Assembly (NCBI RefSeq): GCF_900111745.1
Contig: NZ_FOIJ01000001.1
Location: 496,001 to 560,000, forward strand
Direction: 5' to 3'
Length of the DNA stretch: 64,000 nt
DNA from: Stigmatella erecta
GTDB lineage: Bacteria; Myxococcota; Myxococcia; Myxococcales; Myxococcaceae
Shown here: one piece after another, positions 1 to 64,000 of the stretch
How the letters are laid out: each line of letters begins with the position of its first letter
Position numbering within the stretch: the first letter of the stretch is position 1
Translations under genes and position numbers: made by a program
Notes under the pieces: model-generated
The model's database searches: none
What the model saw: the letters and a program-made list of their open reading frames with translations, nothing else
What the model was told of the DNA's origin: nothing

Positions 1-679
1 AATCATCCAAAACGGTGACCGCTCCCTCCACGGGCGGCTTGCAATCGTCGCCCACGGAGGTGCCTGCGCGTCCATCTCCGTCCACGTCCGTGTACCAAGT
101 GGTGAACGGCTGAGTGCTCATGCACGTAGTCGCGACGCCTTGCGCCGTGCATGAGAAGGTGCCCGCGCACTCCTGCGCCGTGGTGCAGGCGAGATCCACC
201 GCCCCTGGCTTTACTGCGGGGTTTGCATCGTCGCAGTCCGTTCCCCGCCCATCGACTGGGACCACGAAGCCGTCGTCGTCCAGGTCGGTGGCCCGCAGGT
301 CCAGCCGCACCACCTCGATGCCCTCCTCGGGCACGCGGACGTCCACACTCTCGATGGCCACGCTCCTTCTGTCCTCCACCTTACAGTCAGCCTCGGAGGC
401 TTCGGCAGTGATGGTGAGCTCATGGCTCCAGTCGTCCTGCCGGTAGACGGCAACCGTCAGATCCTGGCTGCGCGGCACTCTGCCGTCCGCAGACTCTAGG
501 ACGCTGAGCACCTGCTCCGTGGACCGGGAGGGGTCCGCCTTGTCGCTCGCCGTCAGGGTGAGGCAGCCCGGGCGGAACGTCGCGTAGGAGAGGTCCACAC
601 GGATAGCCCCCTCACGGCGGTCTTCGCTCTTGCACGCCGCGAGGGTCACAAACCACAAGCCGAACAGGAATAAACGCAT
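1..679 (-). CDS. Lipoprotein with Asp-rich metal-binding motif (3' end outside window)
   Basis: The reading frame starts at ATG 679 and stays open to the left edge, so at least 226 residues are present and the C-terminus is missing. Residues 1-16 form a lipoprotein signal ending in the lipobox LAAC, so the mature protein should be membrane anchored and exported. Around residues 128-148 there is DLDDDGFVVPVDGRGTDCDD, and later DVDGDGRAG. These Asp-rich loops resemble the putative metal-binding motif common in myxobacterial and other deltaproteobacterial secreted proteins (MopE-like), where they are thought to bind calcium. Paired cysteines (CTTAQEC, FSCTAQG) suggest disulfides. It is transcribed divergently from the efflux operon. 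Its function is unknown; the family assignment rests on motifs only. Confidence 0.75.
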   Translation of the reverse strand, partial: MRLFLFGLWFVTLAACKSEDRREGAIRVDLSYATFRPGCLTLTASDKADPSRSTEQVLSVLESADGRVPRSQDLTVAVYRQDDWSHELTITAEASEADCKVEDRRSVAIESVDVRVPEEGIEVVRLDLRATDLDDDGFVVPVDGRGTDCDDANPAVKPGAVDLACTTAQECAGTFSCTAQGVATTCMSTQPFTTWYTDVDGDGRAGTSVGDDCKPPVEGAVTVLDD

Positions 680-881
680 GCCCAGTGCATTCCCGGGCGG
701 TTCAGCGCCCGTCTGGAGGCCGCATTCCCATGGAAATGGGGCCCGGAGAACTCATCGTCCATAATCCGCTGAGCCGGTCACCGTCCAGCCACCTTCGAAG
801 TCCGTGGCCCTGGCATCCTGGCTCCGCTATTTTCTGGCGCTTCGCGTCGCACCCAGGGCTGTAGACATCTCTCGTGTTCTC

Positions 882-2219
882 ATGGTTATCGCGCGTCTCC
901 TCCTGGCATCCCTGAGTTCCTGGCTCCTGCTGGCCGTTCCGGAGGCCCACGCGCAGGCCCCGGAGCCCGCGGCAGCGGCCGAGCCCTTGACCCTGGAGCG
1001 GGCCATTCAGCTGGCAGCCGAGCGGAATGAGGCTCCCCTGGCTGCCCAGCAGCGCTCGGAGGCCGCCGAGGCCCGCGTGGCCCGCGCCCGGGCCTTCTTC
1101 TTTCCGGAGCTGAGTCTGAGCGGCACCTACACCCGCCGCCTCCGGGAGTCCGTCCGGCAAGTGGGGGGAGAGACCACGGTCATCCAGCGCTACAACGCCC
1201 TGGGCGCCTCGGCCACGGCCCGGATGACGCTCTTCGACGCGCGGGGCTTCCCCCTGTACCGCGCGGCCCGGCTGGAGGGAGATGCGGCCCGGCTGGATGC
1301 CCGGGAGGCCCGGCGGCTCGTGGCCTTCGAGGCCGCGGATGCCTTCCTGGCCACGCTGGGCGCCCAGCAGGTCTACGAGGCGGCGGTGCGCCGGCTGGAC
1401 TTCGCGCGCCAGAGCCTGCAGGACGCGCAGGCGCGGGCCCAGGCGGGCCTGGCCAGCACCAATGACGTGACGCGCGCGGAGCTGGAGGCGGCCAGCGCCG
1501 AGGTGCAGCTCGCCTCCTCCCGGGGCGAGGCCCAGACGAGCCGCATCGAGCTGGGCTACCTGCTCGTGGCGCCCCCCATCGAAGTCCCCCTGGTGCTCCC
1601 CGAGGGGCTGCTGGCCGAGGCCGCAAGGACTCCACCGGCGCGGACCTCCCTGGCCGAGGGCGCCGTGAACCGCCGCCTGGACATCCTCTCCGCGCAGCTC
1701 AAGGTGAAGGCCCAGGAGGCCTCCGCGAAGGAGCCCCTGGCCCGGCTGCTGCCCGTCCTGGGCGTCTCCGGCCAGTACCGCTTCACGAACGAGCAGGGGC
1801 TCGCGGGCAACAGCGGGGACGGCGCCTTGCAGGTGGACCTCACGTGGACCCTCTTCGATGGGGGAGAGCGCTACGCCGAGCGGGACGAGCGGGTGGCCCT
1901 GGCCCGGGCCGCAGCCCTGGACGCCACCGCCCTCACGCGCCGGGTGGATGTCGACATCCAGCGCGCCCAGGTGGCGCTCGACAACGCCCAGGCCTCCTTG
2001 AAGCAGAGTGAGCTGGCCGCGCAGCAAGCGCGCAAGAACGCCGAAGAGACGGGGATTCTCTACCGGCAGGGGCTCTCCACCGCGTTGACGGTGGCGGATG
2101 CCTCGCTGCGCCTCTTCGAGGCGGAGGTGGCCCAGGTCCGCACCCGCTATGCCCTGGGGCTGGCGCTGTTGGATCTCCGGGCCGCCGTGGGACTCGACCC
2201 GTTCGGGAAGGAACCGTGA
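882..2219 (+). CDS. TolC-family outer membrane efflux channel
   Basis: This 445-residue protein has the layout of the outer-membrane channel of a tripartite RND pump. ATG 882 was chosen because it gives a clean signal peptide (MVIARLLLASLSSWLLL, cleavage near AHA-QA); an in-frame start 78 bases upstream would put 26 extra residues before it. The rest is an alpha-helical, Ala/Glu/Arg-rich outer-membrane efflux protein with the two internal half-repeats typical of TolC/OprM, including repeated segments of the type LTLERAIQLAAERN and the late YRQGLSTALTVADA. It is the first gene of an operon: its stop overlaps the GTG start of the adaptor gene. Substrate cannot be inferred. Confidence 0.9.
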   Translation: MVIARLLLASLSSWLLLAVPEAHAQAPEPAAAAEPLTLERAIQLAAERNEAPLAAQQRSEAAEARVARARAFFFPELSLSGTYTRRLRESVRQVGGETTVIQRYNALGASATARMTLFDARGFPLYRAARLEGDAARLDAREARRLVAFEAADAFLATLGAQQVYEAAVRRLDFARQSLQDAQARAQAGLASTNDVTRAELEAASAEVQLASSRGEAQTSRIELGYLLVAPPIEVPLVLPEGLLAEAARTPPARTSLAEGAVNRRLDILSAQLKVKAQEASAKEPLARLLPVLGVSGQYRFTNEQGLAGNSGDGALQVDLTWTLFDGGERYAERDERVALARAAALDATALTRRVDVDIQRAQVALDNAQASLKQSELAAQQARKNAEETGILYRQGLSTALTVADASLRLFEAEVAQVRTRYALGLALLDLRAAVGLDPFGKEP

Positions 2220-3421
2220 CCGAGATGCGAGCAAGAGCACGGGTGGCCCTGGCCGCCCTGACCTTGGCCCTGGGGCCCGGGTGCGGATCCAAGGGCGAGG
2301 AGGCGCCGGGCAAGGCCGGAGGCGGGGGCGCGCGGGGCGGGGGCGGCCGGGGGGCCATTCAGTTCCCCGTGGAAGTGGCGCCCGTGGAGGCGCGCGACGT
2401 GCAGTACACCGTCTCCGCGGTGGGGGCCGTGGAGGCCTTCGAGCGCGTGCAGATCACCGCCCGGGTGGCCGGGGTGCTGGACCGCGTGGACTTCTCCGAG
2501 GGGCAGGAGGTGAAGAAGGGCCAGGTGCTCGCGGAGATCGAAACCGCCCGCTACAGCCTCGCGGTGAACCAGGCCCGCGCCGCGCGGGACAAGGCCGTGG
2601 CCACCGCCGAGGAGGCCCAGGCGGGGGCCCAGCGCCGCGCCACCGTGAACGAGCAGCGCCCGGGCCTGCTGCCCGCCGAGGAGCTGGAGAGCTTCCAGAC
2701 GCGCGCGCGCGCCGCGGTGGCCGAGGTCGGCGCGGCGAAGGCGGCGCTGGACAAGGCGGAGTTGGATCTTCGCGATGCCTACGTCCGGGCGCCCATGGAG
2801 GGGGTGCTCCAGACGCGCACCGTGCAGACGGGGCAGTACGTCCAGCCCGGCACGGTGCTGGCCACGCTGCTGCGCCGCGAGCCGCTGCTCCTGCGCTTCC
2901 GGGTTCCGGAGGGCGAGGCCGGGCGGCTCCAGCCCGGCATGGGGGCCCGCTTCACCGTGCGCGCGGATGGGCGGACCTATGACTCGAAGATCACCTACGT
3001 GGCGGCCTCGGCGGACGACCAGAGCCGGATGGTGGTGGTGACGGCGGAGGTGACGGGCGCGGAGTCCAAGGCCCTGCGGCCGGGGGCCTTCGCCTCCGTG
3101 TCGGTGCCCGTGGACACCGCCCGGGACGCACCCGTCATTCCCCAGGCGGCGGTGCGCCCCAGTGAGCGCGGCTTCCTGGCCTTCGTGGTGGAAGGGGACA
3201 AGGCGCGCGAGCGGGTGCTGGAGCTGGGCCTGCGCACCTCGGATGGGCTCGTGGAGGTGCGCCAGGGGCTCCGCCCGGGTGAGCAGCTGGTGGTGCGCGG
3301 CGCCGAGGCCCTGAAGGAGGGCGTGGCCGTGCGCGTGGCGCCAGGGCGCAAGCCCTCCGTCACGGCGGAACCCGGTATCCCCGCGGAGGCGGGGGGGCTC
3401 AACGGAGGCAGCGGGCGATGA
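2216..3421 (+). CDS. RND efflux periplasmic adaptor (membrane fusion protein)
   Basis: This 401-residue adaptor links the inner-membrane pump to the outer-membrane channel. GTG 2216 overlaps the preceding TGA and has GGAAGGA just upstream; ATG 2225 is the alternative. The N-terminus is a lipoprotein-type signal ending in LGPGC, so it is probably anchored in the inner membrane by lipid. A Gly-rich linker precedes the biotinyl-lipoyl-like half (ITARVAGVLDRVDFSEGQEV), a coiled-coil hairpin near residues 110-190, the second lipoyl half (VRAPMEGVLQTRTVQTGQYV), and beta-barrel and membrane-proximal domains. Gene order and 4-base overlaps on both sides support co-translation with its partners. Confidence 0.92.
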   Translation: MTEMRARARVALAALTLALGPGCGSKGEEAPGKAGGGGARGGGGRGAIQFPVEVAPVEARDVQYTVSAVGAVEAFERVQITARVAGVLDRVDFSEGQEVKKGQVLAEIETARYSLAVNQARAARDKAVATAEEAQAGAQRRATVNEQRPGLLPAEELESFQTRARAAVAEVGAAKAALDKAELDLRDAYVRAPMEGVLQTRTVQTGQYVQPGTVLATLLRREPLLLRFRVPEGEAGRLQPGMGARFTVRADGRTYDSKITYVAASADDQSRMVVVTAEVTGAESKALRPGAFASVSVPVDTARDAPVIPQAAVRPSERGFLAFVVEGDKARERVLELGLRTSDGLVEVRQGLRPGEQLVVRGAEALKEGVAVRVAPGRKPSVTAEPGIPAEAGGLNGGSGR

Positions 3422-6400
3422 ACATCACCGAGGTCTGTATCCGGAAGCCCGTCCTCGCCTGGATGCTGATGGCCGCCACCATCGTCTTCGGACTGGTGGC
3501 CGCGCAGCGCATCGGCATCAGCCAGTTCCCGGACGTGGACTTTCCCACCATCAACGTCTCGGTGACGTGGGAGGGCGCCTCGCCCGAGGCCGTGGAGAGC
3601 GATCTCATCGAGCCGCTGGAAGAGGCGGTGATGCAGGTGGAGGGCGTGAAGACGATTACCTCCACCGCGCGCCAGGGCAGCGCCTCCATCACGGTGGAGC
3701 TGGACCTGTCGCGCAACGTGGACCTGGCGCTCCAGGACGTGCAGACGAAGGTGAGCCAGGCCCAGCGCCGGCTGCCGGAGGACGTGGATCCGCCCGTCAC
3801 CTCCAAGACGAACCCCGAGGACCAGCCCATCATGTGGCTGGGCGTGGCGGGCCCCTTCTCGCAGCAGGTGGTGAGCGACTACGCGCGCTACCGGCTGCGG
3901 GAGAAGCTCCAGACGGTGCCCGGCGTGGGCGAGGTGACGCTGGGCGGCTCGCTGGAGCGCAACGTGCGCATCTGGGTGGACTCCCAGAAGATGGATGCCC
4001 AGGGGCTCACCGTCGCCGACGTCATCGCCGCCCTGCAGCGTGAGCACGTGGAGCTGCCTGCGGGCCGCATCGAGACGGAGGGGCGCGAGGTCAACGTGCG
4101 CGTCATGGGCGAGGCGTTGGATTTGACGGCCCTGCGCAACATCGTCGTGCGCCAGCAGGGCGGGGCGACGGTGTACCTGTCGGACGTGGCGCTGGTGGAG
4201 GACGGCTTCGAGGACACGCGGCGCATGTCGCGCGTCAACGGCAACCCCGCCCAGGGCCTGGGCATCCGCAAGCAGCGCGGCGCCAACGCCGTCGCCGTGG
4301 CCCAGGGCGTTCACGCGGTGCTGGCGGAGCTGCGCAAGGACTTGCCCGAGGGGATGGAGATCGGCGTGAACTTCGACTCGACGAAGTTCATCGAGGAGAG
4401 CGTTCACGAGATCGAGTTCGAGCTGCTGCTGGCCTGCATCCTGACGGCGCTGGTGTGCTGGATGTTCCTGGGCTCGCTGTCGAGCACGCTCAACGTCATC
4501 CTGGCCATTCCCATGTCGCTGCTGGGCACCGTGGCGGTCATCTACTTCCTGGGCTTCACGCTCAACACCTTCACGCTCTTGGGGCTGGCGCTGGCGGTGG
4601 GCATCGTGGTGGACGACGCCATCATGGTGCTGGAGAACATCTACCGGCACGCGGAGATGGGCAAGGAGCGCACCCGCGCGGCGCGCGAGGGCACCGCCGA
4701 GATCACCTTCGCGGCGCTGGCGGCCACGCTGGCGGTGGTGGCCATCTTCATCCCCGTCGTCTTCATGCAGGGGGTCATCGGCCGGTTCTTCCTCCAGTTC
4801 GGCGTCACCCTGTGCGTGGCGGTGCTGCTCTCCTATGTCGAGGCCATCACCCTGGCGCCCGCGCGGTGCGCGCAGCTCCTGAAAACCTCCCGCGAGCACC
4901 GCGGGCGGGTCGGGCAATGGGTGGACCGCGGCTTCGCGAAGCTCGAGGGGCTGTATGCGCGCGTGCTGGACCGGGTCCTGGCGCGGCCCCTCTGGGTGCT
5001 GGGCGGGGCGGTGGTGCTGCTGGGCGCCTCCGCGTTCGTCTTCCAGGCGCTGCCCAGCGAGTTCGTCCCCTCGCAGGACCAGAGCCGCCTGACGGTGCGC
5101 CTGCAGACGGCGGTGGGCAGCAGCCTCGACGAGACGGACCGGCTGTTCCAGCAGGCGGAGGCGGTGGTCAACCGGCGGCCGGAGGTCGTCCGCGTCTTCT
5201 CGACGGTGGGCGGCATGGGCGGCTCGGGGGTGAACTCGGGCCAGCTCATGTTGACGCTGCTGCCGCCCGATCAGCGCATGTCCCAGGCCGAGTTCCAGCA
5301 GGTGCTGCGCAAGGAGCTCAACGCCATCCCGGGCCTGCGCGCCGTGGTGCAGGACTTGTCCCAGAGCGGCTTCACCGCGCAGCGCGGCTTCCCGGTGGAG
5401 TTCAGCGTGCGCGGCTCGGACTGGGAGCAGCTCGTGGTGGCCAGCGGGCAGATGCGCGAGACGCTCCAGGCCAGCGGCAAGGTGGTGGACGTGGACACGG
5501 ACTACCAGCTCGGCATGCCAGAGCTGCGCCTCATCCCGGACCGGGCCCGCGCCGCCGACATGGGCATCTCCATCGAGTCGGTGGCCTCCACCATCAACTC
5601 CCTGGTGGGCGGGGTGCGCGTGGGCAAGTACAGCACGGGGGGCCGCCGCATCGACGTGCGGCTCCGGCTGCTGGCCGACCAGCGCGCGCGGCCGGAGGAC
5701 CTGGGCGGGCTCAAGGTGCGCGCCGCCAACGGGGAGCTGGTGCCGCTCTCGGCGCTGGTCCAGCAGGAGGAGCGCCCGGCGCTCCAGGCCATCACCCGGC
5801 GGGACCGGGAGCGCGCCATCAGCATCTTCGCCAACGTGGCCCCGTCCTCGAACCAGGAGGAGGCGCTCGCGCTGGTGGAGCAGGCCGCCAAGCAGCTGCC
5901 TACGGGCACCCGGGCGGTGCTGGGCGGCGCGAGCGTGGCCTTCCGCGAGTCCATGGGCAGCCTGCTCTTCGCGCTCTTCCTGGGGATCGGCGTGGCGTAC
6001 ATGGTGCTCGCCTCGCAGTTCAACTCGTTCCTCCACCCGGTGACGGTGCTCACCATCCTCCCGCTGTCGGTGGCCGGGGCCGCCTTCGCGCTGGGCCTGG
6101 CCGGCATGACGCTGAACATCTTCAGCATGATCGGCCTGCTCCTGCTGATGGGCATCGTGAAGAAGAACTCCATCATCCTCATGGACTACGCGCTCCAGCA
6201 GCGCGAGGAGGGCGCGGACGCGCGGGAGGCCATGCGGCGCGCGGGCCCGGTGCGCCTGCGGCCCATCCTCATGACGTCGCTGGCCACGATGATGGCGGCC
6301 ATCCCCGCGGCGCTGGCGCTGGGCGCGGGCAGCGAGACGCGGGCCCCCATGTCCATCGCCGTGCTCGGCGGCCTGTCCGTGTCCACCGTGCTCAGCCTGC

Positions 6401-6522
6401 TGGTGGTGCCCGCCTTCTACGTGGTGGCGGACCAGCTCAAGAGTCGGCTCGGCCGGCGCACAGGCCAGGACGAGCAGCCGCCCCACGAGCCCCCGGTCCG
6501 GCCGGTGCAGCCCTCGCCCTGA
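3418..6522 (+). CDS. RND multidrug efflux pump, HAE1-type permease
   Basis: This is a 1034-residue inner-membrane pump, the usual length for the AcrB/MexB/HAE1 family, which exports drugs or other amphiphiles using the proton gradient. The N-terminus (MNITEVCIRKPVLAWML) is the family's first transmembrane helix. The TM4 segment LALAVGIVVDDAIMVLENI carries the two adjacent Asp residues needed for proton relay, and the second half repeats the architecture (LLLMGIVKKNSIILMDYA). Two large periplasmic loops lie between TM1-2 and TM7-8. The ATG overlaps the adaptor stop (ATGA). No repressor gene is adjacent, so regulation is not visible here. Confidence 0.94.
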   Translation: MNITEVCIRKPVLAWMLMAATIVFGLVAAQRIGISQFPDVDFPTINVSVTWEGASPEAVESDLIEPLEEAVMQVEGVKTITSTARQGSASITVELDLSRNVDLALQDVQTKVSQAQRRLPEDVDPPVTSKTNPEDQPIMWLGVAGPFSQQVVSDYARYRLREKLQTVPGVGEVTLGGSLERNVRIWVDSQKMDAQGLTVADVIAALQREHVELPAGRIETEGREVNVRVMGEALDLTALRNIVVRQQGGATVYLSDVALVEDGFEDTRRMSRVNGNPAQGLGIRKQRGANAVAVAQGVHAVLAELRKDLPEGMEIGVNFDSTKFIEESVHEIEFELLLACILTALVCWMFLGSLSSTLNVILAIPMSLLGTVAVIYFLGFTLNTFTLLGLALAVGIVVDDAIMVLENIYRHAEMGKERTRAAREGTAEITFAALAATLAVVAIFIPVVFMQGVIGRFFLQFGVTLCVAVLLSYVEAITLAPARCAQLLKTSREHRGRVGQWVDRGFAKLEGLYARVLDRVLARPLWVLGGAVVLLGASAFVFQALPSEFVPSQDQSRLTVRLQTAVGSSLDETDRLFQQAEAVVNRRPEVVRVFSTVGGMGGSGVNSGQLMLTLLPPDQRMSQAEFQQVLRKELNAIPGLRAVVQDLSQSGFTAQRGFPVEFSVRGSDWEQLVVASGQMRETLQASGKVVDVDTDYQLGMPELRLIPDRARAADMGISIESVASTINSLVGGVRVGKYSTGGRRIDVRLRLLADQRARPEDLGGLKVRAANGELVPLSALVQQEERPALQAITRRDRERAISIFANVAPSSNQEEALALVEQAAKQLPTGTRAVLGGASVAFRESMGSLLFALFLGIGVAYMVLASQFNSFLHPVTVLTILPLSVAGAAFALGLAGMTLNIFSMIGLLLLMGIVKKNSIILMDYALQQREEGADAREAMRRAGPVRLRPILMTSLATMMAAIPAALALGAGSETRAPMSIAVLGGLSVSTVLSLLVVPAFYVVADQLKSRLGRRTGQDEQPPHEPPVRPVQPSP

Positions 6523-6545
6523 TGCAGGGCGGGGCAGGGGGGCGG

Positions 6546-7157
6546 CTACTGGGAGGGCAGGCTCAGCACGGGCCGGATGCGCGCCTTCAGCTCATCCGTA
6601 TCGGCGAAGGTGACGGTGACGCCCGGGTGGGTGCCCTCGCCGTGGGCCAGGGTGATGTGAACCACCGTGGCCTCGTGCTCGAGGGTGGCGCGGGCGAAGT
6701 CCAGGCAGAGCGACAGCAGCACCTTCTCCTGGATGCGCATCACCTTGTCGGTGGCGATGAACAGGCGGCCCTGTGCCAGCTCCCGGTCATGGAAGCACTG
6801 GAGCTGCTCGGGGCTGGAGAAGTGCAGCTCGAAGGTGGGATTGCCCGTGTGCACCAGGTCCGCCACCACCTCCCCCGGGTAGAGGAAGCGCACCCCGAAG
6901 CCGTCCTGCTCCTCCTCCCGGAGCTCCGGGGGGACCAGCCGGTGGCGCTGCACCACGGCCTCGAACATCACGAAATTCTTCGGATCCAGGTGCACCTGGA
7001 CGTGGATGCGCGTATCGAGCGGTACCAGGTGGTTCGTGACGATGAAGGCGCCGCCCTTGGAGATGTCCCCGGTGAAACCGGACTCCGAGAGGTCCTCCGT
7101 ACCGAAACGAACCGTGTACTGCTGCTTGAACCTCCGGTATCTCCGCTTCTCCACCAT
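6546..7157 (-). CDS. PilZ domain protein (candidate c-di-GMP receptor)
   Basis: This 203-residue protein starts at ATG 7157, preceded by AGGAG at good spacing; a longer frame to 7214 lacks this support. Residues 3-8 (EKRRYRR) supply the RxxxR element and DISKGGAF supplies the [D/N]xSxxG element, together the c-di-GMP-binding signature of PilZ domains. The region after about residue 110 is less conserved and may be a second, degenerate PilZ-like beta-barrel. No membrane segment is seen, so it is probably cytoplasmic. In myxobacteria such proteins modulate motility or polysaccharide output, but nothing nearby identifies its target. It diverges from the NYN gene and ends 23 bases from the convergent pump gene. 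Confidence 0.85.
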   Translation of the reverse strand: MVEKRRYRRFKQQYTVRFGTEDLSESGFTGDISKGGAFIVTNHLVPLDTRIHVQVHLDPKNFVMFEAVVQRHRLVPPELREEEQDGFGVRFLYPGEVVADLVHTGNPTFELHFSSPEQLQCFHDRELAQGRLFIATDKVMRIQEKVLLSLCLDFARATLEHEATVVHITLAHGEGTHPGVTVTFADTDELKARIRPVLSLPSQ

Positions 7158-7267
7158 CGGGCGTCTCCTGAGAGCCTCGCCTGGATTTGCCGCACCCGGC
7201 CCGCAGTGTGCCACGAGTCGTGCCGTTCCGGCTGTATCAGCTTGCTCGGTGCTAAGAACGAAAATCA

Positions 7268-7288
7268 GGGGGCTTCCTGGAATCCCCC
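7268..7288. promoter_or_regulatory. 21-bp near-palindrome in the pilZ/NYN divergent region
   Basis: The half-sites GGGGGCTTCC and GGAATCCCCC flank a single central T, with one mismatch in the symmetry. The element lies 57 bases before the NYN gene start and about 110 bases before the PilZ gene, so it could be an operator for either gene. The identity of any binding protein is unknown. Confidence 0.3.
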
Positions 7289-7345
7289 CTCGCGTTTCCG
7301 GGTTTCCCCTATCTGCCGCCCAGGCGGCCCTGCCTAGAGATTTCC

Positions 7346-8287
7346 TTGGATTCCAAAAACGAAAGCCGCATCGCCCTCTTCCTCGACTTCGAGAACCTCG
7401 TCACCAACACCGGCATCAGCTCCGCGGGGTTCGACCTGCAGCCCTCCATGGACCGGCTGCTGGAGAAGGGCAAGGTGGTCTTCCGCCGGGCCTACTGTGA
7501 CTGGTCCCGCTTCGCGGACGCCAAGGGGCGGCTGCACGAGTACGGCGTGGAGCTGGTGGACGTGCCCCCCTCCACGCGGGCGGGCAAGAACGGGGCGGAC
7601 ATGCGCCTCGTCATCGACGCGCTGGAGCTGTGCTACGCGCGCGAACATATCGACACCTTCGTCATCGCCTCGGGCGACAGCGACTTCTGTCCGCTGGCGT
7701 ACAAGCTGCGCGAGAACGGCCGCACCGTCATCGGCCTGGCGGTGAAGGAGTCCACCTCGCCCCTGTTCGTGAAGGCCTGTGACGAGTTCCTCTACCTGCG
7801 CCCGAAGCAGTCCACGCCGCGCGGGGAGAAGGACAAGCGCGGCGGCGAGGAGTCCCCCCGGGGCTCGCGCGCCGGCCGCCATGCGGAGGGCAAGGGGAGC
7901 AAGGCCGCCGAGAAGGAGGCCGCGGCCAAGGCCACCCCCAAGGTGCCGGACATCGCGCGCAAGGTGGTCCAGCGCCTGCTGGGCAGCGCCGCGGGCCCCA
8001 TCAACCCCTCCCTCATCAAGGAGACCATCGTCCGCAAGGAGCCCGACTTCGACGAGCGCGACCATGGCTTCCCCACCTTCGCCCGCCTGCTGGAGGCCAT
8101 GGAGCAGGAGGGCATCCTCAAGCGGCAGCAGCAGGGGCGGCAGTGGTACGTGGTGTCTCCGGAGACGCCCGAGGCCCGGCCCAGCTCCTCGCGCCGCTCG
8201 CGGGAGGCCCGGGAGACCAAGCAGGAAGAGGAGGTCGAGGACGAGGAGCTGGAGTCCTATCCGGACCCTGAGGACAGCGAGGGCTGA
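7346..8287 (+). CDS. NYN domain RNase-like protein with C-terminal OST-HTH (LOTUS) domain
   Basis: This 313-residue protein belongs to the LabA/DUF88-like branch of the PIN-fold NYN family, whose members are predicted metal-dependent RNases. Asp residues expected at the active site are visible in ALFLDFEN (D14), NGADMRLVIDA and ASGDSDFCPL. After a charged low-complexity linker (about 150-205), residues 210-285 (DIARKVVQRLLGS to RQWYVVS) match the winged-helix OST-HTH/LOTUS fold, a known RNA-binding partner of NYN domains. The C-terminus is highly acidic. The only start that keeps the first NYN strand is TTG 7346; its ribosome site is weak. The RNA target is unknown. Confidence 0.85.
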   Translation: MDSKNESRIALFLDFENLVTNTGISSAGFDLQPSMDRLLEKGKVVFRRAYCDWSRFADAKGRLHEYGVELVDVPPSTRAGKNGADMRLVIDALELCYAREHIDTFVIASGDSDFCPLAYKLRENGRTVIGLAVKESTSPLFVKACDEFLYLRPKQSTPRGEKDKRGGEESPRGSRAGRHAEGKGSKAAEKEAAAKATPKVPDIARKVVQRLLGSAAGPINPSLIKETIVRKEPDFDERDHGFPTFARLLEAMEQEGILKRQQQGRQWYVVSPETPEARPSSSRRSREARETKQEEEVEDEELESYPDPEDSEG

Positions 8288-8305
8288 GCCCCGGGGGGCC
8301 TCCGG

Positions 8306-9289
<984 letters not shown>

Positions 9290-9435
9290 GGGCGACAGGC
9301 TCCTGGGGCCCACGGGAAGACCCGTGCGCACATTCCTGTAACGGGCAGTACAGGTTTGTGGTAACACGCGGGTCCCGCGCGGGCAAGCAAGCCTCACGCG
9401 CCCCAGGGGGCCGAGGCCTTCCCTGGCCGGCCGGA

Positions 9436-10002
9436 CTACTTCTGGGCCGCCTGGGCCTTCTCCTGCTTCTCCTCCCCATCCTCGTCCTCGTCCTCGAAGG
9501 ACAGCTGGCAGCCCGACTCCTCGTCGAGCGCGCCCTGGATGAAGCTCTGGATGAGATCCTTGCCGTTGAAGGCCAGGTTGAAGTTCACCTTGTCCCCGCC
9601 GAGCGTGGCGCCCTCGTCCATCTGAAGGGTGCCTCCCAGCGCGACGAGATCCCCCTGCACGTGGGCCTTCTTCCGCAGGCGGATGCCTCCGCCGATGGAG
9701 ACCACCTTCCCCGTCACCACCGCACCGGCCTCGATGATGACCTTGCCCTGGATGGCCACCACGTCCTCCACCTCCGCGCCCTTGCGGACGATGACGTTGC
9801 CCTCGACGGCCACCGCGTCCTTGGCCTTCTCCCCGGCCTCCAGGACGAGGTCCGTGCCCTGAACGGCGCGGGAGCCCTCCTTGGATTGCACGGCGCACAC
9901 CACGCGAGGGTGGGGCTCCGTCTTCGCTTCGGTGTCCTCCGCGAAGGCGGGGAAGGCCATCAGCGCTGCGAGGGCCAGGGGGGCAAGGGTCAGGGGGCGC
10001 AT
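9436..10002 (-). CDS. Secreted beta-repeat protein, bactofilin-like hexad pattern
   Basis: This 188-residue protein has a Sec signal (residues 1-21, ending AFA-ED) and then about 100 residues of short hydrophobic repeats such as [38 protein letters not shown] and [14 protein letters not shown]. This periodicity predicts a right-handed beta-solenoid like those of bactofilins and polymer-forming cytoskeletal proteins, but here it is exported. The tail is very acidic ([10 protein letters not shown]). It lies 67 bases downstream of the sensor kinase gene, on the same strand. No function is known; the fold call is inference from repeat spacing. Confidence 0.7.
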
Positions 10003-10069
10003 GAAAGAGGCTCCGCGAAGAGAGGACCTTCTCCCTACGGGGGAGCCCCCGCGCCCATTGCACCGGGCC

Positions 10070-12244
10070 TCAGAGGGCGGGCAGCAGCAGCGAGAACGTG
10101 GTGCCCCGGCCCACCTGGCTCTCCACGCGCATGGACCCGCCCATCTTCTGGATGATGGCGTGGCTGATGGACAGCCCCAGCCCGGTGCCGATTCCCGCGG
10201 GCTTGGTGGTGAAGAACGGATCGAAGATGCGCGGCAGCACCTCCGGGGGAATGCCGTGGCCCGTGTCGGAGATGTCGATGCGCACCTGCTGGCCCTCCAG
10301 CCGCGAGCGGACGGACAGCACGTGCTCCGCCGGGGAGCCCGGCCGCATGGCGTGCACGGCGTTGATGATGAGGTTGAGGAACACCTGCCCGAGCCGCCCC
10401 TCGCTGCCGAGCACCATGGGCAGGTTGCGCGCGTAGTCCTGCTTCAGCCGCGCCGTGTGCTTCAGCTCGCCCTGGGCGATGTGCAGCACCGCATCCAGGC
10501 TCCGGTGGATGTCCACGGGGCTCAGGTCATCGCCCTGGCCCGTGTGGGACAGCAGCCGCATGCCGCGGACGATGTCCCCGATGCGCAGGCTGCCCTCGAT
10601 GCAGTCGGCGATGACCGAGCGGGCCTCGGACATCCGCTCCAGCAGCTCCTGCGGGAGCCCCACCAGCGAGGGAAGGTGCTGCTCCAGCTCGTCCTCCCAT
10701 TGGCGCAGCAGATCCAGGTTGGCGAGCATGTAGGAGATGGGGTTGTTGATTTCATGGGCGATGCCCGCCGTCAGCACCCCCATGGCCGCCAGCCGGTCGT
10801 TCTGGATGCTCTGCTGCTCCAGGCGCCGCTTCTCGGTGAGATCCTGCGCGACGACGAGCTGGCGCCGGGCCTCGCCGGCCTCCTGGAGCGAGCCGATGAG
10901 CTGCACGGAGAGGCGCTCGCCCTGGGCCGAGCGCAGCCCCTGGTCCTCCAGACGCAGGGTGCCCCGGATGAGCAGGTCCGCCAGGGAATGGCGCAGCGCG
11001 GGGCGCTCGGGCTCGGGGGCCAGCGCGTCGAAGGGCACCCCCAGGAGCTGGGCGGCGGTGCGCCCCAGGAGACGCTCCGCCACGGGGTTGAGCTCCAGCA
11101 CGCACCCGCGCTCGTCGAGCACGAAGACGGCGTCCCGGGAGGCCTCCATGAGCCTCCGGACGCGCTCGGTGGCGGCCACCACCTGGGTCTCCAGCAGCGC
11201 GGCGTACTGCTTGACCTGCCACAGGGCCTGCTGGAGCGCGGCCTCCTCGCGCCGGCGGTCGGTGATGTCCGCGAAGATGCCCAGGATGCTGTGCACCGCG
11301 CCGTCCGGCGCCCTCAGGGGGACCTTGCTGGTGAGCAGCCAGCGCTCCTCGCCGTGGAGCCGCTGAAAGGGCTCCTCGATGCCCACGCGGACCCGGCCGC
11401 TCTCCATCACCGCGAGATCATCCCGCCGGTAGGCGGCGGCCAGCTCCGGGAGCACGCCCATCTCGAGATCCGTCCGGCCCAGGAGCTCCTGGGGCGAGGA
11501 GAGCCGGAAGCACTGCGCGAACGCGTCATTGCAGCCCCGGTACTTGCCGTCCCCATCCTTCCAGAACACCGCGAAGGGAATGTGCGCGAGCACCTGGGTC
11601 AGCAGCTCCCGATGGGAGAGCAGCTCGCGCTGGATGTGCTGGCGCTGCCGCATCTCGGTCTGGAGGTTCTCGTTGAGGGCGTACAGGCGCGCCTGCGTCT
11701 CCTCCATCTGGGCGGAGCGGGCCTCGGCCTCCAGGAGCTGCTCGCGCAGGCGAAGCTGCGTCTCCACCTGGCGCCGCAGGTGCTCCAGGAGCCGCAGCTG
11801 CAGGGGGCTGAGCTTGCGGGGCACATGGTCGATGAGGCACAGCGCGCCCACCGGGTCCCCGTCCCGGGTCATCAGCGGCAGGGACACGTAGAAGCCCAGG
11901 GGCGACTCGCCCCGGACGAGCGGGTGGTTCTGGGTGCGCGCGTCCGCGCGGGCATCCTCGATGAGGCAGGGCTCCCCGGCGCCCTGGGGCGGGGAGAAAC
12001 CCACGAAGCGCACCGGGTCCACCAGCGCCTCGAGGCCAACGCTGGCCTTGAGCCAGGGGCGCTCCAGGTCCGCGACGCGGATGAAGGCGATGGGCACCTC
12101 GCAGGACTCGGCGGCGAACCGGACGATGTCCTCGTACTCCGGCTCAGGGGAGCGATCGAAGAGTCCGGATGGGGAGCTTGCGAGCATTCGCCTCTCACTC
12201 ATGGACTCCGGCAGCCCCCCCCGTTGGAAGCGTGGCTGAAGCAT
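10070..12244 (-). CDS. GAF-PAS-PAS sensor histidine kinase
   Basis: This 724-residue protein is a soluble two-component kinase without predicted membrane helices. A GAF domain covers about residues 35-170 (including PLMTRDGDPVGALCLIDHVP), a coiled coil follows, then a PAS/PAC domain at about 205-330 and a second PAS domain at about 360-480. The dimerisation box AGIAHEINNP holds the phosphoacceptor H497. The ATPase shows an N box (NLIINAVHAM), G1 (ISDTGHGIP), an F box (FDPFFTTK) and G2 (GTGLGLSI). No receiver domain or cognate regulator is adjacent, so it is an orphan kinase. ATG 12202 (MSERRML) and ATG 12187 are alternative starts. Confidence 0.9.
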   Translation of the reverse strand: MLQPRFQRGGLPESMSERRMLASSPSGLFDRSPEPEYEDIVRFAAESCEVPIAFIRVADLERPWLKASVGLEALVDPVRFVGFSPPQGAGEPCLIEDARADARTQNHPLVRGESPLGFYVSLPLMTRDGDPVGALCLIDHVPRKLSPLQLRLLEHLRRQVETQLRLREQLLEAEARSAQMEETQARLYALNENLQTEMRQRQHIQRELLSHRELLTQVLAHIPFAVFWKDGDGKYRGCNDAFAQCFRLSSPQELLGRTDLEMGVLPELAAAYRRDDLAVMESGRVRVGIEEPFQRLHGEERWLLTSKVPLRAPDGAVHSILGIFADITDRRREEAALQQALWQVKQYAALLETQVVAATERVRRLMEASRDAVFVLDERGCVLELNPVAERLLGRTAAQLLGVPFDALAPEPERPALRHSLADLLIRGTLRLEDQGLRSAQGERLSVQLIGSLQEAGEARRQLVVAQDLTEKRRLEQQSIQNDRLAAMGVLTAGIAHEINNPISYMLANLDLLRQWEDELEQHLPSLVGLPQELLERMSEARSVIADCIEGSLRIGDIVRGMRLLSHTGQGDDLSPVDIHRSLDAVLHIAQGELKHTARLKQDYARNLPMVLGSEGRLGQVFLNLIINAVHAMRPGSPAEHVLSVRSRLEGQQVRIDISDTGHGIPPEVLPRIFDPFFTTKPAGIGTGLGLSISHAIIQKMGGSMRVESQVGRGTTFSLLLPAL

Positions 12245-12373
12245 GGTTTTCGACTATCGGAGAGGGGATGGATGGGGTGCAAGACGCTCTCCATTGACAC
12301 GTTCATCACTGGCGGTTTCGAGCCCACCGTCCACGCGGAACATCCAAAACAGGACGTCCCGCTTCCCGTGAGC

Positions 12374-12410
12374 CAAAAAGAAGCCCGCTCGCCAGGAAGG
12401 CCGAGCGGGC
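12374..12410 (-). terminator. Rho-independent terminator of the 75-aa lipoprotein gene
   Basis: Inverted arms GCCCGCTCG (12383-12391) and CGAGCGGGC (12402-12410) form a 9-bp perfect stem. Read on the minus strand it is followed by CTTCTTTTTGG. It lies 38 bases beyond the stop of the lipoprotein gene at 12448 and before the kinase start. Confidence 0.8.
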
Positions 12411-12447
12411 AGGAAGCGTCACCGGGCCCGAGGGGCCGGCGAGGGGA

Positions 12448-12675
12448 CTACATCGACGCGGCCTTGGTGGTGCACCGGGTGCCGTCCGGCCGGGAGCTGT
12501 CCCAGTAACAGCCCGCGTAGGTGGGGCAGTACTGCTGGGTCTTGTAGCTGTTGCACCAGCTCTCGGGCGGGGCCATCTGCTCGACCTGCTCGGAGGTGGC
12601 CGGAGCCTCGGCCTCGGTAGCGGGACCACAGCCGCTCAGCACACCCAGAAGACCAACGATCGCAACGAAGCGCAT
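12448..12675 (-). CDS. Small Cys-containing lipoprotein
   Basis: This 75-residue lipoprotein starts at ATG 12675, preceded by AGGAAGAGG six bases upstream. The signal MRFVAIVGLLGVLSGC ends in the lipobox LSGC, and the mature chain is about 59 residues with four further cysteines in WCNSYKTQQYCPTYAGCYW and TRCTT, likely two disulfides. It has its own terminator at 12374-12410 and is divergent from the SitA6-like toxin gene. I do not recognise a family; small lipoproteins with this Cys spacing are frequent in myxobacteria. Confidence 0.75.
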   Translation of the reverse strand: MRFVAIVGLLGVLSGCGPATEAEAPATSEQVEQMAPPESWCNSYKTQQYCPTYAGCYWDSSRPDGTRCTTKAASM

Positions 12676-12747
12676 GTGTGACCTCTTCCTGGAAAAGAAG
12701 GGAAGGCGCATTGTGTCATTTTCCCAGGGAACAGGAAGGGTTTTTTG

Positions 12748-13287
12748 GTGATAGGGTCAAGAGGCGTGTTCCCGCTGCTCTTCCTCTTGTTGACCCAAGT
12801 TCCGGCTGTTCCAGGAGAGACCACCTTGGTCTCCTTCTGCAAGCAGGGGAGGGCCAGTGCGTGTGAGGCCCTGAAACAGGCCAACCCTCAGAAGGCAGCC
12901 GAGATTGCCCGGGACTTGGCATCACTCAAGCTTGCCGAAGACGCGAGGGAAGCTTCTGACGCTGTCGCAGAGGAGAGTGAACCCGCGCCAGAGCCTCCTG
13001 ACTGCAAAGGCCAAAAGCACCACGTCATTTCACGGCCCATCGCGAAAAGGCTCAAAGGCCATGCCACCCTTGACGGGGTGTATAAACCACGTGATTCAAG
13101 GTTTATCGCCAAGGCCAAGGACGATGAATCCCACTGTGGTTATCAGGAATGGCATCGAAGGGTAGACAAGGAAGTCATTGACTGGCTGAATGAAAATCCC
13201 AAGGCCACTCCAGAACAGTTCGAAAAATTTCTGCGAGCGATTTACAACCGTCCAGAGCTGCTCAAAAGATTCCCCCATGGTTTCTGA
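12748..13287 (+). CDS. SitA6-like polymorphic toxin (HH-motif nuclease-type C-terminus)
   Basis: This 179-residue exported protein starts at GTG 12748 with AGGAAGGG seven bases upstream (TTG 12745 also possible). Residues 1-23 form a Sec-type signal, without a lipobox Cys, which is unusual for Sit toxins. After a spacer (CKQGRASACEALKQANPQKA), the C-terminal 95 residues carry GQKHHVISRPIAKRL, RDSRFIAKAKDDESHCGYQ and EWHRRVDKEVIDWL. The HH...WH pattern resembles HNH/Endonuclease VII-fold toxin modules of polymorphic toxins. It overlaps by 11 bases a double-CXXC gene like SitI6 immunity proteins, which is the main contextual support. In Myxococcus xanthus, SitA toxins move between kin cells by TraA-dependent outer membrane exchange. 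The nuclease activity is inferred. Confidence 0.65.
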   Translation: MIGSRGVFPLLFLLLTQVPAVPGETTLVSFCKQGRASACEALKQANPQKAAEIARDLASLKLAEDAREASDAVAEESEPAPEPPDCKGQKHHVISRPIAKRLKGHATLDGVYKPRDSRFIAKAKDDESHCGYQEWHRRVDKEVIDWLNENPKATPEQFEKFLRAIYNRPELLKRFPHGF

Positions 13288-13966
13288 AGAACAGGGGGGG
13301 CCCCGATTCTTCGTCCTCGATGAGGACACCCTTGGGCCCCACGACACGCAAGCCTACGCCGCCGAGCCTGTCCAATACGGGGATGCGCCCAGGTGTCCTC
13401 ACTGTCGCGAATTGCTGGCCATGAAGACGTGGCTGCCGCCGTTCCGCGTGGAACTGGAACTGCATGGCAAGGATTTCGGCGACTTCATTCACGGCCCCGG
13501 AAACAGCTTGCTGCTCTCTGAGCGCATGACAGAGGCCTATCTCAAACAAGAGTTTACCGGGCTCGTAGGCTTTGAGCCTGTCGACGTGGTCCGCATTCGC
13601 GGGAAGCGCAAGGGCTCCAAGCAGGAAGCACTCCCCCGGTATCACGTTGCGACCCCCTGCTTCAGCCATGCCGCCGTGGAGGTAGCACGCAGCCTGTTAC
13701 GCTACAGTGAACCTGTCACATGTGGAGAGTGCCGCTCCGCGGGCTTGCAGTCCGTTCATGGCTTCGCACTGGATGCGGGAACCTGGCAGGGAGAGGATGT
13801 GTTCCGTGCCCGTGGCATGCCGGGCAAGAACCTTGTTTCTGGCCGGTTCGCCACGTTCGTGGCGCACGCCGAGTTCACGAACATCCAGCTCATTCCCATC
13901 GAAGAGTACGTCCGCGATCCTCTTCGTCTGGGCCCGCCCGCGAGTGGAGCTACCGGCGCTTCTTGA
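13277..13966 (+). CDS. SitI6-like double-CXXC immunity protein
   Basis: This 229-residue protein has no signal peptide, so it is cytoplasmic, as expected of an immunity protein. ATG 13277 lies inside the toxin gene's last codons, indicating coupled translation. It has two CXXC knuckles, CPHC near residue 40 and CGEC near residue 150, the arrangement of the myxobacterial double-CXXCG paralogous family that includes SitI6; here the residue after each pair is Arg rather than Gly. The middle contains NSLLLSERMTEAYLKQE, and the C-terminus ELTIQLIPIEE-like strand (written here as TNIQLIPIEE). It presumably neutralises the upstream toxin. Its last 17 bases overlap the convergent aarF-type gene. Confidence 0.7.
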   Translation: MVSEEQGGPRFFVLDEDTLGPHDTQAYAAEPVQYGDAPRCPHCRELLAMKTWLPPFRVELELHGKDFGDFIHGPGNSLLLSERMTEAYLKQEFTGLVGFEPVDVVRIRGKRKGSKQEALPRYHVATPCFSHAAVEVARSLLRYSEPVTCGECRSAGLQSVHGFALDAGTWQGEDVFRARGMPGKNLVSGRFATFVAHAEFTNIQLIPIEEYVRDPLRLGPPASGATGAS

Positions 13967-15662
13967 GCCAGCGGCTCACGCTCACCTTCCGGATCCGGCC
14001 TCCGAACAGGTACCAGGTGAACACCGCGCTGAAGAATGCCGCCGACATGGCCACGCCGATGATGCCCAGCACCGGCGTGTTTCCATACATCCATGGCTTC
14101 TGTGCGAACGCGATGAACGTTCCCACGATGAAGCCACACGCGCACAGGCCCACGAACGCGATGATGGCCGCGCTGCGCAGGTTCTCGTTCAGCCGGTCGA
14201 ACTGCTCGGCCCTCACCGTCACGCTGAACTTGCCTGACTCCAGATCCAGCAGGATCTGGGACAGCTGCGTGGGCAGGTCCGTCGCCAGCGACTGGAAGCG
14301 CAAGAGCGTGCGCATCAGCCCACCCTGGAGCTGGCTGGGGTCATACCGGCCCGCCAGCAGCTCCTTCGCGTAGGGCAGGGCGACCTCCAGGATGTTCATC
14401 TCCGGGTAGAGGCTCCGGAGCATGCCCTCCATCGAGATGGAGGCCCGGCTCAACAGGGCGTACTCCTTGGGAATCCGGATCCGGTACTTCACCGCCAGGT
14501 CCAGCAGATCCCGGAGCAGCGTCTGCGCGTCCACCTCGCCCAGCGTCGTGGGCAGGTGCTGTCCCAGGATGGCCTCGATGTCGTTGCGGAACCCCGCCAG
14601 GTTCGCCCGCGCGTCCGCCACGCCCACCCGGTAGAGCAGCCGCGCCACCGAGTCGCTGTCCTTCAGCGCCACCGCCAGGCACAGCATCACCAGCGTCTCC
14701 TGCATCGGCTTGGTGAGCCGTCCCACCACCCCGAAGTCCAGCAGCGCCAGCCGGTTGCCCTCCAGCACGAGGAGGTTTCCCGGGTGGGGGTCTCCGTGAA
14801 ACAGGCCGTCCTCGAAGAGCTGGCGGAAGCTCCCATCCAGCAGGTGCCGCGCCAGCGTCTCCCGGTCCTCCTTGGCCAGCTGCGCCTGGCTGATCTTCAC
14901 CCCGGAGATGAACTCCAGCGTCAGCACCCGGCGGCTGGACAGCTCCTCGTAGACCCGGGGAATCTTCAGGTACGGCCGCTCGGTGTGGTTGGCCAGGAAG
15001 GCCCGGATGTTCGAGGCCTCGTTGATGAAGTCCAGCTCCTCGTGGATGGCCCGGTCGAACTCGTCGACGATGCCCGTGGGCGTGTACACGCCCGTCTCCT
15101 CCACCACCGCCTCCAGCAGCCGCGCCAGCGAGCGCAGCACCGTCAAATCCGAGTCGATCCGCTCGGCGATTCCCGGCCGCTGCACCTTCACCGCCACCTC
15201 TTCGCCCGACAGCGTCACCGCCCGGTGCACCTGGGCGATCGACGCGGCCGCCAGGGGCACCGGTTCAATCTTCGCGAACAGCTCGTCCACCTCACGGCCC
15301 AGCGACTCGCGGATCTGCGCGTGCACCTGCTCCAGTGGGATGGGGTCCACCTGGTCCTGGAGCATCGCCAGCTCCTCGATGACCTCGGCCGGCAGCAGGT
15401 CTCCGCGCGTGGAGAGGATCTGCCCCAGCTTGACGAAGGTGGGTCCCAGATCGTTCAGCAGCATCCGGAAGCGGCGCGCCGTGGAGGCCCGCTGGGCTTC
15501 CGGGGAGACTTCCACCTTCTCCTTGCGCCCCAGCATACGCCAGAGGCCCGCACGTTCGGTGAGCTCGCCAAAGCCGTGCCGGGCGGCGATGACCGCGATC
15601 TGACGCACTCGGTTAAGATCCTGGAGAATCACGCGGCGCGGACCTTCCCACGGCCGGGCCAC
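13950..15662 (-). CDS. ABC1/AarF/UbiB family atypical protein kinase-like protein
   Basis: This 570-residue protein has the UbiB-type kinase-like fold. The family-specific KxGQ motif is seen as FVKLGQILSTRGDLLP (near residue 100), followed by the Ala-rich loop PLAAASIAQVHRA, the lysine strand VAVKVQRPG, the catalytic loop HGDPHPGN and the metal-binding LLDFGVVG. Two hydrophobic helices near residues 500-550 (AIIAFVGLCACGFIVGTFIA and GIIGVAMSAAFFSAVF) anchor the C-terminus. Family members support ubiquinone biosynthesis or lipid handling, probably as ATPases. The start is GTG 15662; a GTG about 11 codons in, after GGAAGG, is an alternative. Both flanks are toxin-like gene pairs. Confidence 0.87.
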   Translation of the reverse strand: MARPWEGPRRVILQDLNRVRQIAVIAARHGFGELTERAGLWRMLGRKEKVEVSPEAQRASTARRFRMLLNDLGPTFVKLGQILSTRGDLLPAEVIEELAMLQDQVDPIPLEQVHAQIRESLGREVDELFAKIEPVPLAAASIAQVHRAVTLSGEEVAVKVQRPGIAERIDSDLTVLRSLARLLEAVVEETGVYTPTGIVDEFDRAIHEELDFINEASNIRAFLANHTERPYLKIPRVYEELSSRRVLTLEFISGVKISQAQLAKEDRETLARHLLDGSFRQLFEDGLFHGDPHPGNLLVLEGNRLALLDFGVVGRLTKPMQETLVMLCLAVALKDSDSVARLLYRVGVADARANLAGFRNDIEAILGQHLPTTLGEVDAQTLLRDLLDLAVKYRIRIPKEYALLSRASISMEGMLRSLYPEMNILEVALPYAKELLAGRYDPSQLQGGLMRTLLRFQSLATDLPTQLSQILLDLESGKFSVTVRAEQFDRLNENLRSAAIIAFVGLCACGFIVGTFIAFAQKPWMYGNTPVLGIIGVAMSAAFFSAVFTWYLFGGRIRKVSVSRWLKKRR

Positions 15663-15766
15663 GCCCGCAATCCAGCGAATTCAGGGGAGCGCAAACCGCT
15701 GAGGTGGACCGTCCTGTACGGTCTACCGTCTTACACGCGCCCTGTCCGGCCTATGCTCCCACAGGC

Positions 15767-16258
15767 ATGAAATCCGCGAATGTCCCCCTCGTTCCCTGGT
15801 TCTTGCTACTCCTCGGAAGCTTCACCGAGGGATGCTCAACGACGGCGCCCTCCACCGCACGCCGTACGTCGGCTTCGAGTTCACCAACCTACGTGGCCCA
15901 AACCACTGCCTGTTGGAACACGATGAGCTGCTGCATCCAGAAAAACCCCCTCACGCCGACTGCAAGCTGTGGGGCTTCTGCGCAGGACATCGCCGAAGCG
16001 CTCACCGGCGCCAAGGCACTCCATCAGGCGGCGAAGATGGAAGAGACCGCCGCGACAGACGCAGACGGTGTGCAGGCGGATGACTTCGCCAACAACGCTC
16101 ACCTTCCAGAATGGAAGCAGGAGTGCATCCGGAACTACGTGGCTTGCCAGAATGAAACCGACTGGCAAGGCCCTTGTTACGATTGCCTCAGGCGCTGCGA
16201 GGGTCAGCAAGACTGGCCCTTCGGAATGTGCTGGCCGCTTGGCAAGAAGGAGAAGTGA
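15767..16258 (+). CDS. Cys-rich lipoprotein, candidate toxin partner of DUSAM gene
   Basis: This 163-residue lipoprotein starts at ATG 15767. The signal (PWFLLLLGSFTEGC) places the lipid Cys in TEGC. A Ser/Thr-rich linker leads to ACWNTMSCC and then an Ala-rich helical stretch. The C-terminal 55 residues are Cys- and aromatic-rich: WKQECIRNYVACQNETDW, CYDCLRRCEGQ and DWPFGMCWP. A compact, disulfide-prone C-terminal module behind a lipoprotein signal is the layout of Sit-type toxins, but I cannot assign this module to a known toxin fold. Five bases separate it from a cytoplasmic DUSAM-family gene, an arrangement that suggests a toxin and antidote. The gene product is certain only as a lipoprotein. 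Confidence 0.6.
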   Translation: MKSANVPLVPWFLLLLGSFTEGCSTTAPSTARRTSASSSPTYVAQTTACWNTMSCCIQKNPLTPTASCGASAQDIAEALTGAKALHQAAKMEETAATDADGVQADDFANNAHLPEWKQECIRNYVACQNETDWQGPCYDCLRRCEGQQDWPFGMCWPLGKKEK

Positions 16259-16263
16259 GGCCG

Positions 16264-16641
16264 ATGGAGAAGAATCTGGAGGACGATTGGTATCCCATCC
16301 GGATGCTGGACAACCGGGTCCAGCAGGGGGAGCCGCTCGTCCTCACCCCCGAGGTACGCGGCCTCCTTCAACGGACCGCTCCCACGGTGGCGATCAACGA
16401 GGCGGAGACAGAGGCCGCCTTGGCAAGTCCGGAGAAGGCCACCGCGCTCCTTCAGGAAATGCGGCGCCGCATCACGGAGGGCTCTCGCCGGCTCTCCCGC
16501 GCCTTGAACCAGATGTACAGGCTGCGGGATGGACGGGACCTAGAGGGGGCACGTCAGCAACTTCGAGAGCTGCTCGCCGTTGAAGTCGTGCCGCACTACC
16601 GGAACATCGCGGAAGGGCAGTTGGAAAAACTCGGCGATTAG
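16264..16641 (+). CDS. DUSAM/DUF2379-family protein
   Basis: This 125-residue soluble protein starts at ATG 16264, with GTGAGG just upstream and five bases after the previous stop. The pattern EPLVLTPEVRGLLQRTAPTV, then ETEAALASPEKATALLQEM, GSRRLSRALNQMYRLRDGRD and AVEVVPHYRNIAEGQLEKL matches my recollection of the DUSAM (DUF2379) family, which is highly expanded in Myxococcus and Stigmatella and has no established function. It is predicted all alpha-helical and acidic. Position directly after a lipoprotein gene makes an immunity role plausible (inference). Its stop overlaps the convergent nhaA stop by four bases. Confidence 0.72.
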   Translation: MEKNLEDDWYPIRMLDNRVQQGEPLVLTPEVRGLLQRTAPTVAINEAETEAALASPEKATALLQEMRRRITEGSRRLSRALNQMYRLRDGRDLEGARQQLRELLAVEVVPHYRNIAEGQLEKLGD

Positions 16642-17975
16642 TGGGTTGCTGCGGCGGAGGCTCTCCGGGGGCCGAAGCGCAGGAGCAGGTAGCCCACCAC
16701 CGCGGACAGCAGCGAGCCCAGGAGAATGCCCAGCTTGGCCTCCGTCAGCAGTTCTTCCTTCCCCACGAACGCCAGGTTCGCCACGAAGAGCGCCACCGTG
16801 AAGCCGATGCCGGCAATCACCGCCACGCCGTGGAGCTGCGACAGCGGCGCCCCTCCCGGCATGGGCGACAGCTTCGCCTTCACCGCCACCCAGGTGAACA
16901 GGAAGATGCCCAGCTGCTTGCCCACGAACAGCCCCAGGATGATGCCCAGCGGCAGCGGCCTGCCCAGGTCCGCCAGCGACATGCCCGCGAGCGAGATGCC
17001 CGAGTTGGCCAGCGCGAACAGCGGGACGATGGCGTAGCCGATGTAGCCGTGCCACAGGTGGACGAAGCGGTTGAGCGGCGGCTCGATGTCCTCCAGCTGC
17101 TCCTCGATGGCCAGGAGCTGGGCGCTGCGGACCGCCTCGTCCTCGGGCTCGTCCACGCACCGGGCCACGTAGGTGGCCAGCTGCCCGAGCACCTCCCGGC
17201 CCGGGCGGGTGGGGCGCGCCGGGATGAACAGGCCCAGCACCACGCCGGACAGCGTGGCGTGCACCCCGCCGTGGTGCATCGTGTACCAGAGCGCCGCCCC
17301 CAGCACCGCGTAGACGAGGCCATTGCGCACGTAGAAGCGGTTGCACACGCCCAGCAACAGGGCCACCCCGCCCGCGGCCAGCAGCCACTCGGCGTGAATG
17401 CCCGTGCCGTAGAAGAAGGCGATGACGAGGATGCCGCCGATGTCATCGAAGATGGCCAGCGCCGTGAGGAACACCACCAGCGGGTGGGGCACCCGGCCCT
17501 TGAGCAGCGTCAGGCACCCGATGGAGAACGCGATGTCCGTGGCCATGGGAATCGCCCAGCCCCCGGCCGCCGGTGTCCCCGCGTTGAAGGCCAAATAAAG
17601 GAGGGCCGGCACCACCATGCCCCCCAGCGCCGCCACCAGGGGCAGCAGCGCCCGGGCCGGGGTGCGCAGCTCCCCCGCGGACAGCTCGCGCTTGATCTCC
17701 ATCCCCACCAGGAAGAAGAAGAGCGTCATCAACCCGTCGTTGACGAACTCCTGAAAGGTGAAGGCCCCCCGAAACCCGGCTATCTCCAGGGCCAGGGGCG
17801 CCTCGAACAGGGCCGTGTAGAGCGGGGCCCACGGGGAGTTGGCCCACACCAGGGCCACCACCGCGCACAGGGCCAGCAGAATTCCGCTGCTGGCCTCCAG
17901 CCGGAAGAAGGCCTGGAGCGGGGCCAGCGCGGCCTTGAAGAGGGCGGGCACAGGGGGTGGGGGACGAGGATCCAT
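16638..17975 (-). CDS. nhaA: Na+/H+ antiporter NhaA
   Basis: This 445-residue inner-membrane protein is the pH-regulated sodium/proton antiporter. It shows family landmarks: SSGILLALCAVVALVWANSP in the first helix, FFFLVGMEIKREL, MATDIAFSIGCLTLL, and LAIFDDIGG with the ion-binding pair D177-D178. About twelve transmembrane segments can be read. ATG 17975 was chosen because a longer frame upstream runs into the mutS promoter region and lacks a matching N-terminus. A charged insert near residues 285-310 (CVDEPEDEAVRSAQLL) is cytoplasmic. It exports Na+ or Li+ in exchange for protons. It is divergent from mutS. Confidence 0.95.
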   Translation of the reverse strand: MDPRPPPPVPALFKAALAPLQAFFRLEASSGILLALCAVVALVWANSPWAPLYTALFEAPLALEIAGFRGAFTFQEFVNDGLMTLFFFLVGMEIKRELSAGELRTPARALLPLVAALGGMVVPALLYLAFNAGTPAAGGWAIPMATDIAFSIGCLTLLKGRVPHPLVVFLTALAIFDDIGGILVIAFFYGTGIHAEWLLAAGGVALLLGVCNRFYVRNGLVYAVLGAALWYTMHHGGVHATLSGVVLGLFIPARPTRPGREVLGQLATYVARCVDEPEDEAVRSAQLLAIEEQLEDIEPPLNRFVHLWHGYIGYAIVPLFALANSGISLAGMSLADLGRPLPLGIILGLFVGKQLGIFLFTWVAVKAKLSPMPGGAPLSQLHGVAVIAGIGFTVALFVANLAFVGKEELLTEAKLGILLGSLLSAVVGYLLLRFGPRRASAAATH

Positions 17976-18135
17976 GGTGGGCGGCAGGTTGCCCTCCCGG
18001 GAGCCGGACGTGAATTGGTTTCGGCCCCAAGCAAGGCGGATTTCTCCAGGGACTGTTAAAGGAGAATCCAGGTGACGTGAGGGGTAGGGCGCCGGAACGT
18101 TGATCCGGCAGGGTGGGCGTGAGACAAGGGAGACA

Positions 18136-20880
18136 ATGGGCGTGACGCAGGCGAAGACCGTCAAGGATGTGGAGTCAGAGGCCGTGGCCACGGCCAACCC
18201 AGCGGGTATGGACGGCGGCACCGAGCCGGCCGGGGCCCGGGAGCTTGCCTCCCTGACCCCCATGATGCGGCAGTACCTGGAGACCAAGGCGCTCAATCCG
18301 GACGCCTTGCTCTTCTTCCGCCTGGGGGACTTCTACGAGCTGTTCTTCGAGGATGCCGTGAAGGCCTCGGAGCTCTTGCAGATCACCCTCACCGCGCGCT
18401 CCAAGAGCGGGGACCGCATCCCCATGTGTGGGGTGCCCTACCACTCGGCGCGGCGCTACATCGGCCGGCTCATCGAGCAGGGGCTCAAGGTGGCCATCTG
18501 CGATCAGATGGAGGCCCCCGGCAACGGGCCCGGCATCGTCCGGCGCGAGGTGACGCGCATCATCACCCCCGGCATGGTGCTGGATGACGAGGTGCTGGAG
18601 CCGCGCGCCAGCAACTTCCTGGCCGCCGTGCACTGGGGCGAGCGGGGCTTCGGGGCCGCGCTGCTCGAGGCCTCCACCGGCGAGTTCTTCACCGTGGAGG
18701 CCCCCAGCGCGCAGGAGCTGGTCGAGGCCCTCGCGCGCGTGGAGCCCCGGGAGCTGCTGGTGCCCGAGGGGCTCACCGGCGCGCCCGAGGTGGGCTTCCT
18801 CACCGCGCGGCTGTCCCGCGTGCCCGCCGTGGCGGGGATGGACAAGGCCGCCTTCGAGCCTGCCCGGGCCACGGCCTACCTGCGCGCGCACTTCGCGGTG
18901 GCCTCGCTGGAGGCCTTTGGCCTGGCCGATGCGCCGCTGGCCACGGGCGCCGCGGGCGCGGCCCTGCGCTACCTCAAGGACACCCAGAAGACGTCCGCGG
19001 CGCACGTGGACCGGCTCAGCCGCATGGAGCGCGCCGGGCACATGCTCATGGACGAGTCCTCCCGGGCCAACCTGGAGGTGCTCAAGACGCTGCGCGATGG
19101 GGCCCGGAAGGGGAGCCTGCTGGGCGTGCTCGACCGGACCGCCACCTGCATGGGCGCCCGGAAGCTGGCCCGCTGGCTGGCCGCCCCCCTGTGCGCCCTG
19201 CCAGAGATTCACGCCCGGCTGGACGCCGTGGAGGAGCTGTCCCAGCGCAGCGTGTGGCGCGAGGAGCTGACCACGCTCCTCAAGGAGGTGGCCGACCTGG
19301 AGCGGCTGTGCGGCCGGCTCTCGCTGGGCGCGGGCAACGCGCGGGACTTGCGCGCCCTGGGGGTGTCGCTGGCGCTGCTGCCCAAGCTCTCCAGCGCGCT
19401 GTCCCGGTGCACGGCCCCGCTGCTCCAGTCGCTCGCCGGGCCCCTGGGGGCCCTGCCCGAGCTGGCGGAGCTGCTCCTGCGGGCCGTCGTGGACGAGCCG
19501 CCCCTGGTCATCAAGGAGGGCGGGCTCATCCGCCAGGGCTTCCACGCGGAGCTGGATGAGATCGTCGCCCTGTCCACCTCGGGCAAGGACAAGCTGCTGG
19601 AGATCGAAACCCGCGAGCGCAAGCGCACGGGCATCGCCTCGCTGAAGGTCCGCTACAACAAGGTCTTCGGCTACTACTTGGAGGTGACGCGCAGCAACCT
19701 GGAGCTCGTCCCCAAGGACTACATCCGCAAGCAGACCACCGTGGGCGCCGAGCGCTTCATCACCCCCGAGCTCAAGGAGTTCGAGGAGAAGGTGCTCACC
19801 GCGGAGGAGCGGCGGTGCGCGCTGGAGCTGCGCCTGTTCGAGGAGCTGCGGGCCCAGGTGGTGGCCGCGGCCCCCCGCATCCGCTCGGCGGCGGAGGCGG
19901 TGGCCACATGTGACGCGCTGCTGTCCTTCGCGCGGTGCTCGGCGGAGTATGGCTACACGCGGCCGGTGGTGGATGACTCGGAGCTGTTCTCGCTTACCGG
20001 CGGGCGCCACCCGGTGGTGGAGCGGGTGCTGGCCGCGGGCGATGCGTTCGTCCCCAATGACGTCCGGTTGGACCCCAGCGACGCGCAGCTGCTCGTCATC
20101 ACCGGCCCCAACATGGCCGGCAAGAGCACGGTGATGCGGCAGGTGGCGCTCACGGTGCTGATGGCCCAGGCGGGCTGCTTCGTCCCGGCGCGGGCGGCGC
20201 ACATCGGCCTGTGCGACCGGATCTTCACGCGCGTGGGCGCGGCCGACAACCTGGCGCGCGGCCAGTCCACCTTCATGGTGGAGATGACGGAGACGAGCCA
20301 CATCCTCCACCACGCCACGCGCCGCAGCCTCGTCATCCTGGATGAGATTGGCCGGGGCACCTCCACGTTCGATGGGCTCTCCATCGCCTGGGCGGTGGCC
20401 GAGCACCTGCACGACAAGATCGGCGCCCGGACGCTGTTCGCCACGCACTACCACGAGCTGGTGGACCTGGCGCGCGAGAAGCCCCGGGTGAAGAACCTGT
20501 GCGTCGCCGTGAAGGAGCAGGGCGGCAAGGTGCTCTTTTTGCGCAAGCTGGTGCCCGGTGGGGCCAACCGTTCCTACGGCATCGAGGTGGCGCGGCTCGC
20601 GGGGCTGCCCCAGGAGGTGGTGGGCCGTGCACGGGACATCCTCCAGAACCTGGAGTCCGGCGAGCTGGACGACGCGGGGCGGCCCCGGGTGGCGGTGCGC
20701 CGGAGCGCGAAGACCCCGGCGGGCCAGCTGGGGCTCTTCGCGGGCCCCGCGCCGGTGGTCCCGGCCGTTCCCGCCGCCCACCTGAAGGTGCTGGAGACGC
20801 TGCGCGACACCGCCGTGGACATCACCACGCCGCTGGAGGCGCTCAATCTCCTGGCCCGGCTCCAGAAGGAGCTAAAGTAG
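18136..20880 (+). CDS. mutS: DNA mismatch repair protein MutS
   Basis: This 914-residue protein recognises mismatches and recruits MutL. After an extra 40-residue N-terminal tail, the mismatch-binding domain contains FFRLGDFYELFFEDA with the Phe-x-Glu wedge. Connector, lever and clamp domains follow, then the ABC-type ATPase: Walker A GPNMAGKST at about residues 657-665, the Q-loop-like region, the signature segment ARGQSTFMVEMTE, and Walker B LVILDEIGRGTSTFDG near residue 735. The C-terminus QLGLFA is a beta-clamp-binding type motif. ATG 18136 follows AGGGAGA; an earlier start at 18100 has less support. It is complete and of ordinary length for myxobacteria. Confidence 0.96.
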   Translation: MGVTQAKTVKDVESEAVATANPAGMDGGTEPAGARELASLTPMMRQYLETKALNPDALLFFRLGDFYELFFEDAVKASELLQITLTARSKSGDRIPMCGVPYHSARRYIGRLIEQGLKVAICDQMEAPGNGPGIVRREVTRIITPGMVLDDEVLEPRASNFLAAVHWGERGFGAALLEASTGEFFTVEAPSAQELVEALARVEPRELLVPEGLTGAPEVGFLTARLSRVPAVAGMDKAAFEPARATAYLRAHFAVASLEAFGLADAPLATGAAGAALRYLKDTQKTSAAHVDRLSRMERAGHMLMDESSRANLEVLKTLRDGARKGSLLGVLDRTATCMGARKLARWLAAPLCALPEIHARLDAVEELSQRSVWREELTTLLKEVADLERLCGRLSLGAGNARDLRALGVSLALLPKLSSALSRCTAPLLQSLAGPLGALPELAELLLRAVVDEPPLVIKEGGLIRQGFHAELDEIVALSTSGKDKLLEIETRERKRTGIASLKVRYNKVFGYYLEVTRSNLELVPKDYIRKQTTVGAERFITPELKEFEEKVLTAEERRCALELRLFEELRAQVVAAAPRIRSAAEAVATCDALLSFARCSAEYGYTRPVVDDSELFSLTGGRHPVVERVLAAGDAFVPNDVRLDPSDAQLLVITGPNMAGKSTVMRQVALTVLMAQAGCFVPARAAHIGLCDRIFTRVGAADNLARGQSTFMVEMTETSHILHHATRRSLVILDEIGRGTSTFDGLSIAWAVAEHLHDKIGARTLFATHYHELVDLAREKPRVKNLCVAVKEQGGKVLFLRKLVPGGANRSYGIEVARLAGLPQEVVGRARDILQNLESGELDDAGRPRVAVRRSAKTPAGQLGLFAGPAPVVPAVPAAHLKVLETLRDTAVDITTPLEALNLLARLQKELK

Positions 20881-20902
20881 GGCCGCAAGGAGCCCGCCCA
20901 CC

Positions 20903-21667
20903 GTGCAGTTCGCCATTCCCCACGCGCCCCGTCCCGTCCGGTTCTCCCAGGTGCCGGGCGCCCTCGGGCGGCTGCTGCGAACCGTGGCCCTGGGGCTGGG
21001 GCTCATGGCGGTGCTCGGCGGGGGGGCCTCCCTCGTGGGGCGCTTCTTCCTCCAGGAGCGCGCCTTCCTCGGCCGGGCCCAGCCGGTGCGCGGCCTGATC
21101 GCGGGCGTGCGGTTGCCTCCCAAGGCCGAGCGGGAGAACGCCGAGGCCACCCTGGAGGTGCTCTACAGCCACCAGGGCCGGCAGTACTCGGCGGGTGAGG
21201 TGCGCACCACCGCCGCGTATGCCGAGGGGCTGGGGCATGGGGCCGAGGTGACGCTGCTCGTGGACCCCGCGCAGCCGGACCGCCCCCGGGAGGCGGGGTT
21301 CGCCCGGTCCCGGGCCGGGGCGGTGAACCTGCTGCCCTGGGCCCTGGGGGTGGGCGCGCTGGGCGCCCTGGCCCTGTTCGTCCGGGAGCTGCGGCGTACC
21401 CTGCGCGCGGAGGTGGAGCCCCTGCGGCTGGGCGCCCTGGTGTGGCTCACCCCGGAGGGCCCGCTGCCGGAGACCCGGAAGGAGGTGGTCTTCCCGGCCA
21501 CCTACTGGCGGCAGGACGTGAAACACACCGTCCAGGCCCGGGCCCGCCCAGGCCGGGCGCCCGTGCGCAACGGCGAGAAGGTGCTGGCCGCGGTGGTGCC
21601 CCGGCAGCCGCGCTGGGTTCGCGTGATCGACGAGGATCTGGCCCGGACGCTGGGGTGGATTCGCTGA
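20903..21667 (+). CDS. DUF3592-type membrane protein
   Basis: This 254-residue protein starts at GTG 20903, 22 bases after mutS, with AAGGAG upstream. A transmembrane helix at about residues 28-48 (TVALGLGLMAVLGGGASLVG) is followed by an extracytoplasmic beta-rich part with VRGLIAGVRLPPKAERE, YSHQGRQYSAGEVRTT and VTLLVDPAQPDRP, the pattern of DUF3592 domains. A second helix lies near 145-165 (NLLPWALGVGALGALALFVR). The C-terminal third is soluble and not recognised. Function is unknown; it may be read through from mutS. Confidence 0.65.
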   Translation: MQFAIPHAPRPVRFSQVPGALGRLLRTVALGLGLMAVLGGGASLVGRFFLQERAFLGRAQPVRGLIAGVRLPPKAERENAEATLEVLYSHQGRQYSAGEVRTTAAYAEGLGHGAEVTLLVDPAQPDRPREAGFARSRAGAVNLLPWALGVGALGALALFVRELRRTLRAEVEPLRLGALVWLTPEGPLPETRKEVVFPATYWRQDVKHTVQARARPGRAPVRNGEKVLAAVVPRQPRWVRVIDEDLARTLGWIR

Positions 21668-21762
21668 TCCGGCGCCGGGGCAGGGGGGGCCGAAAAGTTG
21701 CGGGGGGGGTGGGCCCATGACACACGTCTGTAGCGGTTACTGCCTGTGTCTTCGGAGGCCCC

Positions 21763-23331
21763 ATGCGCACCCGGCTCGTTCTCTGCCTCCTGCTGCTGTC
21801 GAGCGTCGCCGCCGCGGCCAAGCGGGACGCGGCCGAAGAGGCCTATCAAGAGGCACGCACGGCCTACTACGCCCTGAAGGGGGATGCCGCTCGTCGCAAG
21901 CTGCGCCACCACTGGCTCAGCGTGGCCCACCGCTTCGAGGCCGTGGCCAGCGCGCACCCGAAGAGCCCGCGCGCCCCGGACGCGCTCTTCACCGCGGGCG
22001 AGCTGATGAACGAGCTCAGCCGCATCTCCTTCCTCGCCGAGGACCAGCAGGCGGCCGTCACCGACTACTCCAAGCTGCTGGAGGCCCACCCCCGGCACCG
22101 GCTCGCCGATGACGCGGCGTTCCTGCTGGCGCGCATCTACCTGGATCGCCAGGATCAGCCCGAGGCCGCCCGCCGCGTGCTGACGGAGAGCCTCGCCCTC
22201 ACCTCCAAGGGCGACCGGAGCCGTGACATCAAGGATCTGCTCGCCTCGCTGCCCGCGGCCAAGGCGCCCCCCGCGCGCAAGCCGGCGGCCCCCGCCGTGG
22301 CCGAGGCGCCTCCCGCCCGGCACGAGCCCGCCACGCCCTCGCTGACGGAGGCCATCGCCAAGGTGAACCGGGACACCCCGCCCGCCAAGCCCGAGCCCGT
22401 GGTCGTCCCGGTGAAGCTGTCCGAGGCCCCCGCCGCCGCCACGCCGCCGCCCCCGCCTGCCGCGGAACCGCCCCCCGTGCTCGTTCTTCCCTCGCCCGCG
22501 ATCGCCGTGGCGCAGCCGAAGCCCGAGGCCTCGCCCCAGCCCATCACCGCCCCGGTGGATCAGCACGTGTCCGAGTCGCGCCTCAAGACGGCGGCGAAGA
22601 TGTCGCGCCAGGCGCAGCTCACGCTCGTGGAGCAGCTGGGCCTCAAGGTGCGTCGGGTCGTCATCGACGCGGGGCATGGCGGCCATGACACGGGCGCCAT
22701 CGGCCGGGGGAACACGCGCGAGAAGGACATCACGCTCGCCATCTCCCAGAAGCTCGCCGCCGAGCTGCGCGGGCGCGGCCTGGAGGTGCTCCTCACGCGC
22801 GAGGACGACCGCTACCTCAAGCTGGAGGACCGGGCCGCCTTCGCCAACGAGGCGCGCGGTGACCTGTTCATCTCCATCCACTGCAACTCGGCCACCAACC
22901 GCAAGCTGCGCGGCGTGGAGACCTACACGTTGAACCTCTCCTCGGACCGCTACTCCATCCGGCTCGCGGCCCGCGAGAACGCCTCCACCGAGAAGGGCAT
23001 CAGCGACCTGCAGTTCATCCTCGCGGACCTGGCCACCAAGGCCAACACGGGCGAGTCCACGCGCCTGGCCACCCAGGTGCAGAAGAACCTCGTGAGCCAC
23101 CTGGCCAAGGACTTCCCGGGCACGCGGGACCTGGGCACCAAGGAGGCCCTCTTCTACGTGCTCCTGGGCGCGAAGATGCCGGCCATCCTCGTCGAGACGG
23201 CGTTCCTGTCCCACCCCGACGACGAGAAGCGCCTGGGCACCGCCGAGTACCAGGACACCCTGGCCAAGTCGATCGCCCAGGGCGTGGAGGACTTCCTCAA
23301 CGATCGCAACCGGCTGGCGAAGATCAACTGA
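21763..23331 (+). CDS. N-acetylmuramoyl-L-alanine amidase (Amidase_3) with TPR-like N-terminus
   Basis: This 522-residue periplasmic enzyme cleaves the amide bond between MurNAc and L-Ala in peptidoglycan. It has a signal peptide (MRTRLVLCLLLLSSVAAAA), a helical TPR-like region at about 25-160 (DALFTAGELMNELSR, DDAAFLLARIYLDRQ), and a long Pro/Ala-rich linker to about 280. The catalytic AmiC-type domain covers 300-520. Zinc ligands and catalytic residues lie in VVIDAGHGGHDTGAIG, REKDITLAIS, FISIHCNS and ILVETAFLSH. The TPR-like front instead of an AMIN domain is typical of deltaproteobacterial versions. It probably acts in cell separation or envelope remodelling. Its 3' end overlaps the convergent membrane protein gene by eight bases. 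Confidence 0.92.
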   Translation: MRTRLVLCLLLLSSVAAAAKRDAAEEAYQEARTAYYALKGDAARRKLRHHWLSVAHRFEAVASAHPKSPRAPDALFTAGELMNELSRISFLAEDQQAAVTDYSKLLEAHPRHRLADDAAFLLARIYLDRQDQPEAARRVLTESLALTSKGDRSRDIKDLLASLPAAKAPPARKPAAPAVAEAPPARHEPATPSLTEAIAKVNRDTPPAKPEPVVVPVKLSEAPAAATPPPPPAAEPPPVLVLPSPAIAVAQPKPEASPQPITAPVDQHVSESRLKTAAKMSRQAQLTLVEQLGLKVRRVVIDAGHGGHDTGAIGRGNTREKDITLAISQKLAAELRGRGLEVLLTREDDRYLKLEDRAAFANEARGDLFISIHCNSATNRKLRGVETYTLNLSSDRYSIRLAARENASTEKGISDLQFILADLATKANTGESTRLATQVQKNLVSHLAKDFPGTRDLGTKEALFYVLLGAKMPAILVETAFLSHPDDEKRLGTAEYQDTLAKSIAQGVEDFLNDRNRLAKIN

Positions 23332-24058
23332 CGGCGGGCAAGGACCGCCTCTCGCCGCGCGCGGGAGGCGCGGGCGTCCCGGGCTCCGGCGGTGGCGCCT
23401 CGCAGATCTCCCGGTAGATGCGGCGGCCCAGCAGCCCCCCGAGCACGAGCGAGCCCACGAGCCCCGCCGCGGATACCCCCGTCATCCACGCGCGGCCCTG
23501 GGCCAGTCCACTGCCGAACTGCACCATGAGGAACGTGCCCGGCAGGGTGCCCAGCACCATCCCCGCCACCGAGGGCCAGAAGCGCGCCCCCGAGGCCGCC
23601 GCGGCGATCAGCATCGGATCCGTGGGCAGCAGGGGGTTGATGGTGGCCAGAAACGCGAATTGGAAATCGTGCTTTCGTGCAATGCGGACGAGCGCCTCGT
23701 AGCGGGGGCCCGCCAGGCGGCGCAGCGGCCGCTGGCCCAGCTTCCGGGCCGGAAAGAAGAGCACCGCCGCCCCCAGGAAGCTGCCCAACAGAGCGTACGC
23801 TGTGCCTGCCAGGGTGCCGAAGAGCATGCCCCCCACGGCGGCGAACACGTGCCCAGGCAGCAAGGTGACGGGCCGCAAGCCCAGTGCCAGCACGTACACC
23901 CAGGGAGCGGCCGGGCCCAGTGGGGCGATCCACCGCCGCAACTGCTGCTGATCCAGCGCATCTGGACCTAGCAGGCGGAGCGTGGCCAACCCGCCCAGGG
24001 AGAGCACCAGCGGGGCCAGCACCCGAAGCCACCCTTTGCACCTGTGCGACATGGTCAT
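23324..24058 (-). CDS. TVP38/TMEM64 (DedA-like) family membrane protein
   Basis: This 244-residue integral membrane protein has five or six hydrophobic helices. The motif region LPGHVFAAVGGMLFGTLAGT, and later ATINPLLPTDPMLIAAAASG with VLGTLPGTFLMVQFGS, are the two SNARE-associated/VTT half-motifs of the TVP38/TMEM64 family, relatives of DedA. Such proteins are proposed lipid scramblases or small-solute transporters. ATG 24058 and ATG 24052 are both possible starts; 24058 has GGGGGA about ten bases upstream. The hydrophilic tail is Pro/Arg-rich. Its 3' end overlaps the amidase gene by eight bases. Confidence 0.82.
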   Translation of the reverse strand: MTMSHRCKGWLRVLAPLVLSLGGLATLRLLGPDALDQQQLRRWIAPLGPAAPWVYVLALGLRPVTLLPGHVFAAVGGMLFGTLAGTAYALLGSFLGAAVLFFPARKLGQRPLRRLAGPRYEALVRIARKHDFQFAFLATINPLLPTDPMLIAAAASGARFWPSVAGMVLGTLPGTFLMVQFGSGLAQGRAWMTGVSAAGLVGSLVLGGLLGRRIYREICEAPPPEPGTPAPPARGERRSLPAVS

Positions 24059-24349
24059 GCGCGGCCATTCCCCCTTTGGGCGCGTGAAGGTGGGAGCGAG
24101 GGGAGGGAATCGGCAACGTGGGCTGGTGTGTTTTGGACATGAAAGCATCCTGCCGGGCAGGCATTAGCCCGGCCCGGATGCCCAGCAGGCCCCTGTAACA
24201 GCGCGGAATGATTGAAGTTGTAGGGCAGTGTGTCGGGTTCGAACGGCTGGCGGTGTACGGAGCTTGCTTGCATTGGGACGCTTCCATCCCAAGCTTTGAG
24301 GCACGGGGCATTAAGGCGGCGTCGGGCAGCATTCGAGAGGAGACGGAAA

Positions 24350-24805
24350 ATGTCAGACAAGGACAACAAGGGCAGCATGACGGTGGCCGAGGCGGGACGG
24401 AAGGGTGGAGAGACCGTCCGCAATGAGCGCGGCCGCGAGTTCTACGAGACCATCGGCCGCAAGGGAGGTGCGACCGTGAAGGCCGAGCGTGGCCGCTCCT
24501 TCTACGAGGAGATTGGCCGCAAGGGCGGCGAGACCGTGAAGGCCGAGCGCGGCGCGAAGTTCTACGAGGAGATCGGCAAGAAGGGCGGCGATCGCGTGAA
24601 GGCCACGCGGGGGCCCAACTTCTACGAGGAGATCGGCCGCAAGGGTGGGCAGAAGGTGAAGAAGCTCATCGAAGAGGGCAAGCGCGCGGCCCGGGCGGCG
24701 ATGGCCCAGCCCGAGCCGGCCCCGGCGGCGGAGAGCGCGAGCAGCGCCCCCGCGGCCCCGGTGGCCCCCGTGGCCCCCGAGGGCCAGGAGCCCCAGCGCG
24801 AGTAG
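24350..24805 (+). CDS. GsiB-like KGG-repeat stress protein
   Basis: This 151-residue hydrophilic protein starts at ATG 24350 with GAGAGGAG seven bases upstream. After MTVAEAGRKGGETVR it contains four tandem 20-residue units of the form RGRxFYEEIGRKGGETVKAE (DNA period 60 bp, about 24421-24660). This is the same repeat plan as Bacillus GsiB, a desiccation and general-stress protein related to plant group-1 LEA proteins (Pfam KGG). The Ala/Pro tail (about residues 120-151) is not conserved. It probably stays unfolded in the cytoplasm and protects macromolecules. It has its own 290-base upstream region, which contains no other gene. Confidence 0.85.
   Translation: MSDKDNKGSMTVAEAGRKGGETVRNERGREFYETIGRKGGATVKAERGRSFYEEIGRKGGETVKAERGAKFYEEIGKKGGDRVKATRGPNFYEEIGRKGGQKVKKLIEEGKRAARAAMAQPEPAPAAESASSAPAAPVAPVAPEGQEPQRE
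24421..24660 (+). repeat. 60-bp tandem repeats in the KGG stress gene
   Basis: Four consecutive 60-base units encode the 20-residue FYEEIGRKGG repeats. The units keep strict length and reading frame but differ at several codons, so they look like old, selected repeats rather than a recent expansion. Confidence 0.85.
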
Positions 24806-24841
24806 CGTGACGGGGAGGCACGGACCCGCTAAGACGGGGCC

Positions 24842-25177
24842 GTGTTTCTCCTCATCACGATGCTCGAACAGGTGGAGCAGCTCGAGCGGGCCATCCGCCG
24901 GCTCCGGGACTTCGGTATCCCGGAGCCGTGGGTGGTGCGGGCCCGGAGCGCCGCGGCCGCGCTGTCGGCCGAGGTGCCCGTGTTCGCGGGGCTGCGCAGC
25001 CTGGCGCTCGGCGCGGACGAGGACCGGCTCGTGCTCTTGAGCCTGCTGCCGCAATCCGCCGAGGAGATTGAACGGTTGGTCAACCGGGTCCAGCTGGAGA
25101 TGGACGCGGACGAGCCACCCATGGGCCGGTTGATCGCCCTCCCGGTGATTTCCGCGCCCCCTTTCCGGCGGGAGTGA
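24842..25177 (+). CDS. Hypothetical small protein
   Basis: This 111-residue soluble protein begins at GTG 24842 or ATG 24860 (MLEQVEQLERAI). It is rich in Leu, Glu and Arg and predicted helical in its first half (LERAIRRLRDFG), with LLSLLPQSAEEIERLVNRVQ in the second half. I recognise no family. It sits between the KGG gene and an antiporter gene on the same strand, 33 bases before the latter, so it could be the first gene of that operon. Codon use is like its neighbours, supporting a real gene. Confidence 0.5.
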   Translation: MFLLITMLEQVEQLERAIRRLRDFGIPEPWVVRARSAAAALSAEVPVFAGLRSLALGADEDRLVLLSLLPQSAEEIERLVNRVQLEMDADEPPMGRLIALPVISAPPFRRE

Positions 25178-25210
25178 CGAAGCCCCCCTGGGCGGTGTAA
25201 GCAAGCCACC

Positions 25211-26416
25211 GTGCAGGCGCTGCTCGTCTTCCTCGCCATCGCGGCGCTGTCCCTGCTCGCTTCGAGCCGGACGTTTCTGGACGCGCGTCTGCCAGGCATG
25301 GCCCAGCTGGCCGCCAGCGGGCTGCTCTTTCTGCTGTTCGGCGCCCTGCTGGGCCCCGGCCAGGCCGGGATTCTGACCGGCCCCAACCTGGAGTCCCTGC
25401 GGCCCGTGCTGGCGCTGGGGCTGGGGACGGTGGGCGTCATCCTGGGCCTGAACCTGGATCCGCGGCTGTTGCGGCTCCTGCCGCGCGGGGTGTTCACGGC
25501 GGCCCTGGCGCACGCGGGCGTGGCCTTCCTGTTCGTGGCGGTGCCGCTGGCGGTGGTGCTGCTGCTCACCACCGGCCTGCCCCTGGCCACGGCCGTGGGC
25601 GGCGCGGCGCTCCTGGGCGCGGCGGCCAGCCTCTCCTCGGGCCACTTCGCGGTGCTGGGCTACCGCAGCGGGCGCATGGAGCGCGCGCGCGGGCTGGCGG
25701 TGGCGCTGCTCACCATCCTGGACGATGGCGTGGGGCTGATGGTGCTGGCGCTGGCGCTGGCGCTGGGCGCCTCGGCCAACCCCGCGGAGGGGCTGGGGCT
25801 GGTGAGCCTGGCGATGCTGCTGGGGATGATGTGCGGGGCGCTGATGGCCTTCCTCACGTACGGGCTGAAGGATCCCGCGGAGCTGATGGCCGTCACCCTG
25901 GGCGGCGTGGCGCTCGTGGGGGGCGCGGCGGCCTACCTGCGCGTGTCCGCGCTGCTCGCGGGGGTGGCGTGTGGGGCGACGCTGGCGCTGGTGGGCGGCC
26001 GGGCCGTGGAGCAGGTGGCGCGCTCGCTGGGGCGCTTCGAGCGGCCCGCGTACCTGGTGCTGGTGTTCCTGGTGGGCTGCCACCTGCAGGGCCGGGACGT
26101 GGATGCGTGGGTGCTGCTGCCCGGGTACGTGACGTTGCGCTTCGTGGGGAAGATCCTGGGGGGCGCGCTCGCGCGGCGCTATGCGGCGAACGTGCTGGAG
26201 CTGCCCCCGCGCCTGGGCTACGCGCTCATCTCCCAGGGGGGCCTGGCGCTGTGCCTGGTGGCGGAGTACCTGCTGCTGGTGCCGGGCACGCTCTCCCAGC
26301 AGATCTTCGACATCGTCGCCGTGGGGGCGATCATCAACGAGGTGCTGGCCAACCGGGCCTTCCGGCGGGTGCTGGAGCCTCCCGCGACGGCCAAGGCCCC
26401 CGGGGGCGCGGCATGA
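25211..26416 (+). CDS. CPA2-type cation:proton antiporter, first of a tandem pair
   Basis: This 401-residue integral membrane protein has about twelve hydrophobic segments and resembles KefB/NapA-type sodium or potassium/proton exchangers. LLFLLFGALLGPGQAGILTG carries the early family GxxLGP signature, and ALLTILDDGVGLMVLALAL contains the ion-binding-site Asp pair expected in the discontinuous helix. It starts at GTG 25211 and overlaps the second antiporter gene by four bases (ATGA), so the two are co-translated and may form a pair. There is no TrkA-N regulatory domain. Ion specificity cannot be told from sequence. Confidence 0.78.
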   Translation: MQALLVFLAIAALSLLASSRTFLDARLPGMAQLAASGLLFLLFGALLGPGQAGILTGPNLESLRPVLALGLGTVGVILGLNLDPRLLRLLPRGVFTAALAHAGVAFLFVAVPLAVVLLLTTGLPLATAVGGAALLGAAASLSSGHFAVLGYRSGRMERARGLAVALLTILDDGVGLMVLALALALGASANPAEGLGLVSLAMLLGMMCGALMAFLTYGLKDPAELMAVTLGGVALVGGAAAYLRVSALLAGVACGATLALVGGRAVEQVARSLGRFERPAYLVLVFLVGCHLQGRDVDAWVLLPGYVTLRFVGKILGGALARRYAANVLELPPRLGYALISQGGLALCLVAEYLLLVPGTLSQQIFDIVAVGAIINEVLANRAFRRVLEPPATAKAPGGAA

Positions 26417-27711
26417 TCGGCGCCATCGTCCGGCTGGTCCTGCTGGTGGTGTTGCTCGCGGGCATTACCCAGGCCCAGCTGTGGCGCGTGGACTCGGGCA
26501 CGCCGGTGCTGCTGGCGGCCGGGGCGCTGCTGCTGTGCGGGCTGTTCGCGGGCAAGGTGGCCAAGGGGGTGGGGCTGCCACGGTTGACGGGCTACCTGCT
26601 GGTGGGGGTGGCCGTGGGCCCGTATGCCCTGGGCTTCATCCCGGGCGAGGGCGTGAGGGGGCTGGAGCTGGTGAAGGGGCTGGCGGTGAGCCTCATCGCC
26701 CTGGTGGCCGGCACGGAGCTGCACCTGGGGCTCATCCGCCGGGTGGGCGCCAAGGTGGCGGTGCTGTGCGCCACCGTGTGCGGGATCACCTTCGGGGTGT
26801 GCTTCGCGGCCATCTTCGCCCTGAAGCCACTCTTGCCCTTCCTGGCGCCCATGACGGTGCCCCAGGCGCTGGCCGTCAGCGCGCTGGTGTCCACGGTGGT
26901 GGTGTCCTTCTCGCCCACGGTGACGATCGCCATCGTGCAGGAGACCGCCGCGCGGGGCCCCTTCACCGAGTTCCTCATGGCGCTGGTCATCATCGGCGAC
27001 CTGTTCGTGATGGTGGCGTTCGCGCTGGCCGCGGGCGTCACCCGCGCCAGCTTCGGCGGAGGCTTCGACATCGGGGGGCTCCTGAGCGGGGTGGGGTGGG
27101 AGCTGTTCGGCTCGGTGGCGGTGGGGGCCGTGCTGGCGCTGGGGATGCTCGTGTACATGCGGCGGGTGAACCGGGAGCTGCCCCTGTTCCTGGTGGGCAT
27201 CTGCTTCGCGGCGGCCGAGGGCGGGGCGCAGCTGCACCTCTCGCCCCTGCTGGTGGCGCTGGCGGCCGGGGCGCTCATCGCCAACCTGGACGAGCGCCAG
27301 AGCCGCAACATCCACCACGCCATCCAGTTCGCGGGCCTGCCGGTGTTCGCGCTGTTCTTCGCGGCGGCCGGGGCGGGGCTGAAGCTGGACACGCTGGTGA
27401 CGGTGGGGCCCGCGGCGCTGCTCCTGGTGGTGCTGCGCGCGGTGGCCATCCTGCTGGCATGCCGCCGCTTCGCCCCGGTGGGGGACCCCCGGCTGCGGCG
27501 CTACCTGTGGATGGGGCTCATCTCCCAGGCGGGCGTCACCTTCGGGCTGGCGGCGCTGGTCTCCCGCACCTTCCCGGATTTTGGCCCCCAGGTGGAGGTG
27601 CTCATCGTGGCGATGATTACCACGCACGAGCTGGTAGGCCCGGTGCTCACCCGGCGCGCCCTGGAGCGCAGCGGCGAGACACGGGCAGACGAGCGCCCCA
27701 GGACAGCGTAA
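26413..27711 (+). CDS. CPA2-type cation:proton antiporter, second of a tandem pair
   Basis: This 432-residue membrane protein starts at ATG 26413, overlapping the previous stop. LPRLTGYLLVGVAVGPYALG is the typical N-terminal motif of Kef/Nha exchangers, followed by about a dozen helices. VIIGDLFVMVAFALAAG holds a single Asp where exchangers often have an Asp pair. LISQAGVTFGLAALVSRTFP near the C-terminus is a conserved family segment. No NAD-binding regulatory domain is present. Its low similarity to the first antiporter suggests a functional pair rather than a recent duplication. Confidence 0.8.
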   Translation: MIGAIVRLVLLVVLLAGITQAQLWRVDSGTPVLLAAGALLLCGLFAGKVAKGVGLPRLTGYLLVGVAVGPYALGFIPGEGVRGLELVKGLAVSLIALVAGTELHLGLIRRVGAKVAVLCATVCGITFGVCFAAIFALKPLLPFLAPMTVPQALAVSALVSTVVVSFSPTVTIAIVQETAARGPFTEFLMALVIIGDLFVMVAFALAAGVTRASFGGGFDIGGLLSGVGWELFGSVAVGAVLALGMLVYMRRVNRELPLFLVGICFAAAEGGAQLHLSPLLVALAAGALIANLDERQSRNIHHAIQFAGLPVFALFFAAAGAGLKLDTLVTVGPAALLLVVLRAVAILLACRRFAPVGDPRLRRYLWMGLISQAGVTFGLAALVSRTFPDFGPQVEVLIVAMITTHELVGPVLTRRALERSGETRADERPRTA

Positions 27712-27744
27712 GGAGGTAATCTCCGGGAGCCCAGGAGGCATGTG

Positions 27745-28356
27745 ATGGCGGCACCCATTCTCGAGGTCGATCTGGACAATCCCCAGCCGCGCCACGTGGC
27801 GCGGGCCGTGGAGGTGCTGTCCCGCGGGGGGCTCGTGGCCTACCCCACGGACACCTACTACGGCCTGGGGTGTGACTTGCTGTCGAAGAAGGCCATCGAG
27901 CGGCTGTACCAGCTCAAGGCACGGGACAAGAAGAAGCCGCTGTCCTTCCTGTGCCCGGACCTGTCGGACGTGGCCAAGTACGCGCACGTGAGCAACTTCG
28001 CCTACCGCACCATGAAGGGGCTGACGCCGGGGCCCTTCACCTTCATCCTCGAGGCCACGCGCATCGTGCCCGACATGATGATGACGCGGCAGAAGCAGGT
28101 GGGCATCCGCGTGCCGGACGCCCCGCTGGCGCGCGCGCTGGCCGCGGGCCTGGGCCATCCGCTCGTCACCACCTCCGCGAGCGACGGGGAGGACGAGCCG
28201 CTCATCGACGCGCGGGGCATCAAGGAGCAGCTGGGCCACGGGTTGGACCTCATCCTCGATGGGGGAGTGACGTTGATGGAGGCCTCCACGGTGGTGTCGC
28301 TCATCGGCGACTCGATCGAGATCCTCCGCCAGGGCAAGGGGCGGCTGGACACCTAG
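27745..28356 (+). CDS. YciO/YrdC-family protein (threonylcarbamoyl-AMP synthase-like)
   Basis: This 203-residue protein has the YrdC/Sua5 fold. ATG 27745 is preceded by AGGAGG at ideal spacing. GLVAYPTDTYYGLGCDLLS is the nucleotide-binding opening, and KKPLSFLCPDLSDVAKYA and MKGLTPGPFTFILEAT match E. coli YciO more closely than TsaC. The canonical TsaC STSAN element reads TTSASDGEDE here, again YciO-like. TsaC makes threonylcarbamoyl-AMP for t6A in tRNA; YciO has at best weak activity of this kind, so the reaction is uncertain. It lacks the Sua5 C-terminal domain. Confidence 0.85.
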   Translation: MAAPILEVDLDNPQPRHVARAVEVLSRGGLVAYPTDTYYGLGCDLLSKKAIERLYQLKARDKKKPLSFLCPDLSDVAKYAHVSNFAYRTMKGLTPGPFTFILEATRIVPDMMMTRQKQVGIRVPDAPLARALAAGLGHPLVTTSASDGEDEPLIDARGIKEQLGHGLDLILDGGVTLMEASTVVSLIGDSIEILRQGKGRLDT

Positions 28357-28369
28357 GGAAGGGGAGTTT

Positions 28370-29362
28370 GTGGGGACCGAGCACGCGCACGAGGTGGCAC
28401 AGGACGCTCCGGAGCGGGTCCCCGGGCCCTTGGCCTTGCTGTGGCTGCTCCTGTGGCGGCCGGTGGACCTGCACTACCGGCTGCACGGCGCGGGCATCCG
28501 CACGCCGGGCGGCCGCATCGGCCAGCTCTGGCGCGAGCAGGGGGAGGGCAACCGCGCCGCGGGGCTGTACGTGCGGCGGATGCTCCTGCTGCTCCTGGGC
28601 GTGTCGCCGGTGCTCACCTTCGCGCTGGGCCTGGGCCTGCACGCGGTGGGGATTCCGCTTGCGGGCGGCTGGGGCATGACGGCGGTGCTGTGCTCGGCGA
28701 TGGGCCTGTTCCTGGCGCTCACCACGGGGCTGGCGGCCGGGATGCTCATGGGGATGCTGGCGAGCCTCGCCATGCTGGTGGGCCTGCACGTGGTGGTGGC
28801 GGAGGCCTTCGGGCCCCGGATGGGCGGCCTGGCCGGGGCCATCATGGGCGGCTGCCTGGGGCTGGTGGGGGGGGTGTGCGCGGGGAGCATCGGCGGGCTC
28901 GCGCGGGGCCAGGGGCTGTCGGTCAACCGGGTGCAGGTGGGCGCCATCGTGCTGAGCCTCGTGCCGATGCTCGTGTGGGGCACGGGTGGGGCGTGGCACG
29001 TGGGCGGGGCCGTGGCGGCCAGCTCGCTGGTCCTGTACCTGGGGGCCGCGTTCCGCCTGTTCGTCTATCCCGTGGAGGTGCTCATCCAGGCGGTGGCCTT
29101 CGCGGTGGAGCGGTGGACGGGGCGGCCCACGCTGCGCTGGTCCCCGGTGCTCCACCATAACCTCTGCTACCTGCGCTACCCCTTCCTGCGGGGGCACCTG
29201 GCGCTGGCGGCGCGCACCCGGCCCAAGGAGGTGCTGGACGTGGCCAACGCCTGCCTCAAGTCGCCGGGCAACTCCATGCTCGGGTGGCCCTGGGTGCTGG
29301 CGGCCCTGGCACAAGCGGAGGCGGCCACGGAGGCGAGGAAGCGCGCGGAGGGCGAGCGGTGA
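28370..29362 (+). CDS. Hypothetical polytopic membrane protein
   Basis: This 330-residue protein starts at GTG 28370 after GGGAAGGGGAG. A hydrophilic N-terminus (about 65 residues, including LHYRLHGAGIRTPGGR) leads into about seven membrane helices spanning residues 70-245, several of them Gly-rich (MGGLAGAIMGGCLGLVGGVC). The C-terminal 80 residues are cytoplasmic, with HHNLCYLRYPFLRGHLALAA and VANACLKSPGNSMLGWPW. I do not recognise the family. The stop overlaps the xerD start by four bases, so it is in the same transcription unit as xerD and probably the YciO-type gene. Confidence 0.6.
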   Translation: MGTEHAHEVAQDAPERVPGPLALLWLLLWRPVDLHYRLHGAGIRTPGGRIGQLWREQGEGNRAAGLYVRRMLLLLLGVSPVLTFALGLGLHAVGIPLAGGWGMTAVLCSAMGLFLALTTGLAAGMLMGMLASLAMLVGLHVVVAEAFGPRMGGLAGAIMGGCLGLVGGVCAGSIGGLARGQGLSVNRVQVGAIVLSLVPMLVWGTGGAWHVGGAVAASSLVLYLGAAFRLFVYPVEVLIQAVAFAVERWTGRPTLRWSPVLHHNLCYLRYPFLRGHLALAARTRPKEVLDVANACLKSPGNSMLGWPWVLAALAQAEAATEARKRAEGER

Positions 29363-30303
29363 GTGGAGGGCTGGAAGGGTACCTGGACGCGTTCATCGCC
29401 TTCATCCGCGCGGAGCGGGGGCTGGCAGGCAAGACGGTGGACGCCTACGCGGCGGACCTCACGGCCTACTTCGAGGACCTGCGCGCGCGCGGGGTGCTGG
29501 ACCCGGCGCGGGTGAAGCAAGAGGACGTGACGGCGCATCTGATGCAGCTGGGGGCGAAGGGCCTGTCCAAGCGCAGCCAGGCGCGGCACTTGGCGGCCGT
29601 GCGCGGCTTTCACCGCTTCCTCATCGCCGAGAAGCACGCGGAGAAGGATCCGACCGAAGACCTGGACACCCCGCGCGCGGCGCGAAAGCTGCCGAGCTTC
29701 CTCACGCTGGAGGAGGTGGAGCAGCTGCTGGCCGCCCCGGACGAGCGCCACCCCACGGGCATGCGGGACAAGGCGATGCTGGAGCTGCTGTACGCCACGG
29801 GCCTGCGCGTCAGCGAGCTGTGCTCACTGGGCATCAACGACGTGCAGTTGGGCGCGGGGTATTTGATAGCGAAGGGGAAGGGGAGCAAGGAGCGCATCGT
29901 CCCGGTGGGCAGCATCGCCTCGGAGAAGGTGCAGGCCTACCTGGGCGGCCCCCGGCAGCACCTGCTGGGCAAACGCCAGTCGCGCTCGCTCTTCATCACG
30001 CCACGGGGTGGGGCCTTCACGCGGCAGGGGTTCTGGAAGCTGCTGAAGCGCTATGCGCTCAAGGCGGGCATCCGCAAGCCCATCTCCCCGCACAAGCTGC
30101 GCCACTCGTTCGCCACCCACCTGGTGGAGCGGGGCGCGGACCTGCGCGCCGTCCAGGCCATGCTGGGCCACGCGGACCTGGCCACCACGCAGATCTACAC
30201 CCACGTCAACAGCGCCCGGCTGCGCGCCGTCTACGACGAGCACCACCCCCGCAGCGAGACTGCTGCGCCCCCACGCCCCAAGCGGCGCAAGCCAGGGGCG
30301 TAG
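29359..30303 (+). CDS. xerD: Tyrosine recombinase XerD
   Basis: This 314-residue recombinase starts at GTG 29359 (GTGA overlap with the membrane protein stop). The SAM-like N-terminal DNA-binding domain covers about 5-90, and the catalytic domain contains R150 (GLRVSEL), K174 (GKGSKER), H245-R248 (HKLRH), H271 (LGHADL) and the nucleophile Y280 (QIYTHV). All six catalytic positions are present, so it should be active. The C-terminal pattern ATTQIYTHV followed by HHPRS is more like XerD than XerC. With a XerC partner it would resolve chromosome dimers at dif with FtsK. The accessory region begins right after its stop. Confidence 0.9.
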   Translation: MSGGLEGYLDAFIAFIRAERGLAGKTVDAYAADLTAYFEDLRARGVLDPARVKQEDVTAHLMQLGAKGLSKRSQARHLAAVRGFHRFLIAEKHAEKDPTEDLDTPRAARKLPSFLTLEEVEQLLAAPDERHPTGMRDKAMLELLYATGLRVSELCSLGINDVQLGAGYLIAKGKGSKERIVPVGSIASEKVQAYLGGPRQHLLGKRQSRSLFITPRGGAFTRQGFWKLLKRYALKAGIRKPISPHKLRHSFATHLVERGADLRAVQAMLGHADLATTQIYTHVNSARLRAVYDEHHPRSETAAPPRPKRRKPGA

Positions 30304-30527
30304 GGTTCGCCAAATGCCAGCACCTCTTCACCCGTTGCTCAGAGCTCATTTACGAGGCTGAAGAGAACACCTCGAAGCAGGCCAGACGACGGAGTGTTAC
30401 AGCCTCAAAAGCAGTCCAAATCTTTGAAATCACAGAAAACAGTCTTGTAGTAATGAGCCTGCCGAGATGGGCTCGGAGTTAGCCGGTCTCAGAGACTCAA
30501 GAAGTGACATTACCTTGGGAATTGCAC

Positions 30528-31502
30528 ATGGCCATCAATCCAAAATCTCCTCCAAGCGATTTGTTTCTTAACGCCTTGGAGGCTATTGAAAACGGCATCG
30601 AAGACTTCGCCACACGGCAGCCGCAACGAACATCATCAGCCCTGCGGAACTTATACGCAGGCGTGCTACTACTTCTCAAAGAAAAGCTGCGTAGGCTCTC
30701 CCCTGCAGGAACGAAGGACGTTCTTATCTACACAAGATTTAGTCCACGCATGGAGGGCGGCAATAAAGTCACGTTGGTCGGCAGCGGAATGACTGTTGAT
30801 TTCAAAGAGATTAGGGCGCGATTCAAAGACCTCGGGCTATCGGCAGACTGGAAGCGCTTAGAGCGGTTACAAGATATGCGCAATCACGTCGAACATCACA
30901 AACCTGCCCACAGCGCCGAATCCATCAGCGAAGCCATCACCCACACGTTCATCATTGTCGTACGGGTGCTTGAGGACCATCTCGAAACGATCCCCGCTGA
31001 TGTGCTCACTGAGGAGACTTGGAAAGTAATGCTTGCCGAGGCAGAAATCTTCAAGACCGTAGAGCACACATGCCGCGAGGCACGCCAAAGCTTACAAGGG
31101 GTTCCCGAAGAGACAGAGGGGTTAATAAATCATCACATACTCTGCCCAGAGTGCGCCTCGTCGTTACTTAAACCGTCCAAAGAAGACTTCCCTGAATGCC
31201 TATTCGTCTGTCAGGGGTGCGGAGAATCCTCGTCAGCAAGCAGTGTTGTCAATGACGCGCTCGACCGCCTGTATGGTGCAGACGAACACATGAACATCCA
31301 AGATGGCGGAGAGCGCTCCTTTGACACTTGCCCCTCTTGCAGTGAGGGAACCTTCTTAGTCGACAAGGACATCTGTGCTTTGTGTGGCGGGAGCAGATTT
31401 TACAAGCAATGTAGGAGGTGCGAGACCTCGCTCAGCCTCGATGAGCAGGATCTCAGTGGGTTTTGTGGCTACTGCTATCATATGGCAAACAAGAACGACT
31501 GA
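30528..31502 (+). CDS. HEPN-like domain protein with three zinc ribbons
   Basis: This 324-residue protein is not from a family I can name. ATG 30528 was chosen; GTG 30504 is possible, and both ribosome sites are weak. Residues 10-150 are helical, with LFLNALEAIENGIEDFA, LYAGVLLLLKEKLRRLS and DMRNHVEHH. R118 to H123 gives the R-x4-H signature of HEPN ribonuclease domains. The C-terminal half holds three Cys4 zinc ribbons: CPEC/CQGC (206-231), CPSC/CALC (268-286) and CRRC/CGYC (295-316). Base composition and codon use are clearly more AT-rich than in its neighbours, a sign of transfer. HEPN proteins are common in toxin and anti-phage systems; that role here is inference. Confidence 0.6.
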   Translation: MAINPKSPPSDLFLNALEAIENGIEDFATRQPQRTSSALRNLYAGVLLLLKEKLRRLSPAGTKDVLIYTRFSPRMEGGNKVTLVGSGMTVDFKEIRARFKDLGLSADWKRLERLQDMRNHVEHHKPAHSAESISEAITHTFIIVVRVLEDHLETIPADVLTEETWKVMLAEAEIFKTVEHTCREARQSLQGVPEETEGLINHHILCPECASSLLKPSKEDFPECLFVCQGCGESSSASSVVNDALDRLYGADEHMNIQDGGERSFDTCPSCSEGTFLVDKDICALCGGSRFYKQCRRCETSLSLDEQDLSGFCGYCYHMANKND

Positions 31503-31589
31503 TATTAGATAACCGCGACAAGGTTCTCATAGTTCTCCTCGTTCAGATGCTAATTCCCGCGAAGAATAGCGCAGGCGCATACTCGTGAC

Positions 31590-31767
31590 CCCTCTCGGAT
31601 TTCTGAGAGAAGCTCGGAACATCCCCGCACAGGTATCTCTCCACCACCTGTTCGCCCTTACGACTCGTGATGATGCGCACCAAGCCGCTGGGGGCCGTGG
31701 CTTGCCCTATGTTGGTCATGAGGTTCATCAGCACGTAAACGAGCTGCTTCGGATGGCCACCACCAAA
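31590..31767 (-). pseudogene. Histidine kinase C-terminal remnant (diverged copy)
   Basis: On the minus strand this segment reads HPKQLVYVLMNLMTNIGQAT followed by APSGLVRIITSRKGEQVVE. It aligns with HPRQLVQVLVNLMVNAGQAT and APGGRVRISTRREGEQILV of the intact kinase gene at 35973-37247. It then degenerates (CGDVPSFSQKSERG against TGAGMSEETKRR) and lacks both the H box and the G2 box. Divergence is much larger than in the copy at 33.1 kb, so this is an older relic. It cannot encode a working kinase. Confidence 0.6.
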
Positions 31768-31862
31768 CTGACTCCAGCTGAGTTGGAGCAACTGCTGGCC
31801 GCCCCGAACGAGAACCGCCTGTGGCTGCCCCTCCACGACCCAAGCGCCGCAAGGCAATTCAG
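31768..31862 (+). pseudogene. Decayed xerD fragment with internal deletion
   Basis: The plus strand encodes LTPAELEQLLAAPNE, matching LTLEEVEQLLAAPDE of XerD (29701-29745). It then jumps to sequence resembling the last 45 bases of xerD (CCACGACCCAAGCGCCGCAA against CCACGCCCCAAGCGGCGCAA) and a nearby stop. About 500 bases of the core domain are missing. The similarity is short, so the call is moderate. It directly abuts the kinase remnant, indicating a rearrangement breakpoint. Confidence 0.45.
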
Positions 31863-32764
31863 TAAGCCATTAGCTCATCCCAATAAATGGGTTGGCACGA
31901 GAATGGCCTGTCCTCCCCGCGGCGGCTACAATGATAACCCTCACCACACACCTGAGGCCCCTGTGGATCACAGGCTGTCAGGCAATGCCAACCATCGCAT
32001 ACCTTTCCGGCAATGCAGGCGGGCAGATCCTCTCCACACGGATCGACACACTCCATCCACACCTTGTCTGGGTACGGCGGAGCATAATTCACGTCGCACT
32101 TACGGCCATCGGCGCAGGGGGTCTGGAGGCAGTGAGGCCCATACACCTGTGCGCACACAGAAACGCCTTCGTCGAAACGAATGCACTGCTGGCCCGCAGG
32201 ACAGCCTCGTGCCTCACACGTGGGTAAGCACAGCGGTCGAGGAAGGGTGTCCGCACAGAAGAAGCCCTCGGAACACCCTCGGGTATCTCCCAAGCGGCAG
32301 GGCCGTGCGCACCATCCCTCCGTACGGCCACCGCACACCAAGCCAGGGGCGCAGGCGTTCGATTTATCCCGTGGGAGAGAGACACACCCCTCTCCCTCTT
32401 GGCGCGGGCCCAAGGGGACACACACACGCACCAGAGGCCCATCTCCCCAGGTAGCAACGCCCTGGCAACTCTGGCCTTCTGGACACTGGTCATCCATCCA
32501 GCACTGGCTGTCGGAACAGGTTGACCGTGCGTACCGGACATCGAACAAGCAGCCCAATGGCGGCTCACATGCTTTGCCGGGCCCGCACGCGCGGCCGTAT
32601 GTCACCAAACTCAGGCGCTGCTCGGAGGTGAGCATGGGACTGACCCGCATCCCGGCGGGAGCGTTCACCGGCACTTCCAGCTTCAACAGCCCCCCGAGCA
32701 GCAGCACGAGCGGGAGTGGTAACAGCACACCCGCGCAGGCAACCACGGCTTTGCGCCAGTTCAC
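31859..32764 (-). CDS. Secreted or anchored Cys-rich protein
   Basis: This 301-residue protein starts at GTG 32764 with GGAGGG six bases upstream, immediately after the preceding gene's stop. An N-terminal hydrophobic segment (CAGVLLPLPLVLLLGGLL) is a signal or anchor. The rest has over 30 cysteines in repeated Cys-knot-like blocks such as CVSLPRDKSNACAPGLVC, CSEGFFCADTLPRPLC and CGEGYHCSRRGE, resembling the EGF/dickkopf-like Cys-rich repeats of myxobacterial surface proteins. No enzymatic motif is visible. It forms an operon with the small lipoprotein gene. Confidence 0.7.
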   Translation of the reverse strand: MNWRKAVVACAGVLLPLPLVLLLGGLLKLEVPVNAPAGMRVSPMLTSEQRLSLVTYGRACGPGKACEPPLGCLFDVRYARSTCSDSQCWMDDQCPEGQSCQGVATWGDGPLVRVCVPLGPRQEGEGCVSLPRDKSNACAPGLVCGGRTEGWCARPCRLGDTRGCSEGFFCADTLPRPLCLPTCEARGCPAGQQCIRFDEGVSVCAQVYGPHCLQTPCADGRKCDVNYAPPYPDKVWMECVDPCGEDLPACIAGKVCDGWHCLTACDPQGPQVCGEGYHCSRRGEDRPFSCQPIYWDELMAY

Positions 32765-32980
32765 TCACGGCCCTCCGCACGCACGGCACTCGTCCGAATT
32801 CTCTTTGCCCGGCGAGCAAACTCTCCGGCGTTCCCAGTCCGCACAGCGCTTGAGGATGAGCTGTTCCTGCGTGTCTTTGCGAACCGCCTTGGAAACACGG
32901 CCCTCCTTCCCGAATTCAGAGGGGCAGCCGGTCGTTGCTACGACGGAAAGGACTGCCACTGCTGCCCGGAACCCGTGCAT
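32765..32980 (-). CDS. Small lipoprotein upstream of the Cys-rich gene
   Basis: This 71-residue lipoprotein starts at ATG 32980, with AGGAG six to seven bases upstream. The signal MHGFRAAVAVLSVVATTGC has a lipobox-like TTGC end. The mature chain of about 53 residues is basic and carries a C-terminal Cys cluster (CADWERRRVC, CRACGGP). The stop abuts the start of the Cys-rich protein gene, so the two are translationally coupled and probably work together at the cell surface. The family is not recognised. Confidence 0.65.
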   Translation of the reverse strand: MHGFRAAVAVLSVVATTGCPSEFGKEGRVSKAVRKDTQEQLILKRCADWERRRVCSPGKENSDECRACGGP

Positions 32981-33087
32981 AGACTTCTCCTGTCAAGGGT
33001 GCAGGATGCTACCAACGAAGGCCTCCATGTTCACGCTCAGGCCAACCGGAGGTGCCCGATAGGTCCCGCAGGCCCCCTCACACCCTC

Positions 33088-33420
33088 GCCACGGGCGCCA
33101 CGCGCGGCAGGGCCAGGGTGAAGACAGTTCCCTTGCCCAGCTCGCTCTCCACCTCGATGTGGCCTCCGTGGGCCCGGACAATCCCGTACGCCACGGAGAG
33201 CCCCAGCCCCATGCCCACCCCGGGGGCCTTGGTCGTGAAGAACGGCTCGAACAGCCGCCGCTTCGTCTCCTCGGACATCCCCGCCCCGGTGTCCCGCACC
33301 ACCACGAGGACCTGCTCACCCTCGCGGCGCGTGCTGATGCGCACCCTGCCGCCTGGGGCGGTGGCCTGCCCCGCGTTGACCATGACAGGGTGCCCGGCAA
33401 CACATCGTCCACGGACTCAC
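33088..33420 (-). pseudogene. Histidine kinase 3' fragment, near-identical to the 36-kb gene
   Basis: Bases 33088-33385 match 35984-36280 of the intact kinase gene with only a few differences; 33386-33420 match 36498-36532. The 217 bases between (36281-36497) are absent. The junction shares a short CCAT match, consistent with a microhomology deletion. The frame still reads through the ATPase core (VRDTGAGMSEETKRR, GVGMGLGLSVAYGIVRAHGG), but the H box and sensor part are missing. The copy lies in direct orientation relative to the intact gene, with the RCC1 gene between. Confidence 0.85.
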
Positions 33421-33448
33421 GCCCCCACGGCGGGACGCGGCCCGGGCG

Positions 33449-33631
33449 AAGTAGGCCCGCGAGCGCGAGGAACAGGTGGCGCTCCAAATGCTTCGGGAGG
33501 GGTACCCGGCAGAGGCCATTGAAGAGCGCTTCAGCCAAGGCGGCCTGAACCTGACGCGGTTAGCGAGAAGGCATGGGATTGACCTGCGCGCCCGGGGCCA
33601 CGGCCTCCTGAAAGGGCTGCCGGTCTTGTGA
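33449..33631 (+). pseudogene. Remnant of a regulator C-terminus (Fis-type HTH-like)
   Basis: After an in-frame TAG the plus strand encodes about 58 residues ending at TGA 33631, including VALQMLREGYPAEAIEERF and NLTRLARRHGID. The spacing resembles the C-terminal Fis helix-turn-helix of NtrC-type sigma-54 activators common in myxobacteria. There is no upstream ATPase or receiver domain. The stretch 33421-33716 holds nothing else that I can support as a gene. The family guess is weak. Confidence 0.3.
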
Positions 33632-33716
33632 CGGCTCACCTTGCTAGTGTTGGATCGATGGTATCTCGTTGGCTAACGAGTAGCCGCGTACAACGCGCCA
33701 GGACCAAGGGGCCCGA

Positions 33717-35951
33717 ATGCAGAGCAGTCAAGGATGGGTGAGGAAGATGTTGAGCGTATGGCTTGGGCTTTGGCTGGCCGTTGGCTGCGGGCAGGCCACG
33801 GTTGAGACGGATGATCAGGCATTGCGCCTTTCGCCTCTCTGGGGCTCTCAGGCGAGGTCCCGTTTCACCGCAGGGAGTTCTCATTCCTTGGCGGTGCGTC
33901 CAGACGGCACTGTGTGGGCCTGGGGGTACAACGCCTACGGCCAGTTGGGGGATGGCACCTCGAGCCAACACCCTGTGCCTGTGGCAGTGCCAGGCCTGAG
34001 CGGAGTGGTGTCCGTGGCGGCGGGCTCCAACCACTCGCTGGCGGTGCGCTCGGACGGCACCGTGTGGGCCTGGGGGTACAACGCCTACGGTCAGGTGGGG
34101 GATGGCACCACGAGCCGGCGCCCAGTGCCTGGGGCGGTGCAAGGCCTGAGCGGGGTGGTGGCCGTGGCGGCGGGCGACTCCCACTCGCTGGCGGTGCGCT
34201 CGGACGGCACCGTGTGGGCCTGGGGAAACAACTCCAGCGGCCAGGTGGGGGATGGCACCACGAGCCAACGCACCGTGCCTGTGGCGATACAAGGCCTGAG
34301 CGGGGTGGTGGCCGTGGCGGCGGGCGACTCCCACTCGCTGGCGCTGCGCTCGGACGGCACCGTGTGGGCCTGGGGGTACAACTACAGCGGTCAGGTGGGG
34401 GATGGCACCACGAGCCAACGCACCGTGCCTGTGGCGGTGCCAGGCCTGAGTGGGGTGGTGGCCGTGGTGGCGGGCCAATCCCACTCACTGGCGGTGCGCT
34501 CGGACGGCACCGTGTGGGCCTGGGGGGACAACGCCTACGGCCAGTTGGGGAATGGCACCACGAGCCGACGCTTGGTGCCTGGGGCGGTGCCAGGCCTGAA
34601 CGGGGTGGTGGCCTTGGCTGCGAGATCCAACCACTCGCTGGCGGTGCGCTCGGACGACACCGTGTGGGCCTGGGGGTACAACTACAGAGGGCAGCTGGGG
34701 GATGGCACCACGAGCCAACGCACCGTGCCTGTGGCAGTGCAAGGCCTGAGCGGGGTGGTGGCCGTGGCGGCGGGCCACTCCCACTCGCTGGCGGTGCGTC
34801 CAGACGGCACCGTGTGGTCCTGGGGGCACAACGCCTTCGGCCAGTTGGGGAATGGCACCACGAGCCGACGCTTGGTGCCTGGGGCGGTGCAAAGCGTGAG
34901 CGGGGTGGAGGCCGTGGCGGCGGGCCAATCCCACTCGCTGGCGGTGCGCTCGGACGGCACCGTGTGGGCCTGGGGGTACAACGCCTACGGCCAGTTGGGG
35001 GATGGCACCACGAGCCAACGCCCAGTGCCTGTGACAGTGCCAAGCCTGAGTGGGGTGGAGGCCGTGGCGGCGGGCTCCAACCACTCGCTGGCGTTGCGCT
35101 CGGACGGCACCGTGTGGACCTGGGGGTACAACTACAGCGGTCAGGTGGGGGATGGCACCACGAGCCAACGCACCGTGCCTGTGGCGGTGCCAGGCCTGAG
35201 CGGGGTGGTGGCCGTCGCGGGGGGCCACTCCCACTCGGTAGCGTTGCGCTCGAACGGCACCGTGTGGGCCTGGGGGGCCAACGGAAACGGCCAGGTGGGG
35301 GATGGCACCAGAACCCGACGCTTGGTGCCAGTGGCGGTGCAAGGCCTGAGTGGGGTGGTGGCCGTGGCGGTGGGCCAATCCCACTCGCTGGCGTTGCGCT
35401 CGGACGGCACCGTGTGGGCCTGGGGGTACAACTACAGCGGCCAGTTAGGGGATGGCACCACGAGCCAAAGCACCGTGCCCGTGGCGGTGCCAGGCCTGAG
35501 TGGGGTGGTGGCCGTCGCGGCGGGCCAATCCCACTCGCTGGCGGTGCGCTCGGACGGCACCGTGTGGGCCTGGGGGGACAACGGCAGCGGCCGGTTGGGG
35601 GATGGCACCACGGGCCGATCCTTGGTGCCTGGGGCGGTGCAAGGCCTGAGCGGGGTGGTGGCCGTGGCGGCGGGCGACTCCCACTCGCTGGCGGTGCGCT
35701 TGGACGGCACCATGTGGGCCTGGGGGGCCAACGCCTACGGCCAGTTGGGGGATGGCACCACGAGCCAACGCACCGTGCCTGTGGCGGTGCCAGGCCTGAG
35801 CGGGGTGGTGGCCGTGACGGCGGGCTACAACCACTCGCTGATGGTGCACTCGGACGGCATCATGCGGGGGTGGGGGTCCAACGAAGACGGCCAGATTGGC
35901 GATGGCGGACCTACCGACTACGCATACACGCCCGTTCTCTCCTTGTTCTAA
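33717..35951 (+). CDS. RCC1-repeat lipoprotein (beta-propeller)
   Basis: This 744-residue protein has a lipoprotein signal ending in LAVGC (Cys 24), from ATG 33717 preceded by AAGGGG; ATG 33747 is an alternative start. From residue 53 it is made almost entirely of thirteen 50-residue RCC1 units of the form HSLAVRSDGTVWAWGYN...GQLGDGTTSQRTVPVAV, plus a degraded fourteenth. RCC1 units form seven-bladed beta-propellers, so two propellers could be built. Such proteins in myxobacteria are surface or periplasmic and of unknown role; a protein-binding function is likely. The units are unusually alike at the DNA level. Kinase sequences flank it on both sides. Confidence 0.88.
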   Translation: MQSSQGWVRKMLSVWLGLWLAVGCGQATVETDDQALRLSPLWGSQARSRFTAGSSHSLAVRPDGTVWAWGYNAYGQLGDGTSSQHPVPVAVPGLSGVVSVAAGSNHSLAVRSDGTVWAWGYNAYGQVGDGTTSRRPVPGAVQGLSGVVAVAAGDSHSLAVRSDGTVWAWGNNSSGQVGDGTTSQRTVPVAIQGLSGVVAVAAGDSHSLALRSDGTVWAWGYNYSGQVGDGTTSQRTVPVAVPGLSGVVAVVAGQSHSLAVRSDGTVWAWGDNAYGQLGNGTTSRRLVPGAVPGLNGVVALAARSNHSLAVRSDDTVWAWGYNYRGQLGDGTTSQRTVPVAVQGLSGVVAVAAGHSHSLAVRPDGTVWSWGHNAFGQLGNGTTSRRLVPGAVQSVSGVEAVAAGQSHSLAVRSDGTVWAWGYNAYGQLGDGTTSQRPVPVTVPSLSGVEAVAAGSNHSLALRSDGTVWTWGYNYSGQVGDGTTSQRTVPVAVPGLSGVVAVAGGHSHSVALRSNGTVWAWGANGNGQVGDGTRTRRLVPVAVQGLSGVVAVAVGQSHSLALRSDGTVWAWGYNYSGQLGDGTTSQSTVPVAVPGLSGVVAVAAGQSHSLAVRSDGTVWAWGDNGSGRLGDGTTGRSLVPGAVQGLSGVVAVAAGDSHSLAVRLDGTMWAWGANAYGQLGDGTTSQRTVPVAVPGLSGVVAVTAGYNHSLMVHSDGIMRGWGSNEDGQIGDGGPTDYAYTPVLSLF
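33873..35930 (+). repeat. 150-bp tandem repeats encoding RCC1 blades
   Basis: Thirteen exact-length 150-base units run from 33873 to 35822, followed by a degenerate partial unit. Blocks such as GGGGATGGCACCACGAGCC recur unchanged in most units. Variation is concentrated in a few short positions (YNAYGQL, NNSSGQV, YNYSGQV), suggesting homogenisation by recombination with shuffling of a few variants. Confidence 0.93.
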
Positions 35952-35972
35952 TGAAGGAAGGCATGTCAGGCG

Positions 35973-37247
35973 CTACGGACTTGCCGCGGGCGCCACGCGC
36001 GGCAGGGCCAGGGTGAAGACAGTTCCCTTGCCCAGCTCGCTCTCCACCTCGATGTGGCCTCCGTGGGCCCGGACAATCCCGTACGCCACGGAGAGCCCCA
36101 GCCCCATGCCCACCCCGGGGGCCTTGGTCGTGAAGAACGGCTCGAACAGCCGCCGCTTCGTCTCCTCGGACATCCCCGCCCCGGTGTCCCGCACCACCAC
36201 GAGGATCTGCTCACCCTCGCGGCGCGTGCTGATGCGCACCCTGCCGCCTGGGGCAGTGGCCTGCCCCGCGTTGACCATGAGGTTCACCAGCACCTGGACG
36301 AGCTGCCGCGGATGGCCCACGACCCGGCCCACCTCGCCCAGCTCCTTCTCCACCTGGACATGGCCCAGCTGCACCTGCGCGATGCGCAGTCCCATCTCCA
36401 CCTCGGCGTTGAAGTCATAGTCCGTGTGGCGGTCGACCCCGCCCCCCGAGAAGCGGCGCAGGTCCGCGACGATGGCGTTCACCCGCTGGATGCCATCCAG
36501 GGTGCCCGGCAACACATCGTCCACGTACTCGCGCATCACCTCGGACAGCGCCTTCTCTTCCCTCAAGTCCCGGAGCATCGAGCCGACATTGCTCGTCACG
36601 AAGCTCATCGGGTTGTTGATCTCATGCGCCACACCGGCGGCCAGCAGCCCCAGGCTGGAGAGGTGCTCCTGCTTGAGCGCCCGCTCGTGCATCCGCCGCA
36701 TCTCCTGGTGAGCGGTCTCGAGCTGCACCATCGCCTCGCGCAACATCTCCACCCGGCGCTCGGACACCAGGTAGCCGATGACACCGATCAAGGAGAAAGC
36801 CAGCGCCATGGAAGGCCGGGCCCCCGTGAGCAGCGCCACCGTGTTCACCGCTCCCAGGTAGAGCGCCATGCGCAGCCGGACCCACGGGCCAACCCCGAAG
36901 GCCCAGAACATGTTGAAGGGAACGAAGGCCCACAGCAGCACGTGCCACTGGGTGACGACGCCCAGGACACACAAGCCGGTTCCGTTGACGCCCATCCGAA
37001 GCGCTTCCACCACGTGGGACGAGAACCTGTCCGCCAGCCACTCGAGGAAGAGGAGGTTGAACAGGGTGATCCCGAGGCCCATGCACACGAAGAGGGAGAC
37101 CACACGCCACTGGCCCCAGAACGCGCAGATCAACGCCACGTTGATCGCGCCCGCGCCCCATCCCGCCACGCGATGAACGGCGTGCCGGGCCTGTGCCGAA
37201 TCCGTCAGCTGGGCAGCGCGCCCTACCGCGAGCAGCTCGTGTTTCAT
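35973..37247 (-). CDS. Membrane histidine kinase
   Basis: This 424-residue kinase starts at ATG 37247 with AGGTGA upstream; that site contains the stop of the VOC gene, so the two genes are coupled. About five or six helices fill residues 25-180 (VVSLFVCMGLGITLFNLLFL, TGLCVLGVVTQWHVLLWAF). A coiled coil leads to the H box AAGVAHEINNP with H208, and an ATPase with NLMVNAGQAT, VRDTGAGM, FEPFFTTK and GMGLGLSVAYGIV. There is no periplasmic sensor domain of size, so it may sense membrane state or use the helices only as an anchor. Its 3' third is duplicated at 33.1 kb. Confidence 0.9.
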   Translation of the reverse strand: MKHELLAVGRAAQLTDSAQARHAVHRVAGWGAGAINVALICAFWGQWRVVSLFVCMGLGITLFNLLFLEWLADRFSSHVVEALRMGVNGTGLCVLGVVTQWHVLLWAFVPFNMFWAFGVGPWVRLRMALYLGAVNTVALLTGARPSMALAFSLIGVIGYLVSERRVEMLREAMVQLETAHQEMRRMHERALKQEHLSSLGLLAAGVAHEINNPMSFVTSNVGSMLRDLREEKALSEVMREYVDDVLPGTLDGIQRVNAIVADLRRFSGGGVDRHTDYDFNAEVEMGLRIAQVQLGHVQVEKELGEVGRVVGHPRQLVQVLVNLMVNAGQATAPGGRVRISTRREGEQILVVVRDTGAGMSEETKRRLFEPFFTTKAPGVGMGLGLSVAYGIVRAHGGHIEVESELGKGTVFTLALPRVAPAASP

Positions 37248-37251
37248 CCGG

Positions 37252-38031
37252 TCACCTGGGGGCCGAAGGCGCTGCCGGCAACGCATCGCTCGCGCCTTGA
37301 TACAGGGCAAAGGCAGCGCCCTGGGGATCCTCGCACTGGGCGACGCGGTCACCGCTGGGCACCCGCATCGGTCCATTCACGAGCTTGCCTCCCAGCGACC
37401 GGAGCACCGGGAGGGTCGCATCCAGGTCCTTCACCGGCAGGTAGAAGAGCCAGTGGGTGTGAATGGAGGGAAGGCGGGCCGTGTTGGCCATTCCCCCCAC
37501 GTTCTGCCGGGCGCCGCCCCAGGTGAACAGCTGGTAGGTGCCCACCTCGGCGCCCAGCTCCAACGCCCCGGCGGCCTGCCAGCCGAACAGCTCCGCGTAG
37601 CAGGCCCAGGCGTGCTCGCGGTCGGTCGTGTGGAGCTCGTGCCACGCGATGGCCCCCGGATTCGCGTCCCCCCGGCCCGAGCACAGCGCGACCACCGCGC
37701 CCTGCGGATCCTTCAGCAGAACCACGTGCGCTCCCGGGGCGGGCTGCGGCACGGGTCCCAGCCGCTGCGCCCCGAGGGCCACGAAGCGGCGCGCGGACGC
37801 CTCCACGTCCTCGACGCCAATGTGGCCCAGCCAGTGGGCCGGGGCGCCCTGGGCCCGGGCCCGCTCCGGCAAGGCCATGAGCTCCCCCACGCGCCGGGAG
37901 CCCGCCCAGAACACCCGGGCTGCGCCCTCGCGCCGGGCCTCCCAGCCCAGGAGCGCCGTGTAGAAGGCCTCGGCCGCGTCCACGTCCGTGGTTCGGAGTT
38001 CATAGGAAACGAAAGTGCAGGAAGCCGCCAT
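37252..38031 (-). CDS. VOC (glyoxalase/bleomycin resistance) family protein, two domains
   Basis: This 259-residue soluble protein starts at ATG 38031; a GTG ten codons upstream has no ribosome site. It has two vicinal-oxygen-chelate domains, residues 5-120 (FVSYELRTTDVDAAEAFYTA) and 130-250 (AWHELHTTDREHAWACYAEL). The double-domain layout resembles hydroxylase-like and antibiotic-binding VOC proteins of actinobacteria and myxobacteria. Metal ligands cannot be fixed without alignment. Four bases separate it from the kinase gene downstream. The substrate is unknown. Confidence 0.82.
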   Translation of the reverse strand: MAASCTFVSYELRTTDVDAAEAFYTALLGWEARREGAARVFWAGSRRVGELMALPERARAQGAPAHWLGHIGVEDVEASARRFVALGAQRLGPVPQPAPGAHVVLLKDPQGAVVALCSGRGDANPGAIAWHELHTTDREHAWACYAELFGWQAAGALELGAEVGTYQLFTWGGARQNVGGMANTARLPSIHTHWLFYLPVKDLDATLPVLRSLGGKLVNGPMRVPSGDRVAQCEDPQGAAFALYQGASDALPAAPSAPR

Positions 38032-38067
38032 CGCGCCTGTTTCCTCCCGGTTTCGAAACACCGCTAC

Positions 38068-38101
38068 AAAAAAAAGGGGCGGCCCCTCGCCGGGCCGCCC
38101 C
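38068..38101 (-). terminator. Rho-independent terminator of the GH3 gene
   Basis: Arms GGGGCGGCCC (38076-38085) and GGGCCGCCCC (38092-38101) form a 10-bp GC stem with a six-base loop. On the minus strand the stem is followed by eight T residues (A-tract 38068-38075). It lies 35 bases beyond the GH3 stop and is the clearest terminator in the window. Confidence 0.93.
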
Positions 38102-38135
38102 TCCTCACTGCCGGAAACCGCTCCTTCGCCCGCGA

Positions 38136-41100
38136 CTACTTGGTGAAGGAGAGGGGCCCGTTGGACAGCGTGCTGTTGTTGGCGCCATCCACCGCGCGCA
38201 CCCGCCAGGTGTGAGCCCCGGCGGCCAGACCGCTCACCGAGGTCTGCTCCGTGCCCACGCCATACACCTGGAACTCCCAGAACGAGTAGCCGAACGTGGT
38301 GAAGCGCTTCACGCCGCGCATCCGCACGTACCGGCCCACGCCGCTCAGGCCCGTCAGGTCATCGGTTCCACCGTTGCCGGCGCTCTCCGTGTAGAGCGCC
38401 TTCCAGGTGGTGCCATCCAGCGAGGCCTCGATGACGTACTGGCTGCCGTATGCGGCCTCCCAGTTGATGAGCACGCGCTTGACCGAATACACGCCGCCCA
38501 GGTCCACCGTGAAGGTGGCCCCGTCCGGGTTGGTACCGGTGTTCACGCTGGACCAGCGCGTGTTCAGGTTGCCGTCCACCGCGTCGTTCGGGCTGCCGAA
38601 CTCGGAGGAGGAGGCCGAGGCGTTCTTGCCCAGCGCCAGGTTGGTGGTGATGCCCGTGTAGGTGGTGCCCGTGATGGCGGGCGTGCGGTCCACGTTGTCC
38701 ACGATGAGGACGTACTTGGAGACGCCAGCGCCCACGTCGGTGGTCTGCTCCCAGATGAACTGCGTGGGATTGGCCGAGGCCGTGGAGCCTGCCGCCGGGA
38801 CCAGCGCCGAGAAGGCCGCCGGGGGCGTGGTGTCGCTCAGCGTGAAGCTGAACGTGGCCGAGGTGGTGGAGCCGTTCGCCCAGTTGTACGCCTTCACGTA
38901 CCAGGTGTGCGCGCCATTGGCGAGCGCCAGGCCCGGGACCGCGGCCGAGGTGCCCTTGGTGGTCGCCGACGGGATGAGGACGCCATCGATGAAGAGCTCG
39001 TACTTCTGGATGCCCGTGTTCGGATCGTTGCTCGCCGTCCACGCGAACGGAGGCCGCGTGCCGGTGATGGTGGCGCCGTTGGCGGGCGTCTGGAGCGTGA
39101 ACGCCGCGGGCGGGGTGGAGTCCGTCAGCCCGAAGCCCTGGATGCCCGCGCCGTACTGGAAGAGCGGGTCGCCGTAGATGGGCAGGATGTGCTCGCCGGC
39201 GGCGATCTTCTGCCGGATGGTGGTGCGCTGGGCCTCGGTGGCGCCCAGGTCGAACGGCAGGTCCCACTTCTCCAGCTGGTTGTTCGGCACGTCGGTGCCG
39301 AGCTGCGCCATGGAGCGCGGCAGCTGCCAGGGCAGCTGGCCGCGGGGCAGCACGTCGCCGAACAGCAGGTCGGCGATCGCATAGCCGCCCATGTCACCGG
39401 GACGGTAGACCGCCAGCAGCGCGTTGGTCTGCGGCACCACGTTCGTCAGGATGTAGGGGCGCGGCAGGATGAGCACCGTGGTGGTGGGGATGCCCTGCGA
39501 CTTGAAGCCGGTGATGACGCCGTACTGGTTTCCCCACTTCGCGTCGTGCGCGGGGCCGATCGGATCGCCCGGCAGGTAGGGCTTCTCCTTGTCCCACTCG
39601 GTGCCGTGGGTGAAGTAGCTCTCGCCCACCACCACGATGGCGGCGTTGGGCGTCACCCCGGCGGGGGCCGCATCCTTGTAGACGGTGATGCCCGCGGCCT
39701 CGGCGCGCGCCTTGAGCGCCTGGTAGATGGTCGGATCGCCGAACTCCGTGCCGTGGAAGTCCGAGCGCCAGGTGACCATGCAGGCCGGATCATCCGCGCG
39801 GGGGCCCGCGATGACGAGCTTCGAGCCCGCGGCCAGCCGCAAGGGCAGGGCGCCGTCGTTCTTGAGCAGCGTCAGCGACTCCTGGGCGGCGCGGCGCGCC
39901 AGGAACTTGTTGTCCGCGGTGTGCCAGGCGGAGGTGCCCGCGGCACCCTCGCGGTACGGATCCTCGAACACGCCCAGGCGGAACTTCAAGTCCAGCACGC
40001 GGCGGACGGCCTCATCGAGGCGGGACAGCGGAACCGCCGTCTCGAAGTTGCCCATCTGGCCGGGGTTGGCGCCGCCCATCACGTCGGAGCCCGCCTTGGC
40101 GGCGTTGATCCACGCGCTGTCGGGCAGCCAGTCCGTGCAGATGATGCCGTTGTAGCCCATGTTCTGGCGCAGGTAGTTGAGGATGCCGACGTTGTCGCCG
40201 GCGCCGCCGCCCTCGGGCCCCAGCAGCGAGCTGCCGGCGTAGCCGGGCATGATGCCGGAGGTGTTGGCCTCGATGGCCGCGTGCCACGGACGCATGTGGT
40301 AGTGGATGGAGGTGCCGTCGTAGACGATGCCGCCCTCGCCACCGGCGCCCTGGCCCGGCCAGTGCTTGGTGGTGACCCACACGGAGTGGGGGTTCACCTC
40401 GGGGCCGCCCTGGAGGCCGGCGATGAGCGCGCGCGTGAGGCCGGCGGCCAGATCCGCGTCCTCGCCGCTGCCCTCCTGGATGCGGGGGTAGAGCACCTTG
40501 GTGCCCACCTCGGCGAGCGGCGACAGGGTGCCGCGGCTGCCCACGGCGATCTGCTCGCGCCGCTGCATGTCGCCCATCTCCCAGGCGTTCTGGATGTTGC
40601 GCGAGGCGGCCAGGCCCGGCTGCGTGGGCCAGCTCGTCTTGAAGCCGTGGATGGAGTCGCCCGCGTCGACGATCGGGATGCCCAGGCGCGTCCCGGCGGC
40701 CGTCACCTGGAAGTTGGTGATGTCCTCGGTGGACAGGGGGCCCATGGTGAAGCCCGCGCCCGGGAACTCCTTGGCGTTGAAGAACAGCTGCAGCGCCTTC
40801 TCGTGCAGCGTCAGCCGGCCCATCAAGTCATTGACGCGCGTGGCGATGGGGTTGCGCCAATCCTCGTACGGCTCGATGGTGCCGTTCTTGTTCATGTCGC
40901 GCGCGCCGTTGATGAGGTTCACGCCGTCGCTGGCGGTCTCGACCTTGGGCAGGTAGACGCTGAAGGTGCGCAGGTTGGAGCGGCTGGTGCTCCCGCCCGA
41001 CAGCTGGGCCACGACGTACCACTTGTACGTCCACCGGTCGACGAGGTCCTGGTTGAGCGTGAAGGAGGTGCCCGTGACGTTGCCCACCTCGGTGAAGCGG

Positions 41101-42590
41101 TTGAGCAGGTTGCCCGGGGCCATCCAGTCATAGTCGTTGCGGGTGATGTTGACGTAGACCTTGTAGCTGGAGGCGCCGGTGACGGCGGCCCACGAGAGCG
41201 TGGGGCGGCGGGTGGTGGTGATCATCGCGCCCTCGGCCGGGGCGCTCAGGGCGAACGCACCCGTGGTGGGCGGCGGGGCCGGGTGCACGTACGGATCCGG
41301 GATGATGGGGCCTCCGGTGGGCGGCGGCTGGGTGCCGGTGGAGAACACCTCCACCTGCCACTGCGCGCCCTGCACGGCGAGCGCCGTCACGCTCTGCGCG
41401 CGCTGGGTGCCCGAGGACGTGGTGACCACCAGGCGGATGTCGGTGTTGGGCACCGAGCCCGAGTACTGGTTCTTGGACATCGTCACCGTGGTGTTGGCCG
41501 GGAAGGTGAGCGTGTAGGTGAAGACGCCCTTGTTGACCACGGACGGGGTCGACAGGCCCTCGGGCGGGGTGGGCGAGACGCTCAGGGGGGTGGGCGAGAC
41601 GTTGACCTTCGCGTAGGCCACGTCCGGGAACGTGAGCTGGATGGTCTGGTTGCCCGTCTGCGGCGGGGGCGTGGTGCCGCCCCCGGACTTGTAGACCTCG
41701 AACGACCAGAGCGAGTAGCCATAGCCCGTGCCGCGCTCGCCGCCGAGCATGCGCACATAGCGCGCGGTGCCCGAGACGTTGATCTCCTCGCGGCCCGGTG
41801 CCCCGCTGGTGATGGAGGCCAGGGTGGTCCAGTTCACGTCATCCGTGGAGCCCTGGATGGTGTACGTCTTGGCGTAGGCACCTTCCCAGTCGAGCACCAC
41901 CTGGCCAATCTGCTGGGCCGAGCCCAGGTCCACGCGGATCCACTGGGCATCGAGCGAGGCCGAGGACCAGCGCGTGCCGGCATTGCCGTCCACCGCGTAG
42001 GTGGCCGCGAGGTTGGGATCGTTGTTCTCGGTGCTGGAGGCGGTGGCGGGCCGGCCCTTGGCCAGATCCCCCGTGGGGGTGGAGCCGCCGCTGCCGTAGA
42101 CTTCGAACTCCCACAGGGAGTAGCCGTAGCCGATGGCGCGCTGCACGCCGAGCATGCGCACGTAGCGGCCGGTACCGGTCACGGTCAAATCATCGATGCC
42201 GCCGTCCCCATTGGTGACGGTGGCCACATCCGTCCAGCTCGTCGCGTTGGCGGAGATCTGGATCTTGTAGCTCTTGCCGTAGGCCGTCTCCCAGTTGAGC
42301 GTCACCCGGCTGATGGCCGTGGAGGCGCCCAGGTCCACGTAAATCCATTCGTTGTCGGTGAAGCCGCTGCTCCACCGCGTGCCCCCATCGCCGTCCACGG
42401 CGGAGGGACCTGTGAACACACCGTCGCTCGAGGACACGGTGACGGTCTTGCCCTTGGCAAGATTGGTTTGGGCTTGCGCGGCCGCTGGCGCGAGCGCCAT
42501 CAGGCCCACGAGCAACAGGCCCGTGGATGCGCTCGCCCACCGGCTCCAGGCGCTGCGTGCGCCCTGGATGAGATGAGGGATTGGATTCAT
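38136..42590 (-). CDS. Secreted multidomain glycoside hydrolase family 3 enzyme
   Basis: This 1484-residue exoenzyme starts at ATG 42590, without an obvious ribosome site. After a signal peptide (to about residue 40, AQA-QTN) come two F5/8-type C (discoidin/CBM32) domains (about 42-170 and 176-305), an unassigned beta domain (310-425) and a fibronectin-like domain (445-550). GH3 N- and C-terminal domains (about 555-1120) follow, with KHWPGQG and GIICTDW, the latter carrying the nucleophile D820. Two more fibronectin-like domains and a third discoidin domain end the protein. GH3 enzymes of this sort remove glucose from beta-1,3- or beta-1,4-glucans. With the GH16 gene just upstream it should complete glucan breakdown outside the cell. 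Confidence 0.9.
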   Translation of the reverse strand: MNPIPHLIQGARSAWSRWASASTGLLLVGLMALAPAAAQAQTNLAKGKTVTVSSSDGVFTGPSAVDGDGGTRWSSGFTDNEWIYVDLGASTAISRVTLNWETAYGKSYKIQISANATSWTDVATVTNGDGGIDDLTVTGTGRYVRMLGVQRAIGYGYSLWEFEVYGSGGSTPTGDLAKGRPATASSTENNDPNLAATYAVDGNAGTRWSSASLDAQWIRVDLGSAQQIGQVVLDWEGAYAKTYTIQGSTDDVNWTTLASITSGAPGREEINVSGTARYVRMLGGERGTGYGYSLWSFEVYKSGGGTTPPPQTGNQTIQLTFPDVAYAKVNVSPTPLSVSPTPPEGLSTPSVVNKGVFTYTLTFPANTTVTMSKNQYSGSVPNTDIRLVVTTSSGTQRAQSVTALAVQGAQWQVEVFSTGTQPPPTGGPIIPDPYVHPAPPPTTGAFALSAPAEGAMITTTRRPTLSWAAVTGASSYKVYVNITRNDYDWMAPGNLLNRFTEVGNVTGTSFTLNQDLVDRWTYKWYVVAQLSGGSTSRSNLRTFSVYLPKVETASDGVNLINGARDMNKNGTIEPYEDWRNPIATRVNDLMGRLTLHEKALQLFFNAKEFPGAGFTMGPLSTEDITNFQVTAAGTRLGIPIVDAGDSIHGFKTSWPTQPGLAASRNIQNAWEMGDMQRREQIAVGSRGTLSPLAEVGTKVLYPRIQEGSGEDADLAAGLTRALIAGLQGGPEVNPHSVWVTTKHWPGQGAGGEGGIVYDGTSIHYHMRPWHAAIEANTSGIMPGYAGSSLLGPEGGGAGDNVGILNYLRQNMGYNGIICTDWLPDSAWINAAKAGSDVMGGANPGQMGNFETAVPLSRLDEAVRRVLDLKFRLGVFEDPYREGAAGTSAWHTADNKFLARRAAQESLTLLKNDGALPLRLAAGSKLVIAGPRADDPACMVTWRSDFHGTEFGDPTIYQALKARAEAAGITVYKDAAPAGVTPNAAIVVVGESYFTHGTEWDKEKPYLPGDPIGPAHDAKWGNQYGVITGFKSQGIPTTTVLILPRPYILTNVVPQTNALLAVYRPGDMGGYAIADLLFGDVLPRGQLPWQLPRSMAQLGTDVPNNQLEKWDLPFDLGATEAQRTTIRQKIAAGEHILPIYGDPLFQYGAGIQGFGLTDSTPPAAFTLQTPANGATITGTRPPFAWTASNDPNTGIQKYELFIDGVLIPSATTKGTSAAVPGLALANGAHTWYVKAYNWANGSTTSATFSFTLSDTTPPAAFSALVPAAGSTASANPTQFIWEQTTDVGAGVSKYVLIVDNVDRTPAITGTTYTGITTNLALGKNASASSSEFGSPNDAVDGNLNTRWSSVNTGTNPDGATFTVDLGGVYSVKRVLINWEAAYGSQYVIEASLDGTTWKALYTESAGNGGTDDLTGLSGVGRYVRMRGVKRFTTFGYSFWEFQVYGVGTEQTSVSGLAAGAHTWRVRAVDGANNSTLSNGPLSFTK

Positions 42591-42724
42591 AGAGGGAGGG
42601 GGGGGCTGCGAGGGGTGGAACAGCAACGACGGACTCGACTGCGGCACGGCCCATCCCCCCCCAGCCAACAGCACCAGAGAGGGACGGGCCGCGTTGATGC
42701 ACGAAAGACTGCGGACGGAGACGG

Positions 42725-45337
42725 CTACTTCAGGTCGAGGTAGTCGACCGAGAAGATCCAGCCGTTCGCGTGGGTAACGCCCGCCAGGCACAGCGTGCCC
42801 GTGCCGCTGGCGGAGATGCCGGTGGAGATGTCCGCCAGCGTGGGGCTGCTCCAGCCGCCCGTCGCCGTGGCCAGCTTGAGCGTGCCGATGACGGTGCCGT
42901 TGAACTTCAGCTGCGCCTCGCCGTTGTTGTAGGGCGCGCCCACGTGCGCCGTGGCCGAGGTGCGGCCCGTCAGGGTGACGTTGCTCCAGCAGATGGTGTC
43001 GTTGCCCTCGAAGGCAACCACCTTGCCACCGCTGTCACCGCCCGCTTCGGCGAAGCAGCCGGTCAGCGTGGCGCTCTCCGCCTCCAGGCGCGTGGCCGAG
43101 GGCGTGGACGGGGTGCACTGGCCGGAGGTGTTGCACGTGGTGCCCGAGCCGCAGGTGCCGCAGGTGCCGCCGCAGCCGTTGCTGCCGCACACCTTGCCGG
43201 AGCACTGCGGGGTGCAGGTGTTGGGGGTGCACTGGCCGGACGCGTTGCAGGTGTTGCCCGTGGAGCAGGTACCGCAGGTGCCGCCGCAGCCGTCGCTGCC
43301 ACACGTCTTGCCGGAGCAGGACGGGGTGCAGGTGCCGGAGGAGGCGGTGCACTGGCCCCAGCTGCCGCAGGTGGTGCCCGAGCGGCACGAGCCGCACACG
43401 CCGCCGCACCCGTCGCTGCCGCACGTCTTGCCCGTGCACTCGGGCTGGCAGGCGTTGGTGGTGGCGCCCAGGTACATGTCATCCACCCAGATCTGCGAGC
43501 CGTTGAAGGCCGCGTTGCCCCCCGCGGTGATCTCGAACTTGTAGATGCCCGTGGCCTGCGGGGTGAAGTTCGGGCCGGTGCACGTCGTCCAACCGGTGCC
43601 CACGTTGCAGTTGAAGGTGGTGATGACGCCGTAGGGCGCCGCCGGCTGAGCGATCTTGATGGGCAGGGTGCGGGCCACGCTCGACTTCACGTCCACCTTC
43701 CACTTGTAGGTGGTGCCCGCGTTGAGCTGGAAGCCCTCCTGGCGGATCTGCACGCTGTGCGGCTGCCAGCCGCTGTTGTCGATGCGCACCCACTGCACGT
43801 AGCCGCGCGAGCCGCCCTCGTTGTTGATGTCGGTGAGGCCCTGGCCGCCGTCGAAGAACAGGTCGCTGCGGTGGTAGGTGTAGTCCTCGTTGAAGCCGCA
43901 GTTGCGGATGATGTTGTCAGCCGTGCCGTTGCCATCGCTGTCCTGGCAGGCGGCGCGGGCGGCCTGCGGGTAGCCGGAGTTGCGGTGGAACCAACGCACG
44001 TAGTCCACCTCGAGCTTGGCCTTGTCGCCGTGGGCCGCCCAGTCGATGTTGATGCACGAGCTGGGGGTCTCCTGGCACTTGCCACCCGAGCACGCGGCGC
44101 CGTTGGCGCACTGCGCGCTGGAGGTGCAGCTGCGGCCGGACCAGCCCAGGCACCCGAGCTCACCGCCCACCGCGTTGTTCAGGATGAGGTACATCGGCTG
44201 CTGGAACTCGGTGGAGCTGTCGCCGTTGGTGAAGGTGCCCACGGGCGTGCCGCCGTTGTACGGCATGTTGTCGATGTAGATCTTGAAGCCCTTCTCGTCC
44301 CAGAGGAAACCCCAGGTGTGCCACTGGTGGTAGTCGATGGTCTTGCCCGGCCACTGGGCACGCGCACCGCCCACGTCCCCGTCGCACTTGGCATCGCCAC
44401 CGTTGGGCCAGTCGCTGCACGCGTTGGCCTGCCAGCCACCGGGGGCCGCCGCCATCTCGCCCGACTCGGGAATCTCACGCCACAGGGCGTTGAAGCCCAT
44501 GGCCTCGTTGGAGGGGTAGAGCGCCTTGTTCTCCTTGATCTGCGTGTACTCCATGATGTCGATCTCGCCGTTCATCGGCCAGCCGACGCTGTCGTCGCGC
44601 GTGCCGTTGGCGATGGCGCCGTTGGCGCCGAGCAGCCAGATGGCCGGCCACATGCCGCTCGGCGGCGTGGCCCCGGCGGGCAGCTCCGCGAAGGGCATGC
44701 GCGCGCGGAACTCGATGTAGCCGTAGCGGAACTCGACCTTCTCGTCGCTCTTGATGCGGCCCGAGGTGTACTGCTGGCCGTTCGCGGGGAAGTTGGAGAT
44801 GCCGTCCGCGGGCGCGCACTCCTCATGGTCGAACACGCCGTTGCGGTTCTGGTCGTAGACGCAGTAGCCGGTGGCGGCACAGGTGCCGTTGGTGCCGCAC
44901 TGGCTGGTGGCGGTACATTGCTGCCACACCACGCAGTCCAGCGGCTCCTTGCGGGCAAGCAGCGTCAGCTTGCCGTTCTCCACACAGTAGTTCCAGTTGT
45001 TGGGATGGGTGACACATTCCCGGTTCGTATAGGCCTGCTGCTCGTAGTTGACGCCCAGGTTCTCCTTGCGCCAGTTGGCGCTGTTGAGCAGGGACTTGGG
45101 CTGGCCCTTGTTCAGGTCGCCACCGAAGTCATCCTCCCACGTGAGGGTAAAGGGCTGACCAGCAATGGAGAGCGTCCGAGAGCCATAGGACTCGAGCGGT
45201 GCCTCGCTCTGGAGCACCTCGGTGGCTTCCGGGGCCGCAGCCTCCTCCACCACGCAGCTCACTCCGCCCAGGCCCACTGCCCAAACGCTGCTTCCCAAAA
45301 CCAGCCGCTTCCAGGCGGCGCTCCAGCCAGGTTTCAT
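42725..45337 (-). CDS. GH16 endo-beta-1,3-glucanase (laminarinase-like) with accessory domains
   Basis: This 870-residue secreted enzyme starts at ATG 45337. The signal region ends in GVSCVVEE, an imperfect lipobox, so it may be a lipoprotein or simply secreted. The GH16 domain covers about 60-450; its active-site motif EIDIME gives the nucleophile E258, D260 and acid/base E263. A Cys-rich insert (QCTATSQCGTNGTC) interrupts it near residue 145. A CBM4/9-like domain follows (about 470-640), then three repeats of the type CSGKTCGSDGCGGTCGTC (640-760) and a C-terminal CBM6-like domain (LEAESATLTGCFAE onward). It should cut internal bonds of laminarin or fungal beta-1,3-glucan. It lies 134 bases upstream of the GH3 gene, likely one unit. 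Confidence 0.9.
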   Translation of the reverse strand: MKPGWSAAWKRLVLGSSVWAVGLGGVSCVVEEAAAPEATEVLQSEAPLESYGSRTLSIAGQPFTLTWEDDFGGDLNKGQPKSLLNSANWRKENLGVNYEQQAYTNRECVTHPNNWNYCVENGKLTLLARKEPLDCVVWQQCTATSQCGTNGTCAATGYCVYDQNRNGVFDHEECAPADGISNFPANGQQYTSGRIKSDEKVEFRYGYIEFRARMPFAELPAGATPPSGMWPAIWLLGANGAIANGTRDDSVGWPMNGEIDIMEYTQIKENKALYPSNEAMGFNALWREIPESGEMAAAPGGWQANACSDWPNGGDAKCDGDVGGARAQWPGKTIDYHQWHTWGFLWDEKGFKIYIDNMPYNGGTPVGTFTNGDSSTEFQQPMYLILNNAVGGELGCLGWSGRSCTSSAQCANGAACSGGKCQETPSSCINIDWAAHGDKAKLEVDYVRWFHRNSGYPQAARAACQDSDGNGTADNIIRNCGFNEDYTYHRSDLFFDGGQGLTDINNEGGSRGYVQWVRIDNSGWQPHSVQIRQEGFQLNAGTTYKWKVDVKSSVARTLPIKIAQPAAPYGVITTFNCNVGTGWTTCTGPNFTPQATGIYKFEITAGGNAAFNGSQIWVDDMYLGATTNACQPECTGKTCGSDGCGGVCGSCRSGTTCGSWGQCTASSGTCTPSCSGKTCGSDGCGGTCGTCSTGNTCNASGQCTPNTCTPQCSGKVCGSNGCGGTCGTCGSGTTCNTSGQCTPSTPSATRLEAESATLTGCFAEAGGDSGGKVVAFEGNDTICWSNVTLTGRTSATAHVGAPYNNGEAQLKFNGTVIGTLKLATATGGWSSPTLADISTGISASGTGTLCLAGVTHANGWIFSVDYLDLK
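43070..43450 (-). repeat. Three Cys-rich repeats within the GH16 protein
   Basis: Three tandem modules of about 40 residues share the plan C-x3-C-x2-K-x-CGSDGCGG-x-CG-x-C followed by GTTC...GQC. They form a linker or binding stalk between the CBM4/9-like and CBM6-like regions. The DNA copies are similar but not identical. Confidence 0.8.
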
Positions 45338-45789
45338 AATCTCAGACTCTTTTCTTGAAGGTCGGGAAAGGGGAACCAGTCCGTAAGACCCGATAAAAAA
45401 GTTTATATCACTCTCCAGTTCCGGGAAATGTGAATCAACTGACGCGTTGCAGCACCGGAGGGCAGCCCGATACAAACATTCACATTGCCTTGCCGTGACT
45501 TGCCGCGTCATTGTCTACAGCGTGGCTCCAGGAGGTGCGCCTTGACGCACTCTGAGTGAATTTCCCCTCAGAAATGACGCAATAGGCCACGCACTCCGAG
45601 TCCACGTTGGTGTTTCACTCTTCGCGGCCGTGGAGCCCGAAGACAATCGAAACGTTTTCATTCACAGACACCCAATCCGTCGGCCCGCGCACAATCGGCG
45701 AGGCAGGGCAGGTTTAAGAGGTCTGTGAACACGAGAAGGGGGGCTAGGGTCCTGCGCCCCCGGGAGCCTCCGGGGACTGGAGCCATGGC
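45338..45789. promoter_or_regulatory. Long non-coding upstream region of the glucanase operon
   Basis: These 452 bases separate the divergent GH16 gene and the gene at 45790. I see no supported gene in them. They are richer in A/T than the surroundings, notably CGATAAAAAAGTTTATATCA around 45391-45410, which would place a TATAAA-like -10 element on the minus strand about 60 bases before the GH16 start. The length and composition suggest a regulated promoter for the glucanase genes, but no operator could be assigned. Confidence 0.4.
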
Positions 45790-46242
45790 ATGGACCCGCA
45801 GGCGCTGTCCGATACGGAGTTCCTGGCGGCGGTGGAGTCCGCGGCGTACCCGGGGGACCGGTTCGGCCACCGGGAGCACTTGCGGCTGGGGTGGCTGTGC
45901 CTGAAGGCGCTGGGCTTCGAGGCGGGGCTGGAGCGCATCCGGGGGCTGGTGCGCCACTACGCCATGGCGCTCGGGGCGGCGGAGAAGTTCCACGAGACGA
46001 TGACGCGGGCCTGGGCCGAGCGCATGCAGGTGGCGCTCGAAGAGACACCGGCGTGCGGCGCGTTCGAGGCCTTCCTCACCGCGCACCCGGAGCTGCTGGA
46101 CTCGAAGCTGCTGGGGCGCCACTACCGGAAGGAGACGCTGGATTCGGCGCGGGCCCGGGCGGGCTGGGTTCCCCCGGATTTGGAGCCCATGCCCCGCCGG
46201 GCGGAGCCCCAGGCCCCGGCCGGAAAAAGGCCAGGGACTTGA
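45790..46242 (+). CDS. Hypothetical protein
   Basis: This 150-residue soluble protein starts at ATG 45790. It contains FLAAVESAAYPGDRFGHREH, LRLGWLCLKALGFEAGLERI and KFHETMTRAWAERM, a helical pattern with conserved-looking His residues (GHREHLRL, FHETMT) that I have seen in uncharacterised proteins of about this size but cannot name. The C-terminus is Pro/Arg-rich and probably disordered. It lies 31 bases before the phosphoesterase gene on the same strand and may share its transcript. Confidence 0.6.
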   Translation: MDPQALSDTEFLAAVESAAYPGDRFGHREHLRLGWLCLKALGFEAGLERIRGLVRHYAMALGAAEKFHETMTRAWAERMQVALEETPACGAFEAFLTAHPELLDSKLLGRHYRKETLDSARARAGWVPPDLEPMPRRAEPQAPAGKRPGT

Positions 46243-46273
46243 GGTTGGCCCGGCACCATCTAGGCTGGAGGCC

Positions 46274-47095
46274 GTGACTTCCCGCCTCCTCAGGCTTCCG
46301 GATTCCGGCCGGCTCCTGGTCGCCACCGACATCCAGGGCAACCTGGGGGACTTTCAGCGCATGGTCACGCTGCTGGAGCGCTCGCCCGAGGACAGCATCC
46401 TCGTGTTCACCGGCGACATGGTGCACGGGCCGGACCCGCTCACCGAAGCGCACTGGCCGGACTACCTGGGCACCCCCTACAAGGACGAGTCCCCCCAGGT
46501 CATCCAGGCCTTCCTCCAGGCCCAGGCCCGCTTCCCGGGGCGCGTTCACTGCCTCATGGGCAACCACGAGCACGCCCACGTGGGGGGCCCGCGCACCGCG
46601 AAGTTCCACGCGGACGAGGCCCAGGTGCTGGAGGAGCGCATGAGCCCGGAGGAGGTGAAGACGCTTCGCCGCCTCATCCAGGAGCTGCCCCTGGTGGCCG
46701 CGGCCCCCAACGGCGTCGTCCTGCTGCACGCGGCGCCCTCGGCGCCCTTGAAGAGCCTGGCCCAGCTGGAGAACGTGAAGCTCGATGGCTACTTCGGCTG
46801 GGGCATCGAGGAGTTCTTCCGCGAGACGGTGCTGGGCCCCATGCTCTGGAGCCGCATGGCCACCGCGGAGCAGGCCCGCGCGTTCCTGGCCACGCTGGGC
46901 GGCCGCATCGCCATCTACGGCCACGACGTGGTGCGCGAGGGCTACGAGCGCATGGGCCTGGAGCAGCTGTGCGTCTCCACCAGCTTCGCGCTCCTGGACG
47001 AGCACAAGACGTACGTGCAGCTGGACCTGGGCACCGTCTACCCGGACGTCCAGATGCTGCGCGAGGGCATCGAGCTGCGGCGGCTGTACGGCTGA
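46274..47095 (+). CDS. Calcineurin-like metallophosphoesterase
   Basis: This 273-residue cytoplasmic protein starts at GTG 46274 with GGAGG upstream. It has the dimetal phosphoesterase motifs: DIQGN (block I, with Gln-Gly in place of the usual His), TGDMVHGPDP (block II), LMGNHEHAHVG (block III), LLHAAPS and a late YGHDVV. It is close in plan to PrpE/diadenosine-tetraphosphatase and PP2A-like bacterial Ser/Thr phosphatases. The missing block-I His could alter metal binding, although DxxGN variants exist. The substrate is unknown. Confidence 0.83.
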   Translation: MTSRLLRLPDSGRLLVATDIQGNLGDFQRMVTLLERSPEDSILVFTGDMVHGPDPLTEAHWPDYLGTPYKDESPQVIQAFLQAQARFPGRVHCLMGNHEHAHVGGPRTAKFHADEAQVLEERMSPEEVKTLRRLIQELPLVAAAPNGVVLLHAAPSAPLKSLAQLENVKLDGYFGWGIEEFFRETVLGPMLWSRMATAEQARAFLATLGGRIAIYGHDVVREGYERMGLEQLCVSTSFALLDEHKTYVQLDLGTVYPDVQMLREGIELRRLYG

Positions 47096-47117
47096 GCGGG
47101 CCCCCCGGGGGGCCCGC
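47096..47117. terminator. GC-rich palindrome between convergent genes
   Basis: An 11-bp perfectly symmetric arm pair (GCGGGCCCCCC / GGGGGGCCCGC) begins directly after the phosphoesterase stop and lies nine bases before the end of the convergent DUF4388 gene. It has no T-tract, so it would be a bidirectional, factor-aided terminator at best. Confidence 0.5.
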
Positions 47118-47125
47118 CCACAGGC

Positions 47126-48292
47126 TCAGACCTCCAGCGTGGGCAGGAAGCCATAGGGGTCCGTCTTGCGCTGCGGCCCCAGGTCATCCATCGGGGGGGC
47201 GATGCGCAGCAGCCCCATGGCCAGCAGCCGGTGCATGGACCGGGAGGCGGCCGCTTCCCCCATGGCCGCGGTCCGCAAGGCCTGGCGGATGGTGCCGGTG
47301 CCCCGGAGCTTGGAGTACAGGTACAAATCGTCCGCGGTGAGCGAGGCCGGCAGCGGGCGGGGCAGGGGCTCGAAGTGCAGCCGCCCGTCCAGCGCGAACA
47401 GCTCGTCACACGAGGCCAGCGTCAGGGAGACCTCCGCCGCGCGGTACAGCGCGTGCGCCTCCTGGACGGGGCCTCGCTCCAGCACCTGCGCGGCCACTTC
47501 CAGCGCATGCTCGTACTTGCCGATCTCCATGAACCGCCGGGCCACGGAGAGCATCTCCGGCACGTCCGCGGCCTCGCCGATCTGCGAGTGCCGGGCCTGG
47601 TGCGGCGAGATGGCCCCGCGCCGGTACAGGTGCAAGAGCCGCCGCGCCACGAAGATGCGCGGCTCGGCGCCCGAGGCGAGCAGCTCCGCCAGCGTGGCGC
47701 CGCCCTCCGCGCGGCTCAGCAGCGAGGACTCCTCGTCGGAGAAGCTGCCCAGCGCGTACTCGTGGAAGACGCGGAAGGTGGTGTCCATGCCGGTGAAGAT
47801 CTCCCGGAACACCTTCCACTCGCGCAGCCGCTCCAGCGCGTCCCGGTGCAGGCTCGCGAGGGACAGCTTCAGCTCCACCGCCTGCTCCAGGGAGGGCATC
47901 TGCAGGGTGAACTCCACCTCGCCCGAGTCCCAGTTGTAGCAGTCGAAGAAGGCCTCGCGCGCCTTGTGCTCCAGCGCCTCCTGGAGCCGGGACAGCTCCA
48001 CGAACTGCTGGCGCACCAGGAACGCCCCGTAGGGCAGCCGCGCCAGCTCCGCCGCCTCGTACGCCAGCGCCGCCCGGGGCGCATCCAGGATGTCCAGGTC
48101 CACCAGCACCTGCGCCAGGTGCTCGGCGGGCACGTTGGAGCTCTCGCCCACCACGTAGCCGTCGCGGAAGAGGAAATACCGGGCCACCGCGCCACGCTCC
48201 ACGCGCAGGGTGCCTTCGACCTTCCGAGCCAGGAGGGCCGGCACCGTGACGTCCATCGGGTAGTGGCTCAAGCTCCCCTTGAAGTGCTCCAT
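47126..48292 (-). CDS. DUF4388 (PatA-like) domain protein
   Basis: This 388-residue cytoplasmic protein starts at ATG 48292. Its N-terminus, FKGSLSHYPMDVTVPALLAR, then KVEGTLRVERGAVARYFLFR and DGYVVGESSNVPAEHLAQVL, is the DUF4388/PatA N-terminal domain, common in deltaproteobacterial signalling proteins. The middle and C-terminus (LLHLYRRGAISP, RRFMEIGKYEHALEVAAQVL) look like a TPR-type helical hairpin and a wind-up of small helices. No catalytic residue is evident. Such proteins are thought to act as adaptors in gliding motility and development, but nothing here proves that. Confidence 0.78.
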   Translation of the reverse strand: MEHFKGSLSHYPMDVTVPALLARKVEGTLRVERGAVARYFLFRDGYVVGESSNVPAEHLAQVLVDLDILDAPRAALAYEAAELARLPYGAFLVRQQFVELSRLQEALEHKAREAFFDCYNWDSGEVEFTLQMPSLEQAVELKLSLASLHRDALERLREWKVFREIFTGMDTTFRVFHEYALGSFSDEESSLLSRAEGGATLAELLASGAEPRIFVARRLLHLYRRGAISPHQARHSQIGEAADVPEMLSVARRFMEIGKYEHALEVAAQVLERGPVQEAHALYRAAEVSLTLASCDELFALDGRLHFEPLPRPLPASLTADDLYLYSKLRGTGTIRQALRTAAMGEAAASRSMHRLLAMGLLRIAPPMDDLGPQRKTDPYGFLPTLEV

Positions 48293-48424
48293 TCGACCTC
48301 TCTCCCGGGCGGGCGGCAGCCTGCTCGCGACACAGGTGAGATTAACGTTCCCCCTGCCGCTTCACAACCCACTGAAATTTCAGCCTTTTTATGCAGTGGA
48401 CACAAAGATCCAGTGAGGGGTGGT

Positions 48425-48480
48425 CCCCGCGTTGATTGACGAACGCGGGGTGTTCCCCGAAGCACCGGGAGTCCGGGGGA
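48425..48480 (+). promoter_or_regulatory. Paired hairpins in the trpS leader
   Basis: CCCCGCGTT (48425-48433) and AACGCGGGG (48442-48450) form a 9-bp perfect stem with an eight-base loop. A second, weaker stem pairs TTCCCCG at 48453-48459 with the G-rich stretch at 48473-48480. They lie 75-130 bases before the trpS start, so they could control trpS expression at RNA level. No T-box consensus or U-tract is seen. Confidence 0.35.
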
Positions 48481-48554
48481 AAAGGCGGTTGCAGTGTGGG
48501 CTTCGGGTGTGCGAACGAGGGCGCCTCCCTTTTCCCGAAGCGGGCGGTTCACCC

Positions 48555-49568
48555 ATGCGGATTCTCTCCGGCGTTCAATCCTCGGGACGGCTGCACATCG
48601 GCAACTACTACGGCGCCATCCGGCAGTTCATCCAGCTGCAGGGCGAGGGCGAGGCGCTCTACTTCATCGCCGACCTGCACGCGCTCACCACGGTGAGGGA
48701 TCCGGCCAAGGCGCGGGAATTCACCCGCGAGGCGGCGCTCGCGTACCTGTCGCTGGGGTTGGACCCCAGCCGGGCCATCCTCTTCCGGCAGAGCGATGTG
48801 CGCGAGGTGACGGAGCTGTACTGGATTCTGGGCACCGTGGTGCCGCACGCCAACCTGGAGCGGGCCCACAGCTACAAGGACAAGACGGCCAAGGGCATCA
48901 GCGCGGACTTCGGCCTCTTCGCCTACCCGGTGCTGATGGCCGCCGACATCCTGCTGTACAGCGCGGACGCGGTGCCCGTGGGCAAGGACCAGGTGCAGCA
49001 CATCGAGTTCGCGCGCGACTGGGCGGTGAAGTTCAACCTCACCTACGTGCCGGGGTACGATCCCGCCGACCCCGAGGGCAAGGAGAAGGGCCACGCGCCC
49101 GGCATCCTCAAGCTGCCCGAGGCCCGGCTCCAGGAGAACACCGCCACGGTGATGGGCGTCGACGGGCAGAAGATGTCCAAGTCCTACAACAACACCATCG
49201 ATCTGTTCGGGGACGAGAAGGAGATCAAGAAGCGCTTCATGGGCATCAAGTCCGACTCCACCCCGGTGGAGGCCCCCAAGCCCACCGAGGGCAACGCCAT
49301 CTACGACTTGATGAAGGTGATGCTGCCGCCCTCCGAGTTCGCCGCGGCGGATGCCACCTGGCGCGCCGGCGGCAAGGGCTATGGGGAGTACAAGAAGCTG
49401 CTCCTGGAGGCCTTCCACGCCACCTTCGGCCCCGCGCGCCAGCGCCGCGAGGAGCTGCTCAAGGACCCGGCCGAGCTGGAGCGCATCCTCCAGGATGGCG
49501 CCCGGCGGGCCCGCGACAAGGCCGCCCCCCTGATGGACCAGGTCCGCCGCGCGGTGGGTATCTCCTGA
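48555..49568 (+). CDS. trpS: Tryptophanyl-tRNA synthetase
   Basis: This 337-residue class I synthetase charges tRNA-Trp. It starts at ATG 48555 with the short N-terminus MRILSGVQSSGRLHIGNYYG, including the HIGH-type motif HIGN (residues 14-17). KMSKS lies near residues 205-210 (GQKMSKSYNN). The insert with VPGYDPADPEGKEKGHAPG is longer than in E. coli TrpS but common in one subgroup. Length and motifs are normal and all catalytic features are present. It has a 260-base leader containing hairpins. Confidence 0.96.
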   Translation: MRILSGVQSSGRLHIGNYYGAIRQFIQLQGEGEALYFIADLHALTTVRDPAKAREFTREAALAYLSLGLDPSRAILFRQSDVREVTELYWILGTVVPHANLERAHSYKDKTAKGISADFGLFAYPVLMAADILLYSADAVPVGKDQVQHIEFARDWAVKFNLTYVPGYDPADPEGKEKGHAPGILKLPEARLQENTATVMGVDGQKMSKSYNNTIDLFGDEKEIKKRFMGIKSDSTPVEAPKPTEGNAIYDLMKVMLPPSEFAAADATWRAGGKGYGEYKKLLLEAFHATFGPARQRREELLKDPAELERILQDGARRARDKAAPLMDQVRRAVGIS

Positions 49569-49655
49569 GGTTGGCTGCCGGCGGGCGGTGGAAAGTTTGA
49601 CCCCTCGGGAGGCCACTGCTAAGGGGTTCAGTCCGATGTTCCCCAAGGATGACCG

Positions 49656-50510
49656 GTGACCGATGAGCGCCGGGAGCCGCCCGAAGAGGGCTCCGGCGAC
49701 ACCGAGGTGCCCCGCTCGCCCGGGGACGCCTTCCGGATTGCCCTGCCCAATTTCGAGGGTCCGCTGGACCTGCTGCTCCACCTCATCCGGGAGCACCGCC
49801 TCGACATCTTCGACATCCCCATCGCGCTGATTGTCGAGAAGTACCTAGAATACCTGGAGCGGATGCGGGAGCTGAACCTGGACATCGCCGGGGAGTTCCT
49901 GGTGATGGCCTCCACCCTGGCGCACCTCAAGAGCCGCATGCTCCTGCCGCGCCAGGAGGCCGCCCCCCTGGAGGCCTCCGAGGCGGCCGTGGAGGAGGCG
50001 AACGATCCGCGCGCCGAGTTGGTGCGCCGGTTGTTGGAGTACCAAAAATACAAGGACGCGGCGGAGCAGCTCGCCCGGCAGGACCTGCTGGGCCGGGACG
50101 TGTACACGCGCAACGTGCCGGTGGAGGCGGTGCCCATCCCCGAGGAGGAGGTGGGGCTGCAGGAGTTCTCGGTCCTCAAGCTCATCGAGGCGCTGGACCG
50201 GGTGCTCGAACGGCTGGTCCCCAAGGTGCAGCACGAGGTGGTGCTGGAGCGGGTGAGCCTCTCGGACGCGCTCCTGAAGGTGGCCGAGCGGGTGCGCGCC
50301 GAGGGGCAGGTGGTGTTCCTGAGCCTGTTCACCGAGGCCAGCACGCGGCAGGAAGTCGTTGTGACGTTCCTCGCGATCCTGGAGATGGTAAAGCGGCGCC
50401 TCATCCGCGTGGTTCAAGAGGAACCGTTGAAGGACATCATCCTGACCGCCAACGGTGACGCCCTGGAGCGTCTGGTCCCCACGGAGGTGGACGAGAGTGA
50501 CTACCGGTAG
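49656..50510 (+). CDS. scpA: Segregation and condensation protein A
   Basis: This 284-residue kleisin bridges the SMC dimer and recruits ScpB for chromosome condensation. It starts at GTG 49656 with AAGGA upstream. The conserved N-terminal SMC-neck-binding region is FEGPLDLLLHLIREHRLDIF, followed by FLVMASTLAHLKSRMLLP. The C-terminal winged helix, with VVVTFLAILEMVKRRLIRV, binds the SMC head. The end overlaps scpB by 14 bases, so both are translated together. Confidence 0.95.
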   Translation: MTDERREPPEEGSGDTEVPRSPGDAFRIALPNFEGPLDLLLHLIREHRLDIFDIPIALIVEKYLEYLERMRELNLDIAGEFLVMASTLAHLKSRMLLPRQEAAPLEASEAAVEEANDPRAELVRRLLEYQKYKDAAEQLARQDLLGRDVYTRNVPVEAVPIPEEEVGLQEFSVLKLIEALDRVLERLVPKVQHEVVLERVSLSDALLKVAERVRAEGQVVFLSLFTEASTRQEVVVTFLAILEMVKRRLIRVVQEEPLKDIILTANGDALERLVPTEVDESDYR

Positions 50511-51483
50511 GAAGACGGACAAGGGAACGCCTGCTGGCCCGCCCGCTGGGACGCCTGGGGGCCCGGGGCCCTTCTCCGAGGACGAGATCGCCTCCGTCAC
50601 CGGGCCCGGGGGCGAGAGCGACCTGGACGAGGTGGAGGCCATCGCCATCGAGGAGGACGCCGGGCCGGACCTGGAGACGTCCTTCGAGAAGCTCGTCCAG
50701 AAGAGCCGCCGGCTGTCCGAGGACCGCATCCGCACGGTGCTCCAGAGCGTGCTGTTCGTGGCCGACAAGCCGCTCACGGTGGACCAGCTCTTCGAGAGCA
50801 CCGGCATCGACCGGGAGCTCATCGCCAAGGCGCTCAACCAGATCTCCGGCATCCACCGGGACGGGGTGAACGGCATCGTCCTGCACGAGGTGGCCGACGG
50901 GTGGCAGTTCCGCACGGACCCGCATTCGGCGGAATACGTGCGGCGCTACCTGCGGGTGAAGCCGCAGCGGCTCACCCGGGCCGCCGTGGAGACGCTGGCC
51001 ATCATCGCCTACCGGCAGCCCGTCACCCGGCCCGAGGTGGAAGACATCCGGGGCGTGGATTGCGGAGCGGTCATCAAGGCGTTGATGGACCGGAAGCTGG
51101 TAAAGATTCTCGGGAAGAAGGAAGAGGTGGGACGGCCCATCCTCTATGGCACCACGCGCGAATTCCTGGAGTTCTTCGCGCTCAAGGACCTGGCCTCCCT
51201 GCCCACGCTCCGGGAATTCCACGAGCTGACGCAGGAGCACCGGGAAATCGTCGAGAAGGAAGCCGCGCCGGTGCCCGGGGCCGCCGGCACGGTGGAAGCC
51301 CTGTCGGACCCAGGCTTTCAGAAGCGCCTGGACAAGAACGCAGCGGCGTCAGAGGCCGCGCTGGACAAGCTGGAAGAGGCCATCGCGGCCGCCGAGAAGA
51401 CGCAGAAGGCCACCAGCGGCCTGTTGACGAACACGCCCCCGGCACCTCCCGAAGCGGGGAGCCCGGGGCCCAAGCCCGAATAA
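50497..51483 (+). CDS. scpB: Segregation and condensation protein B
   Basis: This 328-residue protein partners ScpA in the SMC-ScpAB condensin. GTG 50497 lies inside the end of scpA. A 70-residue acidic N-terminal extension (EDEIASVTGPGGESDLDEVE) precedes the two winged-helix domains: IRTVLQSVLFVADKPLTVDQ, and AVETLAIIAYRQPVTRPEVE with IKALMDRKLVKILGKKEEVG. A C-terminal Ala/Pro-rich extension (residues 265-328) is not conserved. The next gene, rluB, is 22 bases away, the usual scpA-scpB-rluB order. Confidence 0.94.
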   Translation: MTTGRKTDKGTPAGPPAGTPGGPGPFSEDEIASVTGPGGESDLDEVEAIAIEEDAGPDLETSFEKLVQKSRRLSEDRIRTVLQSVLFVADKPLTVDQLFESTGIDRELIAKALNQISGIHRDGVNGIVLHEVADGWQFRTDPHSAEYVRRYLRVKPQRLTRAAVETLAIIAYRQPVTRPEVEDIRGVDCGAVIKALMDRKLVKILGKKEEVGRPILYGTTREFLEFFALKDLASLPTLREFHELTQEHREIVEKEAAPVPGAAGTVEALSDPGFQKRLDKNAAASEAALDKLEEAIAAAEKTQKATSGLLTNTPPAPPEAGSPGPKPE

Positions 51484-51505
51484 CGGGCACGAAGGCATCA
51501 CGAGA

Positions 51506-53521
51506 ATGGCTGAACGATTGCAGAAGTACCTGGCCCGCGCGGGAGTCGCTTCGCGCCGGCACGCCGAAGAGCTCATCACCGCGGGCCGGGTGATGGTGAA
51601 CAACCAGAAGGTGACCGAGCTGGGCAGCCGGGTGGAGCCCGGCACGGACCTGGTCAGCGTGGATGGCGAGCTGGTGTCGCTGCCCGAAACCTCTTCCTAC
51701 TACCTGCTGTACAAGCCGGCCGGCGTCGTGACGACGCTGTCGGACCCCCAGGGCCGCCCCACGGTGGCCAACTACGTGGAGTCCACCGGCAAGCGGCTCT
51801 TCCCCGTGGGCCGCCTGGACTATGACGCCGAGGGCGCGCTGCTCTTCACGGACGACGGGGCGCTGGCGCACAAGCTCACGCACCCCAGCTTCCAGGTGCC
51901 GCGCACGTACCTGGCCAAGGTGAAGGGCGTGCCGGACCGGGCCACGCTGGAGAAGCTGCGCGGCGGCGTGCGGCTCGAGGACGGCATGGCCACCCCCCTG
52001 TCGGTGGACCTGTTCGAGCAGGCCGAGCGCAACACGTGGCTCAAGATTGTCGTCGCCGAGGGGCGGCCCCACCTCATCAAGCGGCTGTGCGCCGCGGTGG
52101 GACACCCCGTGGTGCGCCTGTTCCGGCCGGCCTACGCCGGGGTGGGCGTGAGTGGCGTGCGCCCCGGTGAGCTGCGCGCGCTGTCCGCCACCGAGGTGCG
52201 CCTGTTGCAGGACGTGGCCGAGGCGCGCACGGCGCCCCCCGAGGGTGAGCTGAACCTGCCGCCCCGGCGGCACGGACGCGCGGCCCCCGGCTTCGAGGCG
52301 GACGACGACGACGAGGGGTTCGAGGTGGGGGATGGGAGCCCGGCCAGCGCGAAGCCGGCGCCTGCCCGATCCGCCTCCGCGAAGCGTGCGGAGCGCAAAC
52401 CGGCCGGGAAGCCAGCTCGCAAGGAGGAGGGGGGCTCCCGCCTCGTGCGCTTCGACCGGAACCGGCCCGCGGCCCCGGACGAAGAAGGGGACAGCGATCG
52501 TCCCCGCCGCTCGGAGTGGAAGAAAGAGGAGGGCAGCGCCCGTCCGGAGCGCAAGTCCTACGCGCCTCGCGCGGAAGGCGCGGGCCGCCCCGAGCGCAAG
52601 TCCTGGGCGCCCCGGGGCGAAAGCGCTGGCCGTCCGGAGCGCAAGTCCTACGCGCCTCGCGGTGAGGGCTCCGAGCGTCCCGAGAGGAAGTCCTGGGCTC
52701 CCCGGGGTGAAGGCGCGGGCCGTCCCGAGCGCAAGCCCTACGCACCTCGCGGAGAAGGCTCCGAGCGTCCCGAGCGCAAGGAATGGAAGCCTCGCGCGGA
52801 AGGCGCGGGCCGCCCCGAGCGCAAGGCTTGGGCACCCCGGGGCGAAAGCGCGGGCCGCCCCGAGCGCAAGCCTTACGCGCCTCGCGGCGAGGGCTCCGAG
52901 CGTCCCGAGCGCAAGTCCTGGGCACCCCGGGGTGAAGGCGCGGGCCGTCCCGAGCGCAAGTCCTACGCGCCTCGCGGCGAGGGCTCCGAGCGTCCCGAGA
53001 GGAAGTCCTGGGCTCCCCGGGGTGAAGGCGCGGGCCGTCCCGAGCGCAAGCCCTACACGCCTCGCGGTGAGGGCTCCGAGCGTCCCGAGCGCCGGGAGTG
53101 GAAGCCTCGGGGTGAGAGTTCCGAGCGTCCCGAGCGCAAGCCCTACGCGCCTCGCGGCGAAGGCGCGGGCCGTCCCGAGCGCAAGTCCTGGGCGCCCCGG
53201 GGCGAAAGCGCGGGCCGTCCCGAGCGCAAGCCCTACGCGCCTCGCGGCGAAGGCTCCGAGCGTCCCGAGCGCCGGGAATGGAAGCCCCGCGGTGAGGGCT
53301 CGGAACGCCCGCGCTCGCCCCGTTTCGGCGGTGCCGCGGGCGCGGACCGTCCTGCCCGCCGGGCCCCCCGCGCCGAAGGCGGCGAGGGAGGCGGCAAGGG
53401 GTTCACCGACTGGAACAAGAACAAGAAGCGGGGGACGGAGACCTCCTGGGATTCCCGCCGCCCCAGTCCGGCTGGAAGCCGGGGGCCTCGCAAGCCCCCG
53501 GGCCCCCGCCGCCCCCGCTGA
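51506..53521 (+). CDS. rluB: 23S rRNA pseudouridine synthase RluB-like with long repeat tail
   Basis: This 671-residue protein is far longer than a standard RluB (about 290). Residues 2-50 form the S4 RNA-binding domain (MAERLQKYLARAGVASRRHA), and the RsuA/RluB catalytic domain runs to about 235 with GRLDYDAEG holding the catalytic D105. An acidic hinge (FEADDDDEGFE) follows. Residues 346-600 are seventeen copies of a 15-residue unit of the form RPERKSYAPRGEGSE, positively charged and aromatic, and the rest is a basic Arg/Pro-rich end. The enzyme part should convert U2605 (E. coli numbering) of 23S rRNA; the tail may bind RNA. It is the last gene of scpA-scpB-rluB. Confidence 0.92.
   Translation: MAERLQKYLARAGVASRRHAEELITAGRVMVNNQKVTELGSRVEPGTDLVSVDGELVSLPETSSYYLLYKPAGVVTTLSDPQGRPTVANYVESTGKRLFPVGRLDYDAEGALLFTDDGALAHKLTHPSFQVPRTYLAKVKGVPDRATLEKLRGGVRLEDGMATPLSVDLFEQAERNTWLKIVVAEGRPHLIKRLCAAVGHPVVRLFRPAYAGVGVSGVRPGELRALSATEVRLLQDVAEARTAPPEGELNLPPRRHGRAAPGFEADDDDEGFEVGDGSPASAKPAPARSASAKRAERKPAGKPARKEEGGSRLVRFDRNRPAAPDEEGDSDRPRRSEWKKEEGSARPERKSYAPRAEGAGRPERKSWAPRGESAGRPERKSYAPRGEGSERPERKSWAPRGEGAGRPERKPYAPRGEGSERPERKEWKPRAEGAGRPERKAWAPRGESAGRPERKPYAPRGEGSERPERKSWAPRGEGAGRPERKSYAPRGEGSERPERKSWAPRGEGAGRPERKPYTPRGEGSERPERREWKPRGESSERPERKPYAPRGEGAGRPERKSWAPRGESAGRPERKPYAPRGEGSERPERREWKPRGEGSERPRSPRFGGAAGADRPARRAPRAEGGEGGGKGFTDWNKNKKRGTETSWDSRRPSPAGSRGPRKPPGPRRPR
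52541..53305 (+). repeat. 45-bp tandem repeats in the rluB tail
   Basis: Seventeen in-frame 45-base units encode RPER-(KS/KP/RE/KE/KA)-(Y/W)-(A/K/T)PRGE plus GSE or GAG endings. Units alternate Tyr and Trp forms and GSE and GAG endings, indicating expansion of two-unit blocks. Near-identical DNA makes the locus prone to copy-number change. Confidence 0.92.
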
Positions 53522-53541
53522 CGCGCGGGAACGAGGCTCCG

Positions 53542-53576
53542 GCCGTGGGGGCTGATATAAACGGGCTCCCCACGGC
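53542..53576 (+). terminator. Hairpin after rluB
   Basis: GCCGTGGGG (53542-53550) and CCCCACGGC (53568-53576) form a 9-bp stem with a 17-base A/T-containing loop, 21 bases after the rluB stop and 16 bases before the HEAT gene. It has no U-tract, so it could be a weak terminator or part of the next gene's leader. Confidence 0.35.
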
Positions 53577-53591
53577 TTCCCTCGGAGTGCG

Positions 53592-55697
53592 ATGAGACCC
53601 GGTGTTCGCTCCCTCTTCGTCGTCCTGACCCTCGGACTGGCCCCCGCGTGCCAGGGCAACCGGGATCAACTCCTCGCGGATCTCCAGAGCCCTCGGCCCG
53701 AGGTCCGCGCCCAGGCGGTGCAGTCCCTGGCCAAGCAGGGCAACGCCGACGATCTGGTCCTCTTCACGCGGTCCGCCAAGGACATGGCCTCCATCGTCCG
53801 GGGCGAGGCCGCCGAGGCGCTCGGCGGCAGCCAGGATCCCCGCGTGGTGGACCTGCTCGGCGAGCTGCTCGAGGATCCGGACGAGAGCGTCCAGGGCCGC
53901 GCCGCCATGGCGCTCTCGAAGATCAAGAACGACAAGGCCAAGGCCTACCTCACGCTCCAGTACAGCCGGCGCGCCCGGAACACCCGGCAGATCATCGTCC
54001 AGGCGCTCAAGTCCGCGAACGTGCCGGGCGCCATGGCCGAGGCCGTCGCCGCGGAGTCCAAGGCCATCTGGGAGCGCAACCTGCTGACGCTCCACGAGGG
54101 CTCGCTCCCCGAGCGCGTGGGGGCCGCCGAGGAGCTGGGCAAGAGCGGCCGCCCCGAGGCCATCACCCGCCTGTTGCCGCTCGTCCGGGACAGCCAGGTC
54201 ATCCTCGCCGCCGCCGCCGTGCGCGGCCTGGGAGACGCGGGGGACCGGCGCGCCGTGGCCGCCATCCTCCCGCTGCTCGACGAGAACTTCCCCCAGCTGC
54301 GCGAGGCCTCCCTCACGGCGCTCAGCAAGCTCCAGGATCCCTCGGCGGTGGCCCGCCTCCAGGCGGTCGCCCTGGAGAAGAGCGCCGTCAGCTCGCTGGC
54401 CAGCGACGCGCTGATCTCCATGCCCCGGGGCCCGGAGACCAACGCGGCCCTGTGCACCATCTCCCTGGAAGGGACGCTCGCGGAGTCCCTCGCGGCAGGC
54501 CGCGCCATGCGCGCCCACGGCGGGTGCCCGCTGGAGCCCATCGCCGAGCGGCTCTCCCGGCCCGCGGCGCTCGACAGCGGCCTGCAAGCGGTGGCCGGGC
54601 TGGGCGCCGCCGCGCAGCCCCTGCTGTCCCGGGTGCTGCCCTGGCTCGCCTCGGCGGACCCCCACCAGCGGCGGCTCGCCCTGGAGGCCGTGACGGCCAT
54701 CGGCGATGCCTCCGCGGCCCCCGCCGTCCAGAAGCTCTACGAGCAGGAGACCCAGGCGCTCGTCCCCCTGCGCCAGGACTGGGTGCCGGCCCCGCTGCCG
54801 CTGACCTACGCCCCCGGGTTCGACCCGTCCGCCCCCCAGGACGAGAAGGACTCCCGGAACACGAAGACCTCGCAGCTCTTCGACCGGGTCCGCAACCTCA
54901 ACGCCCAGCGCGCCCGCGAGACGGGCCGGGTGCAGGTGCAGGCCCGGGTGCCCTCGGAGCTGTATGACGAGGTGGAGCCCCAGCGCCTGGAGCCGCTCGC
55001 CGCCGTGCTGCGCGCCCTGGGCGCGGTGAAGGCCCCGGGCGCCCTGGAGCTGCTCAAGCAGTACGCGGGTGACTCCAGCGTCACCCTGCGCTCCGCGGCC
55101 CTGGTGGGACTGGCCCGCCTGGGGCCCGAAGGCGTGGAGGTGGCCAAGGGCGGCATGTTCGAGGCCGAGCGGGAGCTCCAGAAGGCGCTCGCCCAGGCCC
55201 TGGCGGAGCAGGGCGAGGCGGGCCAGGCCGCGCTGGTCTCCCTGCTGCCCCAGTTCTCCAGCGAGAAGCTGGTCCTGCTCGATGCCCTGAACCGCTTCGG
55301 CGCGCCCGCGTCGGCCTCGCCCGCCTTGCAGGAGGTGGTGCGCGGCGGGGGCGCGGAGGCGGTGCTGGCCGCCAGCATCCTCGGCAAGCTCCAGGCGAAG
55401 GACGCCGTGGAGACGCTCATCAAGGCCCTGGAGGATCCCGCCGGCGTGGCGCGGCGGGAGGTGCTCCTGGCGCTGGGCGAGCTCGGCGACTCGCGCGCGG
55501 CCGAAGGGGTGGCGAGGGACCTCTACCATGATCAGCCGGAGATCCGGGCCGCCGCCGCCACGGCCCTCCAGCGCATGGGCACCAGTGCCCAGGCCGAGGC
55601 GCTGGATGCGCTCAAGAGCGACTACTACCGCCGCGTCCGCGAGGCGGCGAGCGCGGCGCTGGCCAAGGGCGGTACCGCCGGGGAGGGCGCCCGCTGA
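53592..55697 (+). CDS. HEAT-repeat lipoprotein
   Basis: This 701-residue protein has a lipoprotein signal (SLFVVLTLGLAPAC, lipobox APAC with Cys 20). The rest is an alpha-solenoid of PBS lyase-type HEAT repeats, for example PEVRAQAVQSLAKQGNADDL, VRGEAAEALGGSQDPRVVDL and VARREVLLALGELGDSRAAE. An irregular segment near 395-440 (YAPGFDPSAPQDEKDSRN) splits the solenoid. No catalytic motif is seen; it is probably a periplasm-facing scaffold or protein-interaction platform. The cNMP-binding gene begins one base after its stop, so the products likely function together. Confidence 0.82.
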   Translation: MRPGVRSLFVVLTLGLAPACQGNRDQLLADLQSPRPEVRAQAVQSLAKQGNADDLVLFTRSAKDMASIVRGEAAEALGGSQDPRVVDLLGELLEDPDESVQGRAAMALSKIKNDKAKAYLTLQYSRRARNTRQIIVQALKSANVPGAMAEAVAAESKAIWERNLLTLHEGSLPERVGAAEELGKSGRPEAITRLLPLVRDSQVILAAAAVRGLGDAGDRRAVAAILPLLDENFPQLREASLTALSKLQDPSAVARLQAVALEKSAVSSLASDALISMPRGPETNAALCTISLEGTLAESLAAGRAMRAHGGCPLEPIAERLSRPAALDSGLQAVAGLGAAAQPLLSRVLPWLASADPHQRRLALEAVTAIGDASAAPAVQKLYEQETQALVPLRQDWVPAPLPLTYAPGFDPSAPQDEKDSRNTKTSQLFDRVRNLNAQRARETGRVQVQARVPSELYDEVEPQRLEPLAAVLRALGAVKAPGALELLKQYAGDSSVTLRSAALVGLARLGPEGVEVAKGGMFEAERELQKALAQALAEQGEAGQAALVSLLPQFSSEKLVLLDALNRFGAPASASPALQEVVRGGGAEAVLAASILGKLQAKDAVETLIKALEDPAGVARREVLLALGELGDSRAAEGVARDLYHDQPEIRAAAATALQRMGTSAQAEALDALKSDYYRRVREAASAALAKGGTAGEGAR

Positions 55698-55698
55698 C

Positions 55699-57135
55699 AT
55701 GGATCCCGGCTCGCTCCAGGCACAGGCCGCCGAGGCCTTCTCGCAGGGCCGCTTCTCCCAGGCCGCGGAGTTCTACGAGAAGTATTGCCAGGGGCGGCCC
55801 GCGGACCACTTCGCCCAGGCGCGCCTGGGCGAGTCCTGGGCCCGGACCGGCCAGCGGGCCCGCGCGGCTTCCGCCTACCGGATCGCCGCCGAGGGCTTCG
55901 CCCGCGAGGGGCTCCTGCCGCGCGCGCTCGCCGCGGCCAAGCGGCTCCTGGAGCTGGATCCCTCGCACCGGGGCGTCCCGCAGATGCTCGCGGACCTGTA
56001 TGCGCGCCGGAGCGAGCCCCAGGAGGAGACCACCTTCGAGGTCGACCTGGGGGAGGGCAAGAAGCGGCTGGCCCTGAAGGCCGCCGGCGAGCTGCTCCTG
56101 CCGCATGCCGCCGTCTGGAGCCCCCCGGAGCCCGAAGCGGCCGCCCCCGAGGCGCCGCCCGCGCCGGAGCCCGAGTCCACGGACACGCTGCTCCAGACGG
56201 TGGAGCAGGCCGCGCGGGCGAGCCTGCGGCAGCAGGGCGCCGGGGGCTCTTCCTCCCTGGAGGAGGCCCTCTTCAGCCTCGCGGAGGAAGTGTCCTCGCG
56301 GACGCCCTCGCTGGACGCGCTGCCGGACATCCCCCTGTTCTCGGACCTGCCGCGCGATGCCTTCATCGAGTTCTTCGAGGGCTGCCCGCTGCGGCACTTC
56401 GCGCGGGGCCAGCAGGTCTTCGAGCGGGGCAGCCGGGGCACGGCCTTCTACGTCATCTGCGAGGGCGCGGTGCGCGTCTTCCGGGAAGCGGACAAGGAGC
56501 TCGCGGCCTTGAGCAGCGGCGCCTTCTTCGGGGAGATGGCGCTCCTGTCCGGCTCGCCCCGCATGGCCACGGTGGAGAGCACCTCCGACGAGACGCTCCT
56601 CCTGGAGGTGCCCGCCTCGGTGCTGGCGCACCTGTCGCGCCGCTATCCCCAGGTGGCGCGGGCGCTCAAGAAGTTCTGCCGGGACCGGCTGCTGACGAAC
56701 GTGATGAGCACCTCGGCGCTGTTCCAGCCCTTCAGCCGCAAGGACCGGCGCATCCTCGTGGAGCGCTTCCGGGCCCGCGACGTGAAGAAGAACGACGTCG
56801 TCGTCCGGGAAGGGGACCGCGTCGAAGGGCTCTACGTGGTGCTCTCCGGCGAGGTGGAGGCGAGCAAGGGCGGCCAGGTCCTCTCGCGCCTCCGGGAGGG
56901 CGAAGTCTTCGGGGAGATCTCCCTGCTGCTGAAGACGCCCGCCACGGCCACGGTGATGGCCACCCGGCGCACGTCCTTGCTGCGGCTGCCGCGCGAGGAC
57001 TTCGACTCGCTCATCCTGACGCACCCGCAGGTGCTCGAACTCGTCTCCCGGCTGTCCGAGCAGCGCCTGCGCCGCACCGAGGCGCTCACGAGCGAGCCGG
57101 ACACGGCCGCCCCGGCGGAGCACCTGCTCGTCTGA
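55699..57135 (+). CDS. Protein with TPR-like N-terminus and two cyclic nucleotide-binding domains
   Basis: This 478-residue soluble protein starts at ATG 55699, immediately after the HEAT gene. Residues 5-90 are TPR-like (AEAFSQGRFSQAAEFYEKYC, LPRALAAAKRLLELDPSHRG); an acidic Pro-rich linker runs to about 200. The first CNB domain (about 215-330) has FFGEMALLSGSPRMATV, keeping the Arg that contacts the cyclic phosphate. The second (about 340-460) has FGEISLLLKTPATATV, where that Arg is replaced, so it may not bind nucleotide. There is no DNA-binding domain, so it is not a CRP-type regulator. It probably reads cAMP or a similar signal. Confidence 0.85.
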   Translation: MDPGSLQAQAAEAFSQGRFSQAAEFYEKYCQGRPADHFAQARLGESWARTGQRARAASAYRIAAEGFAREGLLPRALAAAKRLLELDPSHRGVPQMLADLYARRSEPQEETTFEVDLGEGKKRLALKAAGELLLPHAAVWSPPEPEAAAPEAPPAPEPESTDTLLQTVEQAARASLRQQGAGGSSSLEEALFSLAEEVSSRTPSLDALPDIPLFSDLPRDAFIEFFEGCPLRHFARGQQVFERGSRGTAFYVICEGAVRVFREADKELAALSSGAFFGEMALLSGSPRMATVESTSDETLLLEVPASVLAHLSRRYPQVARALKKFCRDRLLTNVMSTSALFQPFSRKDRRILVERFRARDVKKNDVVVREGDRVEGLYVVLSGEVEASKGGQVLSRLREGEVFGEISLLLKTPATATVMATRRTSLLRLPREDFDSLILTHPQVLELVSRLSEQRLRRTEALTSEPDTAAPAEHLLV

Positions 57136-57150
57136 GGGGGGCCCCGCCGC

Positions 57151-57882
57151 TCAGGAGCGCGAGACGTTGCGCAGCCGGGCGAAGTACTCCTGGCGGGAGA
57201 CGGTGCCCCGGGCCTCCAGCACCTCGATGAGCGTGCTCAGGGAGCGGGCCTGGTTGGCCACCATGCGCTCCAGATCGGCTACCTGCTGGGTGAGCACCTC
57301 CACGCGCTGCACCAGCTCGGCCTCCCGGGGCGAGCGCGGGACGGGTGCCGACGGCGGGGTGAACTCGTAGAAGGGCTCGTGGAGCCCGAACGCCTCGGGC
57401 GCGGCGGTGGGGGTGCCGGTGCCGCCGTGGTAGTGCTGGCGGATGGCGTGCTCGATGGCGGAGACACTGCTGACCACCACCTGGATGCGGTGATCCGTGT
57501 GGAAGGCCAGCTCGTGCAGGGCCTCCACGTTGGTGGGATCCTCGCTGGCCAGGGTGATGAGCTTCTGGGCCACGTCCACCGCCACGGGGAAGACGGTGTA
57601 ACGCTCGGCCAGCTCCACCGGGAAGAGCTTGAGCAGGTGCGCGGGCGGCGCCACCCGGGAGAGGTCCACCGAGGGAATCTGGAGCTGGCGCGACAGGGCG
57701 TGCACCATGGCGTTCTCGTCCACGAAGCCCATCTGCACCAGGGTGTGGCCGAGCTTGCCGCCCCACTTGCGCTGCTCGGCCAGGGCCGTGCGCAGCTGCG
57801 TCTCGGACAGCAGGGCCGCATCCAGGAGGATTTCGCCGAGCCGCTTCTTGCGGAGCGGGGGGGAGGGGTTCGAGGCGCTCAT
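57151..57882 (-). CDS. Stand-alone MshEN (GspE N-terminal) domain protein
   Basis: This 243-residue protein starts at ATG 57882. Residues 14-75 match the MshEN/T2SSE N-terminal pattern: RLGEILLDAALLSETQLRTA, LAEQRKWGGKLGHTLVQMGF and ALSRQLQIPSVDL. These motifs bind c-di-GMP in MshE. The following 90 residues (ELAERYTVFPVAVDVAQKLI, TLASEDPTNVEALHELAF) are the usual second subdomain of GspE/PilB N-termini. The ATPase core is absent; instead a coiled coil (VQRVEVLTQQVADLERMVAN) ends the protein. It is probably a c-di-GMP adaptor for pili or signalling. Confidence 0.82.
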   Translation of the reverse strand: MSASNPSPPLRKKRLGEILLDAALLSETQLRTALAEQRKWGGKLGHTLVQMGFVDENAMVHALSRQLQIPSVDLSRVAPPAHLLKLFPVELAERYTVFPVAVDVAQKLITLASEDPTNVEALHELAFHTDHRIQVVVSSVSAIEHAIRQHYHGGTGTPTAAPEAFGLHEPFYEFTPPSAPVPRSPREAELVQRVEVLTQQVADLERMVANQARSLSTLIEVLEARGTVSRQEYFARLRNVSRS

Positions 57883-57928
57883 GGTCCCAAGGTACCAGGG
57901 GTGCCCGGGGTTGCGATATGTGTAGGGC

Positions 57929-58759
57929 ATGACGCGATGCTCAGCCTTCCTCCTGTTGATCCTCCTCTCGGCATGCACGTCTTCCCGGCTGTCCGGCGCG
58001 AACCTCGACCGCGTGGTGCAACCTGCCTTCGTCTCCCGCATCGAGGATGGGGCAGGCCCCAAGAGCCTCGTCTTCCGGGAAGACGGTTCCTACTCGGAAA
58101 AGCTCAAGAAGCTGGAGCCCAAGGAGGCCGACCGGCGCCTCCAGGCGAAGCTCGCCGCGGCGGTGACGCGCTTCGAGATCTCCGAGCGGCTGCGCGTGAA
58201 CACCATCATCCAGCTGCCCCGCGAGCGACCCTGGACGAGCATCATCGATCCGGCGCGGGTGGCCACCGCGCTGGAGAGCTTCCTCGTGGAGGAGGTGCCC
58301 GCGAACGCGCCGGACTATGACTTGCTCGTGCCGCTGGGCGCCGATGCCATCGTCGAGTTCGTCGTCCAGGACTACGGCATGCGCAGCGAGAAGGGGCGGG
58401 CGGGGGCGTACATCAAGGGCTACGGGCGCATGTTCTGGCTGGATGGCCGGACCGAGGTGTGGCGGCGGGCCTTCGATGCGGATCAGGTCCAGCTCGGCGA
58501 GGAGCACCTGGATCCGTTCCGGGTGGGCAAGAACCCGGAGCTGTTCCAGCGGGCCATGTCGTCCCTGGTGGATGCGGTGTCGGCCCAGTTCACCCAGGAC
58601 CTGACGCCCAAGGACCGCCGGGGCGGGCCGCCGCTGCCGGAAGGGGTGGAGCGCGCAACGCCGGACAGCACCCACCGCACGGGCCGCGAGAACCAGCTCC
58701 CGCCCGTGCCCCAGGGCCCGGATCTGGCCCCCGGCGAGCTGCCCGATCCGGACCCCTGA
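57929..58759 (+). CDS. Hypothetical lipoprotein
   Basis: This 276-residue lipoprotein has the signal MTRCSAFLLLILLSAC with lipobox LSAC. The mature chain has a mixed alpha/beta look: LESFLVEEVPANAPDYDLLV, GADAIVEFVVQDYGMRSEKG and GYGRMFWLDGRTEVWRRAF. This is the layout of proteins that build a conserved domain for envelope assembly, but I recognise no family. The last 50 residues are Pro-rich and disordered (GPPLPEGVERATPDSTH). It is divergent from the MshEN gene. Confidence 0.6.
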   Translation: MTRCSAFLLLILLSACTSSRLSGANLDRVVQPAFVSRIEDGAGPKSLVFREDGSYSEKLKKLEPKEADRRLQAKLAAAVTRFEISERLRVNTIIQLPRERPWTSIIDPARVATALESFLVEEVPANAPDYDLLVPLGADAIVEFVVQDYGMRSEKGRAGAYIKGYGRMFWLDGRTEVWRRAFDADQVQLGEEHLDPFRVGKNPELFQRAMSSLVDAVSAQFTQDLTPKDRRGGPPLPEGVERATPDSTHRTGRENQLPPVPQGPDLAPGELPDPDP

Positions 58760-58891
58760 GGCGCTTGCCCGCCTGCTGTGCGGGTAGCCAGGACAGCGCT
58801 CCCCGTCCCCGGAGGAAATGCGTTTCGTCCATTTCCCCGCCCCCGAGCGCTGAGAGGGATGAAGGCACACATTCCCAGGAGGGGGACACAG

Positions 58892-60463
58892 ATGAAGACG
58901 GGCCAAGGGCGGCGGTGGGAGCAGGGCGGCGGGCTGGTGGGGCGGGGCTGGAAGGCGTGGGGTCTCGCGCTGATGCTGGCCGCATGCGGTGGCAACGAAG
59001 TCTCCAGCCAGGAGGAGCCGCCTCCCGTCGAAAGCGGGGCGGACACGCCCACCCCCGAGGTGCCCTCCGGCGTCTTGCCCATGCCGGAGCCCCCCGCGGC
59101 GGCACAGCCCGATCCGGCGCCTCCGGCGAACACCATCCCGGAGGTGACCACCACCTGGCCGCGTCACTATGGCGGCAAGGGGGTCGAGTGGCTTCAGGCC
59201 CTGGCCTCCGATAGCGCGGGCGGGTTCGTGGCGGGGGGCCTCTTCGGCAGCGTGCCCTTCCCGCAGGGCACCGGCTTCGCGCTGGCGCGCTACTCCTCCA
59301 CGGGCGCGCCCGTGTGGGTCCGGCAGATCTCCACCGAGGATGTCCAGGTGAGCGCCCTCACCGTCACCCCCGAGGGCAACATCCTCGCGGTGGGCAACTA
59401 CCGGGGCGCGCCCAACCTCGGCGCGGGCACGCTTCCGTTCGCCGGCTCGCATCTCGGGACGGGCGCCTACTCGGGCACCTTCGCGGCGAAGTTCTCCCCC
59501 AACGGGAACATCGTCTGGAGCCGGGGCTTCGTGCCCACGTACTTCGACGAAGACCTCCAGCAGCTCCGGTACTGGTCCATCTCCGCGGAGTCCGTGGCCA
59601 CGGACGCCAACGGAAGCCTCATCGTCGCGGGCAACTTCCACGGAGAGGTGAACTTCGGCACGGGCACGCTCTACGCGGGTGATGCCAGCACCTACGGGGA
59701 GGACCCGTATCCGGGGGGCTTTGTGGCCAAGTTCACCTGGCAGGGCGCGCCGGTCTGGTCCCGGGCCTTCGAGGCCCGGCCCTCCGAGCCCTCCAACCTC
59801 GTGCGCACCGTGGCCACCGATGGGGCCGGCAACATCCTCGTGGGAGGCCGGGCGGGCTATGGGGCCAACCTCGGGGATGGGCCGCTGCCGTACACCTCGG
59901 CCTTCATCGCGAAGTACACCCCCGGCGGAGCGCTGTTCTGGAAGCGGCTGTTCAGCAATGCCTACGGCGAAGTCACGGGCATCCGTGCCCTGGGCGTGGG
60001 CCAGGTGGTGTTCACCGCCAACCTCGGGGGCAGCTTCTCGTTCGCCGGGCAGGGCTACACCGGCGGCGATCCGGATGACCAGGGCTACCCCCTGAACCGC
60101 AGCGGCTACATCGGCGCGCTGAGCACCCAGGGGGCCGATCAGTGGATCCGCGATCAGGGGCTCTTCACGCTGACGGGGCTCGCCACGGGGGACACCGGCA
60201 CCGTCACCCTCACGGGGTTCCGCCCCGGCGGCCCCAGCGCCCACCTGCTCGTGCGCTACAACACCTCGGGCAGCCTGCTCTGGACCCAGAGCATCGATGG
60301 CAACTTCGGCAAGCACTCCTCGCCCCGCAAGCTCTTCCTCGTCCCACAGCCGGGGGGCTCCGTGGTGGCGGGCACCGACTTCGAGGGGACCGTCCAGTAC
60401 GACGGGAAGGCCTACACCTCGCGGGGCGCCTCGGACCTGTTCTACTTCCAGGTCAGCCCGTAG
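58892..60463 (+). CDS. Lipoprotein with repeated beta-propeller-like (delta-60/SBBP-like) segments
   Basis: This 523-residue protein starts at ATG 58892, with GGAGGGGG six bases upstream; ATG 58859 is less likely. The signal ends in the lipobox LAAC, followed by a Pro-rich stalk of about 75 residues. The body contains repeated strands with the pattern SDSAGGFVAGGLFGS, TPEGNILAVGNYRG, TDANGSLIVAGNFHGEVNFG and TDGAGNILVGGRAG, which alternate with YSSTGAPVWVRQ-type strands. This matches the SBBP/delta-60 repeat plan of surface beta-propellers in deltaproteobacteria. Function unknown. Confidence 0.68.
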   Translation: MKTGQGRRWEQGGGLVGRGWKAWGLALMLAACGGNEVSSQEEPPPVESGADTPTPEVPSGVLPMPEPPAAAQPDPAPPANTIPEVTTTWPRHYGGKGVEWLQALASDSAGGFVAGGLFGSVPFPQGTGFALARYSSTGAPVWVRQISTEDVQVSALTVTPEGNILAVGNYRGAPNLGAGTLPFAGSHLGTGAYSGTFAAKFSPNGNIVWSRGFVPTYFDEDLQQLRYWSISAESVATDANGSLIVAGNFHGEVNFGTGTLYAGDASTYGEDPYPGGFVAKFTWQGAPVWSRAFEARPSEPSNLVRTVATDGAGNILVGGRAGYGANLGDGPLPYTSAFIAKYTPGGALFWKRLFSNAYGEVTGIRALGVGQVVFTANLGGSFSFAGQGYTGGDPDDQGYPLNRSGYIGALSTQGADQWIRDQGLFTLTGLATGDTGTVTLTGFRPGGPSAHLLVRYNTSGSLLWTQSIDGNFGKHSSPRKLFLVPQPGGSVVAGTDFEGTVQYDGKAYTSRGASDLFYFQVSP

Positions 60464-60473
60464 CCCGTCCCGC

Positions 60474-61133
60474 TCAGCCGCCGCCGGTCAGCCGGGAGTG
60501 CAGCACCGCCCCGAGCAGCTCGGCGGTCTCCGGGGGCAGGCGGGACAGGTGGGTGTAGAGCAGTGCCTCGGCCTGGGCGAGCGCTTCGGGCGCCGCCCCG
60601 GCCTCCCGCATTCCCGCCAGCACCGCGTAGGCGGCCACCCCGAGCCGCCCCGCGTAGCCGCACGACTCATCCCAGAACTCCTCGAAGCAGGGCAGGGCCT
60701 CGCCGGCCGCCACGCGGGACAGGCGCTCCAGGCTGGCCTTCCAGTAGGCCCGGTGGGCCTCCTGGGCCTCGGGGCGCGAGAAGGGGCCCTGAATCACCTC
60801 GAAGCGGGTGCCGCCCCCGTCCGGGTGGAAGCGCAGCTCCGCCCGCGTCACCTCCGGTCCTCCCAGCGGCCCGCCCTCCCAGGACATCTCCAGCTCCAGG
60901 CGCTCGGCGGGAACCACGTCGAGAATCCGGCCCCGCTGCACGAAGGGGACGCCCTGCGCGTCGATCAGGTTCACCTGGAACGGCTCGCCCGTGCCCACGT
61001 CGCCCTCCGCCCCGGTCCGGAAACAGCCCGGCGGGGCCCCGTACCAGCGGCGCAGCAGGAACGGCGTCTCGAAGGCCGCGAAGACCTGGACCGGGGAGGA
61101 GGCCATCCGCACTTCCATCACCAGCTCGCTCAT
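60474..61133 (-). CDS. SRPBCC (AHSA1-like) ligand-binding protein
   Basis: This 219-residue cytoplasmic protein starts at ATG 61133. The first 145 residues are AHSA1/SRPBCC-like: FAAFETPFLLRRWYGAPPGC, GEPFQVNLIDAQGVPFVQRG, ILDVVPAERLELEMSW and FSRPEAQEAHRAYWKASLER. These form a helix-grip pocket for hydrophobic ligands, or co-chaperone contacts. The C-terminal 70 residues are an extra helical tail (FWDESCGYAGRLGVAAYAVL). Its start overlaps the stop of the 2OG oxygenase gene by four bases. Confidence 0.75.
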   Translation of the reverse strand: MSELVMEVRMASSPVQVFAAFETPFLLRRWYGAPPGCFRTGAEGDVGTGEPFQVNLIDAQGVPFVQRGRILDVVPAERLELEMSWEGGPLGGPEVTRAELRFHPDGGGTRFEVIQGPFSRPEAQEAHRAYWKASLERLSRVAAGEALPCFEEFWDESCGYAGRLGVAAYAVLAGMREAGAAPEALAQAEALLYTHLSRLPPETAELLGAVLHSRLTGGG

Positions 61134-61780
61134 GCCAGGGCTCCCGAGCGGGTGCGCAGCTCGAAGGTGGGCAGCCGCGCCTTCACCGAGGCGGGCACGC
61201 GGTACTGCTCGACCACCAAGCTCACCCGGGCCTCCGAGAGCACGGGGGCCCCGGCCTCCACCGCCACCACCTCATGGGCCACGTCCCCCCGGAAGGTGAC
61301 GAGCGAGCGCGGCAGCGGCGTCAGGGCCGCCACGCGCTGGCCCCGGTGGTACAGCCGCAGCTCGCCGCCCGCGAGCCGCTCCGGCACCTGCACATAGAGG
61401 ACGCTGACCGCGATGGGGCAGCCGGTGCCCGCGCCGTAGAACTCCAGGCTCCGGTCGATGTGGGCCGCCACCCCGCGCCCGTTCTGGATGAGCAGCGGGT
61501 TGAGCAGGAAGGCGTCACAGTCCGGCAGCAGCGCCTTGTCCAGGAAGGGGGCGAAGGCGGGAAAGCGGTCCTTCACCTGGCCCAGGGCCTCGCGCACGAA
61601 GGTGATGGAGAAGCCGTAGGTGCCCGAGAACTGCCTGGACAGGTTCGTCTCCCCGAGCAGGGGCGAGCCCAGGATGGTCTCCCGGATGGCGTCGATGGCC
61701 GGAGCGGGCAGGGCCTCCGGCGTGCGGTGGACGAAGCTCTGGAGGCGAAAGGCCCCGCCCCAGGGTGGCTGGAAGGACAT
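61130..61780 (-). CDS. 2-oxoglutarate/Fe(II)-dependent oxygenase
   Basis: This 216-residue protein starts at ATG 61780. It has the double-stranded beta-helix iron site: H107 and D109 in AAHIDRSLEF, H169 in FRGDVAHEVVAV, and a following Arg in SEARVSLVVEQYRV that should bind 2-oxoglutarate. The segment RLAGGELRLYHRGQRVAALT is the usual beta-sheet core of PKHD/prolyl-hydroxylase-like enzymes. The substrate is unknown. Coupling with an SRPBCC gene suggests a small modification pathway. Confidence 0.82.
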   Translation of the reverse strand: MSFQPPWGGAFRLQSFVHRTPEALPAPAIDAIRETILGSPLLGETNLSRQFSGTYGFSITFVREALGQVKDRFPAFAPFLDKALLPDCDAFLLNPLLIQNGRGVAAHIDRSLEFYGAGTGCPIAVSVLYVQVPERLAGGELRLYHRGQRVAALTPLPRSLVTFRGDVAHEVVAVEAGAPVLSEARVSLVVEQYRVPASVKARLPTFELRTRSGALA

Positions 61781-61812
61781 GGTCCCGAGATTATCGCAGG
61801 GCCCGGCCTCCG

Positions 61813-63060
61813 TCAGAACAGCGCGTGCTCCGCCAGCAACACCGCCAGGCCCACGGCGAAGCTCAGGAGCGTCACCGGCACGCCGATGCGCAGGTAGCCC
61901 ATGAAGGACATCTTCACCCGGCCGCGCGCGGCCTCGAAGACGATGAGGTTGGCCACGCTGCCCACCAGCGTGAGGTTGCCCGCCAGCGTGGAGCCCAGCG
62001 CCAGCACGTGCCAGCCCAGCTCCACGTTCTGCAGCGTGGGCACCCACGTGCGCGCCAGCATCACGAACGGCACGTTGCTGAACAGGTTCGAGGCCACCAG
62101 CGTCAGCGCCGCGAACCCCAGCGTCTCGCGCCACGGCGGGCCCGCCATCAGCGGGGCGAACAGCTCGCGGATCTCCCCGGCCCAGCCGTGCTTGTTCACC
62201 CCGTAGACGACGACGAACAGGCTGGCGAAGAACACCAGCAGCACGTAGTCCACCCGCTCCAGCGCCGCGCGCGGCTCGCGGCGCGCCAGCGCCATCACCA
62301 GCACCGCCCCCGCAAGGGCGCTCCAGCTCATGGGGAACCCCGCGAAGAAGGCCACCACCACCCCCGCAAGCACCCCCAGCGTCACCCCCATCAGCGGCCG
62401 GTCCACCGCGGGGGGCGGAGGTTGAGGGTCAAAGCGTTGGGAGGGCAGCTCCTTGCGGAACAGGTACAGCAGCGCCGCGATGACGATGGCGGTGGAGAGC
62501 AGCGCCGGCAGGGCCATGTACGCGGCGAAGCTCGCGTAGGAGAGTCCCGAGGCGCCCTGGATGAGCATGTTCTGGGGGTTGCCGGTGAAGGTGGCCACCG
62601 AGCCGCTGTTGGAGCCCATGCACACCGCCAGCAGGTAGGGCACCGGCGGCAGCCGGGCGTCGTCCACCACCGCCAGCACCAGGGGCGTGAGCATCAAGCA
62701 CACGGTGTCGTTGACGAGGAAGGCGGACAGGAAGGCGCTGATGGCCGTCACCGCCACCAGGAGCAACCGGGGCGTGTGCGCCAGCCGCACCGTGTACGCG
62801 CCGCACGCGCGGAAGAAGGCCGCCTGGGCCAGGTACTCCGCCAGCAGCATCATCCCCAGGAGCAGGATGAGGGTGTCGAAGTCCACCGCGTGACGGGACG
62901 GGTCGTCACTGTGGTTGAAGACCTCCGCGGGGGTGACGGCGCCCAGCACCACCATGAGCACCGCGCCGAGCAGCGCGCCCCCGGGGCGATCCAGCTTGAG
63001 CCCAGGCAGGCGTGCCCCGGCGATGAAGACATAGGTGAAAAGGAAGATCGCGAGCGCCAC
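61813..63060 (-). CDS. SLC13/ArsB-like anion or Na+/H+ permease
   Basis: This 415-residue integral membrane protein starts at GTG 63060. It has about eleven helices and the ion-transporter superfamily features FLVNDTVCLMLTPLVLA and SNSGSVATFTGNPQNML, the two re-entrant half-repeats of the SLC13/ArsB/NhaD/CitMHS group. The second half-repeat is ASNLFSNVPFVMLA with STLAGNLTLVGSVANLIV. Family members carry dicarboxylates, arsenite or sodium; substrate cannot be decided here. It is divergent from rtcA. Confidence 0.78.
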   Translation of the reverse strand: MALAIFLFTYVFIAGARLPGLKLDRPGGALLGAVLMVVLGAVTPAEVFNHSDDPSRHAVDFDTLILLLGMMLLAEYLAQAAFFRACGAYTVRLAHTPRLLLVAVTAISAFLSAFLVNDTVCLMLTPLVLAVVDDARLPPVPYLLAVCMGSNSGSVATFTGNPQNMLIQGASGLSYASFAAYMALPALLSTAIVIAALLYLFRKELPSQRFDPQPPPPAVDRPLMGVTLGVLAGVVVAFFAGFPMSWSALAGAVLVMALARREPRAALERVDYVLLVFFASLFVVVYGVNKHGWAGEIRELFAPLMAGPPWRETLGFAALTLVASNLFSNVPFVMLARTWVPTLQNVELGWHVLALGSTLAGNLTLVGSVANLIVFEAARGRVKMSFMGYLRIGVPVTLLSFAVGLAVLLAEHALF

Positions 63061-63127
63061 GAAGCCGGACGGTAGCCCAGAGGCTTCTGCTACGCTCTAA
63101 ATCCCACGTGGTGTCACAGGGAGCGTC

Positions 63128-64000
63128 ATGACCGGCCCCGGCAGGTCCGGAGAAGACTGGGTGCTGCTGGACGGGAGCGGGGGAGAGGCGGGAGGTCAGC
63201 TCCTGCGCTCGGCCCTGTCCTTGTCGCTCATCACCGGCCGTCCGTTCCACCTCACCGGCCTGCGGGAGCAGCAGGACCCCCGGGGCCTGCGCCCCCACCA
63301 CCTCGCGTGCGTGCGCGGGGCCGAGGCCATCAGCGAGAGCACCAGCGAGGGGGCCGCCGTGGGCGCCTCGGAGCTGCGCTTCACCCCGGGGCCCGTGCGG
63401 CCCGGGGACTACATCCTGGAGGTGGGCACCGCCGGGGGCACGCCCCTCGTCTTCCAGTGCCTCTTCTTCCCGCTGGCGCTCGCGGGGGGCGGGCGGCTCA
63501 CCTTGAGAGGGGGCACGCACGTGGCGCATGGGCCCAGCTACCCCTACCTGAGCAGCGTGTGGCTGCCAGCGATGCACGCCTACGGGCTGGGCGCCTCGCT
63601 GAGCCTCACCCATGCTGGCTTCTACCCGGAAGGCGGCGGCGAGTTTCAGGCGGAGGTGCTCTCACCCGAGCCGCCCCCGGTGCTCGTGGAGCTGCCCTCG
63701 CGGGGCACGCTGCACGACATCGCCGTGAGCACGTACGTGGGGGGGCAGCCCTTCGCCCTCGCCGACCGGCAGTCCCGCGCCGCCGAGGCCGCCTTGAGGG
63801 AGCGGGGGCTCTACTGCCACACGAAGAACCGGCCCTTGCCCGTCACGCGCTCGGCCGGCAGCGTCACCTTCATCCTGGCGCAGTTCGAGAACACCTTCGC
63901 TGGCTTCGAGGCCCTGGGCGAGCGGGGCCAGTCCCCGGAAGAGGTGGGGCGCGAGGCCGCCGGGCGGATGACGCGCTTCATGGAGTCCGGCGGCGCCATC
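63128..64000 (+). CDS. rtcA: RNA 3'-terminal phosphate cyclase (3' end outside window)
   Basis: The frame starts at ATG 63128 (GGGAGCGTC upstream) and is open to the right edge, giving 291 residues of a protein that is about 340 long in the family. RtcA converts an RNA 3'-phosphate to a 2',3'-cyclic phosphate using ATP. Conserved blocks present are GEAGGQLLRSALSLSLITGR, EVGTAGGTPLVFQCLFF, HVAHGPSYPYLSSVW, GFYPEGGGEFQAEV and PVTRSAGSVTFILA. The adenylated catalytic His should lie beyond the cut. In other bacteria rtcA is often next to rtcB and the sigma-54 regulator rtcR; none is in the window. Confidence 0.88.
   Translation, partial: MTGPGRSGEDWVLLDGSGGEAGGQLLRSALSLSLITGRPFHLTGLREQQDPRGLRPHHLACVRGAEAISESTSEGAAVGASELRFTPGPVRPGDYILEVGTAGGTPLVFQCLFFPLALAGGGRLTLRGGTHVAHGPSYPYLSSVWLPAMHAYGLGASLSLTHAGFYPEGGGEFQAEVLSPEPPPVLVELPSRGTLHDIAVSTYVGGQPFALADRQSRAAEAALRERGLYCHTKNRPLPVTRSAGSVTFILAQFENTFAGFEALGERGQSPEEVGREAAGRMTRFMESGGAI

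Follow-up and report, generated by a model that had tools for sequence, protein, structure and literature searches.

Near-identical copies of a histidine kinase 3' end around an RCC1-repeat gene in Stigmatella erecta, the possible scar of a recent duplicative insertion

The window analyzed here is a 64,000-nucleotide stretch of the Stigmatella erecta genome (C1:496001-560000 of genome G000 in our numbering), and the feature around which this analysis is built is a gene for an RCC1-repeat protein, a putative beta-propeller, at 33717-35951 on the forward strand. The gene contains internal repeats of 150 bp, and its 744-amino-acid product consists of tandem RCC1 repeats of about 50 amino acids, recognized by Pfam as 13 stretches of PF00415 (E 4.1e-186). 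A signal sequence and a lipobox, both judged by eye, make this product a probable lipoprotein. Convergent with the RCC1 gene, and separated from it by 21 bp, is an intact sensor histidine kinase gene on the reverse strand (35973-37376, 467 aa), in which HATPase_c is matched with an E value of 9.5e-26 and 90.9 bits (Pfam cut-off 26.4) and HisKA with an E value of 5.5e-06 and 26.8 bits, just under its cut-off of 26.9. Two neighbors may be recorded in passing. A glyoxalase-family gene (37252-38061) adjoins the kinase gene; it was not found at this place in the related genomes G002 and G003, and in G001 it is present at 69% amino acid identity. In the gap to the right of xerC, a 332-aa open reading frame (30504-31502) carries CxxC pairs and belongs to no Pfam family, and the equivalent gap of G002 has no similarity to it.

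The DNA immediately upstream of the RCC1 gene falls into two parts on the forward strand. The outer part, 33423-33639, carries the remnant of an open reading frame of 86 amino acids, and the inner part, 33640-33716, is a leader common to the two RCC1 loci whose leaders match most closely (L112 and L093), and would provide a promoter and a ribosome-binding site. On the other side of the gene lies the right junction (35952-35979), in which RCC1 downstream sequence is joined to the kinase tail, with kinase homology starting at 35980. A consensus scan of 33386-36000, limited for promoters to the sigma-70 type, returned no promoter-like or terminator-like site. No gene besides RCC1 was recognized in the insert, where the open reading frame remnant had no Pfam match above cut-off.

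A copy of the kinase 3' end lies on each side of the RCC1 gene, both in the same orientation on the reverse strand. The first repeat blocks, 33085-33385 on the left and 35980-36280 within the intact kinase gene on the right, are 98.7% identical over 301 bp; their four mismatches fall at 33087, 33091, 33311 and 33360 of the left copy, and these positions delimit a longest identical run of 219 bp (33092-33310). The left copy then continues into a second block (33386-33422), 37 bp that derive from a more internal part of the kinase gene and are identical to the corresponding block of the intact gene (36498-36534) at 35 of 37 positions (95%), with the 217 bp of 36281-36497 missing between the two blocks. 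What remains on the left is an open reading frame (33078-33383) with a 101-aa partial HATPase_c domain (Pfam E 1.3e-22), and this fragment is most likely inert, because the consensus scan of the adjoining insert gave no promoter-like or terminator-like site. A previous, sequence-only reading of this DNA had described near-identical direct repeats of the kinase 3' end whose ends lay within 4 bp of those given here, a second block two bases shorter, and a loss of 217 bases from the left copy, and all of these observations hold. It had also placed that loss at a CCAT microhomology, which is right in so far as CCAT is present, within a loose CCCGC...CCAT match between the source points, but this motif sits 2 bases upstream of the breakpoint of the skip, and the exact breakpoint shares no base (0 bp of microhomology). 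Both copies have unique neighbors and lie on the same single contig. The repeat pair is far beyond chance: in 107 regions totaling 1,817,403 bases, mostly picked for their RCC1 genes rather than as a random sample of genomes, it is the sole direct pair of at least 150 bp and at least 95% identity whose members are at least 500 bp apart.

The same site in the sister species G002 offers a direct comparison, since its flanks are about 95% identical to those of the window on both sides. There the Cys-rich gene that lies to the left of 33085 directly abuts the intact kinase 3' end, and the RCC1 gene is missing. The kinase orthologue of G002 is 81% identical at the amino acid level, with DNA identity of about 90-93% in the C-terminal part and about 80% in the N-terminal part. 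At 33087, 33091 and 33311 the base of G002 matches the left copy, and at the partner of 33360 it matches the right copy. Because G002 shares the left-copy bases, we take the terminus kept by the left copy (...APVARV, then stop) to be the original one of the kinase and that of the intact gene on the right (...APAASP, then stop) to be new. In G001 and G003, xerC and GH3 occur in the same order with the kinase, the Cys-rich gene and RCC1 all absent between them, and in the xerC regions of G004, G005 and G006 (8-20 kb), xerC is the sole one of eight window proteins to be found. The kinase thus stands at this place only in this genome and in G002 among the genomes examined, and since the outgroups have no kinase there, the choice between a gain of RCC1 here and a loss in G002 rests on an estimate of age.

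For this estimate the first 7 junction bases were left out, leaving 294 core sites. The two copies differ at 2 of these (0.7%, 95% interval 0.08-2.4%), with one derived change in each copy, and each copy differs from G002 at 23 (7.8%). The duplication should therefore postdate the species split, barring gene conversion, which could give an old duplication the look of a young one, and on these counts a gain of RCC1 in this lineage is favored over a loss in G002. The tail was also sought in 96 genomes of the family (E <= 1e-40, with up to 6 candidates per genome scored). Matches occur in 11 of the 96, this genome is the only one with two tail copies above 92%, and the best match outside it is 92% in G002, followed by 81%. 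With the next best copy at 92%, the duplicated tail most likely derives from the resident kinase gene itself.

These comparisons bear on three further suggestions of the sequence-only reading. It had taken the close identity of the repeats as the sign of a recent event, which the core-site counts support, and it had proposed synteny in related strains as a check, which in G002 reveals an RCC1-free site with the left flank running into the kinase. Its idea that the kinase could have come along in the capture or duplication of the RCC1 gene finds no support at the same site, where the kinase stands without RCC1. Joint capture was also rejected on a wider sample: the 19-20 kb around each of the eight best kinase homologues in the genus (52-81% amino acid identity; L046-L053) contain no RCC1 gene, and a relative of the kinase is present in 5 of 89 other RCC1 regions, with at most 39% amino acid identity.

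Our preferred reading, to which we would assign a probability of about one half, is that the RCC1 gene arrived by a recent duplicative insertion that copied the resident kinase tail in one rearrangement after the split from G002, via replication template switching, which we infer to be the simplest route. The observations behind it are the RCC1-free sister site, the original kinase end on the left, the intact gene on the right, the skip of 217 bp and the closeness of the two copies. If this reading is right, the RCC1 gene and its leader (about 33423-35979) would have entered at the 3' end of the resident kinase gene, and the last 0.55 kb or so of that gene would have been copied a second time. 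A first jump would have led from the kinase tail, by a forward skip of 217 bp, to the 37-bp piece, a second from this piece to RCC1 DNA, and a third from RCC1 DNA back to the kinase end, perhaps via a short match like GCC(A/G)CGGGCGCC, with the kinase staying intact except for a handful of new codons at its end. This candidate match for the right join occurs in 0 of 6 other RCC1 3' flanks compared. For two of the three joins just one side is visible, since the donor was not found, and several separate events could also have led to this structure. The repeats left behind should allow one homologous recombination to remove RCC1, as the sequence-only reading had anticipated, and the product of such a deletion would equal the arrangement in G002.

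Single-crossover (Campbell-type) integration would lead to a very similar structure. In this scenario, a circle carrying the RCC1 gene and a deleted kinase-tail piece of about 340 bp would have crossed over within the shared tail, which predicts a native terminus on the left, a truncated piece joined to RCC1 DNA on the left and an intact gene on the right, as seen. In favor, too, the open reading frame remnant (33473-33616) has Pfam matches to HTH_68 (E 0.017) and to RepB_primase_C (E 0.05), but these are weak, lie below threshold and do not suffice to identify a replicon gene. The kinase piece of the circle must moreover stem from the same or a near-identical genome, given that the next best copy is the 92% one in G002, and RCC1 alone is recognized as a gene in the insert, so we regard this route as rather unlikely.

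A stepwise history would begin with a plain tandem duplication of the 3' part of the kinase gene; RCC1 would then have entered between the two copies, and the left one would have decayed by the 217-bp deletion. Tandem duplications are common, and a large, old one might have left its junction in the older kinase and xerC fragments nearby, described below. Three events would nevertheless be needed within the short time set by 2 differences in 294 sites, and we regard this sequence of events as rather unlikely too.

The insert shows neither a transposon nor an integrase signature. A transposon or insertion sequence was rejected for want of inverted ends and a recognized transposase: comparison of 33386-33500 with the reverse complement of 35931-35990 gives matches of at most 6 bp, there is no inverted pair of at least 20 bp at the insert, and a Tn5 dimerisation match inside RCC1 is weak and under the Pfam cut-off. 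An integrase-driven island was likewise rejected, with no integrase recognized by Pfam between the repeats and the nearby xerC (29284-30303), which lies outside them, conserved as an orthologue (84-100% amino acid identity) in all 7 genomes of the genus.

If instead RCC1 and its repeats were ancestral, G002 would have lost the gene through recombination between the repeats, and G002 does show the arrangement that such a recombination would yield. This is highly improbable, since the copies are 0.7% apart at core sites against 7.8% between the species over the same stretch, and since RCC1 is absent from the interval in G001 and G003 too, though the kinase is also absent there. An assembly artefact at 33.1 kb, conceivable in a draft of 47 contigs, is scarcely credible for a left copy that carries four substitutions, lacks 217 bp, matches G002 in its left flank and is nowhere identical to the right copy for more than 219 bp.

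Where the RCC1 DNA came from can be approached through its relatives. Among the RCC1 loci sampled, the closest is L112 of G002 (C26, site 3241-5799), 89.4% identical over the gene; three RCC1 pairs scored at colinear sites are 90.7, 94.3 and 93.3% identical. The flanks of the C26 site are split over two contigs in this genome, C13 and C35 (8.5 kb), and RCC1 lies beside neither. Homology upstream of the gene starts at -77 in L112 (93%), -76 in L093 (84%), -151 in L116, -215 in L113 and -22 in L094, L114 and L268, with a start at about -71 also seen, and downstream homology, where it extends beyond the stop, ends +6 to +22 past the last codon. A fixed mobile unit was rejected, as the upstream start varies from -22 to -215. 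Further upstream, 33453-33704 matches 8132-8383 of L113, an RCC1 locus on C22 of G002, with 75% DNA identity; the 86-aa frame is open there (8050-8310), upstream of the RCC1 gene, and its remnant in the insert is detected by tblastn with an E value of 5e-17 over 33473-33616. Judged by these matches, the insert is a mosaic relative to the sampled RCC1 loci, and among them no donor locus was found: the gene is closest to the one on C26 of G002, its upstream part to the one on C22.

The insertion is not the only scar in this interval. About 1.2 kb to its left, a decayed kinase-tail fragment of 75-80% identity on the reverse strand (31613-31764), 75-78% identical to 36165-36324, is followed on the forward strand (31780-31856) by decayed fragments of xerC, first an internal piece and then a piece of the 3' tail, the counterparts of 29713-29745 and 30262-30294. 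A remnant of the xerC tail is present at the corresponding place in G002, and the kinase-tail fragment was not found there. The order, kinase-internal and then xerC-internal, would be that of the join of an old xerC-to-kinase tandem duplication. These older fragments point to previous events much like this one, and gain and duplication seem to have struck more than once between xerC and GH3.

How far such scars extend to the RCC1 family as a whole was examined with 98 RCC1 genes of at least 300 bp in 90 regions from 7 genomes, the regions being part of the matches listed. With a limit of 3 kb to either side, direct repeats span 6 of the 98 genes versus 30 of 1990 control positions, and with one of 800 bp they span 2 of 98 versus 6 of 1990 (one-sided Fisher test, p 0.006 and p 0.05, respectively, with non-independent controls). 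The controls come from the same regions, and those with repeats cluster in a few repeat-rich ones. A general rule that RCC1 genes are flanked by repeats was rejected, as it holds for 6 of the 98. At L096 the flanks match G002, the DNA that they enclose, with an RCC1 gene, is absent there, and no flanking direct repeat was found, which weighs against a general mechanism. L095 was rejected as a clean empty site; its flanks match two different G002 contigs. For a wider view of synteny, 20 RCC1 regions of this genome (the window and 19 others) were compared with 17 RCC1 regions of G002, part of those listed: in seven, both flanks are colinear with those of an RCC1 region of G002, two are partly colinear, ten have no colinear match among the 17, and the window faces an RCC1-free site. 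RCC1 genes seem to be a high-turnover family, but one that rarely carries such scars.

Another locus of this genome, the second close case in this survey, offers a partial parallel. At L104 (C10, 7321-9131), an RCC1 gene lies between repeats of 121 bp (90%) and 69 bp (81%), which reproduce the upstream region and the beginning of a gene that Pfam assigns to the AsmA family, one copy without about 55 bp; homology to G002 stops at the end of the repeat, and a different RCC1 gene comes next in G002. It could be that RCC1 lipoprotein genes spread as units of gene and leader without a transposase of their own, through illegitimate, duplicative joining events in which a neighboring gene is partly copied, with the locus in the window a fresh snapshot of the process and the C10 locus an older one, a generalization that we consider improbable.

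Two other loci deserve mention as separate observations. At L111 (this genome, C21, 14800-15115), an RCC1 gene of about 315 bp matches the 5' and 3' ends of the family, as if its inner repeats had been deleted. At L117 (G002, C39), fragments of a transposase-like C-terminus, which we take to be IS91-like, are scattered to either side of an RCC1 gene (287-571, 2734-2867 and 7831-7965); 328-561 matched no Pfam family.

Several known processes resemble what is seen at this locus. Campbell-type integration likewise leaves long direct repeats around the inserted DNA, and of the two gene copies one is native and the other hybrid, but here no replicon or integrase was recognized in the insert, and one of the repeats has a 217-bp deletion. 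In homology-facilitated illegitimate recombination, one end is anchored by homology and the other is joined illegitimately, a pattern that is also similar, whereas at this locus no foreign homologous anchor was detected and the repeat looks resident. Template switching of the MMBIR (FoSTeS) type inserts distant DNA at a duplication junction through several joins, as appears to be the case here. Its joins occur at short matches, whereas one join at this locus has no exact microhomology. The works on MMBIR and FoSTeS, in the parts considered here, concern human and yeast DNA (PMC5120786, PMC11790251).

In Haliangium ochraceum, 15 COG5184 (RCC1-related) genes have been described and a myxobacterial branch of the family suggested (PMC3035250), and MXAN_0889, an RCC1-repeat protein, is listed among the vesicle proteins of M. 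xanthus (PMC4158809). The myxobacterial family is thus multi-copy, as it is here, and how its copies spread is not treated in the parts of these two sources considered. The locus in the window is a clean, well-preserved and recent case of a type of event already known, a duplicative insertion with partial duplication of a gene. It presents a young gene gain whose scar can still be read, with an RCC1-free sister site, two dated copies and mapped joins. Cases of this kind help decide how large gene families with fast turnover are seeded without transposases, and the repeats themselves predict that the RCC1 gene may be lost through recombination between them.
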